Shown piece after piece: positions 1 through 64,000 of a DNA stretch of 64,000 bases. The stretch lies in contig JABDMH010000012.1 in NCBI GenBank assembly GCA_013001595.1, positions 32,301 through 96,300 of the forward strand, written 5' to 3'. The stretch comes from Saprospiraceae bacterium (GTDB lineage: Bacteria > Bacteroidota > Bacteroidia > Chitinophagales > Saprospiraceae). The notes beneath the pieces were generated by a model. It worked only from the letters and a program-made list of their open reading frames with translations. It had not been told where the DNA came from and ran no database searches. Position numbers and translations under genes: made by a program. Position 1 is the stretch's first letter. Each line of letters starts with the position of its first letter.

Positions 1-51
1 TAGGGGCTAGCACAGTTTTATTGGTCAAAAAAAGACTTCATCTCATTCAAT

Positions 52-2682
52 ATGTCGATTGGGCAAATTCACAGGTTTGAAAAGCTACAAATCGCCTCAT
101 TGATTTTGGTTTTTCTACTTACCCATATATCTGTTTCTGGGCAGCAGCTTGGAGGCCTCGAATCGCTAATATTTCTACCTGAGGGAGAACTAACCGTGGG
201 TGAAATTCTAAGTAGCATTAGCGATCAGTCGGGAATAGATTTTTCATTCAATGCCAAGACCATCGATGAGGAACGGCGGGTTAGTTTTGGTTCAGCTGGT
301 TTAACGGCTCAGGAAGCGGTTGCCTCCCTATGTAAAATCCTAGATGTAGATTTTAAAATCCAGGATGGTCAGTTTATACTGTTCAAAGAGAAGACGGCAG
401 CAGAAGTTTTTCAGACCATCAGTGGTTTTATCAGAGATAGTCTTACTGGTGAAACCCTCATTGGAGCTACAGTCAGCATCCTGGGCACATCTAAAGGTAC
501 GGTGACCAATGGATTTGGCTACTACTCTCTGCGTGTTCTGACCGGTAAACAACGACTTCAATATGCGTATATCGGTTATCAGTCGGAGATCTGGGAGACT
601 TCATTAACGAAAGATACACGCAAATCTGTTCAATTGTCTCCAACACCACTTGAATTGCCCAATGTCATCGTATCCATTCCAGTTGATCAGGAGATGGAGC
701 GTCATGATCTTGATCGGTTTGATTTTAGTACCAAGGCACTAAACAATATGCCCGAATTTGGTGGTGAGGCAGGCCTGGTAAAGGGATTGCAGTCATTGCC
801 AGGGATTAAGATGCATAGCGATGGATCTGCATTTTTCTATACCAGAGGTGGTGAAAAAGATCAAAACTTGATCATCATTGATGATGCGCCGATTTTCAAT
901 CCTGCTCATTTATTTGGTTTTTATTCCGTAGTCATACCTGACTTTGCTAAGGACATAAAAGTCTATAAGTCCGATGTTCCTGCAAATTTGGGAGATCGAC
1001 TTTCGTCCATCATTAGCATCCGAACTAGAGATGGCAACCTAAATAAGTGGCATCTAAGTGGAGCAGTTAATCCCTTAATCAATCGTTTGTCACTGGAGGT
1101 GCCCGTTTCGCGAGGTAAGAGCTCATTGTTCACATCTGTAAGAAGATCTAACTTCGATTGGCTTGGTCAGGATGAAAACGATGATCCTTTGTTAGCTTTT
1201 GGAGATTTTAATTTTAAGTGGAACCAGCGCATCAATAAAAACAATCGCCTTTTTTTCACCTTGATCACTGCTGTAGATGCACTCAATACCCAAGATGGAA
1301 CCCTTAGTGGCATCAATTGGGGCAATGCGGCAACTACCCTACGCTGGAACCATCTCTTTGGTCCAAGATTGTTTTCCAATACGACCATCTATGCAGGTGT
1401 GTATAATTATCGTCTTGGATTTATGGACAATGCTTGGGAATCCGGGATTGGTACCGCAAGTATCAAGTCAGATTTTACCCATTATATAAGCCCAAGTTTT
1501 GAAAGCAGGTTCGGCGTAGAATTTGCGGGCTATGGATTCAATCCTGGCAGTATATCTACGGGCAGTCTGTTGTCGATCCTGCCAGAGATTAATGAATTGG
1601 CAGCAAGGAAGCGCATATTCTACTACCAAGCCAATTTTAAAGCCACAAGGCGCTTGCATCTTAAGATGGGTTTTCGCATGTCTACGTGGGAGAATAGCGG
1701 TCCAGTCCAGTACTACACTTATGATGAATCATCTAACGTTGCGGACACCATTGGTGAGCCCGAGGGCCCATACCACCGTTATCGCAATGTAGATCCGAGG
1801 ATCAGTATCCAGTATCGCCTGGATAGTAGTGCCCATCTCAAATTTTCCTATGGCAGCTATCATCAGTATCTACAGTTGATAAGCAATTCTGTATCGCCCT
1901 TTACATCCCTTGAAGTATGGCTACCTAGCAATCCAAACATTAAGCCGCAGGCGGCTCATCAATGGACATTGGGATATCAGAAATATTTCAATCGAACCAA
2001 ATGGTCATTTGGGTTGACGTCCTACTATAAGAAATTGTATAATCAGATTGACTATGTGCCTCATGCACATACTTTGCTCAATCCCCATCTAGTGGCCGAA
2101 TTAAGATTTGGAACCATGGATGCCTATGGGATGGAGGTACTGGTGAGGAAGGAAGTCGGCAAACTTAATGGATGGATGAGTTATACCTGGTCGAAGGCAT
2201 TGCGCAATACACCTTCGATCAATGGGGGTCGTACATATCCAGCATTTCAGGATAGGCCCCATGATTTTTCACTTATGTTGAATTATCAAGTTAGTAGACG
2301 TATGCTCCTATCTACTTATTTCACTGCCTATACGGGATCAGCCTTTTCATCCCCAACCAGTTTTTACACTTTTCAGGGCAAAACAGTACCCATTTATGAC
2401 GAAAAGAACAATGATCGACTGCCATCATATAGGCGCATGGATCTGGCACTGAAATTTAGACTGAATCGAAATCTCCAACAGCGCTTTCAACACAGCCTCA
2501 CCTTCTCTGTATATAATGTGCTGGCCCACAAGAATATAGTTGCTGTCAATTTCAATAAGATCTTGGATAAAGAAGATGTACCGGTGGTGCAAGCGAATTT
2601 CTTACGTGAACGCGATTTGGTTTCCACACAAACCGATCTAGTTCGATTCCTACCTTCGTTGACCTATAAGTTTGAACTGTAA
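52..2682 (+). CDS. TonB-dependent receptor with N-terminal STN-like and carboxypeptidase-regulatory-like domains
   Basis: 876 aa ORF; signal peptide; STN-like segment (LTVGEILSSISDQSGIDFSFNAKTI); CarboxypepD_reg-like segment (ISGFIRDSLTGETLIGATVSILGTSKGTVTNGFGYYSL); plug (GLVKGLQSLPGIKMHSDGSAFFYTRGGEKDQNLIIIDDAPI); C-terminal beta-barrel. Confidence 0.92.
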   Translation: MSIGQIHRFEKLQIASLILVFLLTHISVSGQQLGGLESLIFLPEGELTVGEILSSISDQSGIDFSFNAKTIDEERRVSFGSAGLTAQEAVASLCKILDVDFKIQDGQFILFKEKTAAEVFQTISGFIRDSLTGETLIGATVSILGTSKGTVTNGFGYYSLRVLTGKQRLQYAYIGYQSEIWETSLTKDTRKSVQLSPTPLELPNVIVSIPVDQEMERHDLDRFDFSTKALNNMPEFGGEAGLVKGLQSLPGIKMHSDGSAFFYTRGGEKDQNLIIIDDAPIFNPAHLFGFYSVVIPDFAKDIKVYKSDVPANLGDRLSSIISIRTRDGNLNKWHLSGAVNPLINRLSLEVPVSRGKSSLFTSVRRSNFDWLGQDENDDPLLAFGDFNFKWNQRINKNNRLFFTLITAVDALNTQDGTLSGINWGNAATTLRWNHLFGPRLFSNTTIYAGVYNYRLGFMDNAWESGIGTASIKSDFTHYISPSFESRFGVEFAGYGFNPGSISTGSLLSILPEINELAARKRIFYYQANFKATRRLHLKMGFRMSTWENSGPVQYYTYDESSNVADTIGEPEGPYHRYRNVDPRISIQYRLDSSAHLKFSYGSYHQYLQLISNSVSPFTSLEVWLPSNPNIKPQAAHQWTLGYQKYFNRTKWSFGLTSYYKKLYNQIDYVPHAHTLLNPHLVAELRFGTMDAYGMEVLVRKEVGKLNGWMSYTWSKALRNTPSINGGRTYPAFQDRPHDFSLMLNYQVSRRMLLSTYFTAYTGSAFSSPTSFYTFQGKTVPIYDEKNNDRLPSYRRMDLALKFRLNRNLQQRFQHSLTFSVYNVLAHKNIVAVNFNKILDKEDVPVVQANFLRERDLVSTQTDLVRFLPSLTYKFEL

Positions 2683-3488
2683 TGTCGAGATACCTCAACT
2701 ACATCATAATTTGTAGCCTTGGCCTCTGCTTTAGCTGTGAGGAACCGGTGGATTGGCCCTTGAGTGCTGGCCCTGAAGGCAGGTTGGTCGTAGAAGCAAT
2801 CCTAACAAATCAGCATACTTTTCAGAAGTTTAGACTCACACAAAATCGGAGGGCTGCAAATGGTGAAGAGCTTGGTGTGGCAGATGCACAGGTCGCCATA
2901 TCTAGTCCTCAGATATCGCTAGTTTTTGATGCCGACCAGCAAGATCCTGGAAGTTATGTCAGCAAGAGACCATTCGCAGCTCAAAAGGATGTACTTTATA
3001 CGTTGGAAATCATATGGCGCGACGAAGCATATGAGGCTTCGAGTCAGTTGTCATTTGTGGCACCATTGGAGCAGATTATCATTGACCGTGAGAACGAGGA
3101 TAGTCTTTTCATTGGTGAAGTAGCGCCTCTTTATCATCCCTTACAGCAGGCCATGCATGAAGTTCAAGTGGACTGGACACACATTTCGATGACTGCTCCA
3201 AATAGGGCAGGTCTATTTTTCTATACCTTCAGCACCATTGACGGCAGTGAGCTCCTTCGCCCCATGGTCGAGGATATATATTTCCCAAAGGGCACCAAGG
3301 TTATGAGGACTAAATATGGTCTCAACGATGATTTTGCTGCCTACTTGCGAAGCTTTGCACTAGAAACGATTTGGCAGGGAGGTTTCTTTGATGAAGCTTC
3401 CAGCAGTTTGCCTACTAACATTAGTAATGGAGGTTTAGGATTCTTCAGTGTTTGTGCAACCCTGCAGGATAGTTTGGTTGCTTTTTAA
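2682..3488 (+). CDS. DUF4249-like lipoprotein
   Basis: 268 aa; lipobox-like LCFSC near N-terminus; start overlaps the stop of the TonB receptor by 1 nt; DUF4249 proteins commonly follow this receptor type. Confidence 0.8.
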   Translation: MSRYLNYIIICSLGLCFSCEEPVDWPLSAGPEGRLVVEAILTNQHTFQKFRLTQNRRAANGEELGVADAQVAISSPQISLVFDADQQDPGSYVSKRPFAAQKDVLYTLEIIWRDEAYEASSQLSFVAPLEQIIIDRENEDSLFIGEVAPLYHPLQQAMHEVQVDWTHISMTAPNRAGLFFYTFSTIDGSELLRPMVEDIYFPKGTKVMRTKYGLNDDFAAYLRSFALETIWQGGFFDEASSSLPTNISNGGLGFFSVCATLQDSLVAF

Positions 3489-3545
3489 CATTTATGAAGG
3501 GCCTTTAGACACCTGGTGAGAAGTCATAATCCAGTTTTATAACAA

Positions 3546-5147
3546 CTATCTATTGTAATTGGTGTCATCTTTTACATCAACTATAATGCGCCGCGAGCGG
3601 TTGGCAAGTTCCCAAACGGTGTGAAAAATTAGTTTGGCAACAGTCTCATATTTGTTATAGAGTATCTTTTCTGGTATGTCACTCGGTCGATGATAGTCTT
3701 TGTGGACGCCGCTGAAATAGAAGATCGAAGGAATGCCATGTTTGGCAAAGTTGTAATGATCTGAACGGTAGTAAAACTTATTAGGATCATCCTTCGCATT
3801 ATAGGTATAGTCCAGATCTAGGTGCGTAAAAGATGCATTCACTGCCTCATTGATTTGGTGTAATTCTGTACTCAATCTATTTGAACCTATGACATAGATA
3901 TAGTTAGGATTTTGTTGATGGGCTTCATCAGTCCTTCCGATCATGTCCACATTCACATCAGCCACTGTCTGGCTTAGAGGAATGACTGGGTGCTCAGCAT
4001 AGTATTTTGAGCCCAATAGCCCCTTTTCTTCGCCGGTAAAAAAAATACATGCTACCGATCGCTTAGGACCTAGGCCCTCTTTTTTCGCTTCAGCCAGCGT
4101 CGCCATAATCTCTAGTACGGCAGTAGTCCCACTACCATTGTCGTCTGCACCATGAAAGATGGAGTTTCCCCGCTTTCCAAGATGATCATAATGGGCAGAT
4201 AAGATGATCACTTCATCCTGGAGAGTACTATCCATGCCAGGCAGATAGCCAATAATGTTCTTACTATACAAGAGGCTTCTTGTAAGGTGCTGATTGATGA
4301 TCACTTGAGACTGGATTGGCAAGGGCCTTCCCTGTCCTTTTTCCCGAATCTCAGTTAGGTTATTCATAAAAGCCACTTCTTGGTCACCAATGATTTGCTT
4401 GGCCACCTTTGTAGATATAAATACATGATTTGGTGTGGTGGGAGCCGGGACCGCTTTGAGAAACATACTCGGGCCTAACTCACGACTGCGGTTTGCACTG
4501 AATCGTTTTTTGATTTGTGGATCAACAATCAGCACAGCCCTCGCCTTATGCCGTTTTGCCGCTTCCAGTTTGAGATCAAGACTACTGGACCAACGCGAAA
4601 GTTTTTGGGTGCCAGTGACATAAGATATACTATCTTCATTCAGGGGTTCACCCAAATAAATCATAATGACTTTGCCTACCACATCCGCCTTTAGATAATC
4701 ACTATAGTTTGCATCGTCGATTCCATAGCCCATGAATATAACTTCACTGGCTTGCAATTCTGGTAAATTCTGATTTTGTTCTTTGAGTGCCAAGAAATCC
4801 CGCATGTGCTTGAAGGAACTACTGTCCACTCGGAGGCCTAGATGCTGCCAATCCAGGATCGTAAAGGCCAAGGTCTGGTGGTAATCACGAAGCTGGGGTG
4901 CTTTTTCAATACCTGCTTGCCTCAATGACTTAATGATGTATCTTCCAGCTTTCTCCTGACCCTCGCTGCCTGTTTCTCTACCTTCGAATTCTGGCGAAGC
5001 AATCTTAGTCAAATGTTCCTTAAGCTCCTCCTGAGTAATGTTTTGTGAAAAAAAGGCAGCGGCAAAAGGATCGGCTTCAAGTTGGATCTGGGCAGTAGAA
5101 AAAATTGATGACCCTATAAAAAAGCATGCTGCCAACCACTTTAACAT
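3546..5147 (-). CDS. M28 family zinc metallopeptidase
   Basis: 533 aa; signal peptide; LSAHYDHLG, HGADDNGSGTTAVLE, FFTGEEKGLLGSKYY and RSDHYNFAKHGIPSIFYFSG motifs. Confidence 0.93.
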   Translation of the reverse strand: MLKWLAACFFIGSSIFSTAQIQLEADPFAAAFFSQNITQEELKEHLTKIASPEFEGRETGSEGQEKAGRYIIKSLRQAGIEKAPQLRDYHQTLAFTILDWQHLGLRVDSSSFKHMRDFLALKEQNQNLPELQASEVIFMGYGIDDANYSDYLKADVVGKVIMIYLGEPLNEDSISYVTGTQKLSRWSSSLDLKLEAAKRHKARAVLIVDPQIKKRFSANRSRELGPSMFLKAVPAPTTPNHVFISTKVAKQIIGDQEVAFMNNLTEIREKGQGRPLPIQSQVIINQHLTRSLLYSKNIIGYLPGMDSTLQDEVIILSAHYDHLGKRGNSIFHGADDNGSGTTAVLEIMATLAEAKKEGLGPKRSVACIFFTGEEKGLLGSKYYAEHPVIPLSQTVADVNVDMIGRTDEAHQQNPNYIYVIGSNRLSTELHQINEAVNASFTHLDLDYTYNAKDDPNKFYYRSDHYNFAKHGIPSIFYFSGVHKDYHRPSDIPEKILYNKYETVAKLIFHTVWELANRSRRIIVDVKDDTNYNR

Positions 5148-5572
5148 ACGCTCATCTTATTCACGCGCCGGGCATGTCTGCCACCCTCAAACTTGGCAGT
5201 GAGAAAAGCGGAAACAATCTCCACCGCTAACGTCTCATCAATAAACCTTGCAGGTATACAGACAATATTTGCGTTGTTGTGTTGACGAGCCAATTGGGCG
5301 ATCTCAACCTGCCAACAAATGGCTGCACGAATGGCTTGGTGTTTGTTGGCTGTCATGCAGACACCATTGCCACTGCCACATATCAGCACACCAAATTGCG
5401 CAGTTACTTCAGACACCGCTGAAGCTACCGGATGTACAAAATCGGGATAGTCTACAGCTGCTGCGGAATCTGTCCCAAAGTCTAACACCTCATCACCTCG
5501 ATCTACTAATGCAGTCTTTATGGCATCTTTAAATGGAAATCCAGCGTGATCACATCCAATAGCTATGGTCAT
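5141..5572 (-). CDS. rpiB: ribose 5-phosphate isomerase B
   Basis: MTIAIGCDHAGFPFKDAI start (internal Met of ORF 5141..5629), VDYPDFVHPVASAV, GVLICGSGNGVCMTANKHQAIRAAICW; RpiB/LacAB family. Confidence 0.93.
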   Translation of the reverse strand: MTIAIGCDHAGFPFKDAIKTALVDRGDEVLDFGTDSAAAVDYPDFVHPVASAVSEVTAQFGVLICGSGNGVCMTANKHQAIRAAICWQVEIAQLARQHNNANIVCIPARFIDETLAVEIVSAFLTAKFEGGRHARRVNKMSVC

Positions 5573-5576
5573 ATCT

Positions 5577-8500
5577 TTAGTTGCTGATGTTGCTAACTTG
5601 ATAAGGTTCAAAACGGGCATTGAGTTCATTCAAGAACTCTGTGTCTCCCTTGGATTGAGCCAATCTTTTCAATTCAGGTACGACCTGTCGCAAGGCAGTG
5701 TTTTGATCTGGTTTAAAGCCGGCACTAAGATCTTCCTGAGAAAGGCTTCGGTAGAAGCGGAGATATTCCTCCATTTCATCAGCCAATATCTCTATATGCG
5801 GCTTAGCTTTATCATATGCGTTGGCTTGCTCATATATGCGCAAAGTATTGAGAATCTTAGCATCATATGGAAAGTTCATATGAGGGAATGCCTCAAAAAA
5901 CTTATCTACCAGGTCTACTGCTCTTTGTGATTCTCCCCGCTGTAGGAAAGTGTAGGCAGCCCTTTCGATCATAGTTTTATGCGCAAAATAGCTAGGTATT
6001 ATGCTGGAGGTAACGAATACATCATGCTTGTCAAACCCACCCCATTTAAACTTATTCATGACCAACTCGTAGATCTTGTCTGCATCGATTCCACCGTTGC
6101 CGTGAATGCCAAACTGTGCTGCTTTTTGTGGGGTCTCAAATGGAACAATCCGTAGTCCTAGCCCCTCTAGTTGCAGAAACTTGCCTAGGCCCATGAGCTT
6201 ACTTTCTCTTGAGGTTACTGCAAAATAGATGGGTCTGTCGTATACATTGCTTTGAATAATGTCAAGAATGGCAAGCTCATCTTTGGTCAGTGCACCATCG
6301 CCAATGGTGATGGGTATCTGAGAGATGATCTGGTCTTGTTCACTAGGATCAGCCCATCCCGATTGGATAGCGCGATTTTTGTCAATGTTAAAAACAAAAT
6401 TTTTGGTCGGCAGGTGACTTTCGAATTCTCGTCCACCATTGCCACGCAGGGGGTGTCTTTCTCCCATATATTTCATACCTGCCGCCAGAGACATTGTTTG
6501 GTTTCCTCCATTGGGTGGCCAATAGAGTACATTGCGTTTGTCGCCACGATAAGCTTCCTTAGGAAGGGTAAATTTCAACGCAGGAGAATCATTGACCTTT
6601 CTTCGCGTCGAATTTATGTACCAATCGACGGCGATGAGGCTAAGATTGACCACGCGTACATCTGTACGAATACCCTCTACTTCTTGTGCGTACCACAGCG
6701 GATAGGTGTCGTTATCACCATATGTGAATATGATGCTATTGGGTTCGCAGGTCTCTAAGAAGTTGTGCGCATAGTCCCGGGCAGCAGAAAGATTTTTTCT
6801 ACTGTGATCATCAAAGTTCTGGAATCCCATAACGATCGGTGCAAGTAGAACTAAGGCCAGCGCTACTGGAGCCTGAGCTTTGCCCATCGGTACTTTTTGC
6901 AACAAACGGTATACCCCTATTACACCCATACCCATCCAAATACAGAAGGTAAAAAATGAGCCTACCAGCACATAGTCTCGCTCTCTGGGTTCTTGTGGTG
7001 GTTGATTGGAGTAGATGATGATTCCGATTCCAGTGATCAGGAACAGTGCTAATAAACCGATCGCATCATTGCGACGATTGCGAAATTGATAGAGCAGTCC
7101 TAAGAGGCCAAAAAGAAAGGGCAGGAGGAAATAACTGTTTCTTGCCTTATTCTCTTTCATTGTGGTGGGGAGCTCACGTTGGTTGTAGAGCAAGACATTA
7201 TCTACAGCTGGAATGCCCGATTGCCAATGGCCACGTTTCAAATCCCAGGCAAATACTCCCTGGTCACCGTTTTGTTTCCCAGCAAAATTCCACATGAAAT
7301 ATCGCCAATACATAAACTTAATCTGATACTTCCAAAAGAAGGCTAGATTATCTCCCATCGTTGGATTCCCAGATTTCTTATTGATCCAGATGCGGTAGAG
7401 TTGTTTACGTTGGGAGTCGCTGTGACCCATGCGAGGAAAGAAACTCTCGTCAGATGACTTATATTTTGGTGAGATTTTATAGTCGATTACTTCATAACGA
7501 TCTCCCACTTGGCCATATTTCTCACTGGACTCTACACCCACAGCTTGTGCATCAAAATGAGGTCCTTTCAAAAGGGCTCGTTCTCCATATTGATCGCGGT
7601 TGAGGTAAGGCAATAATCGGTGGGCGTCCGTGGGTGCATTCATGTTTATTGGAGGACCGGCATTCGCTCTAATTACCACCACGCCAATCACGGAATAACT
7701 GATCAAGAGAAGGGACATACCCACCATCAAAGTCTGCACCAATGCATTTTGATGCTGATGAGCATACCTAAAGCCGAAATAAAGGACGGCCCCAATAATC
7801 AGGAATAGTGGTATTAGGCCCGTATGAAACGGAAGACCAAAACCATTCACCATCAGCAACTCAAGCTGAGCCCATAGGTTAGGAATTCCGGTGATAATAA
7901 GGGTCTGAATTAATCCAATCAGCACCACTCCAGCGCCAAAAGCGGCTGCCATGCCAAGCAGGGTGTGTTTTTTGTATTTCTTGAAATAGTAGAACAGACC
8001 GATGGCTGGAAAGGTCAGTATACTAAGTAAATGGACACCGGTGGATAGACCAGCCGAATACAAGGCAAAAATCAACCAGCGATCCGTTTGATCTTCATCT
8101 GGCAGGCTATACCATTTAATAGTCGCCCATAAGGTCAAGGTTGTGAAAAAAGTAGATAAGGCATACACCTCGCCTTCCACTGCAGAAAACCATATGGAAC
8201 TGGAGAATGCGGTAGCTAATCCACCTACAACACCGGAACCAATGATGAGTAGTTGATTTGTAAAATTAGGCTCATCCACCTTCTCCCTACCTAAAAGAGC
8301 CAATTTCGAGAAGATCATGGTGGTCCATGCCACAAACATTGCAGCCGCAGCAGTAGCTAATCCGGAAAATAAGTTTACGGCAAAGGCAATTCGGGATGGA
8401 TCACTGGAGAGGATGTCTGCTACCCAAGCAAACAATCGGCCTATAATTAGGAAAATCGGTGCCCCTGGTGGGTGGACCACCTGCAGCTTGTGCGCTCCCA

Positions 8501-8627
8501 AAATAAATTCACCGCAGTCCCACAGGCTTCCTGTGCGTTCGGCAGTGAAAAAGTAGACTAGAAAACTCACCAAAAAGACCAACCATCCACCAGCGTTGAT
8601 GAGATGACGAAAAGTATACTTGTTCAT
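5577..8627 (-). CDS. DUF2723 family multi-pass membrane protein (putative protein O-mannosyltransferase-like)
   Basis: 1016 aa; N-terminal multi-TM with SLWDCGEFILGAHKLQVVHPPGAPIFLIIGR; typical Bacteroidota DUF2723 architecture. Confidence 0.9.
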   Translation of the reverse strand: MNKYTFRHLINAGGWLVFLVSFLVYFFTAERTGSLWDCGEFILGAHKLQVVHPPGAPIFLIIGRLFAWVADILSSDPSRIAFAVNLFSGLATAAAAMFVAWTTMIFSKLALLGREKVDEPNFTNQLLIIGSGVVGGLATAFSSSIWFSAVEGEVYALSTFFTTLTLWATIKWYSLPDEDQTDRWLIFALYSAGLSTGVHLLSILTFPAIGLFYYFKKYKKHTLLGMAAAFGAGVVLIGLIQTLIITGIPNLWAQLELLMVNGFGLPFHTGLIPLFLIIGAVLYFGFRYAHQHQNALVQTLMVGMSLLLISYSVIGVVVIRANAGPPINMNAPTDAHRLLPYLNRDQYGERALLKGPHFDAQAVGVESSEKYGQVGDRYEVIDYKISPKYKSSDESFFPRMGHSDSQRKQLYRIWINKKSGNPTMGDNLAFFWKYQIKFMYWRYFMWNFAGKQNGDQGVFAWDLKRGHWQSGIPAVDNVLLYNQRELPTTMKENKARNSYFLLPFLFGLLGLLYQFRNRRNDAIGLLALFLITGIGIIIYSNQPPQEPRERDYVLVGSFFTFCIWMGMGVIGVYRLLQKVPMGKAQAPVALALVLLAPIVMGFQNFDDHSRKNLSAARDYAHNFLETCEPNSIIFTYGDNDTYPLWYAQEVEGIRTDVRVVNLSLIAVDWYINSTRRKVNDSPALKFTLPKEAYRGDKRNVLYWPPNGGNQTMSLAAGMKYMGERHPLRGNGGREFESHLPTKNFVFNIDKNRAIQSGWADPSEQDQIISQIPITIGDGALTKDELAILDIIQSNVYDRPIYFAVTSRESKLMGLGKFLQLEGLGLRIVPFETPQKAAQFGIHGNGGIDADKIYELVMNKFKWGGFDKHDVFVTSSIIPSYFAHKTMIERAAYTFLQRGESQRAVDLVDKFFEAFPHMNFPYDAKILNTLRIYEQANAYDKAKPHIEILADEMEEYLRFYRSLSQEDLSAGFKPDQNTALRQVVPELKRLAQSKGDTEFLNELNARFEPYQVSNISN

Positions 8628-8951
8628 TCAATTTTCGTTTTGGAAACGATTCCTCAAAATTAACAATTATTGGATCGGACCTGTTATGACATGATTATTT
8701 TATTGAATATGTATCTCTTTCTTCAAAAACCGCTCCATATTAAATCGGGATATGGACTCGGAATGTTGTTTTGGATGAGAAAAACTCCTGTAGTATCTCT
8801 CTAGACAGCTTTCCTAATGATACCAAGGGTTCGCTAAACATATGATCACTTTTGCTTGAGATGCTGGATCTGCATATTATGGTGTATCACTTTATACTTG
8901 TGCAGAAGGGCATGATAATTAGTATTAATTTAGATCTCGCAAAACAAAGTC

Positions 8952-9095
8952 ATGTTTAAAATCATCTTACTGGTTTTGGCGGGATATCTGGTTTACACGT
9001 TTTTCGTAAAACCTAAAGCTCTCCACGATGGTGCTCAACGCAATGAAAATATAGAAGATGAATTCGTGGATTACGAAGATGTGACCGACGAATGA
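8952..9095 (+). CDS. small single-TM protein (47 aa)
   Basis: Translated by eye: MFKIILLVLAGYLVYTFFVKPKALHDGAQRNENIEDEFVDYEDVTDE; hydrophobic N-terminus, acidic tail; stop overlaps the ATG of the downstream pseudouridine synthase (ATGA). Not in the supplied ORF list because of its length. Confidence 0.6.
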   Translation: MFKIILLVLAGYLVYTFFVKPKALHDGAQRNENIEDEFVDYEDVTDE

Positions 9096-9799
9096 GTAAG
9101 TATCTAGGCCTTGACATGGCCCAATTGTCCTTATACAAGGACAATCAACTCATGGCATTTAATAAACCACCCGGCATAGCTGTTCAATCGCAGGCCAAAC
9201 CCGATCTACACCAGCTTGCTAATGCGTATGCACAAATTCCTTTGCATGTGGTGCATCGCATAGATCAACCGGCTTCTGGGCTTGTACTCTTCGCTAAGAA
9301 TGCCAAGGCTGCCGCGCATATGCAACATCAGTTTGCAACGGGTTCAGTAAGGCGCAGTTACCATGCGCTCGTAAAAAAACTACCCGTTCCAAACGAAAAT
9401 AGACTACAGCACTTCCTGCTTAAAATGAACCGTCAGAACAAAAGCTTGGTTGTCGATACTGAGGTGCCTGGGGCACAGAGTAGCGTACTCACTTACAGGT
9501 GGATCAGTAGTAGTGACACCTACCATCTATTGGAGATCTTCCTCTCTACCGGTAGACACCATCAGATTCGGGCACAATTGGCAGCCATAGGTAGCCCTAT
9601 AAAAGGTGATGTAAAGTACGGTGATCGCCGCTCCAATAGGGATAGATCGATTCACTTACATGCCTCGGGGATCAGTGTGGATCACCCGGTCAGTGGTGAA
9701 AGCATTCATATTAGTGCTCCTGCACCAGATGAAGTGCTATGGAATTTTTTTAGAGAAGAGATGACCGGAGTCCCAGAGTCGCGGCCTGACCAAATCTAA
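9092..9799 (+). CDS. RluA family RNA pseudouridine synthase
   Basis: FNKPPGIAVQSQ, HVVHRIDQPASGLVLFAKN, TGRHHQIRAQLAAIGSPIKGDVKYG motifs. Confidence 0.93.
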   Translation: MSKYLGLDMAQLSLYKDNQLMAFNKPPGIAVQSQAKPDLHQLANAYAQIPLHVVHRIDQPASGLVLFAKNAKAAAHMQHQFATGSVRRSYHALVKKLPVPNENRLQHFLLKMNRQNKSLVVDTEVPGAQSSVLTYRWISSSDTYHLLEIFLSTGRHHQIRAQLAAIGSPIKGDVKYGDRRSNRDRSIHLHASGISVDHPVSGESIHISAPAPDEVLWNFFREEMTGVPESRPDQI

Positions 9800-9835
9800 A
9801 AGAAATCAGGCAGGATTGTGAATCACACTAAGAAA

Positions 9836-10393
9836 TCATTCTACTAAATCTAGATCTTGACCATCGTAATAACCCATGTCCATATCTTTAACTGCTTTCA
9901 CATAGTAGGTCAGTTGACCGACGTGGTAGGAGAAATGTTCTGTGACATGCACCAATATAGCAACTCCAGATTCCTCAAATCCTTGCACACGATAGCGCTT
10001 GAGCAAATCTTCCGCAGTAAGCGAATGAAGGACTCTGGCAGATTCCTGCATTAGGGAGATGACCATCTGCTTAAGCACATCCCGTGAAATTGGGCCCCGC
10101 TCGTCAAACTCTGCCTGCCGCTGCCGATTGTCCTCAACATTTCCTAGTGTTGCATGAAGCCATTGTTTGATATTTCCGCATAGATGGAGAACCAGATTGC
10201 CCATGCTGTTGCTGTGCTTATTGGGTTTATGCCAAATCTGCTCTTCTGTAAGTTGATCCAGGCAATGTAGGGTGCGCTTTTGGCACTCTTGAATGAGCCT
10301 ACGATCTACTTCGGTGATGAGCAATTGGTGATAGACTTCGATCATAGCATTAAAATAGTAATTCACAAACAGAAGTTCAGAAAGCCAAAACAA
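9836..10393 (-). CDS. DinB-like superfamily protein
   Basis: 185 aa; TEEQIWHKPNKHSNSMGNLVLHLCGNIKQWL and HVTEHFSYHVGQLTYYVKAV helices carrying DinB-type histidines. Upstream Met MIEVYHQLL may be the true start. Confidence 0.85.
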   Translation of the reverse strand: MFWLSELLFVNYYFNAMIEVYHQLLITEVDRRLIQECQKRTLHCLDQLTEEQIWHKPNKHSNSMGNLVLHLCGNIKQWLHATLGNVEDNRQRQAEFDERGPISRDVLKQMVISLMQESARVLHSLTAEDLLKRYRVQGFEESGVAILVHVTEHFSYHVGQLTYYVKAVKDMDMGYYDGQDLDLVE

Positions 10394-11106
10394 AAGGCGC
10401 TGTAACCAACATAGAAGTTACAACTCATGCCACAATAGTATTTGGTTCAAAATTTGGCAGAACTCCCAAATATGTCAGTCATCACAGAAATTGAATACTA
10501 CTTTCCAAAGAATTCTTGGAGTACTGTTACCCTTTCATTTTCATAATGGACCTTTCAGGCATAGCATATGACAATGCCCAGTCTTAGATATTCTTACGTT
10601 CCAGTATATGGTTGGTCAATAAATATGTAAAAAACAGTTCAAAAAAGGCTCATTACATTTGAATCCAAATTATAAAATGCCTAAATTAAGCTGAGGATGT
10701 TCTTTTTTCTTAGTTCAAGCACTTAGATATGTGTGAAAGTCTGATTCAAAACAAAAGCCTAACTATCAATACTTTACCAAATATTTAGCAACTTTTTGTC
10801 GTATTCAACGAAAGGATTGTTGTAGTACATGGTGCAAGAATTGTTGAGTTAAAATGCTTTTTTGCAGAATCAATTGTCTCTATGTTGTGTCTTTAATGAA
10901 ATTCATATGATTCCTTTACCCACAGGTCTTTTTAGACTGGCCAAATGCACTCACTGGCCAGTATCCGGAGTGATGGCTGAAGCATCAAGTCGATGGCTAG
11001 TGGACAATCATCGAAATGTATGAGAACAAGCCTCTTCTTTTGCCCTTAAGTGCTTTGCAATGTAGTAGGTGCAGTCGAGAATATTAGTGATAAAAATGAT
11101 TACAAA

Positions 11107-14100
11107 ATGAAATACACAATAATCGTATTTGTTTATCTAATGACAATTTGTTGCTTCCAGTCGATATATGGAAACAATTCCTTTTCAGCTGGTTCAATGA
11201 TTAGTAGCTATGAACATCTAGCGCTAAAAATTAGTGGTATCGTAACCGATGAAGGTGGTGTAACTCTAATTGGTGTGAATGTCTTGATCAAGGGTACGAC
11301 TAAAGGCACAACCACGGACATCGATGGCTCCTACTCCATCGAAGTAGATGATGAAAGTCAAGTGTTGATTTTTTCCTATACTGGCTATGTGTCACAGGAA
11401 ATCTCACTAGTAGGTCGAACTACGATCAATGTCACGATGATGGAAGATGTGGCGCAGCTACAGGAGGTAGTGGTGATCGGATATGGGACACAGCGAAAGA
11501 AGGACCTTACTGGATCCATCTCATCAGTTGATGCGGAGGAGTATGAGCATCAACCAGTGAATCGTCTGGATCAGATTTTGCAAGGCCGAACGGCCGGAGT
11601 AAATGTGACAAGTAGTTCAGGGGCTCCTGGTGGGACGACATCGATACGGATTCGTGGCGCGAATTCAATTAATGGCAACAATGATCCTCTCTATGTGGTA
11701 GATGGTTTTGTTGGTGCAGATTTTCGCGATGTTAATCCTAGTGACATCGAGACCATTCAAATACTGAAAGATGCCTCCGCTACTGCGATTTATGGCAGCA
11801 GGGGATCTAATGGAGTTGTTTTGATTACAACTAAAAGTGGAAAAGTGGGCGAGCCAAAATTGTCTGTGACTGCTCGATATATTACCTCAGAGATCCTAGA
11901 TACCTGGGACGTTTTGGATGCCCAGACTTTTGCCGAAATTGCAAATGAACGTGCAAGGACACTAGGTACAAGCGAATCGTTTACTTCCGCCGACATTTCG
12001 CGTTTTGCTTCTGAGGGAGGCACAGATTGGCAGGATGAACTTCTGCGTACAGGCACCGGCCAAGAATATCAAGTTGATTATTCTGGTGGAAGTGATGCCA
12101 TCACCTACTTTATTTCTGGTAATTACTTTGATCAGGATGGGATCATCATCAATTCAGATTATAAGCGCTATTCTCTTCGAACCAACATCAAGGCCAATCT
12201 TACAGATAAGCTCAAGGCCAACCTGAAAATGAATTTTATACGCAGGGAGAACAACAATACTGGTGGTGGAGGCAATACATCTGGGTCAATAGCTGGCGCA
12301 TTAGCTTGGGCTCCAACTACACCCGCACGCGATGAAAATGGGATACTCACCGTGCGCGATCCTATTTCTTCCATCAAGGGCAATCCTATTGAGCTGGCTT
12401 TAAATGATGCCATCAATGAAAGCAACACCTTGAATGCGAATGGGGGATTTCAATATGAGATCATTGAAGGATTGATTGCTGATGTGAGTTTTGGCATTAG
12501 TTATGCAAATACGCAGGTCAAGAATTTCTCGGCAGGAAGCATAAGCAATAATTCTAGTGCCCGACGCGGGTCCATGGAGAATATTTTCCTCCAGAATACC
12601 AATTCTCTCAACTATCGCAGGGTTTTTAATAGCGTCCACAGAATTGAAGCTACCGCGGTAGTGGAACATCAAACACTACAAAACGATCAGGTTTTTACCA
12701 ATGCTTCTGGACTGCAGTTTCCCGACTTACGATTCGATAATATTACATTGGCAAATTCACTCACAGCCGACGCCAATAGATCAAAGCAGACCATCCGTTC
12801 ATATATTGGACGTTTCAATTATTCTTATGCCAATAAATATCTGATCACTGCTGCAATTCGTGCAGATGGTTCTTCTAAATTCCGCGGTGACAACCAGTTT
12901 GGCTCATTTCCATCTTTGGCCCTGGGTTGGCGCGTATCTGAAGAGGGCTTTATGCAAGGCGGCAATTTCTTTGACGATTTAAAGATTAGAGGTAGCTATG
13001 GCCAGACGGGAAGCCAAGCCGTACCCGTATTTGGTACCATCACTTCTTTTAATACAAGTAATTTTGATGCTGGTACTTCATTTACTAACGGTCAGCTAAC
13101 CTCAGGAATCAAAATAGGGAATCCTGGAAATCAGAACTTAAAATGGGAGACTACTGAGCAGTTCAATGTCGGTGCTGATATGGAGATTTTGAATAGTAGA
13201 ATTGGGATAACCCTAGACTATTTTCAAAAGAACACAACAGATCTTTTGCTGAATGAACCACTTCCTCAGTATTCTGGTGGAGGATCGATTTTCCGTAATC
13301 TAGGCGAAGTAGAAAATAAGGGATTTGAGTTCAGCATTTCCGCAGCAATTATTAATAAGCCAGATTTCGGCTGGTCTTCCAGTTTTAATGTTTCTTTCCT
13401 GACCAACGAGGTCGTTAGTATTGGTGATAGAGAACAAATTTTTATTGATGGAAATGCCGGTGCTGGACTAACAAACCTTCCTGAAGGAGTCATACTTCCA
13501 GGGTTTAGCCTGTCTAACTACTGGGGATTGAAATATTTGGGAGTTTGGCAGACCAATGAAGCAGATCAGGCAGCAACCTTTGGCAATGTGCCTGGTGATT
13601 CAAAATATGAGGATATAAATAATGATGGTGTGATAGGAGGAGATGACTATCAGATCATTGGGACTGGTTTACCGGATAAACTGTTTGGATGGAACAACAC
13701 ATTCGACTATAAGAATTTTTCACTCAATGTTTTCTTTCAATCCATGCTGGGATTCGATAAGTGGAATTTCACCTATGCACAGGCAGTTATGGCCAGTGCT
13801 GATGCGCGAGAAGTCACCCACGTCGATATTATTAATCGTTGGAGCTCCAGTAACACAGGAAGCGAAATTCCGGCATTTAGTGCCTCCGATGTGGCAGAAA
13901 TTCAATCCTCTCGATTTGTTGAATCCGGTGACTTTGTCAGATTGAAGAATTTGAGCCTTTCCTACCGTTTTCCTGAGGACTTGTTGCCAGGTATTGGTGG
14001 GTCCGTAATGATTGGTGCAAATAATTTATTGACGATCACTAACTATGGAGGGATAGATCCTGAAACGTATTCTAATCTTGGACCAAGTGACGCTCGTGGA

Positions 14101-14163
14101 GCGGATGCTGGATCATATCCCAATGGCAAGACATGGACTTTTGGACTTAACCTGATTTTTTAG
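11107..14163 (+). CDS. SusC/RagA family TonB-linked outer membrane protein
   Basis: SGIVTDEGGVTLIGVNVLIKGTTKGTTTDIDGSYSI; VVIGYGTQRKKDLTGSISSV; RIRGANSINGNNDPLYVVDGF; SATAIYGSRGSNGVVLITTK. Likely start MKYTIIVFV at 11107. Confidence 0.97.
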   Translation: MKYTIIVFVYLMTICCFQSIYGNNSFSAGSMISSYEHLALKISGIVTDEGGVTLIGVNVLIKGTTKGTTTDIDGSYSIEVDDESQVLIFSYTGYVSQEISLVGRTTINVTMMEDVAQLQEVVVIGYGTQRKKDLTGSISSVDAEEYEHQPVNRLDQILQGRTAGVNVTSSSGAPGGTTSIRIRGANSINGNNDPLYVVDGFVGADFRDVNPSDIETIQILKDASATAIYGSRGSNGVVLITTKSGKVGEPKLSVTARYITSEILDTWDVLDAQTFAEIANERARTLGTSESFTSADISRFASEGGTDWQDELLRTGTGQEYQVDYSGGSDAITYFISGNYFDQDGIIINSDYKRYSLRTNIKANLTDKLKANLKMNFIRRENNNTGGGGNTSGSIAGALAWAPTTPARDENGILTVRDPISSIKGNPIELALNDAINESNTLNANGGFQYEIIEGLIADVSFGISYANTQVKNFSAGSISNNSSARRGSMENIFLQNTNSLNYRRVFNSVHRIEATAVVEHQTLQNDQVFTNASGLQFPDLRFDNITLANSLTADANRSKQTIRSYIGRFNYSYANKYLITAAIRADGSSKFRGDNQFGSFPSLALGWRVSEEGFMQGGNFFDDLKIRGSYGQTGSQAVPVFGTITSFNTSNFDAGTSFTNGQLTSGIKIGNPGNQNLKWETTEQFNVGADMEILNSRIGITLDYFQKNTTDLLLNEPLPQYSGGGSIFRNLGEVENKGFEFSISAAIINKPDFGWSSSFNVSFLTNEVVSIGDREQIFIDGNAGAGLTNLPEGVILPGFSLSNYWGLKYLGVWQTNEADQAATFGNVPGDSKYEDINNDGVIGGDDYQIIGTGLPDKLFGWNNTFDYKNFSLNVFFQSMLGFDKWNFTYAQAVMASADAREVTHVDIINRWSSSNTGSEIPAFSASDVAEIQSSRFVESGDFVRLKNLSLSYRFPEDLLPGIGGSVMIGANNLLTITNYGGIDPETYSNLGPSDARGADAGSYPNGKTWTFGLNLIF

Positions 14164-14210
14164 AATTATCATTCGTTTGGATGACATTAAAGGATTTAAA
14201 GAATTTACAA

Positions 14211-15674
14211 ATGAAAAATATACTATTACTAATATCACTAGCCCTAATAACATTTTCTTGCAGCGATTTCTTGGAAGAAGATATTTCCGCCCAGATCACT
14301 TCAGAGAGTGGTGCGCTTAATAATGAAAGTGGCCTTACGGCAGCATTAGCTGGTGCATATAAACCTTTGACTAGTACTTGGGGCAGCGGACTCGGTAATG
14401 CTTCTACGCAAGCAATCCTAATGGGTAGTGATGACCTTACTACCCACAAGGCCAGTAATAAAGCTGATTTTCGAGAATTTGATCAGTTTAAAGTGGCTCA
14501 ACAAAATGGAAGACTTCCATTTGTGTGGAGCGGTGCCTATAAGTCCATTCAAGGAGCCAACAACATCATTGCCAATTATCAAAAGGCTACAGGAGGTCAA
14601 GAGGTAATAAACCAGATCGCTGGCGAAGCTTATTTTTTGCGTGCCTACAATTATTTCTGGATTGTTCGCCTATGGGGTCAAGCTCCCCTGGTTTTGGAAA
14701 CGCACGTCTTTGACGAAGTTATACTAGAAGTGAATAGTAGTGACGAAACTCAGATCTATAATCAGATCCTTTCTGATTTGGAAAATGCGATCACTTTAAT
14801 GGGTAATACGAAGCCGGCTCCTGGCAGGGCAAGTATAGGCACGGCCAAGGCAGTACTTGCGGAGGTCTATCTACAAATGGCAGGATGGCCATTGAATGAC
14901 AACAGCAAATATGCACTTGCCGCCAGCACCGCAAAAGAGGTGATAGATAATGAAGAAACCTATGGCTTTGGACTGATGGATAATTTCGTGGACTTATGGC
15001 CAAGCCCGACAGTCAACAATGATGGAAATAAAGAAGAGGTGTTTGCACTAAACTTTTGGGCTGGTGACTGGTACAATGGCAACGCTGCTTATGGCCTACC
15101 TGCCAGACCCAGTGACGAGGGAGGATGGGATGACTACTTTTCGGAAATTACCTTCTTCGAGGAATTTCCTGAGGGAGTCAGAAAGGAGATTACTTTCCAG
15201 ACAGAATTAGCCGATGGAACACCATGGCAAAGTTTCTCAACGGGAAGGCCATACTATCAAAAGTTACAGGGCCCAGATCCCAACTGGCTTAATGCCATTT
15301 CATTGCCCCTTGAAAGAATGGCAGAACTATACCTAATATATGCCGAAGCCCAAATCGTTTCAACAGGGAATACCTCCGACCCTTCTGCATTGGAAGCTGT
15401 CAATAAAATCAGACGCCGGTCTCAGGGATTACCCATTCATACTCCAGATGCTTCCGTGGATTGGACAGAAGCCACTCAGGAAATGATTGTACAAGAAAAA
15501 GCATGGGAATTTGCTGGAGAATATTGCAGATGGTTTGATCTGGTGAGATTACAGATGGTGGAAGAAGTAGTTGCGAAAAAAAATCCTGATGATTTGCAGC
15601 CCCTGGGAGCCATCCAATATTATGTCCCACTCCCTGCAAGTGAGACACTGGCCAACCCAAACTTGATTAGGTAA
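14211..15674 (+). CDS. RagB/SusD family nutrient uptake outer membrane protein
   Basis: Lipobox ALITFSCSDFLEE; GEAYFLRAYNYFWIVRLWGQAPLVLE; C-terminal ERMAELYLIYAEAQ / WEFAGEYCRWFDLVRLQ. Immediately downstream of SusC. Confidence 0.96.
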   Translation: MKNILLLISLALITFSCSDFLEEDISAQITSESGALNNESGLTAALAGAYKPLTSTWGSGLGNASTQAILMGSDDLTTHKASNKADFREFDQFKVAQQNGRLPFVWSGAYKSIQGANNIIANYQKATGGQEVINQIAGEAYFLRAYNYFWIVRLWGQAPLVLETHVFDEVILEVNSSDETQIYNQILSDLENAITLMGNTKPAPGRASIGTAKAVLAEVYLQMAGWPLNDNSKYALAASTAKEVIDNEETYGFGLMDNFVDLWPSPTVNNDGNKEEVFALNFWAGDWYNGNAAYGLPARPSDEGGWDDYFSEITFFEEFPEGVRKEITFQTELADGTPWQSFSTGRPYYQKLQGPDPNWLNAISLPLERMAELYLIYAEAQIVSTGNTSDPSALEAVNKIRRRSQGLPIHTPDASVDWTEATQEMIVQEKAWEFAGEYCRWFDLVRLQMVEEVVAKKNPDDLQPLGAIQYYVPLPASETLANPNLIR

Positions 15675-15682
15675 TAATAGAG

Positions 15683-15736
15683 CAGCACCTCTTTGTTATT
15701 GATTGATTAGTCAATGGATGACTTAAAGAGGTGCTG
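15683..15736. terminator. inverted repeat, probable terminator or processing hairpin after the SusCD operon
   Basis: 12-nt perfect arms CAGCACCTCTTT (15683-15694) and AAAGAGGTGCTG (15725-15736), with a nested ATTGA...TCAAT in the loop; no strong poly-T tract. Confidence 0.5.
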
Positions 15737-15955
15737 TCCTTTAGAAGGTGTGACTGATTGCCGTGACAGAGTGTTTATTCAAATCAATAGGATTCTAACG
15801 CATTCATTCTTCCATCAAATCCTATCTCATCTAGACAGTTGGCAGTTTTTGTGGTAAGCAAAGGATAACAAATTGTAAATATCTATGGCGCCCAAAAAAC
15901 ACAAAGTGGATTTTCAGTCCCAAATAGCAGAATAGTTGATTCGAGTATATGTCGT

Positions 15956-18349
15956 TTAATCCGGGATGTTGATCTTTTCCACTTCACCCGACTTGAGATG
16001 ATATTCCAAATTCAGAAGGGGTAGCGAGGTTTTTTGATCATTGCTGATGCGAATTGTCCCTGTCCACTCATCGGCACCACTATATCCCGATACGGTAACA
16101 TGGTCATTATTAACACTAACTTCACAAGCTGGATATTTACCATCTTCCTTAATCATCATGACTGCCACGATTATACGCTGATCAGCCATTTCACGAGTCG
16201 ATGCAGCTAAGTGCCACTCCTTTGGCGGAGGATCGGTCGTTACCATAGGGTAGTCCTGCTTTGGATCAATGGGCCATTCATTACTCAATGAGAAATCGAA
16301 CATTCCAGAGGTCACGAGATGAGTCTTCATACCTTCTTCATATCGAGACGATTCAATGAGCTGGTGATTCTGATGCAAGACCATTTGTTCCCTTCCATGC
16401 ATCAACCAATCCACAGAAAAAGGTTTCGATGCCGACAAGTCATCAATGACCAATATGACAGACGGTCGAATCATGATCACATGTCGTTCAAACTTATCCA
16501 GCTGATTGCCATAGCATTTTTGCGCATCGCCTACGACATAGCCTAGGTGTTCAGTGCTTTTGAAATCCACCAATTGTCCATGAGCAGTTGCATCCCGGTC
16601 AATCTGGCCCTTGCCGTTAATCAACAAGGCATTGTGTGCGATGGTAAGATTTGTGTATTCGAAATGAAAAGGAGACTGATGTTGCGGATAGCGCGCTCCA
16701 CTGGGTTGTGCTAGCGCTTTGCCGCCTTTCATTATGGCAAAGCTATTCTGATCGGCATGGCTATGGCTAACCGGTCCAAAAGGTGAACTTTTAAACAAAA
16801 TCATAAGATCATTCTTCGGATCCAGAATGTCCGTATGTAAGGCTGCCCAGCCAACTCCGAAAAAAGCCTTGTCCGGAGGCAGAAACTCCGGTTTCTCAGG
16901 GGAAAGATCATCTTCTAAAATGAGGCGATGCATAACTCCCAAACGAGTGGTCTTTTCCTTCATACCGGCAAGTTCTTCGATCCACCAGCGTACTTGCGGA
17001 TCCTGATATTGGAGCGAATGAAAGTGCAGTATGGAATATAAATCACCGGCGCGGTCTGATAGAGCATTATGCTCAGCGTCTCCAAAGGGTGTGATCTCTC
17101 CAAGGGGAGAAGTACAGTACATGAGAAAATAGCGCATATTGCGGAAGTATGACTTCTTCCATAGGTTATAGCCGGTGGAATTCTTCAGCGATTGTAAAGG
17201 CGTAATAAATCGGTCATTATATGACAGTACATAGTTTATACCTTCTGCCCAACCACCATCTTTGCCACCCCAATGAGGAAATACGGTCAACAATGCGCGC
17301 ATGGCATAGTCCATCCAGATCTGTGCTCGTTCTTCTTCAGCCAAGACAATGGCGAATTCCACTAGGTAGCCTGGCAGTCGGCCATCATGGCTGTAAGCAG
17401 ATTTGTGGAGAAAGTCACGTCGCTCTAGCCTTGCTAACATTTGGTCTCCTCTAGCAAGGAGCATTTGACGTATTGCTTCACGTTCATCACCTGTAAGCAG
17501 ATCATATAGCCAGTCATAGCCCTGAGCTGAAGTACGAGCAATTCGAAGTCCAATTTCATCAAATCCTTCCTCCAGGGATGCTATACCGTCCAATTCCCAA
17601 TCCAGTACATTGAGGAGATGTTTCTTTGCCGCATGTCCGTATTTTTTCTCTCCAGTAAGTAAATAAGTCAGTGCAAGAGAGATCATACCACGATTATATA
17701 CTGCCGTAAATTTGTGATAGGAAGCGCGATAAGCCGTACGTCTCATGGGGTATTCAGTTTCTTTGTCGTACTTATCAAAGTCTGGCTTTTCCATTAGTTC
17801 TAGCCGCAATGACTGATCTGCCACCTTCCTTAAGTACGAGTAGGCCTCACTGCGAGAATCTTCGAGTGAGGCACGAATGTCCAGCAGTTTAGCATGGGGA
17901 AATAATAAGCGCGGATGGTTAGAAGGCACCCGATTTAACAGCTGACCTGGATCTATCCACGGCAGTTCATAAGCATCTTTGGCAATGTTAAAATACTGAG
18001 CCGGTCGCGTTGTCAGAACCCGCTGTTGTTTGTCCAATGCATCAACGAACCAACGATAATTTCCCTCTGGTAATACCAGACTCGGAACGTGAACAGGATC
18101 GCGAAGCAATCCAGACTGGTAGACTCTTTCACCGGCTTCACTTTCAATGCTTAATCGATAACTAACCTTATTACGAGGTGCTGCACGCCACCAACAGAAT
18201 CCTGGTGGTGATACATCGAGTACTTCACCGGGGAGGGGTCGATTAAAATTGGCATTTAATGGCTGCTCTGATGGAAACTCCGTCTGACCTAAACTAGTCC
18301 CCATTATTAATTGGATAAAAGCGAAGACTTGCAGCAAAGAATGTTTCAT
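15956..18349 (-). CDS. DUF4962/heparinase II/III family protein
   Basis: 797 aa; signal peptide; RPLPGEVLDVSPPGFCWWRA N-terminal segment; (alpha/alpha)6-like middle; HSHADQNSFAIMKGGKALAQPSG heparinase II/III-like motif. Confidence 0.88.
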   Translation of the reverse strand: MKHSLLQVFAFIQLIMGTSLGQTEFPSEQPLNANFNRPLPGEVLDVSPPGFCWWRAAPRNKVSYRLSIESEAGERVYQSGLLRDPVHVPSLVLPEGNYRWFVDALDKQQRVLTTRPAQYFNIAKDAYELPWIDPGQLLNRVPSNHPRLLFPHAKLLDIRASLEDSRSEAYSYLRKVADQSLRLELMEKPDFDKYDKETEYPMRRTAYRASYHKFTAVYNRGMISLALTYLLTGEKKYGHAAKKHLLNVLDWELDGIASLEEGFDEIGLRIARTSAQGYDWLYDLLTGDEREAIRQMLLARGDQMLARLERRDFLHKSAYSHDGRLPGYLVEFAIVLAEEERAQIWMDYAMRALLTVFPHWGGKDGGWAEGINYVLSYNDRFITPLQSLKNSTGYNLWKKSYFRNMRYFLMYCTSPLGEITPFGDAEHNALSDRAGDLYSILHFHSLQYQDPQVRWWIEELAGMKEKTTRLGVMHRLILEDDLSPEKPEFLPPDKAFFGVGWAALHTDILDPKNDLMILFKSSPFGPVSHSHADQNSFAIMKGGKALAQPSGARYPQHQSPFHFEYTNLTIAHNALLINGKGQIDRDATAHGQLVDFKSTEHLGYVVGDAQKCYGNQLDKFERHVIMIRPSVILVIDDLSASKPFSVDWLMHGREQMVLHQNHQLIESSRYEEGMKTHLVTSGMFDFSLSNEWPIDPKQDYPMVTTDPPPKEWHLAASTREMADQRIIVAVMMIKEDGKYPACEVSVNNDHVTVSGYSGADEWTGTIRISNDQKTSLPLLNLEYHLKSGEVEKINIPD

Positions 18350-18793
18350 ATTATGATGCTTACATGGGATTGATAGACATTAGTTATAAATGTAATACTT
18401 CTTCTGACCAAAATTCATAGCTATTGAAGATCGAATAATTGAGATTTTCGCATGGAGCTATCATTGGAAACTTAGACAGGTATTATTATGGTTCAACTCA
18501 TTTGTCAACTCAGTCTAGGTTGTTGAAGCATAATAGTGGCCACTATGGTTGAAATACCTTTACTTGTAAAGCTGACGATTGGGGGTTAAATTTAGAAATT
18601 CCATGTTCCATATAATCTCAGTGCACATAGGATTGAAATGCATTTGAAGTGGATGAAGAGCTCTAAATATGTACGAACTCTGATCAAGTCTCCAGAGTTA
18701 ATAGCAGGATTACAAAATCGCTTTCGTTGAAAAGTCTCTGGACTCTTGGTCTGGTATGTAAGTTAGATTTGATAACTTTATGGTCGGTTGGGA

Positions 18794-18867
18794 GGTCCCA
18801 TAGCTCAGTTGGTTAGAGCACCTGACTCATAATCAGGGGGTCCAAGGTTCGAGCCCTTGTGGGACCA
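18794..18867 (+). tRNA. tRNA with CAU anticodon (Met elongator or Ile2)
   Basis: GGTCCCA acceptor paired with TGGGACC; anticodon stem/loop CCTGA-CTCATAA-TCAGG; T-loop TTCGAGC. CAU identity (Met vs lysidine-Ile) cannot be settled by eye. Confidence 0.95.
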
Positions 18868-18977
18868 CTCTGATTTTCAAGAGGTTACGGTGATTTCAAC
18901 ATTGTGCCTTTTTTTAATTTGCAACAATTTGCAAACAAAAGCAGCCCGAAAGTGGGTTATTGAGGTTAAATCAAGAA

Positions 18978-19397
18978 TTATCCATTGATGTGAATCTTTT
19001 TGACTCTGCCACCCTCAGAAACAATGAGAGAATCTCCATCCATTGAGGAAGGATAAACAACTTGCAGATATTGTCGCAACCTTTCATCGGGAATGTATAT
19101 CTCCCGTTGGCACTCGGCATACCAGATGCACTTTCACTAAAAGAGATTGTGATTTCATCAGAGCTGGTGGAGCAGTCATTGAAATGCTGCCACCTAAGGG
19201 TATAGCTTTGACCTGGAGAACCAGTGAATTGTGACTGAGGATTGGAGAAATCATTGATTATGCCACCTGTTCCGCTGATAATCTCCCACCTTCCCTGAGA
19301 TTCCACTCTGGTGCATTTCCAGTCAAAGTGATGGTTTGGTTCATTATTGCGAATAAATCTGTCCCCGCATCAGCCACTGATGTCTCTATTTATGGCT
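18978..19397 (-). pseudogene. frame-shifted relic of a PKD-like/internalin-type surface protein
   Basis: Successive frames encode TSVADAGTDLFAIMNQTITLTGNAPE, then GRWEIISGTGGIINDFSNPQSQFTGSPGQSYTLRWQHFNDCSTSSDEITISF, then IYIPDERLRQYLQVVYPSSMDGDSLIVSEGGRVKKIHING*; the pieces form one plausible protein only if frameshifts are allowed. Confidence 0.65.
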
Positions 19398-19517
19398 TCA
19401 GTAAGGTACAACGGGTGAATGGTCCATTCTGTTGTCACAATCCTTCGTGACCTTGGAGCAACCGGTGACAGGATTCCATGTTTTACCTGTCCATTCTATT
19501 TTACTTTCTTTTTTCAT
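19398..19517 (-). pseudogene. N-terminal stub of a DUF5131 (phage Gp37/Gp68-like) protein
   Basis: Translated by eye: [39 protein letters not shown]; matches the SKIEWT[10 protein letters not shown] signature of DUF5131 and then loses homology and stops. Confidence 0.7.
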
Positions 19518-19539
19518 GAGAAAAATTTTAATTAAAAAA

Positions 19540-19719
19540 TTACCGCAAGGTTGAATTCTGGAAAAGCAATTCCTCGATCGAGGGCTTATGGTAGTAGACC
19601 TTGTTTCCTATCATGGAATGGTGGATGACTCCCTGTTTCCGTAACTTCCAGAGAGTGGTCCTCTTCATTCCCAAGTATTCTTGAGTCTCCTCTTCCGTTA
19701 GCCAGATCTTTGTTTCCAT
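19540..19719 (-). CDS. excisionase-like helix-turn-helix domain protein (59 aa)
   Basis: Translated by eye: [62 protein letters not shown]_17/MerR-type DNA-binding fold signature. Confidence 0.75.
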
Positions 19720-19761
19720 AATTTGCGGTTTATAACAGCAAATTTGGCCTGAAACCTTTGG

Positions 19762-20271
19762 CTACGGTAGTGAGTAGGGGTGAGCGCACCCTAGGATGTC
19801 ATCCCACTTGTCTATGGCTGCATCCTTCCTTTTGTCGAGGATATTGGTATAGATCTGAGTAGTCTTTAGGTCTTTGTGACCTAGAATTTTCCCCACTACT
19901 TTAGTGGTGATGTCATTAGATAGGCTAATCGTTGCCCATGTGTGCCGGGCAGTGTGCATGCTGATTTTTTTGGGTATCTCAGCTTTCTTGGCTAGCATCT
20001 TTAGGACCTTATTGGCATAGGCATTCTTGGCTGAGATCTCATTTAAGAGCCTTCCTCTGCCTTTGAGAAGAGGAAACACATATTCTCCACCTTGGTAGCG
20101 ATTGATGATCTCTAAAGCCAGTCCCGGTAACTTAAATGAAATGACATCATTTGTCTTCGCAGCTCTGAACTCTACCCGGGCTCCATCTCTAATCTGGATC
20201 ATTTGTGGCCTGAGGTTTCTAAAGCTGTATCGGAACAGAATAAGAAGGCCGGTATGCCATATCGGAGAGCC
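19762..20271 (-). pseudogene. truncated tyrosine recombinase (phage integrase catalytic domain)
   Basis: ORF 19762..20202 contains HTARHTWATISLS...VGKILGHKDLKTTQIYTNIL (HxxR...H...Y). Reading upstream gives WHTGLLILFRYSFRNLRPQMIQIRDG before an in-frame TAA at 20272-20274; the N-terminal core-binding domain is missing. Confidence 0.85.
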
Positions 20272-20427
20272 TTAAAAACTGGTAGTGCGGATTAGTCATT
20301 TGGCTGAGAGAACTGCACAAGCATAGCCTCTTGTTATTAGGTTACATGGTCTAGTGAGTGCTATTGTGAAGCTTTGCTGCCTATGTTTCCCAGGTTTACA
20401 TTTTTTTAGGAAGTCTAGATACCGTCC

Positions 20428-21189
20428 TTACCCTCTGTTCACCATGATTTTGATGGTACTTACGGAATTCGCATCCTCAATCCTTACGATATATAAACCC
20501 GATGGCCACTGATTAATCTCTACAGAGTTCATGACTCCTCCGTCGTTTCTAAATGTGTTTCTAAAAATCAAAGTACCGCGCAGATCATAAATAGCTACAT
20601 CAGTGGTTTCTGGTATCTTGTCTTTATCGAGGTATCTAATCTGTATTTGATCATAGGCGGGATTTGGAAATACGTCGATGTTCAGTGGTGAGGCAATACA
20701 GTGGTTCAACTTTCTAAATTGAGACAGGATCATTTTTTCATCTTCAGCAGATTGAATTTTCCCCCTGACTTTGTTTCCCCTAACCCTCAAAGGTTCAGGA
20801 GCACATATGCTGAATTGAGTTGTTGTGCTCGTGTCTGCATTTATCCAGACAGCAAATATGAGTTCATCTCCCTTCTCGTAGTCTTGCAGACCTCGGCCAC
20901 AATCTGCTCCGTTTCCTTCCCTGATGATGATGGTTGAGTGGGAGTGTGGATTATGGAAGGACTCTAGAATTTGCAGGGTCAAAAACCGCCTTCTTTCCCA
21001 TGGATCTTCCCTATTGGATATCTTCCTGACTCTTGCTCTAACGACCAAAACATTACTGCTGTCGTAAGAAAGATAGTTACCCACTTGTTCACAAAATGAT
21101 GCGTAACCATAACAACTACAACCCCATGATATATTGACATGGATTAGGAAGAAGCAGCAGAAAAATAGTGCTCTGATTAATATTGCCAT
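20428..21189 (-). CDS. secreted protein with NTR/TIMP-like N-terminus and T9SS type A sorting domain
   Basis: Signal peptide; WGCSCYGYASFCEQ...; C-terminal IDVFPNPAYDQIQIRY...AIYDLRGTLIFRNTF...INQWPSGLYIVRIED...STIKIMV (T9SS CTD). Confidence 0.85.
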   Translation of the reverse strand: MAILIRALFFCCFFLIHVNISWGCSCYGYASFCEQVGNYLSYDSSNVLVVRARVRKISNREDPWERRRFLTLQILESFHNPHSHSTIIIREGNGADCGRGLQDYEKGDELIFAVWINADTSTTTQFSICAPEPLRVRGNKVRGKIQSAEDEKMILSQFRKLNHCIASPLNIDVFPNPAYDQIQIRYLDKDKIPETTDVAIYDLRGTLIFRNTFRNDGGVMNSVEINQWPSGLYIVRIEDANSVSTIKIMVNRG

Positions 21190-21336
21190 GTGAAAGATCT
21201 CCTATAACTATAGACGGAACATTTTGCGGGATCGTTGGATAATATGTGAAGTTTTATACGACCTGATTCAAAGATAATATGCGAATTTATTTATATATTT
21301 AACTCATTGTATTTGTGAGGTCTAAACAATTCAAGC

Positions 21337-22143
21337 TTGAAAACTACATTTATTGAAGACATTCTATCCAAATTGGGCATCTTAACTTCTGCATTTGCGG
21401 TGCAGTCTACGATCAGATTAGAACGGAGTGAAATTTTTTCCCAGGTTAGTTATCAGGATGATGATGTCCAGCCAGATTATCGTTTGGGGGATGTGAATGA
21501 TCAAGGTGTGAAGAACCTGATTTTTGATCTGGGAAACGTGATTGTTGATCTTGACATCGCTAAGGCTGATGAACTACTTTTTAACTTAACGGGGTCGAAG
21601 TATCAGGAGGCTGGCGATAAAGACCTCCAGATTTTTCATGATTTTGAGAAAGGACTGGTTTCTGAGTCTATCTTTCTAAACCACTTCATTAAAAAGTCTG
21701 CAGGTCGTGCACAGGCAATTGATATCATAAATGCCTGGAATTCAATGCTAGTGAATATTCCTTGGAATAGATTAGAAATGATGCGCCACCTCATGGAACA
21801 TTACCAGGTATTTATTCTAAGTAATACCAACGAAACCCACATCCGCTGGACCAACCATTATATTCAAACCCGATATCGAGAAGCAGGCTTTAAGTCATTT
21901 GTGCACCATGCGTTGTACTCCCACGATTTACAAGCTAGGAAACCGGATACCGAGATCTTCGAAAAAGTGTTGGAGACCTACAGTTTGAAACCCCAAGAGA
22001 CCGTCTTTTATGACGATAATTTGGAAAATGTTCAAGCCGCCAAACAGATTGGTATACAGGCTATCCAAGTACATCCTGAAGATGAAATTCTTGCCATGGT
22101 TGGTCATCTACCTCATGCACATGTTTCGAAAAAAGTACCGTAA
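21337..22143 (+). CDS. HAD-IA family hydrolase
   Basis: LIFDLGNVIVDLD, VFILSNTNETHI, RKPDTEIFEKVLE, TVFYDDNLENVQAAKQIGIQAI. The ORF start is TTG and the first ~57 aa are not HAD-like, so the true start is uncertain (GTG at 21508 is possible). Confidence 0.85.
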   Translation: MKTTFIEDILSKLGILTSAFAVQSTIRLERSEIFSQVSYQDDDVQPDYRLGDVNDQGVKNLIFDLGNVIVDLDIAKADELLFNLTGSKYQEAGDKDLQIFHDFEKGLVSESIFLNHFIKKSAGRAQAIDIINAWNSMLVNIPWNRLEMMRHLMEHYQVFILSNTNETHIRWTNHYIQTRYREAGFKSFVHHALYSHDLQARKPDTEIFEKVLETYSLKPQETVFYDDNLENVQAAKQIGIQAIQVHPEDEILAMVGHLPHAHVSKKVP

Positions 22144-22606
22144 ATACCTTTCCTCAGACGAGGCATTAATAAAGTTACGGCACTACTGTGCCTACCAGGA
22201 GCGTTGCCACCAGGAAGTGCGCTACAAATTGATTGACCTAGGGATCAGAGGGAATGACCTCGAAGAAATTATCGCGACGCTGGTGGAAGAAGGATATCTT
22301 GATGAAGAACGATTCGCTCGTTCTTTTGCTCGGGGAAAGTTGCGTAACAATGGCTGGGGGAAATATAAGATTTTGCAGGCTCTACGACAGAAGAAAATCA
22401 GTGAATACAATTTAAATAAAGCCCAAGAGGAGCTAAATGTCGATGAGTATCAACGTGTGCTAACCAGCTTGCTGAAGAAGAAGATTAAATCATTGCAAGA
22501 GGACAATCCATATGTTGTGCGTCAGAAACTATATAAGTTTGGAAGCGCCCGAGGCTTTGAATCGTCGCTTTTAAATGAGGTCTTGAACGAGGTAATTGAA
22601 CAATAA
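22121..22606 (+). CDS. recX: regulatory protein RecX
   Basis: MFRKKYRKYLSSDEALIKLRHYCAYQERCHQEVRYKL...GYLDEERFARSFARGKLRNNGWGKYKILQALRQKKIS; start within the 3' end of the HAD gene. Confidence 0.85.
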   Translation: MFRKKYRKYLSSDEALIKLRHYCAYQERCHQEVRYKLIDLGIRGNDLEEIIATLVEEGYLDEERFARSFARGKLRNNGWGKYKILQALRQKKISEYNLNKAQEELNVDEYQRVLTSLLKKKIKSLQEDNPYVVRQKLYKFGSARGFESSLLNEVLNEVIEQ

Positions 22607-22687
22607 ATCGAAAAGAATCGATTTAAGATTTCAATAGAAGTTTTACTGAGCCCGAGCACGACTATTCGGAAATACCCCAAATGGACA

Positions 22688-24397
22688 TCAATGCGAATTT
22701 CGCTTGACAACATGGCCTGACTTTCCGGTTAGGAAGTCTAGATCTGCGCCCAAATCTGCTTGTTGTACATGTTTTATGTAGTGGGCGACATAACCTCTAT
22801 CGAAGCCAAGATCAGGTGCAGACCAATTTTTTCTTCTCGATTCCAACTCCTCGTCATCTACATGTAGGTGGATGAATTTTTTCTCCACATCTACTTCGAT
22901 TAAATCTCCATTTTGTACAAGAGCAAGCACTCCACCATCGGCTGATTCTGGTGCCGTATGCAAAAACACCGTGCCGAATGCAGTGCCACTCATTCGTCCA
23001 TCGGATATACGCACCATATCGGTGACACCCTTGTCCTGCATTTTCTTTGGCAGTGCCATATTGCCTACTTCTGGCATTCCCGGGTAACCTTTCGGCCCCA
23101 CATTCTTGAGTACCAACACTGAAGTTTCTTCAATATCAAGTTCGGGATCATTAAACCGGCTGCGATAATCCTCAATATCCTCAAATACAACCGCTTTTCC
23201 CTTATGCTTCATCAGATGTGGTGATGCTGCTGACGGCTTGATGATGCAACCTCGTTCGGCAAGATTGCCACGCACCACTACCAGACCACTAGCTTCCTGG
23301 AAGGGCTTATCATTGGTTGCAATCACGTCCTCATTATAGCTTACCGCTTTGGCCACATTTTCATGGATGGATTTCCCATTGGCAGTAATGACGTGCCCAT
23401 GTAGCTTGCCTTGAAGTTGTTTGATCACAGCAGGCAATCCTCCAGCGTAATAGAAATCTTCCATGTAGTACTTTCCAGAGGGCTGCAGATTGGCCAATAA
23501 AGGAATGGGACTACCTAAATTATCGAAATCATCGAGAGTGAGGGGAACTTCCATTCTCCCCGCAATGGCCAGAAGATGTAGAACAAAATTTGTAGAGCCA
23601 CCTATTGCCGCATTTACGACAATGGCGTTTTCGAAGGCCTCTCTGGTCAATATTTTACCGATGTCTAGCTCTTCATGTACCATATCAACTATCCTGCGTC
23701 CGGATAATTGTGCGATTACTTTTCTACGCGAATCAGCAGCAGGGATGGCTGCATTGCCTGGGAGAGACAGTCCTAACGACTCAACCATGCAGGCCATTGT
23801 AGATGCAGTGCCCATGACGGCACAATGCCCATCACTGCGGCACATTGCACCTTCTACCTCTCGAAATTCTTCATTGGTAAATGTGCCTTTAATCACTTCA
23901 TCAGCATAGCGCCAAACATCTGAAGTGGCAATATTTTTTCCACGATATCTTCCGGTCAACATGGTCCCCCCTGATACGACGATGGTAGGTAATCCCACAC
24001 TGGCTGCGCCCATCACAGATGCTGGTGTGGTTTTATCACAACCACAGAGGAGTACTACACCGTCCAATGGATTGGCACGAATGGACTCTTCAACATCCAT
24101 ACTCATCAGGTTGCGAAAAAGCATGGCTGTCGGCTTCACAATGGTTTCCCCTAGGGACATTACCGGAAACTCTACAGGAAAGCCGCCAGCCTGTAGTATT
24201 CCCTTCTTTACCGATTCAGCCAACTCACGGAAATGACCATTGCAGGGAGTAAGTTCTGACCATGTATTGCAAATTCCGATCACAGGCTTGCCATCAAACT
24301 CATCTTCTGGCACACCTTGATTCTTCAACCAAGCTCGGTAAATAAATCCATCTTTTCCCTTTTTTCCAAGCCATTCTTGGCTCCTTAATTTGCGCAT
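22688..24397 (-). CDS. IlvD/Edd family dehydratase (sugar-acid dehydratase, e.g. L-arabinonate dehydratase-like)
   Basis: 569 aa; GICNTWSELTPCNGHFRELAE, LLCGCDKTTPASVMGAASV, CRSDGHCAVMGTASTMACM, GGSTNFVLHL. Closer to sugar-acid dehydratases than to biosynthetic IlvD on motif style; substrate is inferred. Confidence 0.88.
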   Translation of the reverse strand: MRKLRSQEWLGKKGKDGFIYRAWLKNQGVPEDEFDGKPVIGICNTWSELTPCNGHFRELAESVKKGILQAGGFPVEFPVMSLGETIVKPTAMLFRNLMSMDVEESIRANPLDGVVLLCGCDKTTPASVMGAASVGLPTIVVSGGTMLTGRYRGKNIATSDVWRYADEVIKGTFTNEEFREVEGAMCRSDGHCAVMGTASTMACMVESLGLSLPGNAAIPAADSRRKVIAQLSGRRIVDMVHEELDIGKILTREAFENAIVVNAAIGGSTNFVLHLLAIAGRMEVPLTLDDFDNLGSPIPLLANLQPSGKYYMEDFYYAGGLPAVIKQLQGKLHGHVITANGKSIHENVAKAVSYNEDVIATNDKPFQEASGLVVVRGNLAERGCIIKPSAASPHLMKHKGKAVVFEDIEDYRSRFNDPELDIEETSVLVLKNVGPKGYPGMPEVGNMALPKKMQDKGVTDMVRISDGRMSGTAFGTVFLHTAPESADGGVLALVQNGDLIEVDVEKKFIHLHVDDEELESRRKNWSAPDLGFDRGYVAHYIKHVQQADLGADLDFLTGKSGHVVKRNSH

Positions 24398-24609
24398 CTG
24401 TTTATCATTAATGATATATGGACAGGCTACACCTGCTGATAATTGGGGGCGAAAAGATAAGAATCCTTATTACCAAATATTCAATATCCTTGATGTTCTT
24501 TTTGATTATGACTGCCCAGCAGACAAATGAAGTACGCACCGAAACTCGAAATCTAAAAAATCTTTTTCCAGTGTTGATTTTTGGAACGATTTATGAAATA
24601 AGGTAAGTC

Positions 24610-24870
24610 ATGGACTTTTACGAATTCACTGACTTGGATGAACACGGGCAGGCATTTGCAATATGGCATTTTGGCATCTATTTACTATCTCGCCGCCAAG
24701 GACTGCGCAAGTACCGATTATATGCCATCGATGACTTTTATGTAGAGGTGTCATTCCTCGAAGGAAACCCTCACTTCGAAAAAATAAACACCTTCGAATC
24801 TACCGATTTTCTGGACCCATATCTGGCACTAATCGATCTCAGCCCATTGGCTGATCCAGAACAGATTTGA
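24610..24870 (+). CDS. hypothetical protein (86 aa)
   Basis: MDFYEFTDLDEHGQAFAIWHFGIYLLSRRQGLRKYRLYAIDDFYVEVSFLEGNPHFEKINTF...; protein-like composition, no overlapping gene. Confidence 0.65.
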   Translation: MDFYEFTDLDEHGQAFAIWHFGIYLLSRRQGLRKYRLYAIDDFYVEVSFLEGNPHFEKINTFESTDFLDPYLALIDLSPLADPEQI

Positions 24871-25549
24871 TCCCTCAATCTGGCACATCTATGGGATACT
24901 AAGCCTGGACCAAAGCGAAGGGATTGGTAAGCCCTTTAATGAGAAAGCGGACCGAAATTGCAGATATGATCTACCCCCTCCAAGCTTGCCAATCCCTACG
25001 AGCCTGGGAACTATTCGGTAAGGGGTAAGCCACTCGACCAGTTCAGCTGAATGACATTCGTATCTACAATTTTCAATTGGGTTGGACTTCCAAGTTTGTT
25101 AAGTCACAGGAGAGTACACTTTCTGCCTATTCGACCTCATGCGGCTAAATTGATCCTACTCGATCATTTGCTAATCAGCCCATGGCAATTTATTTATCTT
25201 GGCGGGCTAGCTATACAAGCAAAGCTCGTGCGATATGATGGTAAGAAATACGAGACCTCAAAGATTAATAAGGGTAGCCATGATTGGCCTAACTTTTTGG
25301 TTACTTGGTAGTTACTCTTTAGCACCTGAGCCATCGTTTTCTTATTTCCAATAGCTACAGGTAGATTCTTACGCATCGTGCAGACTGCTGAGAAGACTGA
25401 TGAAGCCTCATGGAAAATGGAGAAAATGAAAATTGTCGCAAGTTATCCAAGGGTGGTACATGGATAATCTTGACCGAAATCCCAATGAATAGTTAGGGGT
25501 TTTAATGTGGTACAGAGCGGTTTCATGCTGAGAATGGCAAGGAATTTAG

Positions 25550-28500
25550 GTGAGCACAAATAATATTGAACTTATGTATAGATGGGTCCTATTCTTGATT
25601 TCCTGCCACCAGATGTGGCAAGGTTGCCATTCGCCAGTAGATGGCCATCTACTTCAAGAATTATCTGCTGAACAACACATCAGTGCGCTGGATCAGGGAC
25701 TGACAGATCTACTATTTACGTGGGAAGATTTAGATTCAAATGTGGTAGGCCATCAAATCTTGGTGGCAAGTGATTCTGACCTGCTGAGACACAATACTCC
25801 AGACCTTTGGAACAGTGGGTTAGTATATAGTGATCAGGATACCATGCGCTATGCAGGTAGGCCGATCCTTGGCATGGATAAAGTGTGGTGGAAGATCCGG
25901 ACACTAGCGGCAGATGGCAAAGAAAGTGACTATACTCGGGCCCAATCCTTAGATGTTGCATCAGGCACCGCCCCTCGAATTACCTTAGTTGGAGGGACAC
26001 TAATTTCCAGTATGGAACGATATGGATTTTTTGAATGCGCAGTGCTAAACCATTGGCCCAAGGTCCAACCCACCTTTCGGAATATTGGCTGGCCGGCAGA
26101 CGATGTTTTTGGATTGGCACGATCACAGTTTGGCTCAGCTCAAAACACCCGATCTTGGAAACCGCCTACTGCTGAGGAAGGTTTTGGTTCAAAGGTGTTG
26201 ATGGAACACATTGGCCAGTCTGATCCCACTACACTCATTAATGGATACGGACCAGAAGTAGCCTATGCCGAAGATGAGGAAGACATCGCTCTATTTAAGA
26301 GTGGCTATACCCGCCTGTGTGATTTTGCCGATTCTATGGGATTGCATCTGATCCTACTGACACCCCCAAAGCAAGAAAAGCACCTGATTGACGAGCAATT
26401 GTGGAAGCATCGCAATCACAATCTTATGCAGGCAAGTGACTTCATCAGAGAAATGGCTGTAGATAGAGGTTATGTATGCATCGATTTATTTGAGCAATTG
26501 ATCCCTACCGGAGCCGAGAAAAGGCTAACGGAAAATGGCGTACAGCTCTCTATCGATGGATACCAAGTACTCTGTGACTTACTTCTGCAGGAGCTGGGGG
26601 TGCCCACGTTAGAACCATTTGCACTGAGCTTGACAAAGGTTGGACTTGTTGAGCGCAAGAAAAATATAGAAATCTTCAATTGGGTAAGTACCGTTAGGGG
26701 AGTAAGATTTGATGCAGCATATAGCGCATTGAACAGTGGAGGCAGTTACCATGCTGATGCACCAACTGCTGTCTATATAAATGGCAACTTTTATGCAAAG
26801 GGACCGGGCAAAGCAACGATCAAAATGGTGCATGACTCAATAAGAAGTGCAGATCTTAAGTCCGCTATATGGGAGAAGAATCGTCTCCATCGCTATCAAT
26901 TGAGACCTCTTAACGAAGCGTATATCTACCTTTTTCGTAGGCACGAGATGGGACATCTTGCCTATGAAATGGAAGATTTTGCCAGATTGGTCACTGAAAA
27001 GGAGGCAGAGATAGGTCTACTTCTCAATCCGCAGCGTCATCGTTTCGAAATAGAACTAGTTAGACCCTGGAAATCACCAAAGGACTACCCCGAAGATGAA
27101 GTTCCCGCTTTTGTCCCCGAGCCCAATATTGCCAACGAGTTGAAGTCATTTACCTTATCGGACGATCTCGAGATCAATTTATTTGCTGCCGATCCCATGA
27201 TTGCAAACCCGATCAACATCAATTGGGATACCAAGGGCAGAGCTTGGGTAGCAACAAGTAGCACTTACCCACACATCGTACCAGGTAAAGAACCCAATGA
27301 TAGAATTGTGATATTGGAAGACATAGATCAGGATGGCCGAGCCGATACTTCCATTGTCTTCGCCGATGGCTTTCTGGTACCACATTCAGTCATGCCGATT
27401 CCTGGAGGAGCTTATGTAACCAGCACTACAGAGTTTTTACATTTGGTTGACAAGGATGGAGACGATGTGGCAGATGAGCGAAGGGTATTATATTCCGGAT
27501 TTGGTAATGCGGATGTCCACCATATGATTCACGGCCTGCGTTGGGCGCCTTGGGGTGATTTACATTTTATGCAGTCCATTTATATCAACACATTTGTGGA
27601 GACTCCTTATGGTATCAGGGTTTTGAATGGATCAGGTACTTGGAAGTTCAGACCTGAGACTGAGCGGCTTGAGATTTTCAGTACTGGCCTGATAAATCCG
27701 TGGGGAGAGGCATTTGATCAGTGGGGCCAGTCATTTGCCACAGATGGCGCTGCGGGCTCAGGGATTAGTTATCTTTTTCCTGGCGCTGCCCACCAAACTG
27801 CTGTAGGTGCGGAAAGAGTGGTTCAGGGATTAAACTACGATACACCGAAAAATACGGGTGCTGAAATAATCTACAGCCGTCATCTGCCCCAATCTTGGCA
27901 AGGCAGTATAATAACGAGTGATTTTCGCGCCAATCGTACAGTCAGATACGAGATCGAACCCAAGGGCAGCGGTTATACCGCACGCGAGGTGGAGACAATT
28001 CTGCGTTCTGATCATCGAGCCTACCGACCGGTAGATATGAAAGTTGGTCCCGATGGTGCCCTGTATGTAGTGGATTGGTACAATCCCATCATAGACCATG
28101 GCGAGGTAGATTTTCACCACCCAATCAGGGATAGGTCTCATGGACGCATCTGGCGAATTACAAATAGACGTAAGCCAATTCTGAAAATTCCGGTAATCAG
28201 AGGTGCATCTTTGCCGAAGCTCTTAAACCTGCTGAAATCTCCAGAGCAACATACGCGCATGCAAGCAAATCGTGAGTTGGTGGCAAGAAAATGCCCACCC
28301 GAGCAGGTGCTCAATTGGGCTAGATCTTTGTCTTCTTCAAGTCCCCGGTTTGAGCACCATCGCCTAGAAGGTCTGTGGCTAATGGCAGCGCTTGGGTCCT
28401 ATGATCAAGATTTGCTTAGGTCTTGTCTGCAGGCAACAAATGGAAATGCTCGTGCTGCGGCTGTACGTCAGATCACTCATTTTCAAAAGCAAGATGAAGG

Positions 28501-29974
28501 TATTGCAGAGCTATCACAACTAATCAATGACAGACATCCGCAAGTTCGATTGGAAGCCATACATGCTCTGCGCGAATGGAATACTGACCAAGCTGCCGAC
28601 CTAGTTGTTCAGGCACTCGATCACCCACTTGATGCGAATTTGGAGTATGCCATTTGGCATACAATCGGGACATTGAAAGACAAATGGCTTCCAGATTTAT
28701 TGGACGGGAAACAGGTCTTCGCGGGAAATGTAAACAAGCAGATGTTTGCCCTACTTGCATGTAATGAGCAGCATAGTGTTCCGCAAATTGCCAAGCTGGT
28801 AGTGGATATTGATTTGGTTGATTCTTTGCGGGATCACGCATGGCATACCATGGCTCGCTTGGGTGATGCTAAGGTACTGACCAAAGTGTTGGATCGGGTT
28901 GCTAGTGAAAAGGATGGTGATTTGTTGCGTTCATTAGCTGAAGCCCCGGCCTCAAATTCTGCGGTACCTGATCAGTTGCAGCCATTGGATCAGCTCATTG
29001 ATGCCGATGCACCTACATTGAGGCTGGCTGCGATCAAGTTGGTTGGAAGATGGAAGGTCAGTGATCTGTCAGCGGCACTTCAGTCAAAATTGGTTGATGT
29101 CGATGTGTCACCACAAGAGCGTTTGGTCTCCGCCGCCGCACTCGTACAGCTGGATGGACTCAAGGATTTGCGTAAAGTGGTCAAGTCAACTTCATATAAA
29201 CCAGCCATACGGGCAACTGCCGCCATGATTTGGGCTCAAGAGGAACCGGCCGCCGCCGCAGATGATGTTATCACTTTGTTCCAGGACCTGGATGATGAGG
29301 AACTGGCTGAGCGTTTGTTTGTCACTTATAGGAGTATGGAGGAAGGTCCTAAGATTCTAAGCCAAGCCCTGGCGGGTGAAAAGATACCGGAATCGATTGC
29401 CAGCATTGGCATTCGTGTGACTCAGACTTCGGGGCTAGACTTGTCTGAGCTTCAGGAGGTAATACGCAATGCTGGCGACATCCAACCTTTAGGTGCCGAA
29501 TTGACGGCGCAGGAAAAGAATAACTTGCTCGAGGAAGCAGCCACTAATGGAAGCTTCTCACGTGGTAAGGCCGTTTACCGACAGCCGCAACTGCTTTGCG
29601 CTACCTGCCATCGAGTGCAGGGATTTGGAGGTCTGATTGGACCCGACCTGACATCTGTTGGTGCTTATATGACTCCCAATTCTATCTTGGAATCATTGCT
29701 TAATCCCAGCAAAGACATAAAGCAGGGCTATGAAACAGTCATATTGACTCGAAAAGATGGAGAGATCTTGTCGGGCACATTATATCGAAAGACCAATAAT
29801 GCTACCTTACTCAAAGTGGCCAACGGTGATATCCTGGAAATACCAGCTTCAGAAATAGATAAAATCGATGTGAGTCCCGTATCTCTAATGCCTGCAGGAT
29901 TAACGGCTTCCTTACACCGCGATGAATTGAGGGATCTCCTTACGTATTTGACGAATCTAGGAGTAGAACAGTGA
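25550..29974 (+). CDS. multidomain PVC-type protein: SGNH-like N-terminus, sugar-dehydrogenase-like beta-propeller, HEAT repeats, C-terminal cytochrome c
   Basis: 1474 aa; SGNH-like GGTLISSMERYGFFECAVLNHWP...FRNIGWPADDV; propeller LNPWGEAFDQWGQSFATDGA...VGPDGALYVVDWYNPII; HEAT-like 28200-29400; heme motif LLCATCHRVQGFGGLIGPDLTSVGAYMTPNSILESLLNPSKDIKQGYE. Confidence 0.9.
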   Translation: MSTNNIELMYRWVLFLISCHQMWQGCHSPVDGHLLQELSAEQHISALDQGLTDLLFTWEDLDSNVVGHQILVASDSDLLRHNTPDLWNSGLVYSDQDTMRYAGRPILGMDKVWWKIRTLAADGKESDYTRAQSLDVASGTAPRITLVGGTLISSMERYGFFECAVLNHWPKVQPTFRNIGWPADDVFGLARSQFGSAQNTRSWKPPTAEEGFGSKVLMEHIGQSDPTTLINGYGPEVAYAEDEEDIALFKSGYTRLCDFADSMGLHLILLTPPKQEKHLIDEQLWKHRNHNLMQASDFIREMAVDRGYVCIDLFEQLIPTGAEKRLTENGVQLSIDGYQVLCDLLLQELGVPTLEPFALSLTKVGLVERKKNIEIFNWVSTVRGVRFDAAYSALNSGGSYHADAPTAVYINGNFYAKGPGKATIKMVHDSIRSADLKSAIWEKNRLHRYQLRPLNEAYIYLFRRHEMGHLAYEMEDFARLVTEKEAEIGLLLNPQRHRFEIELVRPWKSPKDYPEDEVPAFVPEPNIANELKSFTLSDDLEINLFAADPMIANPININWDTKGRAWVATSSTYPHIVPGKEPNDRIVILEDIDQDGRADTSIVFADGFLVPHSVMPIPGGAYVTSTTEFLHLVDKDGDDVADERRVLYSGFGNADVHHMIHGLRWAPWGDLHFMQSIYINTFVETPYGIRVLNGSGTWKFRPETERLEIFSTGLINPWGEAFDQWGQSFATDGAAGSGISYLFPGAAHQTAVGAERVVQGLNYDTPKNTGAEIIYSRHLPQSWQGSIITSDFRANRTVRYEIEPKGSGYTAREVETILRSDHRAYRPVDMKVGPDGALYVVDWYNPIIDHGEVDFHHPIRDRSHGRIWRITNRRKPILKIPVIRGASLPKLLNLLKSPEQHTRMQANRELVARKCPPEQVLNWARSLSSSSPRFEHHRLEGLWLMAALGSYDQDLLRSCLQATNGNARAAAVRQITHFQKQDEGIAELSQLINDRHPQVRLEAIHALREWNTDQAADLVVQALDHPLDANLEYAIWHTIGTLKDKWLPDLLDGKQVFAGNVNKQMFALLACNEQHSVPQIAKLVVDIDLVDSLRDHAWHTMARLGDAKVLTKVLDRVASEKDGDLLRSLAEAPASNSAVPDQLQPLDQLIDADAPTLRLAAIKLVGRWKVSDLSAALQSKLVDVDVSPQERLVSAAALVQLDGLKDLRKVVKSTSYKPAIRATAAMIWAQEEPAAAADDVITLFQDLDDEELAERLFVTYRSMEEGPKILSQALAGEKIPESIASIGIRVTQTSGLDLSELQEVIRNAGDIQPLGAELTAQEKNNLLEEAATNGSFSRGKAVYRQPQLLCATCHRVQGFGGLIGPDLTSVGAYMTPNSILESLLNPSKDIKQGYETVILTRKDGEILSGTLYRKTNNATLLKVANGDILEIPASEIDKIDVSPVSLMPAGLTASLHRDELRDLLTYLTNLGVEQ

Positions 29975-30061
29975 ACTCAAAGGGTTTGAAAAATTGCCTG
30001 GAATATGCAGTACCTTGATTTCTTATTCGGGGAACAGCTCTCTCTAGAGTTTCAACTTCAG

Positions 30062-31747
30062 CTATAGTTCATTGCGCTTCAGTTGCTTGACCGCATAATC
30101 ACAAGCACGGGCAGTGAGTGCCATGTAGGTCAGCGAAGTGCTTACATTTCCAGATGAGACCATGCATGATCCATCGGTAACGAACAAATTGGGAATATCA
30201 TGACATTGATTATAGGCATTGAGCACGGATGACTTTGGATCTTGACCCATTCTTGCCGTACCCATTTCATGAACAGTATCTCCAAATACGGGCTCTGAAC
30301 TACTCACATGGATGTCTTGCAGGTCTGATACCTCAAGCATCTCAAGGATTTGCTCTTCGATGTCCTTGCGCATGGCCATTTCGTTTTCACCGTAAGCTGC
30401 TGATATCTTAATCATAGGTAGGCCCCATTGATCTTTTTGCTGGGGATCAATTTCCACGCGGTTCTCATAATAAGGAAGGGTTTCAGCTTGACAGCCAAGA
30501 GACATTTTCCATGGTCCATATTTGACCAACTTTTCTTTGAGCTCGGCACCTATGCCCATCTGTGATCCATCGATCTTTACTCTACTGGCACCTCCCCAGA
30601 CACCATAACCACGAAGAAAACCTGTTTCTTGCTTATCTACATTTCTAAATCTGGGGATCGCCACCATTGCTGGCCTAGTGCCTTTATATACTCTGTCTTC
30701 ATAGCCTTCTAATGTCCCGGATCCACTAATGCGACTGTGATGGTCCATAAGGTAGTGACCCAGCACACTACTGGAATTTGCCAATCCATCAGAAAACCTG
30801 TTGGTTTTGGAATTGAGAAGGATGGCAGTTGTGGGTATGGTAGATGCACAAAGAAAGATGATTCGAGCAAAATACTCGGTGACTTTCTGCGTCTTTGCAT
30901 CAATAACGCGCACACCAGTGGCTCGATCCTGGTTTTCGTCGTACATTACAGAGGCCACAATGGCATGAGATATCATGGTAAGATTTCCTGTCTCTGCAGC
31001 TGCCGGAAGGGTCGAACTATTGCTGGAAAAATATGCTCCATAAGGACACCCGCGATGGCACAGATTTCGAGCCTGACAGGCATATCTACCTTTAAATTGT
31101 CCGGGTTTGATTTCCGTAAGATGTGCAACCCGATTGGGTATCAGTTTTCGATCGCTGTAATGTGATTCAATCCGTTCTTTGACCACTTTTTCGGCATGAT
31201 TGAGATCAAAAGGTTTAAGAAACTGACCGTCGGGAAATTGCCAAATGTTTTCATAGGATCCAGCTACACCAATGAATTGCTCGACGTAATCATACCAGGG
31301 AGCAATGTCTTTATAGCGTATGGGCCAATCACTACCCACGCCATCTTTGAGATTGGCATCAAAGTCTAGGTCACTGAATCGATAGGCTCCTCGGCCCCAG
31401 AGTAGCGACCTGCCTCCCGTTTGATAACCTCTAAACCAATAAAATGGCTTCTGTTGAATGTAGGGATGCTGCTTGTCATTGACAAAGAAGGATTTGCTGC
31501 TGGTATCAAAGTTGTACTTCTTACTTTGTATGGGATAATTCTCTCTCTCTTCTCTAGTGACATGTCCGCCATTCTTAAACTGCCAGGGTGCCTTCAGTGC
31601 ATCTGGATAGTCCTGGACATGCTGTACCTCACGCCCTCTTTCTAAAACGAGTGTTTTCAGGCCTTTTTGTGTAAGTTCTTTCGCAGCCCAACCGCCGCTA
31701 ATACCTGACCCTACGACAATGACATCATATGTCTGATTTTTACTCAT
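30062..31747 (-). CDS. GMC family oxidoreductase
   Basis: YDVIVVGSGISGGWAAKELTQKGLKTLVLERG; GGRSLLWGRGAYRFSDLDF; CHRGCPYGAYFSSNSSTLPAA; HEMGTARMG; NLFVTDGSCMVSSGNVSTSLTYMALTARACDYA. Start MSKNQTYDV. Confidence 0.95.
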   Translation of the reverse strand: MSKNQTYDVIVVGSGISGGWAAKELTQKGLKTLVLERGREVQHVQDYPDALKAPWQFKNGGHVTREERENYPIQSKKYNFDTSSKSFFVNDKQHPYIQQKPFYWFRGYQTGGRSLLWGRGAYRFSDLDFDANLKDGVGSDWPIRYKDIAPWYDYVEQFIGVAGSYENIWQFPDGQFLKPFDLNHAEKVVKERIESHYSDRKLIPNRVAHLTEIKPGQFKGRYACQARNLCHRGCPYGAYFSSNSSTLPAAAETGNLTMISHAIVASVMYDENQDRATGVRVIDAKTQKVTEYFARIIFLCASTIPTTAILLNSKTNRFSDGLANSSSVLGHYLMDHHSRISGSGTLEGYEDRVYKGTRPAMVAIPRFRNVDKQETGFLRGYGVWGGASRVKIDGSQMGIGAELKEKLVKYGPWKMSLGCQAETLPYYENRVEIDPQQKDQWGLPMIKISAAYGENEMAMRKDIEEQILEMLEVSDLQDIHVSSSEPVFGDTVHEMGTARMGQDPKSSVLNAYNQCHDIPNLFVTDGSCMVSSGNVSTSLTYMALTARACDYAVKQLKRNEL

Positions 31748-31751
31748 GGGT

Positions 31752-32324
31752 TCACATTTCGTTTCCAACTTCTATTCTATCGCCGGATTCTAATGGTACA
31801 TCTCCCTGGTAGCCCCCGGGGATCGGGTTATACACCAGGTTTTGTTTTATTCCTTGCTCCGTTGTAAAATAGATGGCAACACACAGTTTTTTAAAAGTGA
31901 GGTAGAATGGCATCTCGCGTTCGGCGTCGACGGCATATATGTCTTTTTCGATAGACAGTAGAAAATCGTGCTGTTGTTGCTGTGAGAGCAAGAGGAATGG
32001 TTTTCCAGCTTGTGCTTGACATGCTGCACTGAGTGTGGCCAAACCTTCCTCGAACTCACGAACTGCATCTGGTTCAAAGACATCGTGCAAAAGCAAATCG
32101 ATGTAGCGAGGTACACCTACATCTGATGCTGATGGAGTATCTGTTTTAGGTATGATGGTATCTGCCAAGGCTTTTACCAACTCCAGTTGATCATTATCCA
32201 AGGTCCACTCCTCCTCGCGTTTCACCTTAGATTGACATCCTTCAATTGCTGAGATCAAGCCTGTTCCAAAAACCGCCGATCCCAAAATCCATCCTGATCG
32301 ACTAAGTACTGCTCTTCTTTTCAA
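31752..32324 (-). CDS. gluconate 2-dehydrogenase subunit 3 family protein
   Basis: 190 aa; Tat-like MKRRAVLSRSGWILGSAVFG; DNDQLELVKALADTIIPKTDTPSASDVGVPRYIDLLL; upstream of and nearly abutting the GMC gene. Confidence 0.92.
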   Translation of the reverse strand: MKRRAVLSRSGWILGSAVFGTGLISAIEGCQSKVKREEEWTLDNDQLELVKALADTIIPKTDTPSASDVGVPRYIDLLLHDVFEPDAVREFEEGLATLSAACQAQAGKPFLLLSQQQQHDFLLSIEKDIYAVDAEREMPFYLTFKKLCVAIYFTTEQGIKQNLVYNPIPGGYQGDVPLESGDRIEVGNEM

Positions 32325-32520
32325 TGGTTCCTTTTGTTAAGAATCTATTTCAGAGTCAAAATATGAAAAATGTCTGCCCAAATGTGCGGAGCTTGGTATT
32401 CTATCGTATATTCTTTTATCGGAGGAAGGCTTATTTTATGGAGGATTTACTCAAATAGCCTTCAGTCATAGAACTAAACGATATCTTTGTGCAACAATTT
32501 TAAAAAATATTACACTGCTT

Positions 32521-32961
32521 ATGTCAAGATCCCAGGAGAGCTTCAACAAACGAGAGATGGAGAAGAAGAGAAGAAAGAGGAAGAAGGAAAAGAGAGAGAA
32601 GAAAGAACAAAAACAGCTGGAGGGTAAGACCACAGCTGAATTCATGTATGTTGATGCAGATGGCAATCTTACTGCTACCCCACCAGACCCAAGTGAAAAG
32701 CGGAAGACCAAGCTCGAAGATATTGAGATAAGCATTCCGAAGCAAGATAAAAGTGCATCCAGGAGTTTCACTCGTACAGGCCGTGTCAAGTTCTTCAATA
32801 CTGAAAAGGGCTACGGTTTTATTGTGGACAATGAATCTAAGGACAGTTTCTTTGTGCATGCCGATGCCCTAGTCGATCCTATAGCCGATAACGACCTGGT
32901 GACTTTTGAGGTCGGGAAAGGTCCAAAAGGCCCCGTAGCTACCGATGTAAAGATTGTGTAA
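32521..32961 (+). CDS. cold-shock domain protein with basic N-terminal extension
   Basis: C-terminal TRTGRVKFFNTEKGYGFIVDNESKDSFFVHADAL (RNP1/RNP2); N-terminal KRRKRKKEKREKKEQKQ. Confidence 0.9.
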   Translation: MSRSQESFNKREMEKKRRKRKKEKREKKEQKQLEGKTTAEFMYVDADGNLTATPPDPSEKRKTKLEDIEISIPKQDKSASRSFTRTGRVKFFNTEKGYGFIVDNESKDSFFVHADALVDPIADNDLVTFEVGKGPKGPVATDVKIV

Positions 32962-33121
32962 TAGTAACTATTCCTGCATCAACAGCGACCACTTCAATGT
33001 TGAGCTGGAGATTTCAATCCGGCGCGCTTCATTGTCGGTTCTGGAGGATATGCCCTAATATTTGGTGCAAACTTTGGCAAGTTCTGAGATAAGCCGCATA
33101 TTTCCATTTCAAGTATAGCCT

Positions 33122-34267
33122 ATGCTAAGAAGTAAAAGGATTGGGGTCCTAGGGGGCGGTCAATTGGGAAAGATGATGGCTCAGGCTGCTGGACGTTGGA
33201 ATTTGGACTTGCATCTGATGGATAAGACAACAGATTTTCCCGCAGCCCAAGTGACGGATGGTTTTATAGTCGGAGACTTTTCCAAGTATGATCCTGTCTA
33301 TTCTTTTGGACAGGAGATGGATGTCATCACCATTGAAATTGAAAATGTAAATACAGATGCCCTCGCGCAGCTGGAGGCCGATGGCAAGGCAGTATACCCT
33401 CAACCTCGCGTAATTAGAACCATTAAGGACAAAGGATTACAGAAACTATTTTACCGCAATCATCAACTTCCTACCAGCGACTTTGCCCTCTATGAAGGTG
33501 CGTCGGATATCCAAAAGGCGATAGATGCAGGCACACTAAAGTTGCCTTTTGTGCAAAAAGCCCGTACAGGTGGCTATGACGGCAGGGGTGTACATGTCAT
33601 TAGAACCAAGGAAGATCTTGATCAACTACTGCCTACAACCTCAGTAGTTGAGGATATGATAGATATCGAGAAAGAGCTGTCTGTCATTGTGGCTAGAAAT
33701 CCAAGCGACGCTGTTTGTTGCTTTCCCGTAGTGGAGATGACGTTTCATCCAACCGCAAATTTGGTGGAAGATCTGCGAAGCCCGGCAGCCATTTCTGATG
33801 ATCTCGTCCTGCAGATTGAACAGTTGGCGCATCGGGTCATCCGCGCATATAATATGGTCGGTATTTTGGCCATCGAGCTTTTTTTCACCAAAGACGGAGC
33901 ACTACTCATCAATGAGGTGGCCCCCAGAGCGCACAATAGTGGCCATCAAACCATAGAGGCCAATATATGTTCCCAGTACGAACAGTTGCTCCGAGCCATC
34001 TTGGATTTGCCTTTGGGCAGCACACAACAGAGGGCACCTGCTGTTATGGTCAACATTCTGGGTGAACCGGGACATCATGGACCTGCCCGATACGAAGGCC
34101 TAGAAAAATGCCTGGCCATGCCCGATGTACATCTACACATTTACGGAAAAAAAGAAACCAAGCCCTATCGAAAAATGGGTCATGCTACCATCCTGGGTGC
34201 AACGCTCGAAGAAGCCGTTGAAAAGGCAAAGGAAGTGAGTGGACTGATAAAAGTCATATCTTCCTGA
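33122..34267 (+). CDS. purK: 5-(carboxyamino)imidazole ribonucleotide synthase
   Basis: RIGVLGGGQLGKMMAQAAGRWNLDLHLMD; PFVQKARTGGYDGRGVHVI; NEVAPRAHNSGHQTIEAN; KPYRKMGHATILG. Confidence 0.96.
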   Translation: MLRSKRIGVLGGGQLGKMMAQAAGRWNLDLHLMDKTTDFPAAQVTDGFIVGDFSKYDPVYSFGQEMDVITIEIENVNTDALAQLEADGKAVYPQPRVIRTIKDKGLQKLFYRNHQLPTSDFALYEGASDIQKAIDAGTLKLPFVQKARTGGYDGRGVHVIRTKEDLDQLLPTTSVVEDMIDIEKELSVIVARNPSDAVCCFPVVEMTFHPTANLVEDLRSPAAISDDLVLQIEQLAHRVIRAYNMVGILAIELFFTKDGALLINEVAPRAHNSGHQTIEANICSQYEQLLRAILDLPLGSTQQRAPAVMVNILGEPGHHGPARYEGLEKCLAMPDVHLHIYGKKETKPYRKMGHATILGATLEEAVEKAKEVSGLIKVISS

Positions 34268-34497
34268 TTGACCTGCGGTAAGGATCTGTACTGAAATGAT
34301 GCCCATGCACCTGAAGAAGCTAAAATCAATACTCGGAGCACATGGATTCTTAAATGACATCACCTATAATGATCGGCGTCATTTGATTTTTCTAGAAACT
34401 TCAGTATACTGCTACCTTGCTCGTGGGTCGTCCATTGAATGATCCATCTGATTACAAGTATGATAGGCATAAAATTCATTCTAAAAACATTCACAAA

Positions 34498-35496
34498 ATG
34501 CATGAAAGACGTGAGTTTCTTAAACAATTGGCAATGCTTACTGGCAGCATAATGATGCCATTTCCACAAGAAGGTGCCAGCAGAGACAAATGGGGTGCAC
34601 TCCTGCCAAAAAGAATGTTAGGTAAAACGGGCCAAAAAGTGTCTATGTTGGGCGTAGGCGGTTATCATGTGGGTTGGACAACAGAGAAGGATGCCCAGGA
34701 AGTCATCGAAACTGCAATGGAAGGTGGCATCCGTTTCTTCGACACTGCAGAGTCTTACGATGATGGTGGTAGTGAATCTCGTTATGGCAAATATTTAGTG
34801 CCGAAGTATCGGGATGAGGTATTTATCATGAGCAAAACGACGGCAAAAGATGGCAAGACCGCACTAGATCATTTAGAGGGATCACTGAAAAGGTTGGACT
34901 GCGACTATATGGATCTTTGGCAAGTTCATTCACTGCGTACACCAGATGATGTTGACAATCGAGTTGAACAAGAAGTGTTGGATGTTTTCGAAAAAGCTAA
35001 AGCTCAAGGGAAAGTGAAGCACATTGGCTTTACAGGCCATCAGAATCCACATGCACATGTACGCATGTTGGAACAGACGTTAGAGCGAGATATTTTTGAA
35101 ACAGTACAGATGCCTATTAATGTGATTGACAGCTACTTTCACAGTTTCATTGAACATGTTCTTCCACTAGCTCTCGATCGGAATTTAGGCATTCTAGCCA
35201 TGAAGACCCTATCAGACGGCCGTTTTTTCCGAGATAAGAAGGTAATTGACAAAAGTATTTGGAGCACAGAAGATCCTTTGGTGCCCAACCATATTACCAT
35301 AGCAGAGGCACTTAATTTCGTCTGGTCGCTACCTGTAAGTGTACTTATTACCGGAGCAGAGAACAAGCAGTATTTACAAGAAAAGATAGCGCTTGCGAAG
35401 AAATTTGTTGCCTCCCCACAAGTTGAGCGAGATGCGCTCTTGGAGAGGGTGATGGACAAAGGAGGCAATGAGGTGGAGTACTATAAGAAGGTATGA
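34498..35496 (+). CDS. aldo/keto reductase with Tat-like leader
   Basis: MHERREFLKQLAML leader; VSMLGVGGYHVG; GIRFFDTAESYDDGGSESRYGKYL; MDLWQVHSL; HIGFTGHQNPHAH. Confidence 0.92.
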   Translation: MHERREFLKQLAMLTGSIMMPFPQEGASRDKWGALLPKRMLGKTGQKVSMLGVGGYHVGWTTEKDAQEVIETAMEGGIRFFDTAESYDDGGSESRYGKYLVPKYRDEVFIMSKTTAKDGKTALDHLEGSLKRLDCDYMDLWQVHSLRTPDDVDNRVEQEVLDVFEKAKAQGKVKHIGFTGHQNPHAHVRMLEQTLERDIFETVQMPINVIDSYFHSFIEHVLPLALDRNLGILAMKTLSDGRFFRDKKVIDKSIWSTEDPLVPNHITIAEALNFVWSLPVSVLITGAENKQYLQEKIALAKKFVASPQVERDALLERVMDKGGNEVEYYKKV

Positions 35497-35620
35497 TGTC
35501 GGGGTTTATGCCCAAGTAGCGATTATACTATCTAAGATGATGGGGTGATTTCTTAAATCAAGGGTAGCTAAGCTCAGATTCCACTACAAAACTTAAATAT
35601 AGTAGGGGTATAATGAGTAT

Positions 35621-35790
35621 TAGATCGTGAGCGGATTGGCTTGCCGCCGATCCGAGATAGGGGGCACTTCAAACTTTTAAAAATCCGTCCGTAAAAGCTC
35701 GGTTTTTTGCATGTTAGTGTTCACATACGCTTGGCTCAAAAGGCAAAAAAAACCTCCTGCACTAGGTGCAGGACGTTCTTGTTTTAGGTC
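35621..35790 (-). repeat. degenerate module A: tRNA-Cys 3'-end-like segment plus downstream terminator
   Basis: GATCGTGAGCGGATTGGCTTGCCGCCGATCCGAGATAGGGGGC...CTTGGCTCAAAAGGCAAAAAAAACCTCCTGCACTAGGTGCAGG; aligns along its length with module B. Confidence 0.6.
35745..35772 (-). terminator. Rho-independent terminator (minus strand)
   Basis: CCTGCAC-TAG-GTGCAGG perfect 7-bp stem; on the minus strand it is followed by a T run (AAAAAAAA at 35745-35752 on +). Confidence 0.8.
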
Positions 35791-35957
35791 GGGAGTGGAT
35801 TGGTTGACGTCGATCCGTTTTGGGGGGCGCACCAACCATTTTCATTTCCTAGCTAACTTGCTCGGCTTTTCAATGGCCTCAACCTTGACACAAGCGAGCT
35901 TGGCTCAAAAGGCCAAAAAAAAAGCCCAACACAAAGTGCTGAGCTCTTTCAAGTTTG
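35787..35957 (-). repeat. degenerate module B: tRNA-Cys 3'-end-like segment plus terminator
   Basis: AGGTCGGGAGTGGATTGGTTGACGTCGATCCGTTTTGGGGGGC...GCTTGGCTCAAAAGGCCAAAAAAAAAGCCC; its first ~16 nt match the tRNA-Cys acceptor/T-arm sequence. Confidence 0.6.
35915..35945 (-). terminator. Rho-independent terminator downstream of tRNA-Cys
   Basis: Minus strand GCTCAGCAC-TTT-GTGTTGGGC (two GU pairs) followed by a T9 run. Confidence 0.8.
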
Positions 35958-36028
35958 AGGTCGGGAGCGGATTCGAACCGCCGTACAAGGTTTTGCAGAC
36001 CTCTGCCTAACCGCTCGGCCACCCGACC
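35958..36028 (-). tRNA. tRNA-Cys (GCA)
   Basis: Minus strand GGTCGGGTGGCCGAGCGGTTAGGCAGAGGTCTGCAAAACCTTGTACGGCGGTTCGAATCCGCTCCCGACCT; anticodon GCA, T-loop TTCGAAT, acceptor GGTCGGG/CCCGACC. Confidence 0.96.
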
Positions 36029-36127
36029 AAAATAAGGAAGCGCAAATATAAGCTATTCCCAAGATATGACACTTCACATCCTACAAGGATCAGGCCATCT
36101 TAGTACTTTCCTAATCTGTCTGTTGAT

Positions 36128-36643
36128 CTACCAAGCGTATCCTATGGCAATGGTCAGCGATGGTAAAATGAAAGTTGCTCCATCGTTGTCAAAGGCGATG
36201 TCTTCGTAGCTACCAAAGAGGCTCGTGAAGTTGGGTCCAATACCCAGATCGAGCACAAAACCACTATCCCAAGCCCACTGATAGCCCACTTCGCCACCTA
36301 GTTGAAAAGCACCATAGTTGACTTCGGCAGCACTGCCAAAAGTCAATCTTATCCTCGGATTCACATAGAAACCTGAAGGCACTTCCTTTTTGGCATGAGT
36401 AAAATAGTATCGATAGGCGCCTCCTATGCCGAAAGCATTTACATCTACTCCCAACAGTCGGTACTGATAACTTAGACTACCCAGGATAGAGCTTTTCTCA
36501 TTCAATACATGTTCATAAGTAGCATTAAAATTGCCAAATGCCAGCGATATCGGATTGGTTTTGATGATCGCATCATATGATTGGGCTTTCACCCCGGCAC
36601 ATAACAGAAACGTAAGTACAGCAGTAACTATAAGATTTTTCAT
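36128..36643 (-). CDS. DUF3575-like outer-membrane beta-barrel protein
   Basis: MKNLIVTAVLTFLLCAGVKAQSYDAIIKTNPISLAFGNFNATYEHVLN...; internal Met of ORF 36128..36784. Confidence 0.78.
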   Translation of the reverse strand: MKNLIVTAVLTFLLCAGVKAQSYDAIIKTNPISLAFGNFNATYEHVLNEKSSILGSLSYQYRLLGVDVNAFGIGGAYRYYFTHAKKEVPSGFYVNPRIRLTFGSAAEVNYGAFQLGGEVGYQWAWDSGFVLDLGIGPNFTSLFGSYEDIAFDNDGATFILPSLTIAIGYAW

Positions 36644-36809
36644 TATTGTTGGCTTAGTTATAGGACATTTTATACCAGAAAGCACATCAGGATATTCAAC
36701 GCTAATATATATTAAATTATAATATGTATCAGCTCCATTTGTGGACTGATATGATGATCCATACCCAAAAATGGTGCCGTTCACCGAAATGACAAGAGGT
36801 GTCTGCTTA

Positions 36810-37667
36810 TCAGATGGTGCAGATCTCTACGCCCTGCCGCAGACTGGCAATTTTATCATCACGCATAGGGACAAACTCTTGCGCTAAATATCCGGAGAAA
36901 CCGGTATCCTGAATGGCCTTCACGATTGCTGGATAGTTGAGTTCTTGGGTCTCATCAATCTCATGCCTTCCAGGTACACCCGCCGTGTGATAGTGGGCAA
37001 TGTAATCTTTGTTGTCCCGAATGGTAGCAATTACATCACCTTCCATGATTTGCATGTGGTAGATATCGTACAGCAGTTTAAAGTTTGGAGATCCGAGTTT
37101 GTTGACCAGTTCCACACCCCATGGAGTCTTATCACACATATAGTCTGGATGGTTCACCTTACTATTTAGTAACTCCATCACGATCATCGTGCCTGTTTTC
37201 TCAGCATGCTTCACGAGTGGTTCCAAACCAACGACACAGTTTTCCAGCCCATCCTGGTCAGAAATTTCTCTTCGGTTACCTGAAAAAACAATCACATTGG
37301 GAACTCCTGCATCTGCAGCAGCTGATATCAAACCCTTGTAGTTCTTCTGCAGATCATCATGAAACTTGGGTTCGTTGAAGCCATTGGGAATGCTCGCAAA
37401 AGAATCTGTGCCAAGAGCACATGTAAGGTTATGTTTCTTAAGTACCGGCCAATCCTTTGGGCCCACAATCTCAATAGATTGAATGCCGATATCATTGGCA
37501 GCTTCACAAAGCGCTTCTAACTCAATTCCTTTAAAGCACCATCGACAGACAGAGTGCTTCAGACCTGATCCGCCCATGGAATGATTGTTTCCCATAATTT
37601 TATTTTTGCTTAATGAGATGAGGGCGGATGCCATCGAAATGTTTTTAACTACTTGTCTTCTTTTCAT
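36810..37667 (-). CDS. TIM-barrel sugar isomerase (hydroxypyruvate isomerase family)
   Basis: Tat-like leader; IVFSGNRREISDQDGLENCVVGLEPLVKHAEKTGTMIVMELLNSKVNHPDYMCD...LLYDIYHMQIMEGDVI...HYHTAGVPGRHEIDETQELNYPAI. Confidence 0.88.
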   Translation of the reverse strand: MKRRQVVKNISMASALISLSKNKIMGNNHSMGGSGLKHSVCRWCFKGIELEALCEAANDIGIQSIEIVGPKDWPVLKKHNLTCALGTDSFASIPNGFNEPKFHDDLQKNYKGLISAAADAGVPNVIVFSGNRREISDQDGLENCVVGLEPLVKHAEKTGTMIVMELLNSKVNHPDYMCDKTPWGVELVNKLGSPNFKLLYDIYHMQIMEGDVIATIRDNKDYIAHYHTAGVPGRHEIDETQELNYPAIVKAIQDTGFSGYLAQEFVPMRDDKIASLRQGVEICTI

Positions 37668-37697
37668 AGCGTTACTGTCTATCTTAGGGTAAGATAA

Positions 37698-37994
37698 TTA
37701 TTTATTCAAAAAGACTTCCACAAGGTCGCTCCATTCGTCATCTAGTGATTTAGCTGGCATGGATTTTCCAGCCTTTTCATACCAATAATTGGCATTCCAA
37801 CCATCACCTTCTTTGCGGTGAAGGTAGGCATGTATCCATGATCCATTCTCATTCACAATATCTTGGGCAATGTCATGAGCTTTGCCCCAATCACCTTTGG
37901 CATCGTACCAGAGCGCTTGCAGATACAGGGATAAGCCCTTTGGCGGTTCTGTCTGCTCGAGTGAAGCACGAAAATCAATATCATCGTTAACCAT
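37698..37994 (-). CDS. conserved hypothetical protein (98 aa)
   Basis: MVNDDIDFRASLEQTEPPKGLSLYLQALWYDAKGDWGKAHDIAQDIVNENGSWIHAYLHRKEGDGWNANYWYEKAGKSMPAKSLDDEWSDLVEVFLNK; short TPR-like alpha-helical protein. Confidence 0.8.
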   Translation of the reverse strand: MVNDDIDFRASLEQTEPPKGLSLYLQALWYDAKGDWGKAHDIAQDIVNENGSWIHAYLHRKEGDGWNANYWYEKAGKSMPAKSLDDEWSDLVEVFLNK

Positions 37995-38156
37995 ATGACA
38001 AATTTAAAGCTTTAATATCATTACAGCTCCAGCATTATTGCAGAATGAACCTCGAAGAAATAAAATGAAAAGCCAGAGGTTGCATATCCGAAAAGTAGTG
38101 TTGAACTAAACAATATCTTCGGTTATTTCGAAGTTTATGATGCGGAAATCTACAGA

Positions 38157-38480
38157 ATGACTCAGAAATTCGCATCCACCCTCGACACTAAGATCCTCAA
38201 AGATTATGCCGTGACTTCCACAGGGTTGTTCCTGCTGCTACTGCTGTATGCTGCCTGTAAAACACCTATTGAATCTTGGCTGTCGCCCATGTCCATTGTT
38301 CAACTGCAGTCGATGGGTTCGTTATGTTTATTAATGGTCCTCACCTCCAGTATTTTAGGGATGGGATTTCATCACCTCGTAAGCAGCAGTATCCGCGCCC
38401 GTAACACATTTGCTTTTGTCTTTACTTGTACTTTGCTTAAGTTCCTCGGCACACTTGCTTTTTTCTCTATGATCATTTAA
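38157..38480 (+). CDS. small membrane protein (107 aa)
   Basis: Three hydrophobic segments (STGLFLLLLLYAACK; LCLLMVLTSSILGMGF; FVFTCTLLKFLGTLAFFSMII). Confidence 0.7.
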   Translation: MTQKFASTLDTKILKDYAVTSTGLFLLLLLYAACKTPIESWLSPMSIVQLQSMGSLCLLMVLTSSILGMGFHHLVSSSIRARNTFAFVFTCTLLKFLGTLAFFSMII

Positions 38481-38555
38481 GATACTTCTGTTCCTCTAAT
38501 CAACGACCCTACAATCGATAACTGGTATTTATTGGGCTAGCTGGTATGATAACCT

Positions 38556-39557
38556 TTGATTAATTTTGCCCTCATGAATGATCAGCTTGACTTACTTATC
38601 ATTGGTGCGGGTCCCATCGGTATGGCCTGTGCAATAGAAGCAGAAAAGACTGGGCTGTCTTATGTTGTTATTGAAAAAGGGGTGCTGGTAAATTCTCTAT
38701 TTCATTTTCCTACGAACATGACCTTCTTTTCCACTTCAAATCTATTAGAGATTGGTGATGTACCCTTTATTTCACATACTGAAAAACCTACTCGTCGTGA
38801 AGCACTAGAGTATTACCGCCGGGTGTGGCAGAGTTGGGATCTGAAAATAAACTTATATGAGGCAGTCACAGAAGTAGAGTCCAGGGGAGATGTCTACCAG
38901 GTGACCACCAGCAAGCAAGTGTATCATGCCAGGCACCTGATTGTCGCTACTGGGTTTTACGGCAAATCCGTCCAGATGAACGTGCCAGGCGAATCATTGC
39001 CTAAGGTTCGGCACTACTATGAAGAAGCACACCCATATATCGGTCAACGTGTATTGGTCGTTGGTGCGGCAAATTCGGCCTGTGATGTGGCCTTAGAAAC
39101 ATACTTGAAGGGAGCTGAAGTCGCCATGGTTATTCGCAGCAGCGAGATTTATCCCAGGGTTAAATACTGGATAAGACCGAACATCGAAAATCGCATAAAG
39201 GAAGGATCCATTAAAGCCTATTTCAACTCCACCATCAAGGAAATCAAGGAAAAGGAGGTAGTCATTGACACGCCTGAAGGTGAGGTTACCTTGGCAAACG
39301 ATTTTGTCCTGGCTATGACCGGATATCAACCAGACTATTCATTGTTGGAAAAGGTCGGCATTCAACATCAAGACGATGAGTATCACACACCCATCTTTAA
39401 TGAAGACACATTAGAAACCAATATGCCAAGGGTATATCTGGCAGGGGTAATCTGCGGAGGACTGAAAACCAATAAACTATTCATCGAGAATAGTCGAGTG
39501 CATGCAGAAATCATTGTCCAGCATATTTTGCAAGGCAAATCGGTACCAAGCCACTAA
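38556..39557 (+). CDS. ypdA: YpdA family putative bacillithiol disulfide reductase
   Basis: DLLIIGAGPIGMACAIEAEKTGLSYVVIEKG; NSLFHFPTNMTFFSTSNLLEIGDVPF; VLVVGAANSACDVALETY; VYLAGVICGGLKTNKLFIENSRVHAEIIV. Start likely at MNDQLDLL. Confidence 0.93.
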   Translation: MINFALMNDQLDLLIIGAGPIGMACAIEAEKTGLSYVVIEKGVLVNSLFHFPTNMTFFSTSNLLEIGDVPFISHTEKPTRREALEYYRRVWQSWDLKINLYEAVTEVESRGDVYQVTTSKQVYHARHLIVATGFYGKSVQMNVPGESLPKVRHYYEEAHPYIGQRVLVVGAANSACDVALETYLKGAEVAMVIRSSEIYPRVKYWIRPNIENRIKEGSIKAYFNSTIKEIKEKEVVIDTPEGEVTLANDFVLAMTGYQPDYSLLEKVGIQHQDDEYHTPIFNEDTLETNMPRVYLAGVICGGLKTNKLFIENSRVHAEIIVQHILQGKSVPSH

Positions 39558-39599
39558 CGAGTGCACTTCAGAAAAGCTGTTAGGAATTTTCATTTTTCG

Positions 39600-39694
39600 A
39601 GTTCGGTGCAAGAATATGAACCTCTACCTGTGGCCTGCGGTGACCTAACACCTAATTACCTCCATACCTGAACACCCTGATACCTCAACACCCG
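39600..39694. repeat. imperfect direct repeat copy 1
   Basis: AGAATATGAACCTCTACCTGTGGCCTGCGGTGACCTAACACCTAATTACCTCCATACCTGAACACCCTGATACCTCAACACCC; shares GACCTAACACCTAATTACCTCCATAC-like core with copy 2. Confidence 0.8.
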
Positions 39695-39759
39695 TGCAAA
39701 AGTTGTTTGAATCGAGGGGTACAACTTCGCTACCGTTACGCTCACCCTGACTTTGGATG

Positions 39760-39858
39760 TTGATTCCGGCTAAATAATATGCACCTTTACTTGTGGGCCT
39801 TGGGTAACCTAACACCTAATTACCTCCATACTTCAACACACCCTAACACCCTAACACC
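39760..39858. repeat. imperfect direct repeat copy 2
   Basis: AATAATATGCACCTTTACTTGTGGGCCTTGGGTAACCTAACACCTAATTACCTCCATACTTCAACACACCCTAACACCCTAACACC. Confidence 0.8.
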
Positions 39859-39911
39859 ACTGATTCATTCAGAAGGTGTAACTTTCTCTCAGATCATACG
39901 TATTACTTACA

Positions 39912-40412
39912 ATGACGGCTCTGCAATACGATGACATGGTGATGAAGCATGCCGATGCCTTGTTTCGATTTGCCTTTAGTATGCTTGGAGATAAAATGGA
40001 TGCCGAGGATGTCGTGCAAGGTGTGTTTGAAAGACTTTGGGCCAAGCACCAACAAGTGGAAATAGTTTCGACCAAAACCTATTTATTTACAAGTGTTCAT
40101 CGCGCTTGCATTGACGTTTTTCGTAAACGAAGATCTACCAAAAAAGTATTGGACACATTGTCTCTGGATCAGCGACAATTCGTCCCTGATCAGCTGGAGA
40201 AACGCCAACTTGCTGAGCACATATTGCAGTATTTAGATGAAGGTCAGCGGGCACTGGTTCTGCTGCGAGACTATGAGGGTTATTCATATAAGGAGATCGG
40301 TGAAATTGCAGGACTCACCTTGGCACAGGTCAAAATAAAATTGTTTAGGGCTCGACAAAAAATTCAGGATGTATTGCACCTGGATGGCCAATGCACAAAT
40401 CAGATAAATTGA
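39912..40412 (+). CDS. RNA polymerase sigma-70 family (ECF) factor
   Basis: YDDMVMKHADALFRFAFSMLGDKMDAEDVVQGVFERLWAK; GYSYKEIGEIAGLTLAQVKIKLFRARQKIQ. Confidence 0.95.
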   Translation: MTALQYDDMVMKHADALFRFAFSMLGDKMDAEDVVQGVFERLWAKHQQVEIVSTKTYLFTSVHRACIDVFRKRRSTKKVLDTLSLDQRQFVPDQLEKRQLAEHILQYLDEGQRALVLLRDYEGYSYKEIGEIAGLTLAQVKIKLFRARQKIQDVLHLDGQCTNQIN

Positions 40413-40417
40413 GAATT

Positions 40418-41242
40418 ATGGAAATCAATCGTGAAAATTATGAGGTGTACGCCCTGGATTATATTGAGGGTGATCTGAGCCCTTCAGAAGTTCAGGCCTT
40501 TGAAGCATTCCTTTCCAATAATGAAGACATCAAGGATTTAGTAACAAATTTTTATGTGCTCAATGTTGCACCAAATTCGGAGATTGTTTTCGAAAAAAAG
40601 GCTGAATTGCTGAGGAGTAATAAAATTCTGCGACCCGCATACTATTGGATAAGCCGGGCAGCTGTCATTTTACTACTGATTGCAGCAGGATTTTTTATTG
40701 TCTTACACCAATGGAATTCTTCCAACATTGCAAATGACCTTGTTGAGGCTCCATCTGCTAATACAATAAATAAAGCTGAATCAAAATCACATGAGATTTC
40801 TGAAAATAGCCTTACATCCAAAGTGGATCCTGTAGCCCGAAATGAGGTACGACAAAAAGCACCGGAATCTAGTAAAGTATTTATCCCTGGGCGTAGAGAG
40901 GAGGTTGCTACTCTGCCAATTGAAAAGGAAGAGGCCATTGGAATCTCAGATGCAACATCGAGCAAGGAGCTGATTATAGATCAGACGATGGTTAGTAAGA
41001 GAAGGGCTGTCCAGTTGGTTAAATTGCTTCCTATGCGATCGATCACCTTTGGCCCAACAGAGTATGAAGCTGAATATAAAATAGATCTGACCGCTCCCAA
41101 ATATGATCTCGATGCTAAGAGTAGGCTTACCATATTTAGTGGACTTTTTGCGAATCTTGATTTGGTTCCGGAGCGATTTGACAAAGTGGAAACTTCAAAT
41201 GTGAAATCGAGATTTCTACCCAGGTCTTATTTCAATAAATAA
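40418..41242 (+). CDS. single-pass membrane protein, putative anti-sigma factor
   Basis: N-terminal MEINRENYEVYALDYIEGDLSPSEVQAFEAFLSNN zinc-finger-less anti-sigma-like helix; one TM (AAVILLLIAAGFFIVL); follows the sigma gene. Confidence 0.65.
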   Translation: MEINRENYEVYALDYIEGDLSPSEVQAFEAFLSNNEDIKDLVTNFYVLNVAPNSEIVFEKKAELLRSNKILRPAYYWISRAAVILLLIAAGFFIVLHQWNSSNIANDLVEAPSANTINKAESKSHEISENSLTSKVDPVARNEVRQKAPESSKVFIPGRREEVATLPIEKEEAIGISDATSSKELIIDQTMVSKRRAVQLVKLLPMRSITFGPTEYEAEYKIDLTAPKYDLDAKSRLTIFSGLFANLDLVPERFDKVETSNVKSRFLPRSYFNK

Positions 41243-41249
41243 TACGACG

Positions 41250-41978
41250 ATGCGAGTACTTTTTTTTATTCTTTTTATGGCACCTTTTTTAATCCATGGT
41301 CAAGATTCGACCATGCTTGAATTTGAAGATTGGTGTATTGAAACCGAAAGAGATTTCGCTAAAACCAGATATGGCCTGGTTGATTTTGGTGTGTCCGGCT
41401 TAATTTCTGATGACAATTATCGATTGGAAAATGGAATTGATCCATTTGAAATGCGTCCGCTAAAATCGACCAACATTAAATTACATCTTTTTCAGCAACG
41501 ATTGAAATTGGTGAAAGGTTATGTATCACTGGGATATGGTATTGTTCTAGATTTTAATAAATACTACTTCGATAATCCAGTAGTCCTACTGGAAGACCAG
41601 CCACAGGTTGCCTTTGATTTTAGACCTGACGCAGGATTTAAGAAGAATAGGTTGTCTTATTGGGTGCTAGATATTCCTTTCATGCTGCATTTCGAGAGCA
41701 ATCCTAAAAATGCCTCGAAGTCTTTACACCTAAGTGGTGGAGCATATGCAGGAATGCTGCTGGGAGCGAATTTTAAAACTAAATCAAAGGGTCAAAAAAA
41801 TAAGACCCGTGACAATTTTGGCATCGATCGATGGAGGTTTGGACTTCGAGCAGAGATCGGTTATGGACCAGTTACACTGTACGGAACTTATGATCTCAAT
41901 GCACTTTTCGAAGAAGAGAAAAATGGCGGATATAAAGTCACACCATTTAGTCTCGGATTCATGTTATGGCCCTTTTGA
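41250..41978 (+). CDS. outer-membrane beta-barrel-like protein
   Basis: Signal peptide MRVLFFILFMAPFLIHGQ; alternating strands (LSYWVLDIPFMLHFES, FGLRAEIGYGPVTLYGTYDL, VTPFSLGFMLWPF). Confidence 0.7.
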   Translation: MRVLFFILFMAPFLIHGQDSTMLEFEDWCIETERDFAKTRYGLVDFGVSGLISDDNYRLENGIDPFEMRPLKSTNIKLHLFQQRLKLVKGYVSLGYGIVLDFNKYYFDNPVVLLEDQPQVAFDFRPDAGFKKNRLSYWVLDIPFMLHFESNPKNASKSLHLSGGAYAGMLLGANFKTKSKGQKNKTRDNFGIDRWRFGLRAEIGYGPVTLYGTYDLNALFEEEKNGGYKVTPFSLGFMLWPF

Positions 41979-41998
41979 TAGGAGAGTGCTGGCCATGT

Positions 41999-42553
41999 TT
42001 ATTTCCATTTAATATTGCATCCGGCACTTGGTCGCTGACTCTGCGATATGGGTTTTCTGTTGAGCAGTGCCTCTAAAGCTGCCCTCAGATCTTCACCACT
42101 TAAAGGCACATCATTCCCTGGTCTTGAGCCATCCAGTTGTCCACGGTATACTAATTTTCTATCTCCGTCGAAGACATAAAAATCAGGAGTGCAAGCGGCA
42201 TCATAGTCTTTGGCAACATTCTGTGAGGCATCGAAGAGATATGGAAAGGGATATTTCTTCTCTTTGGCCAATTTGGCCATTGGTTCCGGACCATCCTGGG
42301 GATATTTTTCAATATCATTTGACGAGATTGCGATAAAATTGACCCCTTTGTCCAGGTAGGTTCGGGCCAAGTCTAATACTTCATCGCTGACATGTATTAC
42401 GTAGGGGCAGTGGTTGCACCAGAACATGATGACTGTAGCAGTATCTGATGCAAGGTCATCCAGGCTCTTTTCTTCACCACTTGTGACGTCAAGTAATGAA
42501 AAATAGGGTGCCTCTGTTCCTAGGGCTAGCATGTTTGATTCAGTGAGTGCCAT
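41999..42553 (-). CDS. thioredoxin family protein (AhpC/TSA-like redoxin)
   Basis: APYFSLLDVTSGEEKSLDDL; VIMFWCNHCPYVIHV (CxxC); DYDAACTPDFYVFDGDRKLVYRGQLDGSRPGND. Confidence 0.93.
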   Translation of the reverse strand: MALTESNMLALGTEAPYFSLLDVTSGEEKSLDDLASDTATVIMFWCNHCPYVIHVSDEVLDLARTYLDKGVNFIAISSNDIEKYPQDGPEPMAKLAKEKKYPFPYLFDASQNVAKDYDAACTPDFYVFDGDRKLVYRGQLDGSRPGNDVPLSGEDLRAALEALLNRKPISQSQRPSAGCNIKWK

Positions 42554-42592
42554 GAGAGCGAATGTTTGAAGATTAAGAAAGGATAAAAGTAA

Positions 42593-43459
42593 TTAGTTTT
42601 CAGATGCCAGCGTACAGAGTGGATTGATTCCCAATACATATCTAGACATTACATCAATGGATTCCGCTACTTCTGATCCTGCAAACCCCCGTATCATAGA
42701 GTTGTTTAGGGTAGTTTTTGCCTCTTTTAGCAATACTTGAGAAACAGGGAGATAGGACCAATGCCATTTTTCTTCATTATAACCAAAGGGGCGAGCAGGC
42801 CCCTTGGCCGTATAAGGTTGACAGAATCCATATTCAACAGCATGAGCCTGTAGCCATTGGTATAACTTCAATCCCTTGCCGGACTCAAAGTAGCTGTTGG
42901 AAAATGCATTAAGGTCAATATCGGTGCCCCAGTGGTGGCGAGAGGTCCCAGGCATGGAGCTGTAGCGTAAAATAGCAAGTGCCCTTTCTTTGGTGGGAGA
43001 TATATCTGAGGCATCAATGTTGCCCGATAATTTAGTTTCACCCTTCCATTTTCGTTCCCAGATGGATTTTTGATACTCAAAATTTCTGGTTGCTGATCTA
43101 ATAACTAGTAAAATACCTGCTGCTTTTGCGGCCTGATACATTTGGGTGAATGCCTGATATGCGTCCCTACGGAGGTAGAGATTTGGTCGATCCGCATGTA
43201 CGGTGTCAATGAGCGCAAAGTGTGGATTTTTGGCTGGATCGAAAGCACCCATTAAGTAGGAGATTGATCGCTCAATAGGCAAGGTGTCGATGCTGGTCAC
43301 AACTCTCGACTCTGTGTTGATCATGGTCTGTGATGCCTTGCTGTCTTCAGATCTTCCATCTGATGCATTACAGGCCATCGAACCCAAAGAGATGATCAAT
43401 ACTAGAAGCTGCAGATTCATATTTGAACATTTTAGATGATCACCATTTTCGGACATCAC
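42593..43459 (-). CDS. M15 family metallopeptidase (D-Ala-D-Ala carboxypeptidase-like)
   Basis: LRRDAYQAFTQMYQAAKAAGILLVIRSATRNFEYQ; SSMPGTSRHHWGTDIDLNAF; EKWHWSYLPVS. Start may be MNLQLLVLI at 43420. Confidence 0.9.
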   Translation of the reverse strand: MMSENGDHLKCSNMNLQLLVLIISLGSMACNASDGRSEDSKASQTMINTESRVVTSIDTLPIERSISYLMGAFDPAKNPHFALIDTVHADRPNLYLRRDAYQAFTQMYQAAKAAGILLVIRSATRNFEYQKSIWERKWKGETKLSGNIDASDISPTKERALAILRYSSMPGTSRHHWGTDIDLNAFSNSYFESGKGLKLYQWLQAHAVEYGFCQPYTAKGPARPFGYNEEKWHWSYLPVSQVLLKEAKTTLNNSMIRGFAGSEVAESIDVMSRYVLGINPLCTLASEN

Positions 43460-44874
43460 TCGTTCGAGTCCCTACTTTCGCGAAACCCAAAGAGATGGTC
43501 TGATTGGATAATTTCTGCTAAATCCTTTGGTACAAATTGTTCCCAACCCTTTTCGCCGGTCTGAATCATTTGGTAGACGTTGTGCGGGATAATGGAAAGA
43601 ATTTCCTGATTATAGTTATCTACTGGTATGATTAAACTGTTTTCGACTAAAAAACGTACCAGGAATTCGATGCCTGGGGGAATGGGAAGACGTTCTAAAG
43701 TGATCAAACTTTTTAGATCATTGGCAAGCGCCGGATAAGCATATACGGTCAGGTTTTTGGCAAAGAGCCGGCCAAATTCGCTGAGTAGCATCCCATCTAC
43801 ATGTTCTTCGTATTTCTGCGTGATGAGTTGGGCCAGTTCACGGACACCAATGACCAAGCTCAAGTGTTGGATCTTAAAATCCGCCAAGTAGTCGATCAGT
43901 GCCACATGGTTAGTACAATTAGAAACAATGACTTTTTGGTTGCTGGCGCACAACATGGTAGAGCGGGCGAGAAAATCTTCATCACTGATTTTTCCATCTT
44001 CCTTAAGATAGTCTAGTGTCAGCTCAGCCATCAACTCACATTGGGAGGGATCAGTAGCTTGTTGGGATTTGAATTGCTCAAAGGAGATTCTAAAGACATC
44101 GCGTGTCACCAGGGTGGGTGGACGAAAGTGCCCACGAACGACCATCAGCGCTTTTCGATACAGGAATTCGGAGGCATGGATCGGTTGACCAGCGACATCA
44201 AACATGGTCACATCAGTAAGACCCAATTGGATCATACGTAGACAAATCAGGCGATTGTCGGTTTCCCTAAAGTGTGGTCCAGTAAGTCGAATCAGATCTA
44301 TACGGACCCTTTCCTTGATGCCATCATGAAGTGATGATACCAAATCAGTGAGGTCTTCATTGTGATTAAAAGCTGCATAAACCATGTTTACCCCTAGAAC
44401 ACCTATGGCTGACTGCTGTAGCTGAGCATCATTGTCGAGCATCCTGGCATGTACGACAAAGTCATTTGGCTCGCTATTTGAGTCCAATTGAAACCTTACG
44501 CCAAGCCATCCATGACCGGCGACTGTACGTTGATAATTAAGTGCGGCAATGGTATCGGCAAATACGAAAAACAGGTGATCTGGTAGTTTCTCTTTGAGTC
44601 TGGTGTAGAGCAGATCATATTCATGATCCAACATTTTGTACAGTCGATGTTCGCAGACATAGCGTCCACTTTCTTCTTGACCATAGATTTTATCTGAAAA
44701 AGTCTTGTCATAGGCAGACATAGTTTTGGCAATGGTTCCAGCAGCTGCTCCCACTTTAAAGAAAATACGTGCAACCTCTTGACCTGCTCCAATTTCTGCG
44801 AAGGTTCCATACACTCGATCATTGAGATTGATTTCAAGTGCCTTTTGATCTGTATCTAGGCGTTGTCTTTGCAT
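43456..44874 (-). CDS. conserved uncharacterised cytosolic protein (MQRQRLD...NDRVYGTFAEIGAGQEVARIFF family)
   Basis: Long ORF; recalled as similar to a widely conserved cyanobacterial/Bacteroidota family sometimes mislabelled TonB-box or receptor protein; no TM or signal peptide seen. Confidence 0.8.
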   Translation of the reverse strand: MQRQRLDTDQKALEINLNDRVYGTFAEIGAGQEVARIFFKVGAAAGTIAKTMSAYDKTFSDKIYGQEESGRYVCEHRLYKMLDHEYDLLYTRLKEKLPDHLFFVFADTIAALNYQRTVAGHGWLGVRFQLDSNSEPNDFVVHARMLDNDAQLQQSAIGVLGVNMVYAAFNHNEDLTDLVSSLHDGIKERVRIDLIRLTGPHFRETDNRLICLRMIQLGLTDVTMFDVAGQPIHASEFLYRKALMVVRGHFRPPTLVTRDVFRISFEQFKSQQATDPSQCELMAELTLDYLKEDGKISDEDFLARSTMLCASNQKVIVSNCTNHVALIDYLADFKIQHLSLVIGVRELAQLITQKYEEHVDGMLLSEFGRLFAKNLTVYAYPALANDLKSLITLERLPIPPGIEFLVRFLVENSLIIPVDNYNQEILSIIPHNVYQMIQTGEKGWEQFVPKDLAEIIQSDHLFGFRESRDSNE

Positions 44875-44966
44875 AGCGCCGCAAAAGTAATGCTTTATGA
44901 TCTGCGGCTCGGCATATCTCAATAATGAAGTACTTTTACGCGGATTATATTTTCGAGCTTGTATTG

Positions 44967-47900
44967 ATGATGGATTTACTGAAGCAGCTGGTTACAGAGC
45001 GCATCTTGGTTATGGACGGTGCCATGGGTACGATGATCCAATCGTATGCCCTGAAAGAGTCAGACTTCAGGGGAGTTCGATTTCGAGACCATCCCTCAGA
45101 ACTGAAGGGCAATAATGACCTGATTTCACTGACCAGACCAGACATTATAACAGAAATTCACACTGCTTATCTCGAAGCAGGGGCAGACATCATCGAGACC
45201 AACACCTTCAACTGTCAGGCTATTTCTCAGGCGGATTACCAGCTGGAGAAGTATGTCTATGAAATGAATGTAGCAGCCGCCCAAGCAGCCAGAAAGGCCG
45301 TAGATGATTTTGCCAATAAAGAGGGAAGAGCCAGGTTTGTGGCAGGAGCACTGGGCCCCACTACTCGAAGCGCCTCTCTGTCTCCAGATGTGAATGCGCC
45401 AGGAGATAGACTAGTAGATTTCGATCAGTTGGTAGATGCATATTATGAACAGGCTTCGGGACTTTTAGATGGTGGAGTGGACTTGCTGCTGGTAGAGACC
45501 GTTTTCGACACCCTAAATTGTAAAGCCGCCCTATTTGCTATTGATACCTTACTGGAGGAGCGAGGGATAAAGATGCCCATTATGGTGTCTGGTACCATTA
45601 CCGATGCCAGTGGCCGAACACTTTCAGGGCAAACTGTGGAAGCCTTCTATATCTCAATTAGCAATCACGATCTTTTCAGTGTTGGACTCAACTGTGCACT
45701 GGGCGCCAAGGAGATGCGTCCATTTTTGCACGATCTATCACAGATTGCACCGTGCTATGTGAGCGCTTATCCCAATGCGGGATTACCTAATGAATTTGGA
45801 GAATATGACCAGAGCCCTGATGAAATGAGGGCATACGTTCGCGATTTTGTGGAAAGTGGATATGTAAATATCATAGGTGGCTGTTGTGGAACCAGTCCAG
45901 ATCACATTAGGGCTATGGTTGAAGCGGTGGCGGGTATGCAACCAAGAGTACCTCCACCCCCGGCAGAGCTGACGATGCTCAGTGGCATGGAGCCCTTATT
46001 GATAAGACCTGAGTCAAATTTTATCAATGTAGGAGAACGGACCAACGTGACCGGCTCAAAACGATTTGCGCGACTCATCAAAAGTGGGCAGTATGAAGAA
46101 GCCCTCGCCGTAGCCCAACAACAAGTGGAAGGAGGTGCGCAGATAATTGATGTGAATATGGATGAAGGCATGCTGGATTCAGCCGAGGCCATGCGACATT
46201 TTCTCAATCTGATCGCTTCAGAACCGGACATCGCTAAACTGCCTATAATGGTTGATTCTTCAAAGTTCAGTGTGATTGAGACGGGTTTGAAATGTCTTCA
46301 AGGTAAAGGAATTGTCAATTCAATTTCACTTAAGGAAGGCGAAGAGCCCTTCTTGCACCAGGCCCGCTTGGTGAAAAAATATGGTGCGGCGGTTGTGGTG
46401 ATGGCTTTTGATGAAGAGGGTCAGGCCGAGACCAGTGAGCGTAAAGTGGCCATTTGCAAGAGAGCCTTTGATCTGCTGACTCAGCAAGTTGGGTTTAGAC
46501 CTCACGATATCATATTCGATCCTAACATTTTTGCGGTAGCTACCGGCATCGAGGCACATAATCGGTATGCTATTCATTTTATCGATGCGGTCACGCAAAT
46601 CAAAGAGCAGTGCCCAGGTGCTAAGGTTAGTGGAGGCGTTAGCAATCTTTCCTTTTCATTTCGTGGTAATAATCCTGTACGCGAAGCCATGCATGCATCA
46701 TTTCTATACCATGCAGTGCAAGCGGGAATGGATATGGGTATTGTCAATGCTGGCATGATGGAAGTGTATGAGGAAGTACCGAAGGACCTGCTCACTCTGG
46801 TCGAGGATGTAATCTTTGACCGACACGGTGAGGCCACGGATGCCTTGACCCAATATGCAGAGCAAGTAAAGGGTAAGGGTAAAGAGATGGCAAGAGATTT
46901 GTCTTGGCGCGAGGGATCCGCTCAAGAACGAATCACTCATGCGCTTGTAAAAGGCATTACAGAGTTTATTGAAGCCGATACTGAGGAAGCTCGTCAGCAA
47001 TATGATCATGCGCTGGAAGTCATTGAAGGGCCGCTGATGGATGGTATGAATGTCGTAGGTGATCTCTTTGGATCTGGTAAGATGTTTCTACCTCAAGTTG
47101 TTAAGAGTGCTCGGGTCATGAAGACATCAGTGGGCTACCTGACCCCATTCATAGAAAAAGAAAAAAGTAAAAACGCCAGGGGATCAAAGGGTAAGATACT
47201 GCTGGCCACCGTAAAGGGTGATGTACATGATATCGGCAAAAACATCGTGGGTGTCGTATTGGGTTGCAATAATTATGACATTGTAGATCTTGGTGTTATG
47301 GTTCCAGCAGACAAGATCCTTGATACTGCCATACAAGACCATGTTGACATTATTGGTTTGAGTGGCCTAATCACCCCCTCCCTCGATGAGATGGTCTACG
47401 TGGCACAAGAGATGGAACGACGAGGTATGAAACAACCGCTTTTGATTGGGGGTGCAACCACCTCGAAGATTCATACAGCAGTTAAGATCGAACCACAATT
47501 CTCAGGCATCTGTGTGCATGTGCTTGATGCATCAAGAAGTGTGGGTGTTGTGAGCACTTTACTCTCTAAAAATGAGGATCAGCGTAGTAACTATATCCTG
47601 GACATCAAGAGGCAGTACCAGGACATGCGTGAAAAAAGGGCTAATCAACGAGAGGCAAAAAAGTACATATCCTTGGCAGACGCCAGAGCAAACAAGTTGA
47701 GCATTGACTTCCAAAAAGAGCCTCCACCGACGCCAGCATTTGTAGGCACTAAAAGTTGGAAAAACTACCAACTTGCTGAGCTCAGACCATACATCGACTG
47801 GACACCCTTTTTCAGTAGCTGGCAATTGGCAGGAAAATTTCCTGCAATATTAGAAGATAAGGTAGTGGGGAAGGAAGCCAAAAAATTGTATGAGGATGCC

Positions 47901-48647
47901 AATAAGATGCTGGATAAGATCATTGCCGAAAAATGGATCGAAGCAAATGGCGTCGTCGGAATTTTTCCCGCCAACTCGGTGTCGGATGGTGATGTGGAGA
48001 TATATACTGATGATCAGCGAAAGGAAGTCAGATGTACCCTCAATTTCTTACGCCAGCAGCGCCAGAAAGCAGCCAAAGTGGCAAATATCAGTTTGGCAGA
48101 TTTTGTTGCACCCCAGGGTGAGGCCGATGACTATATAGGAGCTTTTGCGGTTACTGCAGGAATGGGTGTTGAAAAGAGGGTTGAAGACTTTAAGTCGCAA
48201 CATGATGATTATAATGCCATTATGCTGCAAGCACTAGCGGATCGGATGGTAGAAGCATTCGCTGAACACCTTCATGAGCGCATCCGAAATGAATTTTGGG
48301 GCTATGATCGCTCTGAGAAAATGTCTCGGGAGGAGCTCATCAAGGAGAAATACCAAGGTATTCGACCGGCGCCAGGATATCCCGCCTGTCCAGAACATAC
48401 TGAGAAAGGGAAGCTTTTCGACTTGTTACAAGTCACAGATAAAACAGGTATCAGCCTAACGGAACACTATGCCATGCAACCGGCTGCCTCAGTGAGTGGG
48501 TGGTATTTCGCCCATCCAAGAAGTAAATATTTTGGGTTAGGTCAGATCAGTGCTGATCAGGTTGCCGATTACTCAAGACGCAAGGATGCAGAAATAGCAG
48601 AGATGGAAAGGTGGATGGCTCCATTCATTAACTACGAACCATCATAG
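44967..48647 (+). CDS. metH: cobalamin-dependent methionine synthase
   Basis: Hcy-binding [11 protein letters not shown]...[11 protein letters not shown]; pterin [19 protein letters not shown]12-binding [26 protein letters not shown]; activation domain [15 protein letters not shown]. Confidence 0.97.
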
Positions 48648-49742
48648 ATGGCAGATACGATCGATCACAACAGTAGCGAAAGCCTTCGAGAAGATGAAGT
48701 GACGCTCAAGCAGCTGATCGTGATGTTGCGGGAGTACATCGTAGAAGTACTTAGTCATTGGAAACTCGCAGTGCTGATCTGTCTTCCATTTGTAGCTTAT
48801 AAACTCTATGACGCCTGGACCACCAAAGTGGTGTATCCTGCCACACTCACCTTCATGGTAGATGAACACCAGGGAGGTGGTTCAGCGGGAATTGCCAATG
48901 TGCTCGGTCAATTTGGCATCAGCGGTGTGCAACACGGCAAGTATAACCTGGATAAAATTCTTGAGATTTCAAGATCAAGAAGGGTGCTCAGACTGGCACT
49001 CTTTACCAAAGCGAAAATGCGCGGGAAGGAGGACTTCTTAGCCAACCACCTGCTAGGACAATTTGACTTTCATGAAAAGTGGAAAGACGACACTACCGGT
49101 CTCAGAGACTACCTATTTGATCATGGTCGCGTGGAAGAGTTTTCCAGATTGGACAACAGAGTTCTGAAGTCGCTCCAAGGGTTGCTAAATGGATCATCAA
49201 AGAAGCCCGGTGTGTACAATACATCATACGATGAAGATACGGGTATTATGAGCCTCAAGATGTCCGCTCCCTCGGAAGACCTTTCCATTACCATAGTAGA
49301 TACCATCTTTAGCAAACTCACCAATTATTATGTGGGAAATGCCATTGAAAAGGCGGAAGCTACCTACAAAGTGATGCGCAACAAAACGGATTCGCTGGCT
49401 CAAGCGCTCGCGGCGGCCGAATACAGACTGGCAGATTTCATCGACAAGAACAAGAATATCTATTCTGCTCGCCAAGGAACACTTCAGCAATCCAGACTCA
49501 CAGCGGAAGTAAATCGGTTGCAGATTATGCATGGAGAGTCTTTGAAGAATCTTGAATATGCCGACTTTGCCCTGAAGAATAAGACCCCTTTCATTGCACT
49601 AATTGATGATCCAATACCGCCGCTCAATCCTGAAATCAAATCTAAACTCATGGCACTCATCATTGGGTTGATCATGGGCATTATGGTTGCCGTTACTTTT
49701 ATCATCGGACGAAAAATCTATCGCGATGCCATGGCGGCTTAG
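48648..49742 (+). CDS. Wzz/chain-length-determinant-like polysaccharide protein
   Basis: 364 aa; TM near N-terminus (WKLAVLICLPFVAYKLY) and C-terminus (LMALIIGLIMGIMVAVTFIIG); coiled-coil middle; PPLNPEIKSK motif before TM2. Confidence 0.85.
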   Translation: MADTIDHNSSESLREDEVTLKQLIVMLREYIVEVLSHWKLAVLICLPFVAYKLYDAWTTKVVYPATLTFMVDEHQGGGSAGIANVLGQFGISGVQHGKYNLDKILEISRSRRVLRLALFTKAKMRGKEDFLANHLLGQFDFHEKWKDDTTGLRDYLFDHGRVEEFSRLDNRVLKSLQGLLNGSSKKPGVYNTSYDEDTGIMSLKMSAPSEDLSITIVDTIFSKLTNYYVGNAIEKAEATYKVMRNKTDSLAQALAAAEYRLADFIDKNKNIYSARQGTLQQSRLTAEVNRLQIMHGESLKNLEYADFALKNKTPFIALIDDPIPPLNPEIKSKLMALIIGLIMGIMVAVTFIIGRKIYRDAMAA

Positions 49743-49846
49743 CCTAAATGGTATCGGTCGATTTACCTCTCCACATCCCTGGCCCAGTTCTTGAATTAGG
49801 AACGTTTCGTGGGATATTATTACTGATAAACATATAAGGTTAAAGT

Positions 49847-49875
49847 ATAATTGAGTAATATTGTTACTCAATTAT
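49847..49875. promoter_or_regulatory. perfect inverted repeat overlapping the start codon of the HTH-nucleotidyltransferase gene
   Basis: ATAATTGAGTAA-TATTG-TTACTCAATTAT; 12-bp arms, 5-nt centre; ATG starts at 49874. Confidence 0.8.
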
Positions 49876-50449
49876 GATTGAAACACTGATCTCTTCGAAA
49901 ACCCGTATTAAGTTATTGCTCAAGTTTTTCCTGAACAGTAACACTACTGCCTATTTGCGGAGTCTGGAGTCAGAATTTGGGGAGTCTACCAACGGCATAA
50001 GGCTAGAGCTAAACCGTTTTGAGAAGGCAGGCATGTTGACTTCTTCCTCTGAGGGTAACAAGAAGGTATTTCGGGCAAATAGAGATCACCCACTCTTTGA
50101 TGAAATTCACAACATTATGCTCAAGCATATCGGCTTGGACAAAGTTGTTGAAAATGTAGTCGAGCGATTGGGAAATGTATTGCAGGTTTACCTAGCGGGT
50201 AGTTTTTCAAGGGGGGTTGACAGTCAGGTAATAGATCTTATAATAATCGGAGATATTGACATAGGATACCTAGTCAGTCTCATTCAAAAGGTAGAAAAGC
50301 GCATTCATCGGAAGGTGCGGTATTTGATCTACGAGCCCTCAGAGTTCTCGCAGATAGATTGGAACTCGTTTCATCCTAAGCCATTGTTATTGTGGAGTCA
50401 TAACGACATTGCAATTGATGTCGCAAAACGCGAAAAAACCAAATCATAA
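49874..50449 (+). CDS. winged-helix regulator fused to a nucleotidyltransferase-like domain
   Basis: N-terminal wHTH (ISSKTRIKLLLKFFLNSNTTAYLRSLESEFGESTNGIRLELNRFEKAGML); NTase-like VYLAGSFSRGVDSQVIDLIIIGDID. Confidence 0.82.
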   Translation: MIETLISSKTRIKLLLKFFLNSNTTAYLRSLESEFGESTNGIRLELNRFEKAGMLTSSSEGNKKVFRANRDHPLFDEIHNIMLKHIGLDKVVENVVERLGNVLQVYLAGSFSRGVDSQVIDLIIIGDIDIGYLVSLIQKVEKRIHRKVRYLIYEPSEFSQIDWNSFHPKPLLLWSHNDIAIDVAKREKTKS

Positions 50450-51750
50450 TGGCATTAGATTTATACAAAAAACTTAAACACAAGGAAGCCAGCATAGCTG
50501 TGGTTGGCCTTGGCTACGTAGGTCTACCACTGGCACTAGAAATGGGTAGAAAATTCAGCGTCATTGGGTATGATATTAGTGAGCCACGCATCAAATTGAT
50601 GCAGGAACAAGTAGATCCTTCTCAAGAGCTTACGAGTGAAGCTTTTGAAGGTTCAGATGTAACCTTCACCTCTGATCCGGCTGAACTGAAAAGAGCCCAT
50701 TTCTTTATCATTGCGGTACCCACACCGGTAGATGATCATCGGAATCCCAATTTGGGACCTGTGCAGTCTGCTTCCCATGATGTAGGCAAAGCCCTGAAGA
50801 AAGGTGACTATGTGGTGTACGAGAGTACCGTGTATCCAGGTTGTACAGAGGAAGATTGTCTGCCCATCCTTGAAGAGGAATCAAACCTTAAAAAAGGAAA
50901 GGATTTTAAAATCGGTTATTCTCCAGAGCGGATCAATCCAGGAGATAAGGAACGACACCTCACCAATATTCTCAAGATTGTTTCTGGTTGTGATAATAGC
51001 GCACTGAAGACCATCAGTAAGGTCTATGGCAAGATCATTAAAGCGGGCATTTACGAGGCAGAAAGCATTAAGGTGGCCGAGGCTGCCAAAGTGATTGAAA
51101 ATACACAGCGAGATCTCAACATATCTTTTGTAAATGAGCTGGCCATAATCTTTGATCGTATGGGCATTGACACTAGAGCAGTGCTAGAAGCAGCCGCAAC
51201 AAAGTGGAATTTCTTAAAATATCAGCCGGGCTTGGTAGGTGGACACTGTATCGGTGTCGATCCCTACTATTTAGTACATAAGGCCAAAAAATTGGGATAC
51301 GACCCGCAGGTTATCTTAAGTGGTAGACGTGTAAATGACGGCATACCAGCTTTTATCGCCAAGAAGCTGGTACAAATGCTGCTGGGCAACGGAAAAAATC
51401 CACAACAATGCAAAGTGGCTGTACTCGGTGTCACCTTTAAAGCGAATGTAGCAGACATACGCAACTCTAAGGTCGCAGACCTTATTCGCGAACTAATGTC
51501 TTTTGCGATCCATGTACACATACACGATCCGCTTGCTTCGCCAAACGAAGTGGCTAAGGAATATAAATTTTCACTTACAGATAAGCTAGATGACGATTAT
51601 GATGCCGTTATTGTGGCCGTAAATCACGAAGCTTATCAAGACTTTGATAAAAACTACTTTAAATCAATTATGTCAGATAATCCAATCCTTTTTGACATCA
51701 AAGGCATGTACAAGTTCAAAAAGAATGGATTGTCGTACTGGAGTTTATAA
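50449..51750 (+). CDS. nucleotide sugar dehydrogenase (TviB/WbpA-like UDP-HexNAc dehydrogenase)
   Basis: IAVVGLGYVGLPLALEMGRKFSVIGYDI; YESTVYPGCTEEDCLPIL; GLVGGHCIGVDPYYL; GVTFKANVADIRNSKV. Confidence 0.93.
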   Translation: MALDLYKKLKHKEASIAVVGLGYVGLPLALEMGRKFSVIGYDISEPRIKLMQEQVDPSQELTSEAFEGSDVTFTSDPAELKRAHFFIIAVPTPVDDHRNPNLGPVQSASHDVGKALKKGDYVVYESTVYPGCTEEDCLPILEEESNLKKGKDFKIGYSPERINPGDKERHLTNILKIVSGCDNSALKTISKVYGKIIKAGIYEAESIKVAEAAKVIENTQRDLNISFVNELAIIFDRMGIDTRAVLEAAATKWNFLKYQPGLVGGHCIGVDPYYLVHKAKKLGYDPQVILSGRRVNDGIPAFIAKKLVQMLLGNGKNPQQCKVAVLGVTFKANVADIRNSKVADLIRELMSFAIHVHIHDPLASPNEVAKEYKFSLTDKLDDDYDAVIVAVNHEAYQDFDKNYFKSIMSDNPILFDIKGMYKFKKNGLSYWSL

Positions 51751-52350
51751 ATGAATCAAGCGAGACCCGTTGTCGAAAATCATCTAAGCGCACATGCCGC
51801 CAAGTGGTTTGCCATTTCTACTCGCTTCAAAGCGGAAAAAGAAGTGGCAAGATTGCTGGCAAAAAGGGGCATCGAATGCTATGTGCCACTCAATAGAGTG
51901 GTGAGACAGTATACGCGTAAACGAAAAGTTGTGCAGCTACCATTGATCCCCTGTTATGCTTTTGTCTACATTAAGGCGAACGAGTATGTGACCGTTTTAG
52001 AGACCAACCATGTCGTAAAATTCATCCACTTTTCACGAAACTTGATTTCCATTCCTGAATCAGAGATTCAATTGCTCAAGCGAGTTTGCCAAGAAATTGA
52101 CCATGTAGAGATACAAGAAATGACCTTTGAAAAATGGCGACCGGTAGAAATCATAGGAGGCAATTTGACCGGTATCCGGGGAAAGTTAGTTGACTGCCGA
52201 GGCAAGAACTTTTTAATTGAGTTAGATCACATTGGAATCGGCATGCGTATAGAAATAGACCAACAGCTGCTGAGACCTTCTGGTCACGGCGTAAATAATA
52301 AACCGATAGAATCTGCCCAATTTACAGGCACAACTTATTGGCTTGATTGA
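51751..52350 (+). CDS. UpxY family transcription antiterminator (NusG-like)
   Basis: AAKWFAISTRFKAEKEVARLLAKRGIECYVPLNRVVRQYTRKRKVVQLPLIPCYAFVYI; GNLTGIRGKLVDCRGKNFLIELDHIGIGMRIEI (KOW-like). Confidence 0.9.
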   Translation: MNQARPVVENHLSAHAAKWFAISTRFKAEKEVARLLAKRGIECYVPLNRVVRQYTRKRKVVQLPLIPCYAFVYIKANEYVTVLETNHVVKFIHFSRNLISIPESEIQLLKRVCQEIDHVEIQEMTFEKWRPVEIIGGNLTGIRGKLVDCRGKNFLIELDHIGIGMRIEIDQQLLRPSGHGVNNKPIESAQFTGTTYWLD

Positions 52351-52576
52351 AATTTTGAGGCAATCAGGACGGATCGCCAGATCATCCCAGGTTGCCTTGC
52401 TGACGTGCACCTTGTCATCGTGATCCCGATTATATCACGTTGGTACATGTCATACATGCTTAATGAAATGGAACAGGAGTCGCTGCGACTCATGAAGGGC
52501 GAAGCCTTGATCTTACCCTAATTATCTGCAAAATCAGTAAGTTCGTGCGATTTTTAAACCAATACCTAAAGTATAG

Positions 52577-53902
52577 ATGAATATTGCCGTGATTGGAACC
52601 GGATATGTAGGCTTGGTATCTGGTACCTGCTTTGCCGAAACTGGCAATCAGGTGGTGTGTGTCGATATTAATGAAGAGAAGGTAAAAAGTATGCAGGCCG
52701 GAGAGATTCCGATTTATGAGCCCGGCCTTGATATACTATTTGAACGCAATACCAGTCAGGGTCGCCTACGATTTAGTACAGATCTCCCGACTAGTGTGAA
52801 GGAGGCAGATATCGTATTTCTTGCACTGCCCACACCACCTGGTGCAGATGGAGCTGCTGACCTCTCTTTTGTAATGAAAGTAGCGGAAGACTTAAGTCAT
52901 ATCATTGAAGATTACACTATTGTGGTTGACAAGAGTACGGTGCCCGTAGGTACTGCAGAGAAGGTGAATGCGATCTTGTCCAAACGACTATCGCCAGATA
53001 AGTTTGATGTTGTAGCCAATCCTGAATTCCTAAGAGAGGGTGCGGCTATAGATGATTTCTTGAAACCAGATCGTGTAGTTATTGGGACGGATTCGCCCAA
53101 GGCTAGGGACATCATGCACCGTTTATATGCCCCCTTTGTGAGGCAAGGAAATCCGATCATCTTCATGGATCAGAGATCTGCCGAGATGACCAAGTATGCC
53201 GCCAATGCCTACTTGGCCACCAGGATCAGTTTTATGAATGAGATTGCCAACCTCTGTGAGAAGGTCGGGGCAAATGTTGACTTTGTGCGCAAAGGCATTG
53301 GCAGTGATAACCGCATTGGCAAGCGCTTCTTGTTTCCAGGCATCGGTTACGGCGGAAGCTGCTTTCCAAAAGATGTGCAAGCGCTGGCTCGAACTTCCAA
53401 TCAGGCAGAATATGAATTCCGGATTCTTCAATCAGTCATGGAGGTCAATGCATTGCAAAAGAGAATTCTGCTTGGAAAAGTGAAATCTCAGATGGGGCAG
53501 GATCTAAGTGGCAGGAAGATCGCCATTTGGGGCATAGCCTTCAAGCCCAATACCGATGACATTCGCGAAGCACCCGCCCTTACCATTATTGAAGGTCTGC
53601 TAGATATGGGTGCCTCCATCGCTGTTTTCGATCCGGAAGCAATGGATAACATCAAAGAAGTATTTGGTGATCGCATAACTTATTCCACGGATCAGTACGA
53701 GGCACTGGATGAAGCCGATGCGCTGGCAGTGCTGACCGAGTGGAGTGTCTTCCGTACGCCAGATTTCGATCGGATGAAAGAACTAATGAAGAATCCAGTT
53801 ATCTTCGACGGCAGAAACCTCTATGCCTTGAGTAATATGCAGGAATGCGGTTTCTACTATAACAGCATTGGTAGAAATCAAGTAAACATAGACTCAAGAT
53901 GA
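52577..53902 (+). CDS. UDP-glucose 6-dehydrogenase
   Basis: MNIAVIGTGYVGLVSGTCFAETGNQVVCVDI; NPEFLREGAAIDDFLKPDRVVIG; FPGIGYGGSCFPKDVQAL; WGIAFKPNTDDIREAPAL. Confidence 0.95.
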   Translation: MNIAVIGTGYVGLVSGTCFAETGNQVVCVDINEEKVKSMQAGEIPIYEPGLDILFERNTSQGRLRFSTDLPTSVKEADIVFLALPTPPGADGAADLSFVMKVAEDLSHIIEDYTIVVDKSTVPVGTAEKVNAILSKRLSPDKFDVVANPEFLREGAAIDDFLKPDRVVIGTDSPKARDIMHRLYAPFVRQGNPIIFMDQRSAEMTKYAANAYLATRISFMNEIANLCEKVGANVDFVRKGIGSDNRIGKRFLFPGIGYGGSCFPKDVQALARTSNQAEYEFRILQSVMEVNALQKRILLGKVKSQMGQDLSGRKIAIWGIAFKPNTDDIREAPALTIIEGLLDMGASIAVFDPEAMDNIKEVFGDRITYSTDQYEALDEADALAVLTEWSVFRTPDFDRMKELMKNPVIFDGRNLYALSNMQECGFYYNSIGRNQVNIDSR

Positions 53903-54150
53903 GTGACCATGAAGCAAATTTGAAGAAGGAATCGCACCTACGTAGCATTCTGAAGGGCTTTACCTGGCGCATCATTGCGACATCAACTACAGTGACTGTC
54001 GCTTACTTCGTTACAGGGGAGGTATCAAGTGCACTCAAAATCGGTGGTATCGAGTTTGTGGGAAAAATATTCATCTATTATTTGCACGAGCGAGCCTGGC
54101 AGCTGGCTCCACGTGGATTCATCCGAAGATTGTTTAGACTCAATAAATGA
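53899..54150 (+). CDS. DUF2061 domain-containing small membrane protein
   Basis: HLRSILKGFTWRIIATSTTVTVAYFVTGEVSSALKIGGIEFVGKIFIYYLHERAW. Confidence 0.92.
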   Translation: MSDHEANLKKESHLRSILKGFTWRIIATSTTVTVAYFVTGEVSSALKIGGIEFVGKIFIYYLHERAWQLAPRGFIRRLFRLNK

Positions 54151-54743
54151 ACATCCATCCCATACATGAGACCATGCTTTCTCGTGTAGAGCGAGAACAA
54201 GCACTGGGCCAGCACAGTAAAGTGCTGTGGCTGACGGGATACTCAGGGTCTGGAAAAAGTACCATAGCTGTTGCACTCGAACGCCTTCTTTTTCAGGCTG
54301 GCTTGGTGGCACAGGTGCTAGACGGAGACAATATCCGTAGCGGCATCAATAGCAATTTGGGTTTCTCTTTAGCTGACAGGCAGGAGAACATCAGACGCAT
54401 CGCTGAAGTAGCCAAATTGTATGTCCATAGTGGCCTCGTCTGTATTTGTTCGTTTATATCGCCCACCGTCAAGATGAGACAATCGGCGGCAGATATTATT
54501 GGCGCAGATGACTTCTTGGAGATATTTATTGATACACCTTTATATATATGTGAGCAAAGGGATGTGAAAGGTCTGTACAAGAAAGCTCGAGCGGGAGAAA
54601 TCACTGGATTTACCGGCATTGACAGCCCATATGAAGCGCCCATTGATCCCGCCCTAACCATCAAAACAGAAAACCAAACAATTGACGAATCAACAGCGCA
54701 AATTTTCGCGTTTGTATCCGATCTTTTGAAATTGCAGCAATAG
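54147..54743 (+). CDS. cysC: adenylyl-sulfate kinase
   Basis: LWLTGYSGSGKSTIAVALE; LDGDNIRSGINSNLGFSLADRQENIRRIAEVAKL; FIDTPLYICEQRDVKGLYKKARAGEI. Confidence 0.95.
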   Translation: MNIHPIHETMLSRVEREQALGQHSKVLWLTGYSGSGKSTIAVALERLLFQAGLVAQVLDGDNIRSGINSNLGFSLADRQENIRRIAEVAKLYVHSGLVCICSFISPTVKMRQSAADIIGADDFLEIFIDTPLYICEQRDVKGLYKKARAGEITGFTGIDSPYEAPIDPALTIKTENQTIDESTAQIFAFVSDLLKLQQ

Positions 54744-54751
54744 CTTATTCT

Positions 54752-55654
54752 ATGAATTACCATATTAATCATCTACGGGAGCTAGAGTCAGAGTCGATCT
54801 TCATTTTGCGTGAAGTGGTCTCGCAATTCGAAAATCCCGTAATCATGTTTTCGGGTGGAAAAGACTCCATCCTCATGACCTACCTGGCGGTGAAGGCCTT
54901 TTATCCGGCCAAGGTGCCATTTCCACTCCTCCATGTAGATACAGGGCATAATTTTCCTGAGACGATTGAATTTAGGGACAATCTGGTAGCTAAATATGGC
55001 TTGCGTCTAGTGGTTGGATTGGTGCAGGATGCCATCGATAAGGGACTGGTAACCGAGGAGAAAGGCGTCAACGCCAGTCGCAATGGATTGCAAATTTATA
55101 CCCTATTGGATGAATTGGAAAAGGGCAAGTTTGATGCGGCGCTTGGTGGTGGCAGACGAGATGAAGAAAAAGCACGTGCCAAAGAGCGTTTCTTTTCTCA
55201 CCGGGATGAATTTGGCCAGTGGGATCCTAAGAATCAACGCCCAGAATTATGGAACCTATTCAATGGTAGAAAGCAAATAGGTGAGCACTTTCGTGTATTC
55301 CCGATTTCAAATTGGACCGAGCTAGATGTTTGGCAGTACCTGGCAGAAGAAAAGGTGCCGCTGCCTAACTTATATTTCGCCCATAAACGTAATGTATTCG
55401 AGCGAGACGGCGTGCTGTTGGCAGACACTGAATTGATCCCCAAAAAGCCTGATGAAGAAGTCTTTGAAGAAATGATCCGCTGTCGAACCATTGGTGACAT
55501 GACTTGTACTGGTGTCTGGAGGTCAAAAGCAGAAACAGTGGAGGACATCATCGCCGAAGTTGCTACAACCAGATTGACTGAACGAGGAGGACGTGCGGAC
55601 GATAAGCGCAGCGAGACAGCTATGGAAGACCGGAAAAAACAAGGATACTTTTAA
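54752..55654 (+). CDS. cysD: sulfate adenylyltransferase subunit 2
   Basis: PVIMFSGGKDSILMTYLAVKAFYPAKVPFPLLHVDTGHNFPETIEFRD; FDAALGGGRRDEEKARAKER; ERGGRADDKRSETAMEDRKKQGYF. Confidence 0.97.
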   Translation: MNYHINHLRELESESIFILREVVSQFENPVIMFSGGKDSILMTYLAVKAFYPAKVPFPLLHVDTGHNFPETIEFRDNLVAKYGLRLVVGLVQDAIDKGLVTEEKGVNASRNGLQIYTLLDELEKGKFDAALGGGRRDEEKARAKERFFSHRDEFGQWDPKNQRPELWNLFNGRKQIGEHFRVFPISNWTELDVWQYLAEEKVPLPNLYFAHKRNVFERDGVLLADTELIPKKPDEEVFEEMIRCRTIGDMTCTGVWRSKAETVEDIIAEVATTRLTERGGRADDKRSETAMEDRKKQGYF

Positions 55655-55717
55655 CTTCTATTTCATTTTTAGGATCAACTGTAGGGATGGGCTCATTCCA
55701 CTTCAATACTAAGATCA

Positions 55718-56980
55718 ATGTCTAAAGAACTACATACAGAATTACTCAGATTTACCACAGCCGGTTCCGTAGATGATGGCAAGTCTACCTTAATCGGAAG
55801 ATTGCTATACGATAGTAAAAGCATCTTTCAGGATCAGTACGATGACATCGAACGCATCAGTGCCAAGAGAGGTGAAGAAGGAGTAAATCTCGCTCTGTTG
55901 ACCGATGGTCTTAAGGCCGAGCGAGAGCAAGGAATTACGATTGATGTCGCATATCGATATTTTTCAACACCGAAGCGCAAATTTATCATTGCTGATACGC
56001 CGGGTCACATACAATATACACGCAACATGGTGACGGGCGCATCGACCGCCAATGTTGCCCTGATGCTGATCGATGCGCGAAATGGAGTGGTAGAGCAGAC
56101 CAGGAGACATGCCATCATTGCCTCATTCCTACAAATACCACACGTGGTGGTGTGTGTCAATAAGATGGATTTGGTCGATTATAGTGAGGAAGTGTTTACG
56201 TCCATCCATGACCAGTTTGAAGCCTTCGCCGCGAAATTGGACATCAAAGACTTTCATTTTATTCCCATCTCAGCGCTGAAAGGTGACAATGTGGTCACCA
56301 GAAGTGAGAATACGGGTTGGTATGAAGGGCCAACTCTGATGTATTATCTGGAAAATGTACACATCGCTAGTGACCATAATTTCATCGATTGCCGTTTCCC
56401 TGTCCAGCATGTGATCAGACCTTACAATGATGATTTCCACGACTATCGTGGCTACGCTGGCCGATTGGCAGGAGGCGTTTTTAAGGTGGGTGATGAAGTG
56501 ATGGTCTTACCCTCTGGATTTACTTCCAAAGTTGCCAGAATAGACACCTTTGATGGGGAACTAGAAGAGGCATTTCCTCCAATGTCAATAACCATATTGC
56601 TGGAGGATGATATCGATGTGAGCCGAGGTGATATGATCGTGCGAGTGAGCAATTCCCCTCGTGTGACCCAAGATATTGATGCTATGTTGTGCTGGTTTGA
56701 CAACACCAAGCCTATTCAACCCAGGGGCAAATACACCATTAGACATACTACGCAAGAAGCACGATGCATTGTCAAAGAAGTGAAATATAAGCTTGACATC
56801 AATTCATTGCACCGTAATCTCGGGGACACTCAATTGCAAATGAATGACATGGGGCGAGTAGTGCTGCGCATCACCAAACCTCTCTTTGTTGACTCCTACC
56901 GCCAGAATCGAATTACCGGAAGCATCATATTGGTAGATGAAGGGACCAATAATACGGTGGCTGCAGGGATGATTATCTGA
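55718..56980 (+). CDS. cysN: sulfate adenylyltransferase subunit 1 (GTPase)
   Basis: TAGSVDDGKSTLIGRLLYDSK; EQGITIDVAYRYFSTPKRKFIIADTPGHIQYTRNMVTGAS; VNKMDLVDY. Confidence 0.97.
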   Translation: MSKELHTELLRFTTAGSVDDGKSTLIGRLLYDSKSIFQDQYDDIERISAKRGEEGVNLALLTDGLKAEREQGITIDVAYRYFSTPKRKFIIADTPGHIQYTRNMVTGASTANVALMLIDARNGVVEQTRRHAIIASFLQIPHVVVCVNKMDLVDYSEEVFTSIHDQFEAFAAKLDIKDFHFIPISALKGDNVVTRSENTGWYEGPTLMYYLENVHIASDHNFIDCRFPVQHVIRPYNDDFHDYRGYAGRLAGGVFKVGDEVMVLPSGFTSKVARIDTFDGELEEAFPPMSITILLEDDIDVSRGDMIVRVSNSPRVTQDIDAMLCWFDNTKPIQPRGKYTIRHTTQEARCIVKEVKYKLDINSLHRNLGDTQLQMNDMGRVVLRITKPLFVDSYRQNRITGSIILVDEGTNNTVAAGMII

Positions 56981-57041
56981 TTGTTTAACTGTACAATTGT
57001 TGAGTTGTTAAAATACGTTCTGCTTTAATTAATCCAGTCGG

Positions 57042-57413
57042 ATGTACCAATATTCTTTTGAAAAGCTGGACGTCTGGAAGCGGGCGATTTTGCTTTCTAA
57101 GGAAATCTATCTTCAGACGAAGAAGTTTCCGGAAACAGAGAAATTCAGTTTGATCTCCCAGATAAGAAGGGCTTCAGTGTCTGTTACTGCAAATATTGCT
57201 GAAGGATCGGCACGATCAACTGCTAGAGAAAAGCAGCGTTTCTATCAGATCGCCTATGGCAGTCTCATGGAAGTCCTCAATTTTTTGATTTTATCTCGTG
57301 AGTTAAAATATCTAAGCGAAGAAGATTATTTGATGGACCGATCTCTGGTAAACGAGGTGGCAAATAAGTTAAATGCCTTGTCAAAAAGTGAAGACAGGAA
57401 GCGCAGTCAATAA
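57042..57413 (+). CDS. four helix bundle protein (23S rRNA intervening-sequence/S23 family)
   Basis: YSFEKLDVWKRAILLSKEIYLQTKKFPETEKFSLISQIRRASVSVTANIAEGSARSTAREKQRFYQIAYGSLMEVLNFLILSREL. Confidence 0.92.
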   Translation: MYQYSFEKLDVWKRAILLSKEIYLQTKKFPETEKFSLISQIRRASVSVTANIAEGSARSTAREKQRFYQIAYGSLMEVLNFLILSRELKYLSEEDYLMDRSLVNEVANKLNALSKSEDRKRSQ

Positions 57414-57443
57414 ACAGTTAAGCAATTAAAAAATTCAACCGTC
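57374..57443. repeat. tandem duplication copy 1 (S23 3' end into intergenic)
   Basis: TGCCTTGTCAAAAAGTGAAGACAGGAAGCGCAGT...TAAACAGTTAAGCAATTAAAAAATTCAACCGTC. Confidence 0.8.
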
Positions 57444-57463
57444 GGGTAATTACTCTAATTAGA

Positions 57464-57547
57464 TGTCTGGTCAAATAGTGAAGAAGGGAACTGCAGCTGC
57501 AGTTGATAAACAGCTAATCAATTAAACAATTGAACAATTCAACCGTC
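57464..57547. repeat. tandem duplication copy 2 (intergenic into epimerase start)
   Basis: TGTCTGGTCAAATAGTGAAGAAGGGAACTGCAG...GATAAACAGCTAATCAATTAAACAATTGAACAATTCAACCGTC. Confidence 0.8.
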
Positions 57548-58591
57548 CTCATCACCGGTTCCGCAGGATTTATCGGCTACCATACCGTCAATCGGTTTCT
57601 GCAGGCTGGTATGAAAGTAGTGGGTATAGATAGTGTCAACGATTATTATAATCCTACCTTAAAATTTGACCGGTTAAAAGAAGCGGGAATAGGTGCTGGG
57701 GCTGAAGTTTGGGAGAAGCCGGTATCAAGTGTCAAGGATGAAAATTACACTTTTGTTCGCATTGACCTGAAGAATAAGCAGGCGCTAGATGCGCTATTTG
57801 AAAAGTACTCCTTTACGACCGTGGTGCATTTGGCTGCTCAACCAGGGGTGCGATACAGCTTGCAAAACCCGGGGGCATACATCGACAGCAACATTGTGGG
57901 ATTTTTGAATGTGCTAGAAGCATGTAGACATCATGCAGTAAAGCATTTGGTATTTGCCAGTAGTAGCAGTGTCTATGGAATGAATCGAAAAATGCCCCTT
58001 TCAACCACCCATACTACAGATCATCCCATTTCACTTTATGCCGCCACCAAGAAGAGTAATGAATTAATGGCACATACCTATAGCCACCTGTTCAACATAC
58101 CTACCACCGGTTTGCGATTTTTCACGGTATATGGTCCATGGGGTAGACCAGATATGGCTACCCAATTGTTTGCGGATGCCATCAGCAAGGGCGACCCGAT
58201 AAAGATATTTAATCAAGGCTTATTGAGCCGTGATTTTACCTATGTGGCTGACATCGTCGAAGGCATATTTCTAGTGAGCCTGAAGCCACCATCGGCAGAT
58301 GAGCAATGGGACGGAGAAAATCCCAATGCAGCATCCTCTTCTGCCAGATATAAGTTGTATAACATAGGCAACAGTAAACCGGTACAATTAATGGACTTCG
58401 TTTCCAATCTGGAAGATGCCTTGGGCAAAAAGGCCGTCAAAGAGTATTTACCTATGCAGCCCGGTGACGTAACCGACACTTTTGCAGATGTCACTCCGTT
58501 GCAACAAGATTTTCAATATCAACCCACCACGGAGCTGAAGGATGGATTGGACAAATTTGCCAAATGGTATCAAAGCTATTGCGCCCTATAG
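57530..58591 (+). CDS. NAD-dependent epimerase (UDP-glucuronate 4-epimerase-like)
   Basis: VLITGSAGFIGYHTVNRFLQAGMKVVGIDSVNDYYNPTLKFDRL; VVHLAAQPGVRYSLQNPGAYIDSNIVGFLNVLEA; SLYAATKKSNELMAHTYSHLF; GLRFFTVYGPWGRPDMA. TTG start. Confidence 0.93.
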   Translation: MNNSTVLITGSAGFIGYHTVNRFLQAGMKVVGIDSVNDYYNPTLKFDRLKEAGIGAGAEVWEKPVSSVKDENYTFVRIDLKNKQALDALFEKYSFTTVVHLAAQPGVRYSLQNPGAYIDSNIVGFLNVLEACRHHAVKHLVFASSSSVYGMNRKMPLSTTHTTDHPISLYAATKKSNELMAHTYSHLFNIPTTGLRFFTVYGPWGRPDMATQLFADAISKGDPIKIFNQGLLSRDFTYVADIVEGIFLVSLKPPSADEQWDGENPNAASSSARYKLYNIGNSKPVQLMDFVSNLEDALGKKAVKEYLPMQPGDVTDTFADVTPLQQDFQYQPTTELKDGLDKFAKWYQSYCAL

Positions 58592-58656
58592 CATGTGGCA
58601 TGTCTATTTAAAGTCTGTGTAGAGGAAATTATTGATGAAAAAATGCTGATTAACAT

Positions 58657-59625
58657 TTGAAGACTTTTGCCCTAATTGGTGCTGCTGGATATATTGCACC
58701 CAGACATATGCGGGCCATCAAAGAGACTGGACACCAGCTGGTGGCAGCACTAGATATGCATGATTCGGTGGGGGTGATTGATACCTATTTTCCCGAGGCT
58801 GCATTCTTCACCGAATTTGAGCGATTTGACCGCCATCTAGAAAAACTCAAGCGAAGTGGTCGCAAAGTAGATTATATCTCTATCTGCTCTCCCAATTATC
58901 TGCATGACGCCCATATCCGTTTTGGACTTAGATACGGTGCACATGTTATTTGCGAAAAGCCGCTGGTGCTTAATCCATGGAACATCGATGTATTGCGCTC
59001 GGTAGAAAAAGAAAGTGGATGTATGGTACAAAATATTTTACAGCTTAGATTGCACCCCAATATTTTGGCACTCAAGAAATCGATAGAAGCTGCTTCGGAA
59101 GATGACGTGTTCGATATTGACCTAACCTACATTACAGCACGAGGCAGGTGGTACTTTGCCAGCTGGAAGGGAGATGAGAGTCAGAGTGGAGGCATTGCCA
59201 CCAATATTGGCATTCACTTTTTTGATGTATTGATTTGGATATTCGGACCAGTATTGCGCAGCAGGGTTCATGTACACACCCATGACCGGGCAAGTGGTTT
59301 TCTCGAATTGAAGCGCGCCCGGGTGCGCTGGTTTCTCAGCATCAATGGTGCGCATATTCCCTCGGAGTCTGTGGGAGATTCAATGACTTATCGAGTGATA
59401 AAGATAGGAGATAAGGAGATAGATCTGGATCGTGGATTTGATAATCTACACGTCAGCAGTTACCAGCAGATTTTAATTGGACAGGGGTATGGATTGGAAA
59501 AAACCCAGGCGGCTATTCAGCTGGTTCATGATATTCGTAATGCCACTCCAGAGACGTCAACGGGTAGCATACATCCACTGGCAGATTTGCCATTGACTGA
59601 TCATCCCTTTAAGAGGGATAAATAA
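58657..59625 (+). CDS. Gfo/Idh/MocA family oxidoreductase (WbpB/WlbA-like)
   Basis: TFALIGAAGYIAPRHMRAIKETGHQLVAALDMHDSVGVID; YISICSPNYLHDAHIRFGLRYGAHVICEKPLVLNPWNI; GGIATNIGIHFFDVLIWIFG. TTG start. Confidence 0.9.
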   Translation: MKTFALIGAAGYIAPRHMRAIKETGHQLVAALDMHDSVGVIDTYFPEAAFFTEFERFDRHLEKLKRSGRKVDYISICSPNYLHDAHIRFGLRYGAHVICEKPLVLNPWNIDVLRSVEKESGCMVQNILQLRLHPNILALKKSIEAASEDDVFDIDLTYITARGRWYFASWKGDESQSGGIATNIGIHFFDVLIWIFGPVLRSRVHVHTHDRASGFLELKRARVRWFLSINGAHIPSESVGDSMTYRVIKIGDKEIDLDRGFDNLHVSSYQQILIGQGYGLEKTQAAIQLVHDIRNATPETSTGSIHPLADLPLTDHPFKRDK

Positions 59626-59656
59626 CCATGCATAATAGTACTTAGATTATTTGACC

Positions 59657-62600
59657 ATGGATAACCAGATGTTATTAGGAGGGAATCTAGACTTTGTTGA
59701 CCTTAAAAAATTCTTGCTCACGGAATATGCAGAAATTATTCGGCAGCGTGGTAGAGCATTGTTTGAAGCAGGCCATGTCAAGCATTTAGATATTACAGAA
59801 GCAAATGAAATTGAGGCATTGGTAGATAGTGCTTGGAGCAACCGTACATATGAAGTCCTGTTTTTTCTAGAGTTTGGCAGGGTCACCTCTTCCATGTGTG
59901 ACTGTCCATATGGAGCTGGTTGTAAGCATGAAGTGGCTGCCCTCTATTTTTTACTTGAAGGAGAAGATGAAATAGTCGGACCAGTGCGGGATACAACGCA
60001 AGAGCAGAAACTATTTAGTAGGATGCGTCATGCAGATCAATTGGAGAACCTGCCCTTTTTACCTGGGTATAATCCGGGACAGATTATAGATAAAATAAGG
60101 CCAAATCTTCCCTATTGGTATAACCGTATGAAAGGTCAACACCAGTTGATTAATGATGTTGAAATCTCAAGCAAGTTATATGAACCTTCATGGGGTGGTC
60201 AAACTAATTTAATCGGAGATGTGACCACCCTTAAGATGAGTGGTAAAACTCAAGTCAAATGCAACAGCTGCTCCAAGGTGTCAAAGAAGCTATGCGAGCA
60301 TCAATACGTGGCATTAAAAGATCTTCTTTCGAGTGAGACCGGCCGCAAATGGATGGAGGATAAGATTGACTTTGATCAGTTGTATCAACGCTTATCCCAT
60401 AAGTATGGTATTGCTGTAGAAAAGATCAAAAAGGCATTTTCATTGGTCATCACAGGAAATCAAATTTCTGTCCAATCGAAAATGGAGGGATTTACCATGC
60501 AAATGAATGCGGAGAGGATTCGAGAGGTGGTACGATCGCAGATAAGAATTGACACACCTTCACTTAAGGAGGTGCTCTATGAAGGGGAGCGAGTCAATGA
60601 ATATACCAATGCAATCGTTTGGCACAATTGGCAGTTTGGAGATACGAGCCCCTATTTTTGCTTGATCCGGGGAAAAATGGATAAGCAACAGACTAAATTG
60701 GCTACGCACATCAAAGAGGTAGAGTATCCCAAGTATTTTAATGCTGAACAACGCAATGTGTATCGCCTGCTGCTAGAGTGCCAGAAAGCGAAAGAGGGGC
60801 GTCTTTCTAATCAGGTAGACCTAGGAAGAATTTTAGCTGAACAGCTTCCTGTCCTAAGGAAATTATTTCACTATTACTTCGTCGGGGATACGCACTTCGG
60901 ACGTTCGGATAGGGTATTACGTAAGAAGAATCTCATTCAGTTCAGGTTTTCTGAAGAGTCGGCGGAATTGAAATTCAGGGCATACTCAGAGCACGAGATG
61001 CTGATTTTCAGCACAGCGTTATTTGTAGGAAACCAACTAAAAGATATATCATCAATTGAATTTCACAATGACCATTTTATTTGTGATCAGGCCGGAATAG
61101 GTTATCTCTGGAAATATCCTCGTCATGCTCAAGCAATGGCATTCTTTAAAGGCAAAAAAAGGTTGCTTTTCTATCCTGATGAAAGACCGCAATTTTTTGC
61201 ATTTCTAGAAGAAATGGGTAAAAAATTCGCAATAGATGTTGACCTGTCATTTGCTAAGAATGTCAAAATTGAAAAGGCGAAGCGGAAATTGTTCCTAAAG
61301 GAAATCGAGGATTATCTTGTTTTTGAACCGATTTTGGAATATCGGAAGATGAGATTTAACGCACTGCAGCCAAAGTCACTACGCGTGACTCGAGATGCGG
61401 TAAAGACCTATGACCTCAGTGAGGTTGTTCGAGAAAAATTCCTAGATGATCTCGAGTCATTGCACGCAGCTTGGAGTAAACAGCATGCTGATGGGGCTTA
61501 TTATTTGCAAGGCGAAGAGATCATGAAAAACTATTGGTTTCTCCAGTTCTTTGAACGCTGTAAAGAACTAGATATATCAGTGTATGGGAGAGAAAACCTG
61601 AATGTCCATAAATACAATCCGAATCGGGCAAAGGTCACCAGCACGATTAAGTCGGGCATAGATTGGTTTGACGTAGATGTAGATATATCCTTTGGTGAAG
61701 AGGAAGTCAGCACGAAAGTCTGGTTGGAGGCGATCAAGAACAATTCAAAGTTCATCAAGCTTGGGGACGGATCAATGGGAATATTGCCAGATGTGTGGCT
61801 CGGAAGGTTACAGCGGTTGCAAAAATCAGCTACCTACGACAAAAATGGCTTACATGTTGACAAGCTCAAATTTAATTTGGTTGATCAGCTATTTGAAGGG
61901 ATGGATATAGATGCAGAGGCAGAAGCCTACATTGCCGACAGAAAACAAAAGCTGGAATCATTTAGAGAAGGAAAGGAATACAATTTGCCCTCGATAGTGA
62001 AAGCCGATCTTCGGCATTATCAATTAGAAGGATTTAATTGGTTGAAATTTTTACAAGACATGGAATTCGGAGGTTGCCTCGCAGATGATATGGGTTTGGG
62101 TAAAACACTCCAAGCCATAAGTATATTGGCAGATTTTCATGGAAAGAAAAGAAGACCAACGAGCTTGGTGATTGTGCCACGTACCTTGCTTTTTAATTGG
62201 GCAACGGAATTAGATAAATTTTGTCCCAGTCTTTCCTACTTGGTGCATCATGGTCCATCACGTGCCAAAGACCTTAAGGAACTTAAGACGTTTAACATTA
62301 TCATCAGCACCTATGACACGATCACATCAGATATTGAACTATTTCGAAAAAATACCTGGGCTTACATTATTCTAGATGAGTCACAAGCGATAAAGAATCC
62401 ACAGTCAAAAAGATATAAGGCAATGTGCTTGCTGAAGTCCACACATAGGCTGGTGATGACGGGCACACCCATCGAAAATGGCACCTTCGATCTGTTTGCG
62501 CAGATGACCTTTGCAAATCCCGGCCTGCTTGGTAATATGACATCCTTTAAACGCGATTTTGTCAAGCCCATCGAAAAAGAGGGAGATGAAGGAGCAAGTG

Positions 62601-63394
62601 CGTTATTACAGAAAATGATTCACCCCTTCGTACTGCGACGTACGAAGGAACAGGTTGCGACAGATCTACCTGAGAAAACGGAAAGCATTTTATTCTGTGA
62701 GATGGAGCCTGAGCAGCGGCGACAATATGAGGAGTTGAAACAAGAGATACGGAATGGTTTATTAAAGACCGTGGAAGAAAAGGGCATCGCTAAATCCAAA
62801 TTTATGATTTTGGATGGTTTGTTGCGGTTGCGTCAGATGTGTAATTCTCCTTTGCTTGTTGATGCTTCCTTAACTGGTAAGGAAGCGACATCCATTAAGA
62901 TAGAGATGCTGATCGAACAAATCACCAGTGAAATTGGTGGTCACAATGCGTTGGTCTTTTCCCAATTCACCAGTATGCTGAGCTTGATCAGGGAGAGACT
63001 AGACGAACGGAACATCGCCTATACGTATCTAGATGGGTCTACGCGTGATCGGCAGTCTGTTGTAGAAGAATTTCAAAATAGCGATACTCACCGCATTTTC
63101 TTAATTAGTTTGAAGGCTGGAAACACTGGACTCAATTTGGTGAAAGCAGACTATGTCTACATAGTAGATCCGTGGTGGAATCCTGCCGTAGAAGCTCAAG
63201 CCATCGACCGTACCCATCGTATTGGACAGGACAAGCATATTTTTGCCTATAAGCTAATTTGCAAGGATACCATCGAAGAAAAGATATTGGAGCTGCAAAA
63301 AAAGAAGAAGAAATTGGCATCCGATATCATACATACAGATACTTCTGTCATGAAGACACTCACCAAAAAGGACCTGATCGATCTTTTTAATTGA
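59657..63394 (+). CDS. SNF2/DEAD family helicase with N-terminal SWIM zinc finger
   Basis: SWIM-like TSSMCDCPYGAGCKHEVAAL; CLADDMGLGKTLQAISIL; LDESQAIKNPQSKRYKA; FLISLKAGNTGLNLVKADYVYIVDPWWNPAVEAQAIDRTHRIGQ. Confidence 0.95.
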   Translation: MDNQMLLGGNLDFVDLKKFLLTEYAEIIRQRGRALFEAGHVKHLDITEANEIEALVDSAWSNRTYEVLFFLEFGRVTSSMCDCPYGAGCKHEVAALYFLLEGEDEIVGPVRDTTQEQKLFSRMRHADQLENLPFLPGYNPGQIIDKIRPNLPYWYNRMKGQHQLINDVEISSKLYEPSWGGQTNLIGDVTTLKMSGKTQVKCNSCSKVSKKLCEHQYVALKDLLSSETGRKWMEDKIDFDQLYQRLSHKYGIAVEKIKKAFSLVITGNQISVQSKMEGFTMQMNAERIREVVRSQIRIDTPSLKEVLYEGERVNEYTNAIVWHNWQFGDTSPYFCLIRGKMDKQQTKLATHIKEVEYPKYFNAEQRNVYRLLLECQKAKEGRLSNQVDLGRILAEQLPVLRKLFHYYFVGDTHFGRSDRVLRKKNLIQFRFSEESAELKFRAYSEHEMLIFSTALFVGNQLKDISSIEFHNDHFICDQAGIGYLWKYPRHAQAMAFFKGKKRLLFYPDERPQFFAFLEEMGKKFAIDVDLSFAKNVKIEKAKRKLFLKEIEDYLVFEPILEYRKMRFNALQPKSLRVTRDAVKTYDLSEVVREKFLDDLESLHAAWSKQHADGAYYLQGEEIMKNYWFLQFFERCKELDISVYGRENLNVHKYNPNRAKVTSTIKSGIDWFDVDVDISFGEEEVSTKVWLEAIKNNSKFIKLGDGSMGILPDVWLGRLQRLQKSATYDKNGLHVDKLKFNLVDQLFEGMDIDAEAEAYIADRKQKLESFREGKEYNLPSIVKADLRHYQLEGFNWLKFLQDMEFGGCLADDMGLGKTLQAISILADFHGKKRRPTSLVIVPRTLLFNWATELDKFCPSLSYLVHHGPSRAKDLKELKTFNIIISTYDTITSDIELFRKNTWAYIILDESQAIKNPQSKRYKAMCLLKSTHRLVMTGTPIENGTFDLFAQMTFANPGLLGNMTSFKRDFVKPIEKEGDEGASALLQKMIHPFVLRRTKEQVATDLPEKTESILFCEMEPEQRRQYEELKQEIRNGLLKTVEEKGIAKSKFMILDGLLRLRQMCNSPLLVDASLTGKEATSIKIEMLIEQITSEIGGHNALVFSQFTSMLSLIRERLDERNIAYTYLDGSTRDRQSVVEEFQNSDTHRIFLISLKAGNTGLNLVKADYVYIVDPWWNPAVEAQAIDRTHRIGQDKHIFAYKLICKDTIEEKILELQKKKKKLASDIIHTDTSVMKTLTKKDLIDLFN

Positions 63395-63419
63395 CCGCAA
63401 TTAATAAAGCAGATAAGGC

Positions 63420-63812
63420 ATGAATCTAGGGGATAAATATCAGTACACGTTTTCATTTACCCAGACGCAAGTCAATGCGTTCGCCCAGGTAACTGGCGAC
63501 GATAACCCATTGCACCTTGATGATGCGTATGCTGCTGCCACATTCTTTAAGAAACCCATCATTCACGGGTTTTTAGGTGGCAGCATCTTCTCCAAAGTAT
63601 TTGGCACCCTATGGCCGGGAGAAGGCACCATATATTTAAAACAGAACCTGGAATTCAAGAGGCCGATGTATGTAGAGGAATCCTATACCGCAAATTTTGA
63701 AGTAATTGCCTTTGATAATCGCCGCCGCTGGGCTACCATCAGGACAACCATTGTGAATGACAAAGGAAAAGTAATCATTGCAGGGGAAGCGGTTATTCAG
63801 TATCAAACCTGA
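63420..63812 (+). CDS. MaoC family dehydratase
   Basis: FTQTQVNAFAQVTGDDNPLHLDDAYAAATFFKKPIIHGFLGGSIFSKVFGTLWPGEGTIYLKQNLEFKRPMYVEE. Confidence 0.92.
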   Translation: MNLGDKYQYTFSFTQTQVNAFAQVTGDDNPLHLDDAYAAATFFKKPIIHGFLGGSIFSKVFGTLWPGEGTIYLKQNLEFKRPMYVEESYTANFEVIAFDNRRRWATIRTTIVNDKGKVIIAGEAVIQYQT

Positions 63813-63844
63813 AAAATTAACGCCAAAAATTCAGATAAATCTCT

Positions 63845-63862
63845 AAAATTAACGTTAATTTT
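63845..63862. promoter_or_regulatory. 18-bp perfect palindrome upstream of the AAA ATPase
   Basis: AAAATTAACGTTAATTTT; half-site AAAATTAACG also at 63813-63822. Confidence 0.55.
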
Positions 63863-63868
63863 GAAGGT

Positions 63869-64000
63869 TTGGGCAAGCGTTTGTTGGAGAAAGATCTAAA
63901 AGAGAGCATTACCGAGAATAAGAAGATCACGATTCTATATGGACCACGGCAGACAGGTAAGACTACCTTACTCACTGCGATTCTGGACGATTTAAATAAG
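63869..64000 (+). CDS. AAA ATPase (DUF4143-type, partial at window edge)
   Basis: GLGKRLLEKDLKESITENKKITILYGPRQTGKTTLLTAILDDLNK read in frame to the window end; Walker A GPRQTGKTT. Start codon uncertain (TTG). Confidence 0.75.
   Translation, partial: MGKRLLEKDLKESITENKKITILYGPRQTGKTTLLTAILDDLNK

Follow-up and report, generated by a model that had tools for sequence, protein, structure and literature searches.

Within the window, as the 64,000-nucleotide stretch of a Saprospiraceae bacterium contig analysed here is called, a gene of the S23 (23S_rRNA_IVP) family stands between cysN and a gene for an NAD-dependent sugar epimerase. The question raised by this locus is whether the gene is an ordinary resident or has been inserted, and if so as part of what. 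The annotation 'four helix bundle protein' is encountered very often, and no function is known for it; it would be given a role if S23 proved to be the gene of a mobile cassette. It is highly probable that the S23 gene and the two repeat arrays that flank it are a single mobile cassette of ~0.4-0.65 kb, which inserts at short junctions between genes. Such cassettes are widespread in bacteria of very different kinds, where they stand between adjacent genes, every one with its own matching short-repeat tails and with no known transposase.

The S23 gene of the window and its flanks

The protein encoded by the S23 gene matches PF05635 (1.8e-34, 118.6 bits, cut-off 33.8) and TIGR02436 (2.1e-30, 105.1 bits, cut-off 24). 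Its structure is predicted with a pLDDT of 95.7 and, as predicted, has the four-helix-bundle fold of 2gsc, the top PDB match in Foldseek (E 1.8e-8, TM 0.91). According to PMC4990558, which cites Lin et al. 2006, 2gsc is a pentamer built of four-helix bundles. The next PDB matches are the S23 protein 2rld and then Avd (4dwl), the accessory protein of diversity-generating retroelements (DGR), and the TM with Avd 4dwl and with the DGR complex 8ub7 is ~0.77. Homology of S23 and Avd has been noted previously (PMC10053308). The first-pass annotation had also called S23 a relative of Avd, which stands for the fold but not for the sequence scores: the Avd equivalog profile gives 26.9 bits, under its 80-bit cut-off, and the bAvd profile gives a sub-cut-off match only.

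That annotation had placed the S23 gene between imperfect inverted ends, with no transposase present, and both observations are borne out. The inverted repeat pairs 56980-57009 with 57509-57538, over 30 nt that are 77% complementary, and has a z of 3.6, with none of 60 shuffles scoring as high. No transposase, nor any gene besides S23, is present among the ORFs of the cysN-epimerase interval. There is no 23S or other rRNA in the window, and the S23 gene is therefore not inside an rRNA gene. The left arm opens with the final base of the stop codon of cysN, and the epimerase ORF takes its first codons from the right arm (Table 1). What the earlier reading did not include is that the right end of the S23 element, together with the tail of the gene, is duplicated. 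The A/T-rich repeat of the window has scattered matches with 2-3 mismatches elsewhere in the genome, and its only full-length match is at this locus.

Table 1. The S23 locus of the window and its neighbours, in window positions
Feature	Positions	Strand	Remarks
cysN, upstream neighbour	55718-56980	+	stop TGA at 56978-56980, touches left arm; operon order common to G000, G001 and G005
Left arm, G/T-rich repeat-like array ATTGTTTAACTGTACAATTGTTGAGTTGTT	56980-57009	+	77% complementary to right arm
S23 / 23S_rRNA_IVP gene, four-helix bundle	57042-57413	+	123 aa; profile matches, predicted fold
End unit, first copy (last S23 codons and right arm)	57369-57441	+	repeat comparison
Inner right arm ACAGTTAAGCAATTAAAAAATTCAACCG	57414-57441	+	57414-57434 81% complementary to 56972-56992 (left end)
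End unit, second copy, diverged	57459-57543	+	imperfect repeat of 57369-57441
Outer right arm, C/A-rich	57509-57546	+	overlaps the epimerase ORF, whose N-terminus it encodes
NAD-dependent sugar epimerase, downstream neighbour	57530-58591	+	ORF, profile search

Judged on its letters alone, the inverted repeat of the window would count as modest evidence, convincing only by way of its relatives. The window copy is seen as a resident and partly rearranged member of the class, the exact boundaries and history of which are unresolved and which is without an exact empty counterpart. Two further observations concern duplicated ends. A PDDEXK_3 element (L240, 2700-3010) has its left arm and first codons in tandem duplicate, which mirrors the right-end duplication of the window. 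Elsewhere in the window, at 39612-39860 between an oxidoreductase gene and an ECF sigma gene, a 7-8-nt array that is rich in C/A and poor in G (ACCTAACACCTAATTACCTCCATACC...) occurs twice with no S23 gene; this resembles a solo right arm, duplicated as is the right end of the S23 element.

Inverted arrays around S23 genes

The family is common in the Saprospiraceae, PF05635 being present in 54 of 61 genomes. A sample of 147 distinct S23 genes was drawn from this genus and family and from GTDB loci in Bacteroidota, Patescibacteria, Acidobacteriota, Gemmatimonadota and others. Most of these loci belong to one family or to the top 80 relatives of the S23 protein in the window, and the sample lacks phylogenetic independence. 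The 250 nt on each side of every gene were compared, with 250 long genes from the same loci as controls. Among the S23 genes, 73% have flanks that are inverted relative to each other at z > 3, and 59% at z > 5, with a median of 6.4, against 4% and 1% of the controls, whose median is 0.0. About a quarter of the S23 genes have no clear inverted arrays at the threshold used. It is these relatives that settle the matter; the z of the window alone would be weak.

The arms are short tandem arrays, with a period of 7/14 or 8 in most of the left arms that have a clear repeat; any such short-period repeat was seen in only 5 of the 250 controls. Their median length is 45 nt, and the resulting element is ~550 bp. 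G outnumbers C in the left arm of 90 of 94 elements, and each arm, read inwards, is thus G/T-rich. The junctions occupied are mostly co-directional (55 of 82 elements) and the cassette often starts at the upstream stop codon, the distance having a median of -3 nt and being 12 nt or less in 34 of 67. No match to S23 was found in phages, and no 23S rRNA was found around the gene in the 20 non-Bacteroidota loci checked. On a Nitrospirota contig a group I intron (L060, 4622-4837) lies downstream of an S23 gene, at a distance of ~280 nt.

The repeat unit differs among elements, even in one genome, yet is the same across both arms of an element. Similarity between left and right arms is 0.55 within an element; for left arms of different elements it is 0.18 when both come from one genome and 0.17 when they do not. 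The arms thus belong to the element and stay matched while changing fast. Between elements, arm similarity is 0.35 where the S23 proteins are 60-80% identical and 0.64 above 80% (6 pairs). Only close relatives share an end motif, and the ends are not conserved through the family as those of an insertion sequence (IS) or MITE would be. TCAGGAG-type arms are common to related S23 genes that stand at different sites. The expectation that the A/T-rich repeats of the window would recur around other S23 genes was therefore not met, as each element has arrays of its own, matched between its arms. The second S23 gene in the window's genome, a pseudogene with stops (G000:C132:1840-2132, L004), is enclosed by inverted GGCTATTGGC-type arrays that, read by eye, are unlike those of the window.

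In another genome an S23 gene and its array stand in tandem with a period of ~614 bp (G034:C90:53030-53955, L167). These copies were rejected as evidence of movement, being a local duplication of ~614 bp.

Empty and filled sites

The operon cysD-cysN-epimerase is conserved in the genus of the window. In G001 there is no S23 gene at either cysD-cysN or cysN-epimerase, the latter being the junction that the first reading proposed to compare among relatives. In the window's own genome (G000) the cysN-epimerase junction is filled and the cysD-cysN junction is empty. In G005 there is an S23 gene at cysD-cysN and a second, whose start region is broken, at cysN-epimerase; their arms are of GGTTGCC and GGTTTAA types, differing between the two copies. 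In G002 an array-like stretch is present upstream of the epimerase, where the contig stops. The second S23 gene of G005 shares its junction with that of the window and is not clearly its orthologue: neither the one nor the other reading, independent insertion or rapid divergence, can be preferred, since the pair fails as reciprocal best matches.

Complete cyanobacterial plasmids provide direct evidence of mobility for the class, with sites that are near-identical except that an entire cassette, together with its arms, is there in one and missing in another. Plasmid C of Trichormus variabilis has a 423-bp cassette, including its arms, that is absent from Nostoc linckia, where the flanks are 98-99% identical (488/493 and 576/585). 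The insert has GTAAT on both sides, a clean 5-bp target duplication. Judged by alignment coverage, this cassette is also absent from five other plasmids of ~98% identity. A truncated S23 relic is found at the same site in plasmid pC052_E of Nostoc C052 (L279).

In Nostoc plasmid pNsp_c the cassette splits an overlapping TAATG stop/start, both genes remain whole, and an (A)ATG duplication is consistent with the sequence. At a third Nostoc site TTCT is present on both sides of the insert; since the arms contain TTCTG, this duplication is ambiguous. A cassette between nrdB and nrdA in Nostoc pNe_5 is absent in Calothrix. Empty counterparts were also found for cmr2-cmr3, a junction that holds an S23 cassette in L272, for an integrase junction and for the third Nostoc junction.

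In the type I-D CRISPR locus of Anabaena sp. 90 plasmid pANA02 (L263) an S23 cassette is present between cas6 and cas4, and the new cas6 stop and cas4 start come from its arms, while a 99.3% identical Dolichospermum locus has cas6-cas4 without it. A cassette with different arms is present at the same type I-D junction in Pseudanabaena galeata pPg_01 (L266). The 23S_rRNA_IVP genes in cas loci beside cas4 and cas6 have been discussed among CRISPR-Cas-associated functions (PMC3936711). For at least one S23 gene the empty cas6-cas4 site offers a simpler reading than such a function, and if the cassette reading is true, S23 genes near cas4 and cas6 need not be part of CRISPR-Cas at all. A Dolichospermum cas6-cas4 junction (L268, ~622-855) holds an unrelated MITE-like insert with inverted repeats (TAGGTTGGGTTG...CAACCCAACCTA).

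Target-site duplication is clean in one case (GTAAT), consistent in two ((A)ATG and TTCT) and, at the cas6-cas4 site of Anabaena sp. 90, absent or rearranged. Some of the empty sites could reflect loss of a cassette; a retained target duplication could not. The first-pass annotation had proposed a small non-autonomous element, mobile or RNA-linked, and of these the mobile part is upheld by presence and absence in the genus, by the plasmid sites and by at least one short target duplication.

Possible means of movement

The cassette encodes S23 only, without nuclease or transposase, and we know of no mobility activity of S23. PDDEXK_3 (GxxExxY) genes were compared as a lead, and 59% of them have inverted flanks at z > 3 (n = 29). 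Their arrays (L208-L237) are of other motif types (CGCAAAGG, ACGCAGATT, CTGAATTAGGATT) and a few of the genes lie within ~2 kb of an S23 gene. Across 61 genomes the copy numbers of PDDEXK_3 and S23 are correlated (rho 0.53, or 0.44 given genome size, uncorrected for phylogeny), and seven genomes have at least three S23 genes without PDDEXK_3. PDDEXK_3 is thus a candidate partner on the basis of similar ends and copy-number correlation, which are suggestive only. Near-identical PDDEXK_3 copies in G023 were tried for the mapping of boundaries and set aside, as their similarity extends into the neighbouring gene and there are no clean ends.

From these features a means of movement may be inferred, although movement itself has not been observed and the scheme as a whole is tentative, with the balance against it. 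S23, with its Avd fold, would recognise, in DNA or in RNA form, the arrays that belong to its own element, and would draw the element ends together. A nuclease acting in trans, perhaps PDDEXK_3, would make a staggered cut. The arms would be kept matched through one being copied off the other as the element moves, and 23S rRNA intervening sequences would be such copies that had landed in rRNA. Whether S23 and PDDEXK_3 (GxxExxY) cassettes make up a new class of mobile element across phyla is evenly balanced. The class so proposed would have private, fast-changing inverted ends of 7-8-nt arrays that are recognised by structure or by their own S23 and kept alike by arm copying, with the 23S rRNA intervening sequences as one branch.

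The intervening sequences with an S23 ORF in the 23S rRNA of Leptospira and Coxiella are among the nearest known relatives in form: the protein family is the same, they are ~430 nt and they have terminal inverted repeats, an arrangement around the S23 ORF that the window also has. In Coxiella, heptameric repeats are present just upstream of the S23 ORF, and mobility has long been suspected or proposed (PMC4990558). Unlike the cassettes, which occupy protein-gene junctions and have element-specific arrays, they are located in rRNA helices. Since the Coxiella sequence combines S23 with a 28-bp stem and heptamers, the two are plausibly one kind of element, a comparison that rests on form and not on phylogeny. 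If true, this would offer an origin for the long-puzzling intervening sequences.

The same likeness leads to the alternative that has lost least ground, in which the arms act as RNA and form a stem, with S23 in its loop, that is excised by RNase III so that operons and rRNA can tolerate the insertions. Cleavage of the Coxiella sequence by RNase III in its 28-bp terminal stem, with heptamers before S23 (PMC4990558), is in keeping with this, as is the preference of insertions for co-directional junctions. However, the RNA fold of the window is not unusually stable (z -1.4), the arm mismatches have no significant bias towards G.U (G.T) over A.C (222 against 190, p 0.13), and the Nostoc nrdB-nrdA copy is antisense to its operon. 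The ordinary fold energy and the absence of significant G.U bias led to rejection of an RNA hairpin as the driver, and the RNA link of the first-pass hypothesis is not shown. An RNA role such as that in the rRNA intervening sequences remains possible, although the fold and mismatch analyses gave no sign of it. This account is a real if less favoured possibility, and may describe an extra function of the cassette rather than its means of movement.

A retroelement mobilised in trans by a reverse transcriptase (RT), S23 acting as its Avd, is improbable. The predicted fold does match Avd 4dwl and the DGR complex 8ub7, but the likeness to Avd stops at structure, as the cassette has no DGR reverse transcriptase. 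No RT adjoins the S23 gene among the surrounding ORFs of the window, and the sole RT match in its genome is a fragment on another contig. RT was rejected as a partner since its copy number has no correlation with that of S23 (r -0.02 after removing genome size), and nine genomes with at least five S23 genes have no RVT_1 hit.

There is only a slim chance that the cassette is a MITE-like passenger mobilised by the transposase of an ordinary IS through recognition of the cassette ends. The cassettes do resemble MITEs and insertion sequences in their inverted ends, short length and, in the clean GTAAT case, target duplication. They differ in having unconserved ends, no transposase gene and a conserved non-transposase gene aboard. 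Because the ends have no common sequence across elements, even in one genome, they do not fit a sequence-specific transposase, and the cargo is conserved across phyla.

It is scarcely credible that S23 is simply a resident gene with unrelated A/T-rich repeats in the intergenic sequence next to it, inverted by chance or as terminators are; the imperfect, A/T-rich repeats of the window and their z of only 3.6 would permit it, but the proportion of inverted flanks (73% for the 147 S23 genes, 4% for the controls) and arms that match within and not between elements speak against it, and the insertion of gene and arms as a unit at the empty and filled sites refutes it for the class.

The mobile cassette, if accepted, raises the question of how an element moves when its ends have no fixed sequence, which the insertion-polymorphic plasmid pairs in culturable cyanobacteria make approachable. 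It would also explain many short-repeat arrays between bacterial genes. Among open-access PMC papers none was found that connects inverted arrays with S23 or GxxExxY genes. The heptamer arrays (TAACTGA) known from cyanobacteria, Bacteroidetes and Beggiatoaceae were described as repeats in direct orientation, and S23 does not enter into that description (PMC4679880). Like the cassette arms, these are tandem units of 7 nt between genes; unlike them, the arms are paired, inverted and enclose a gene.
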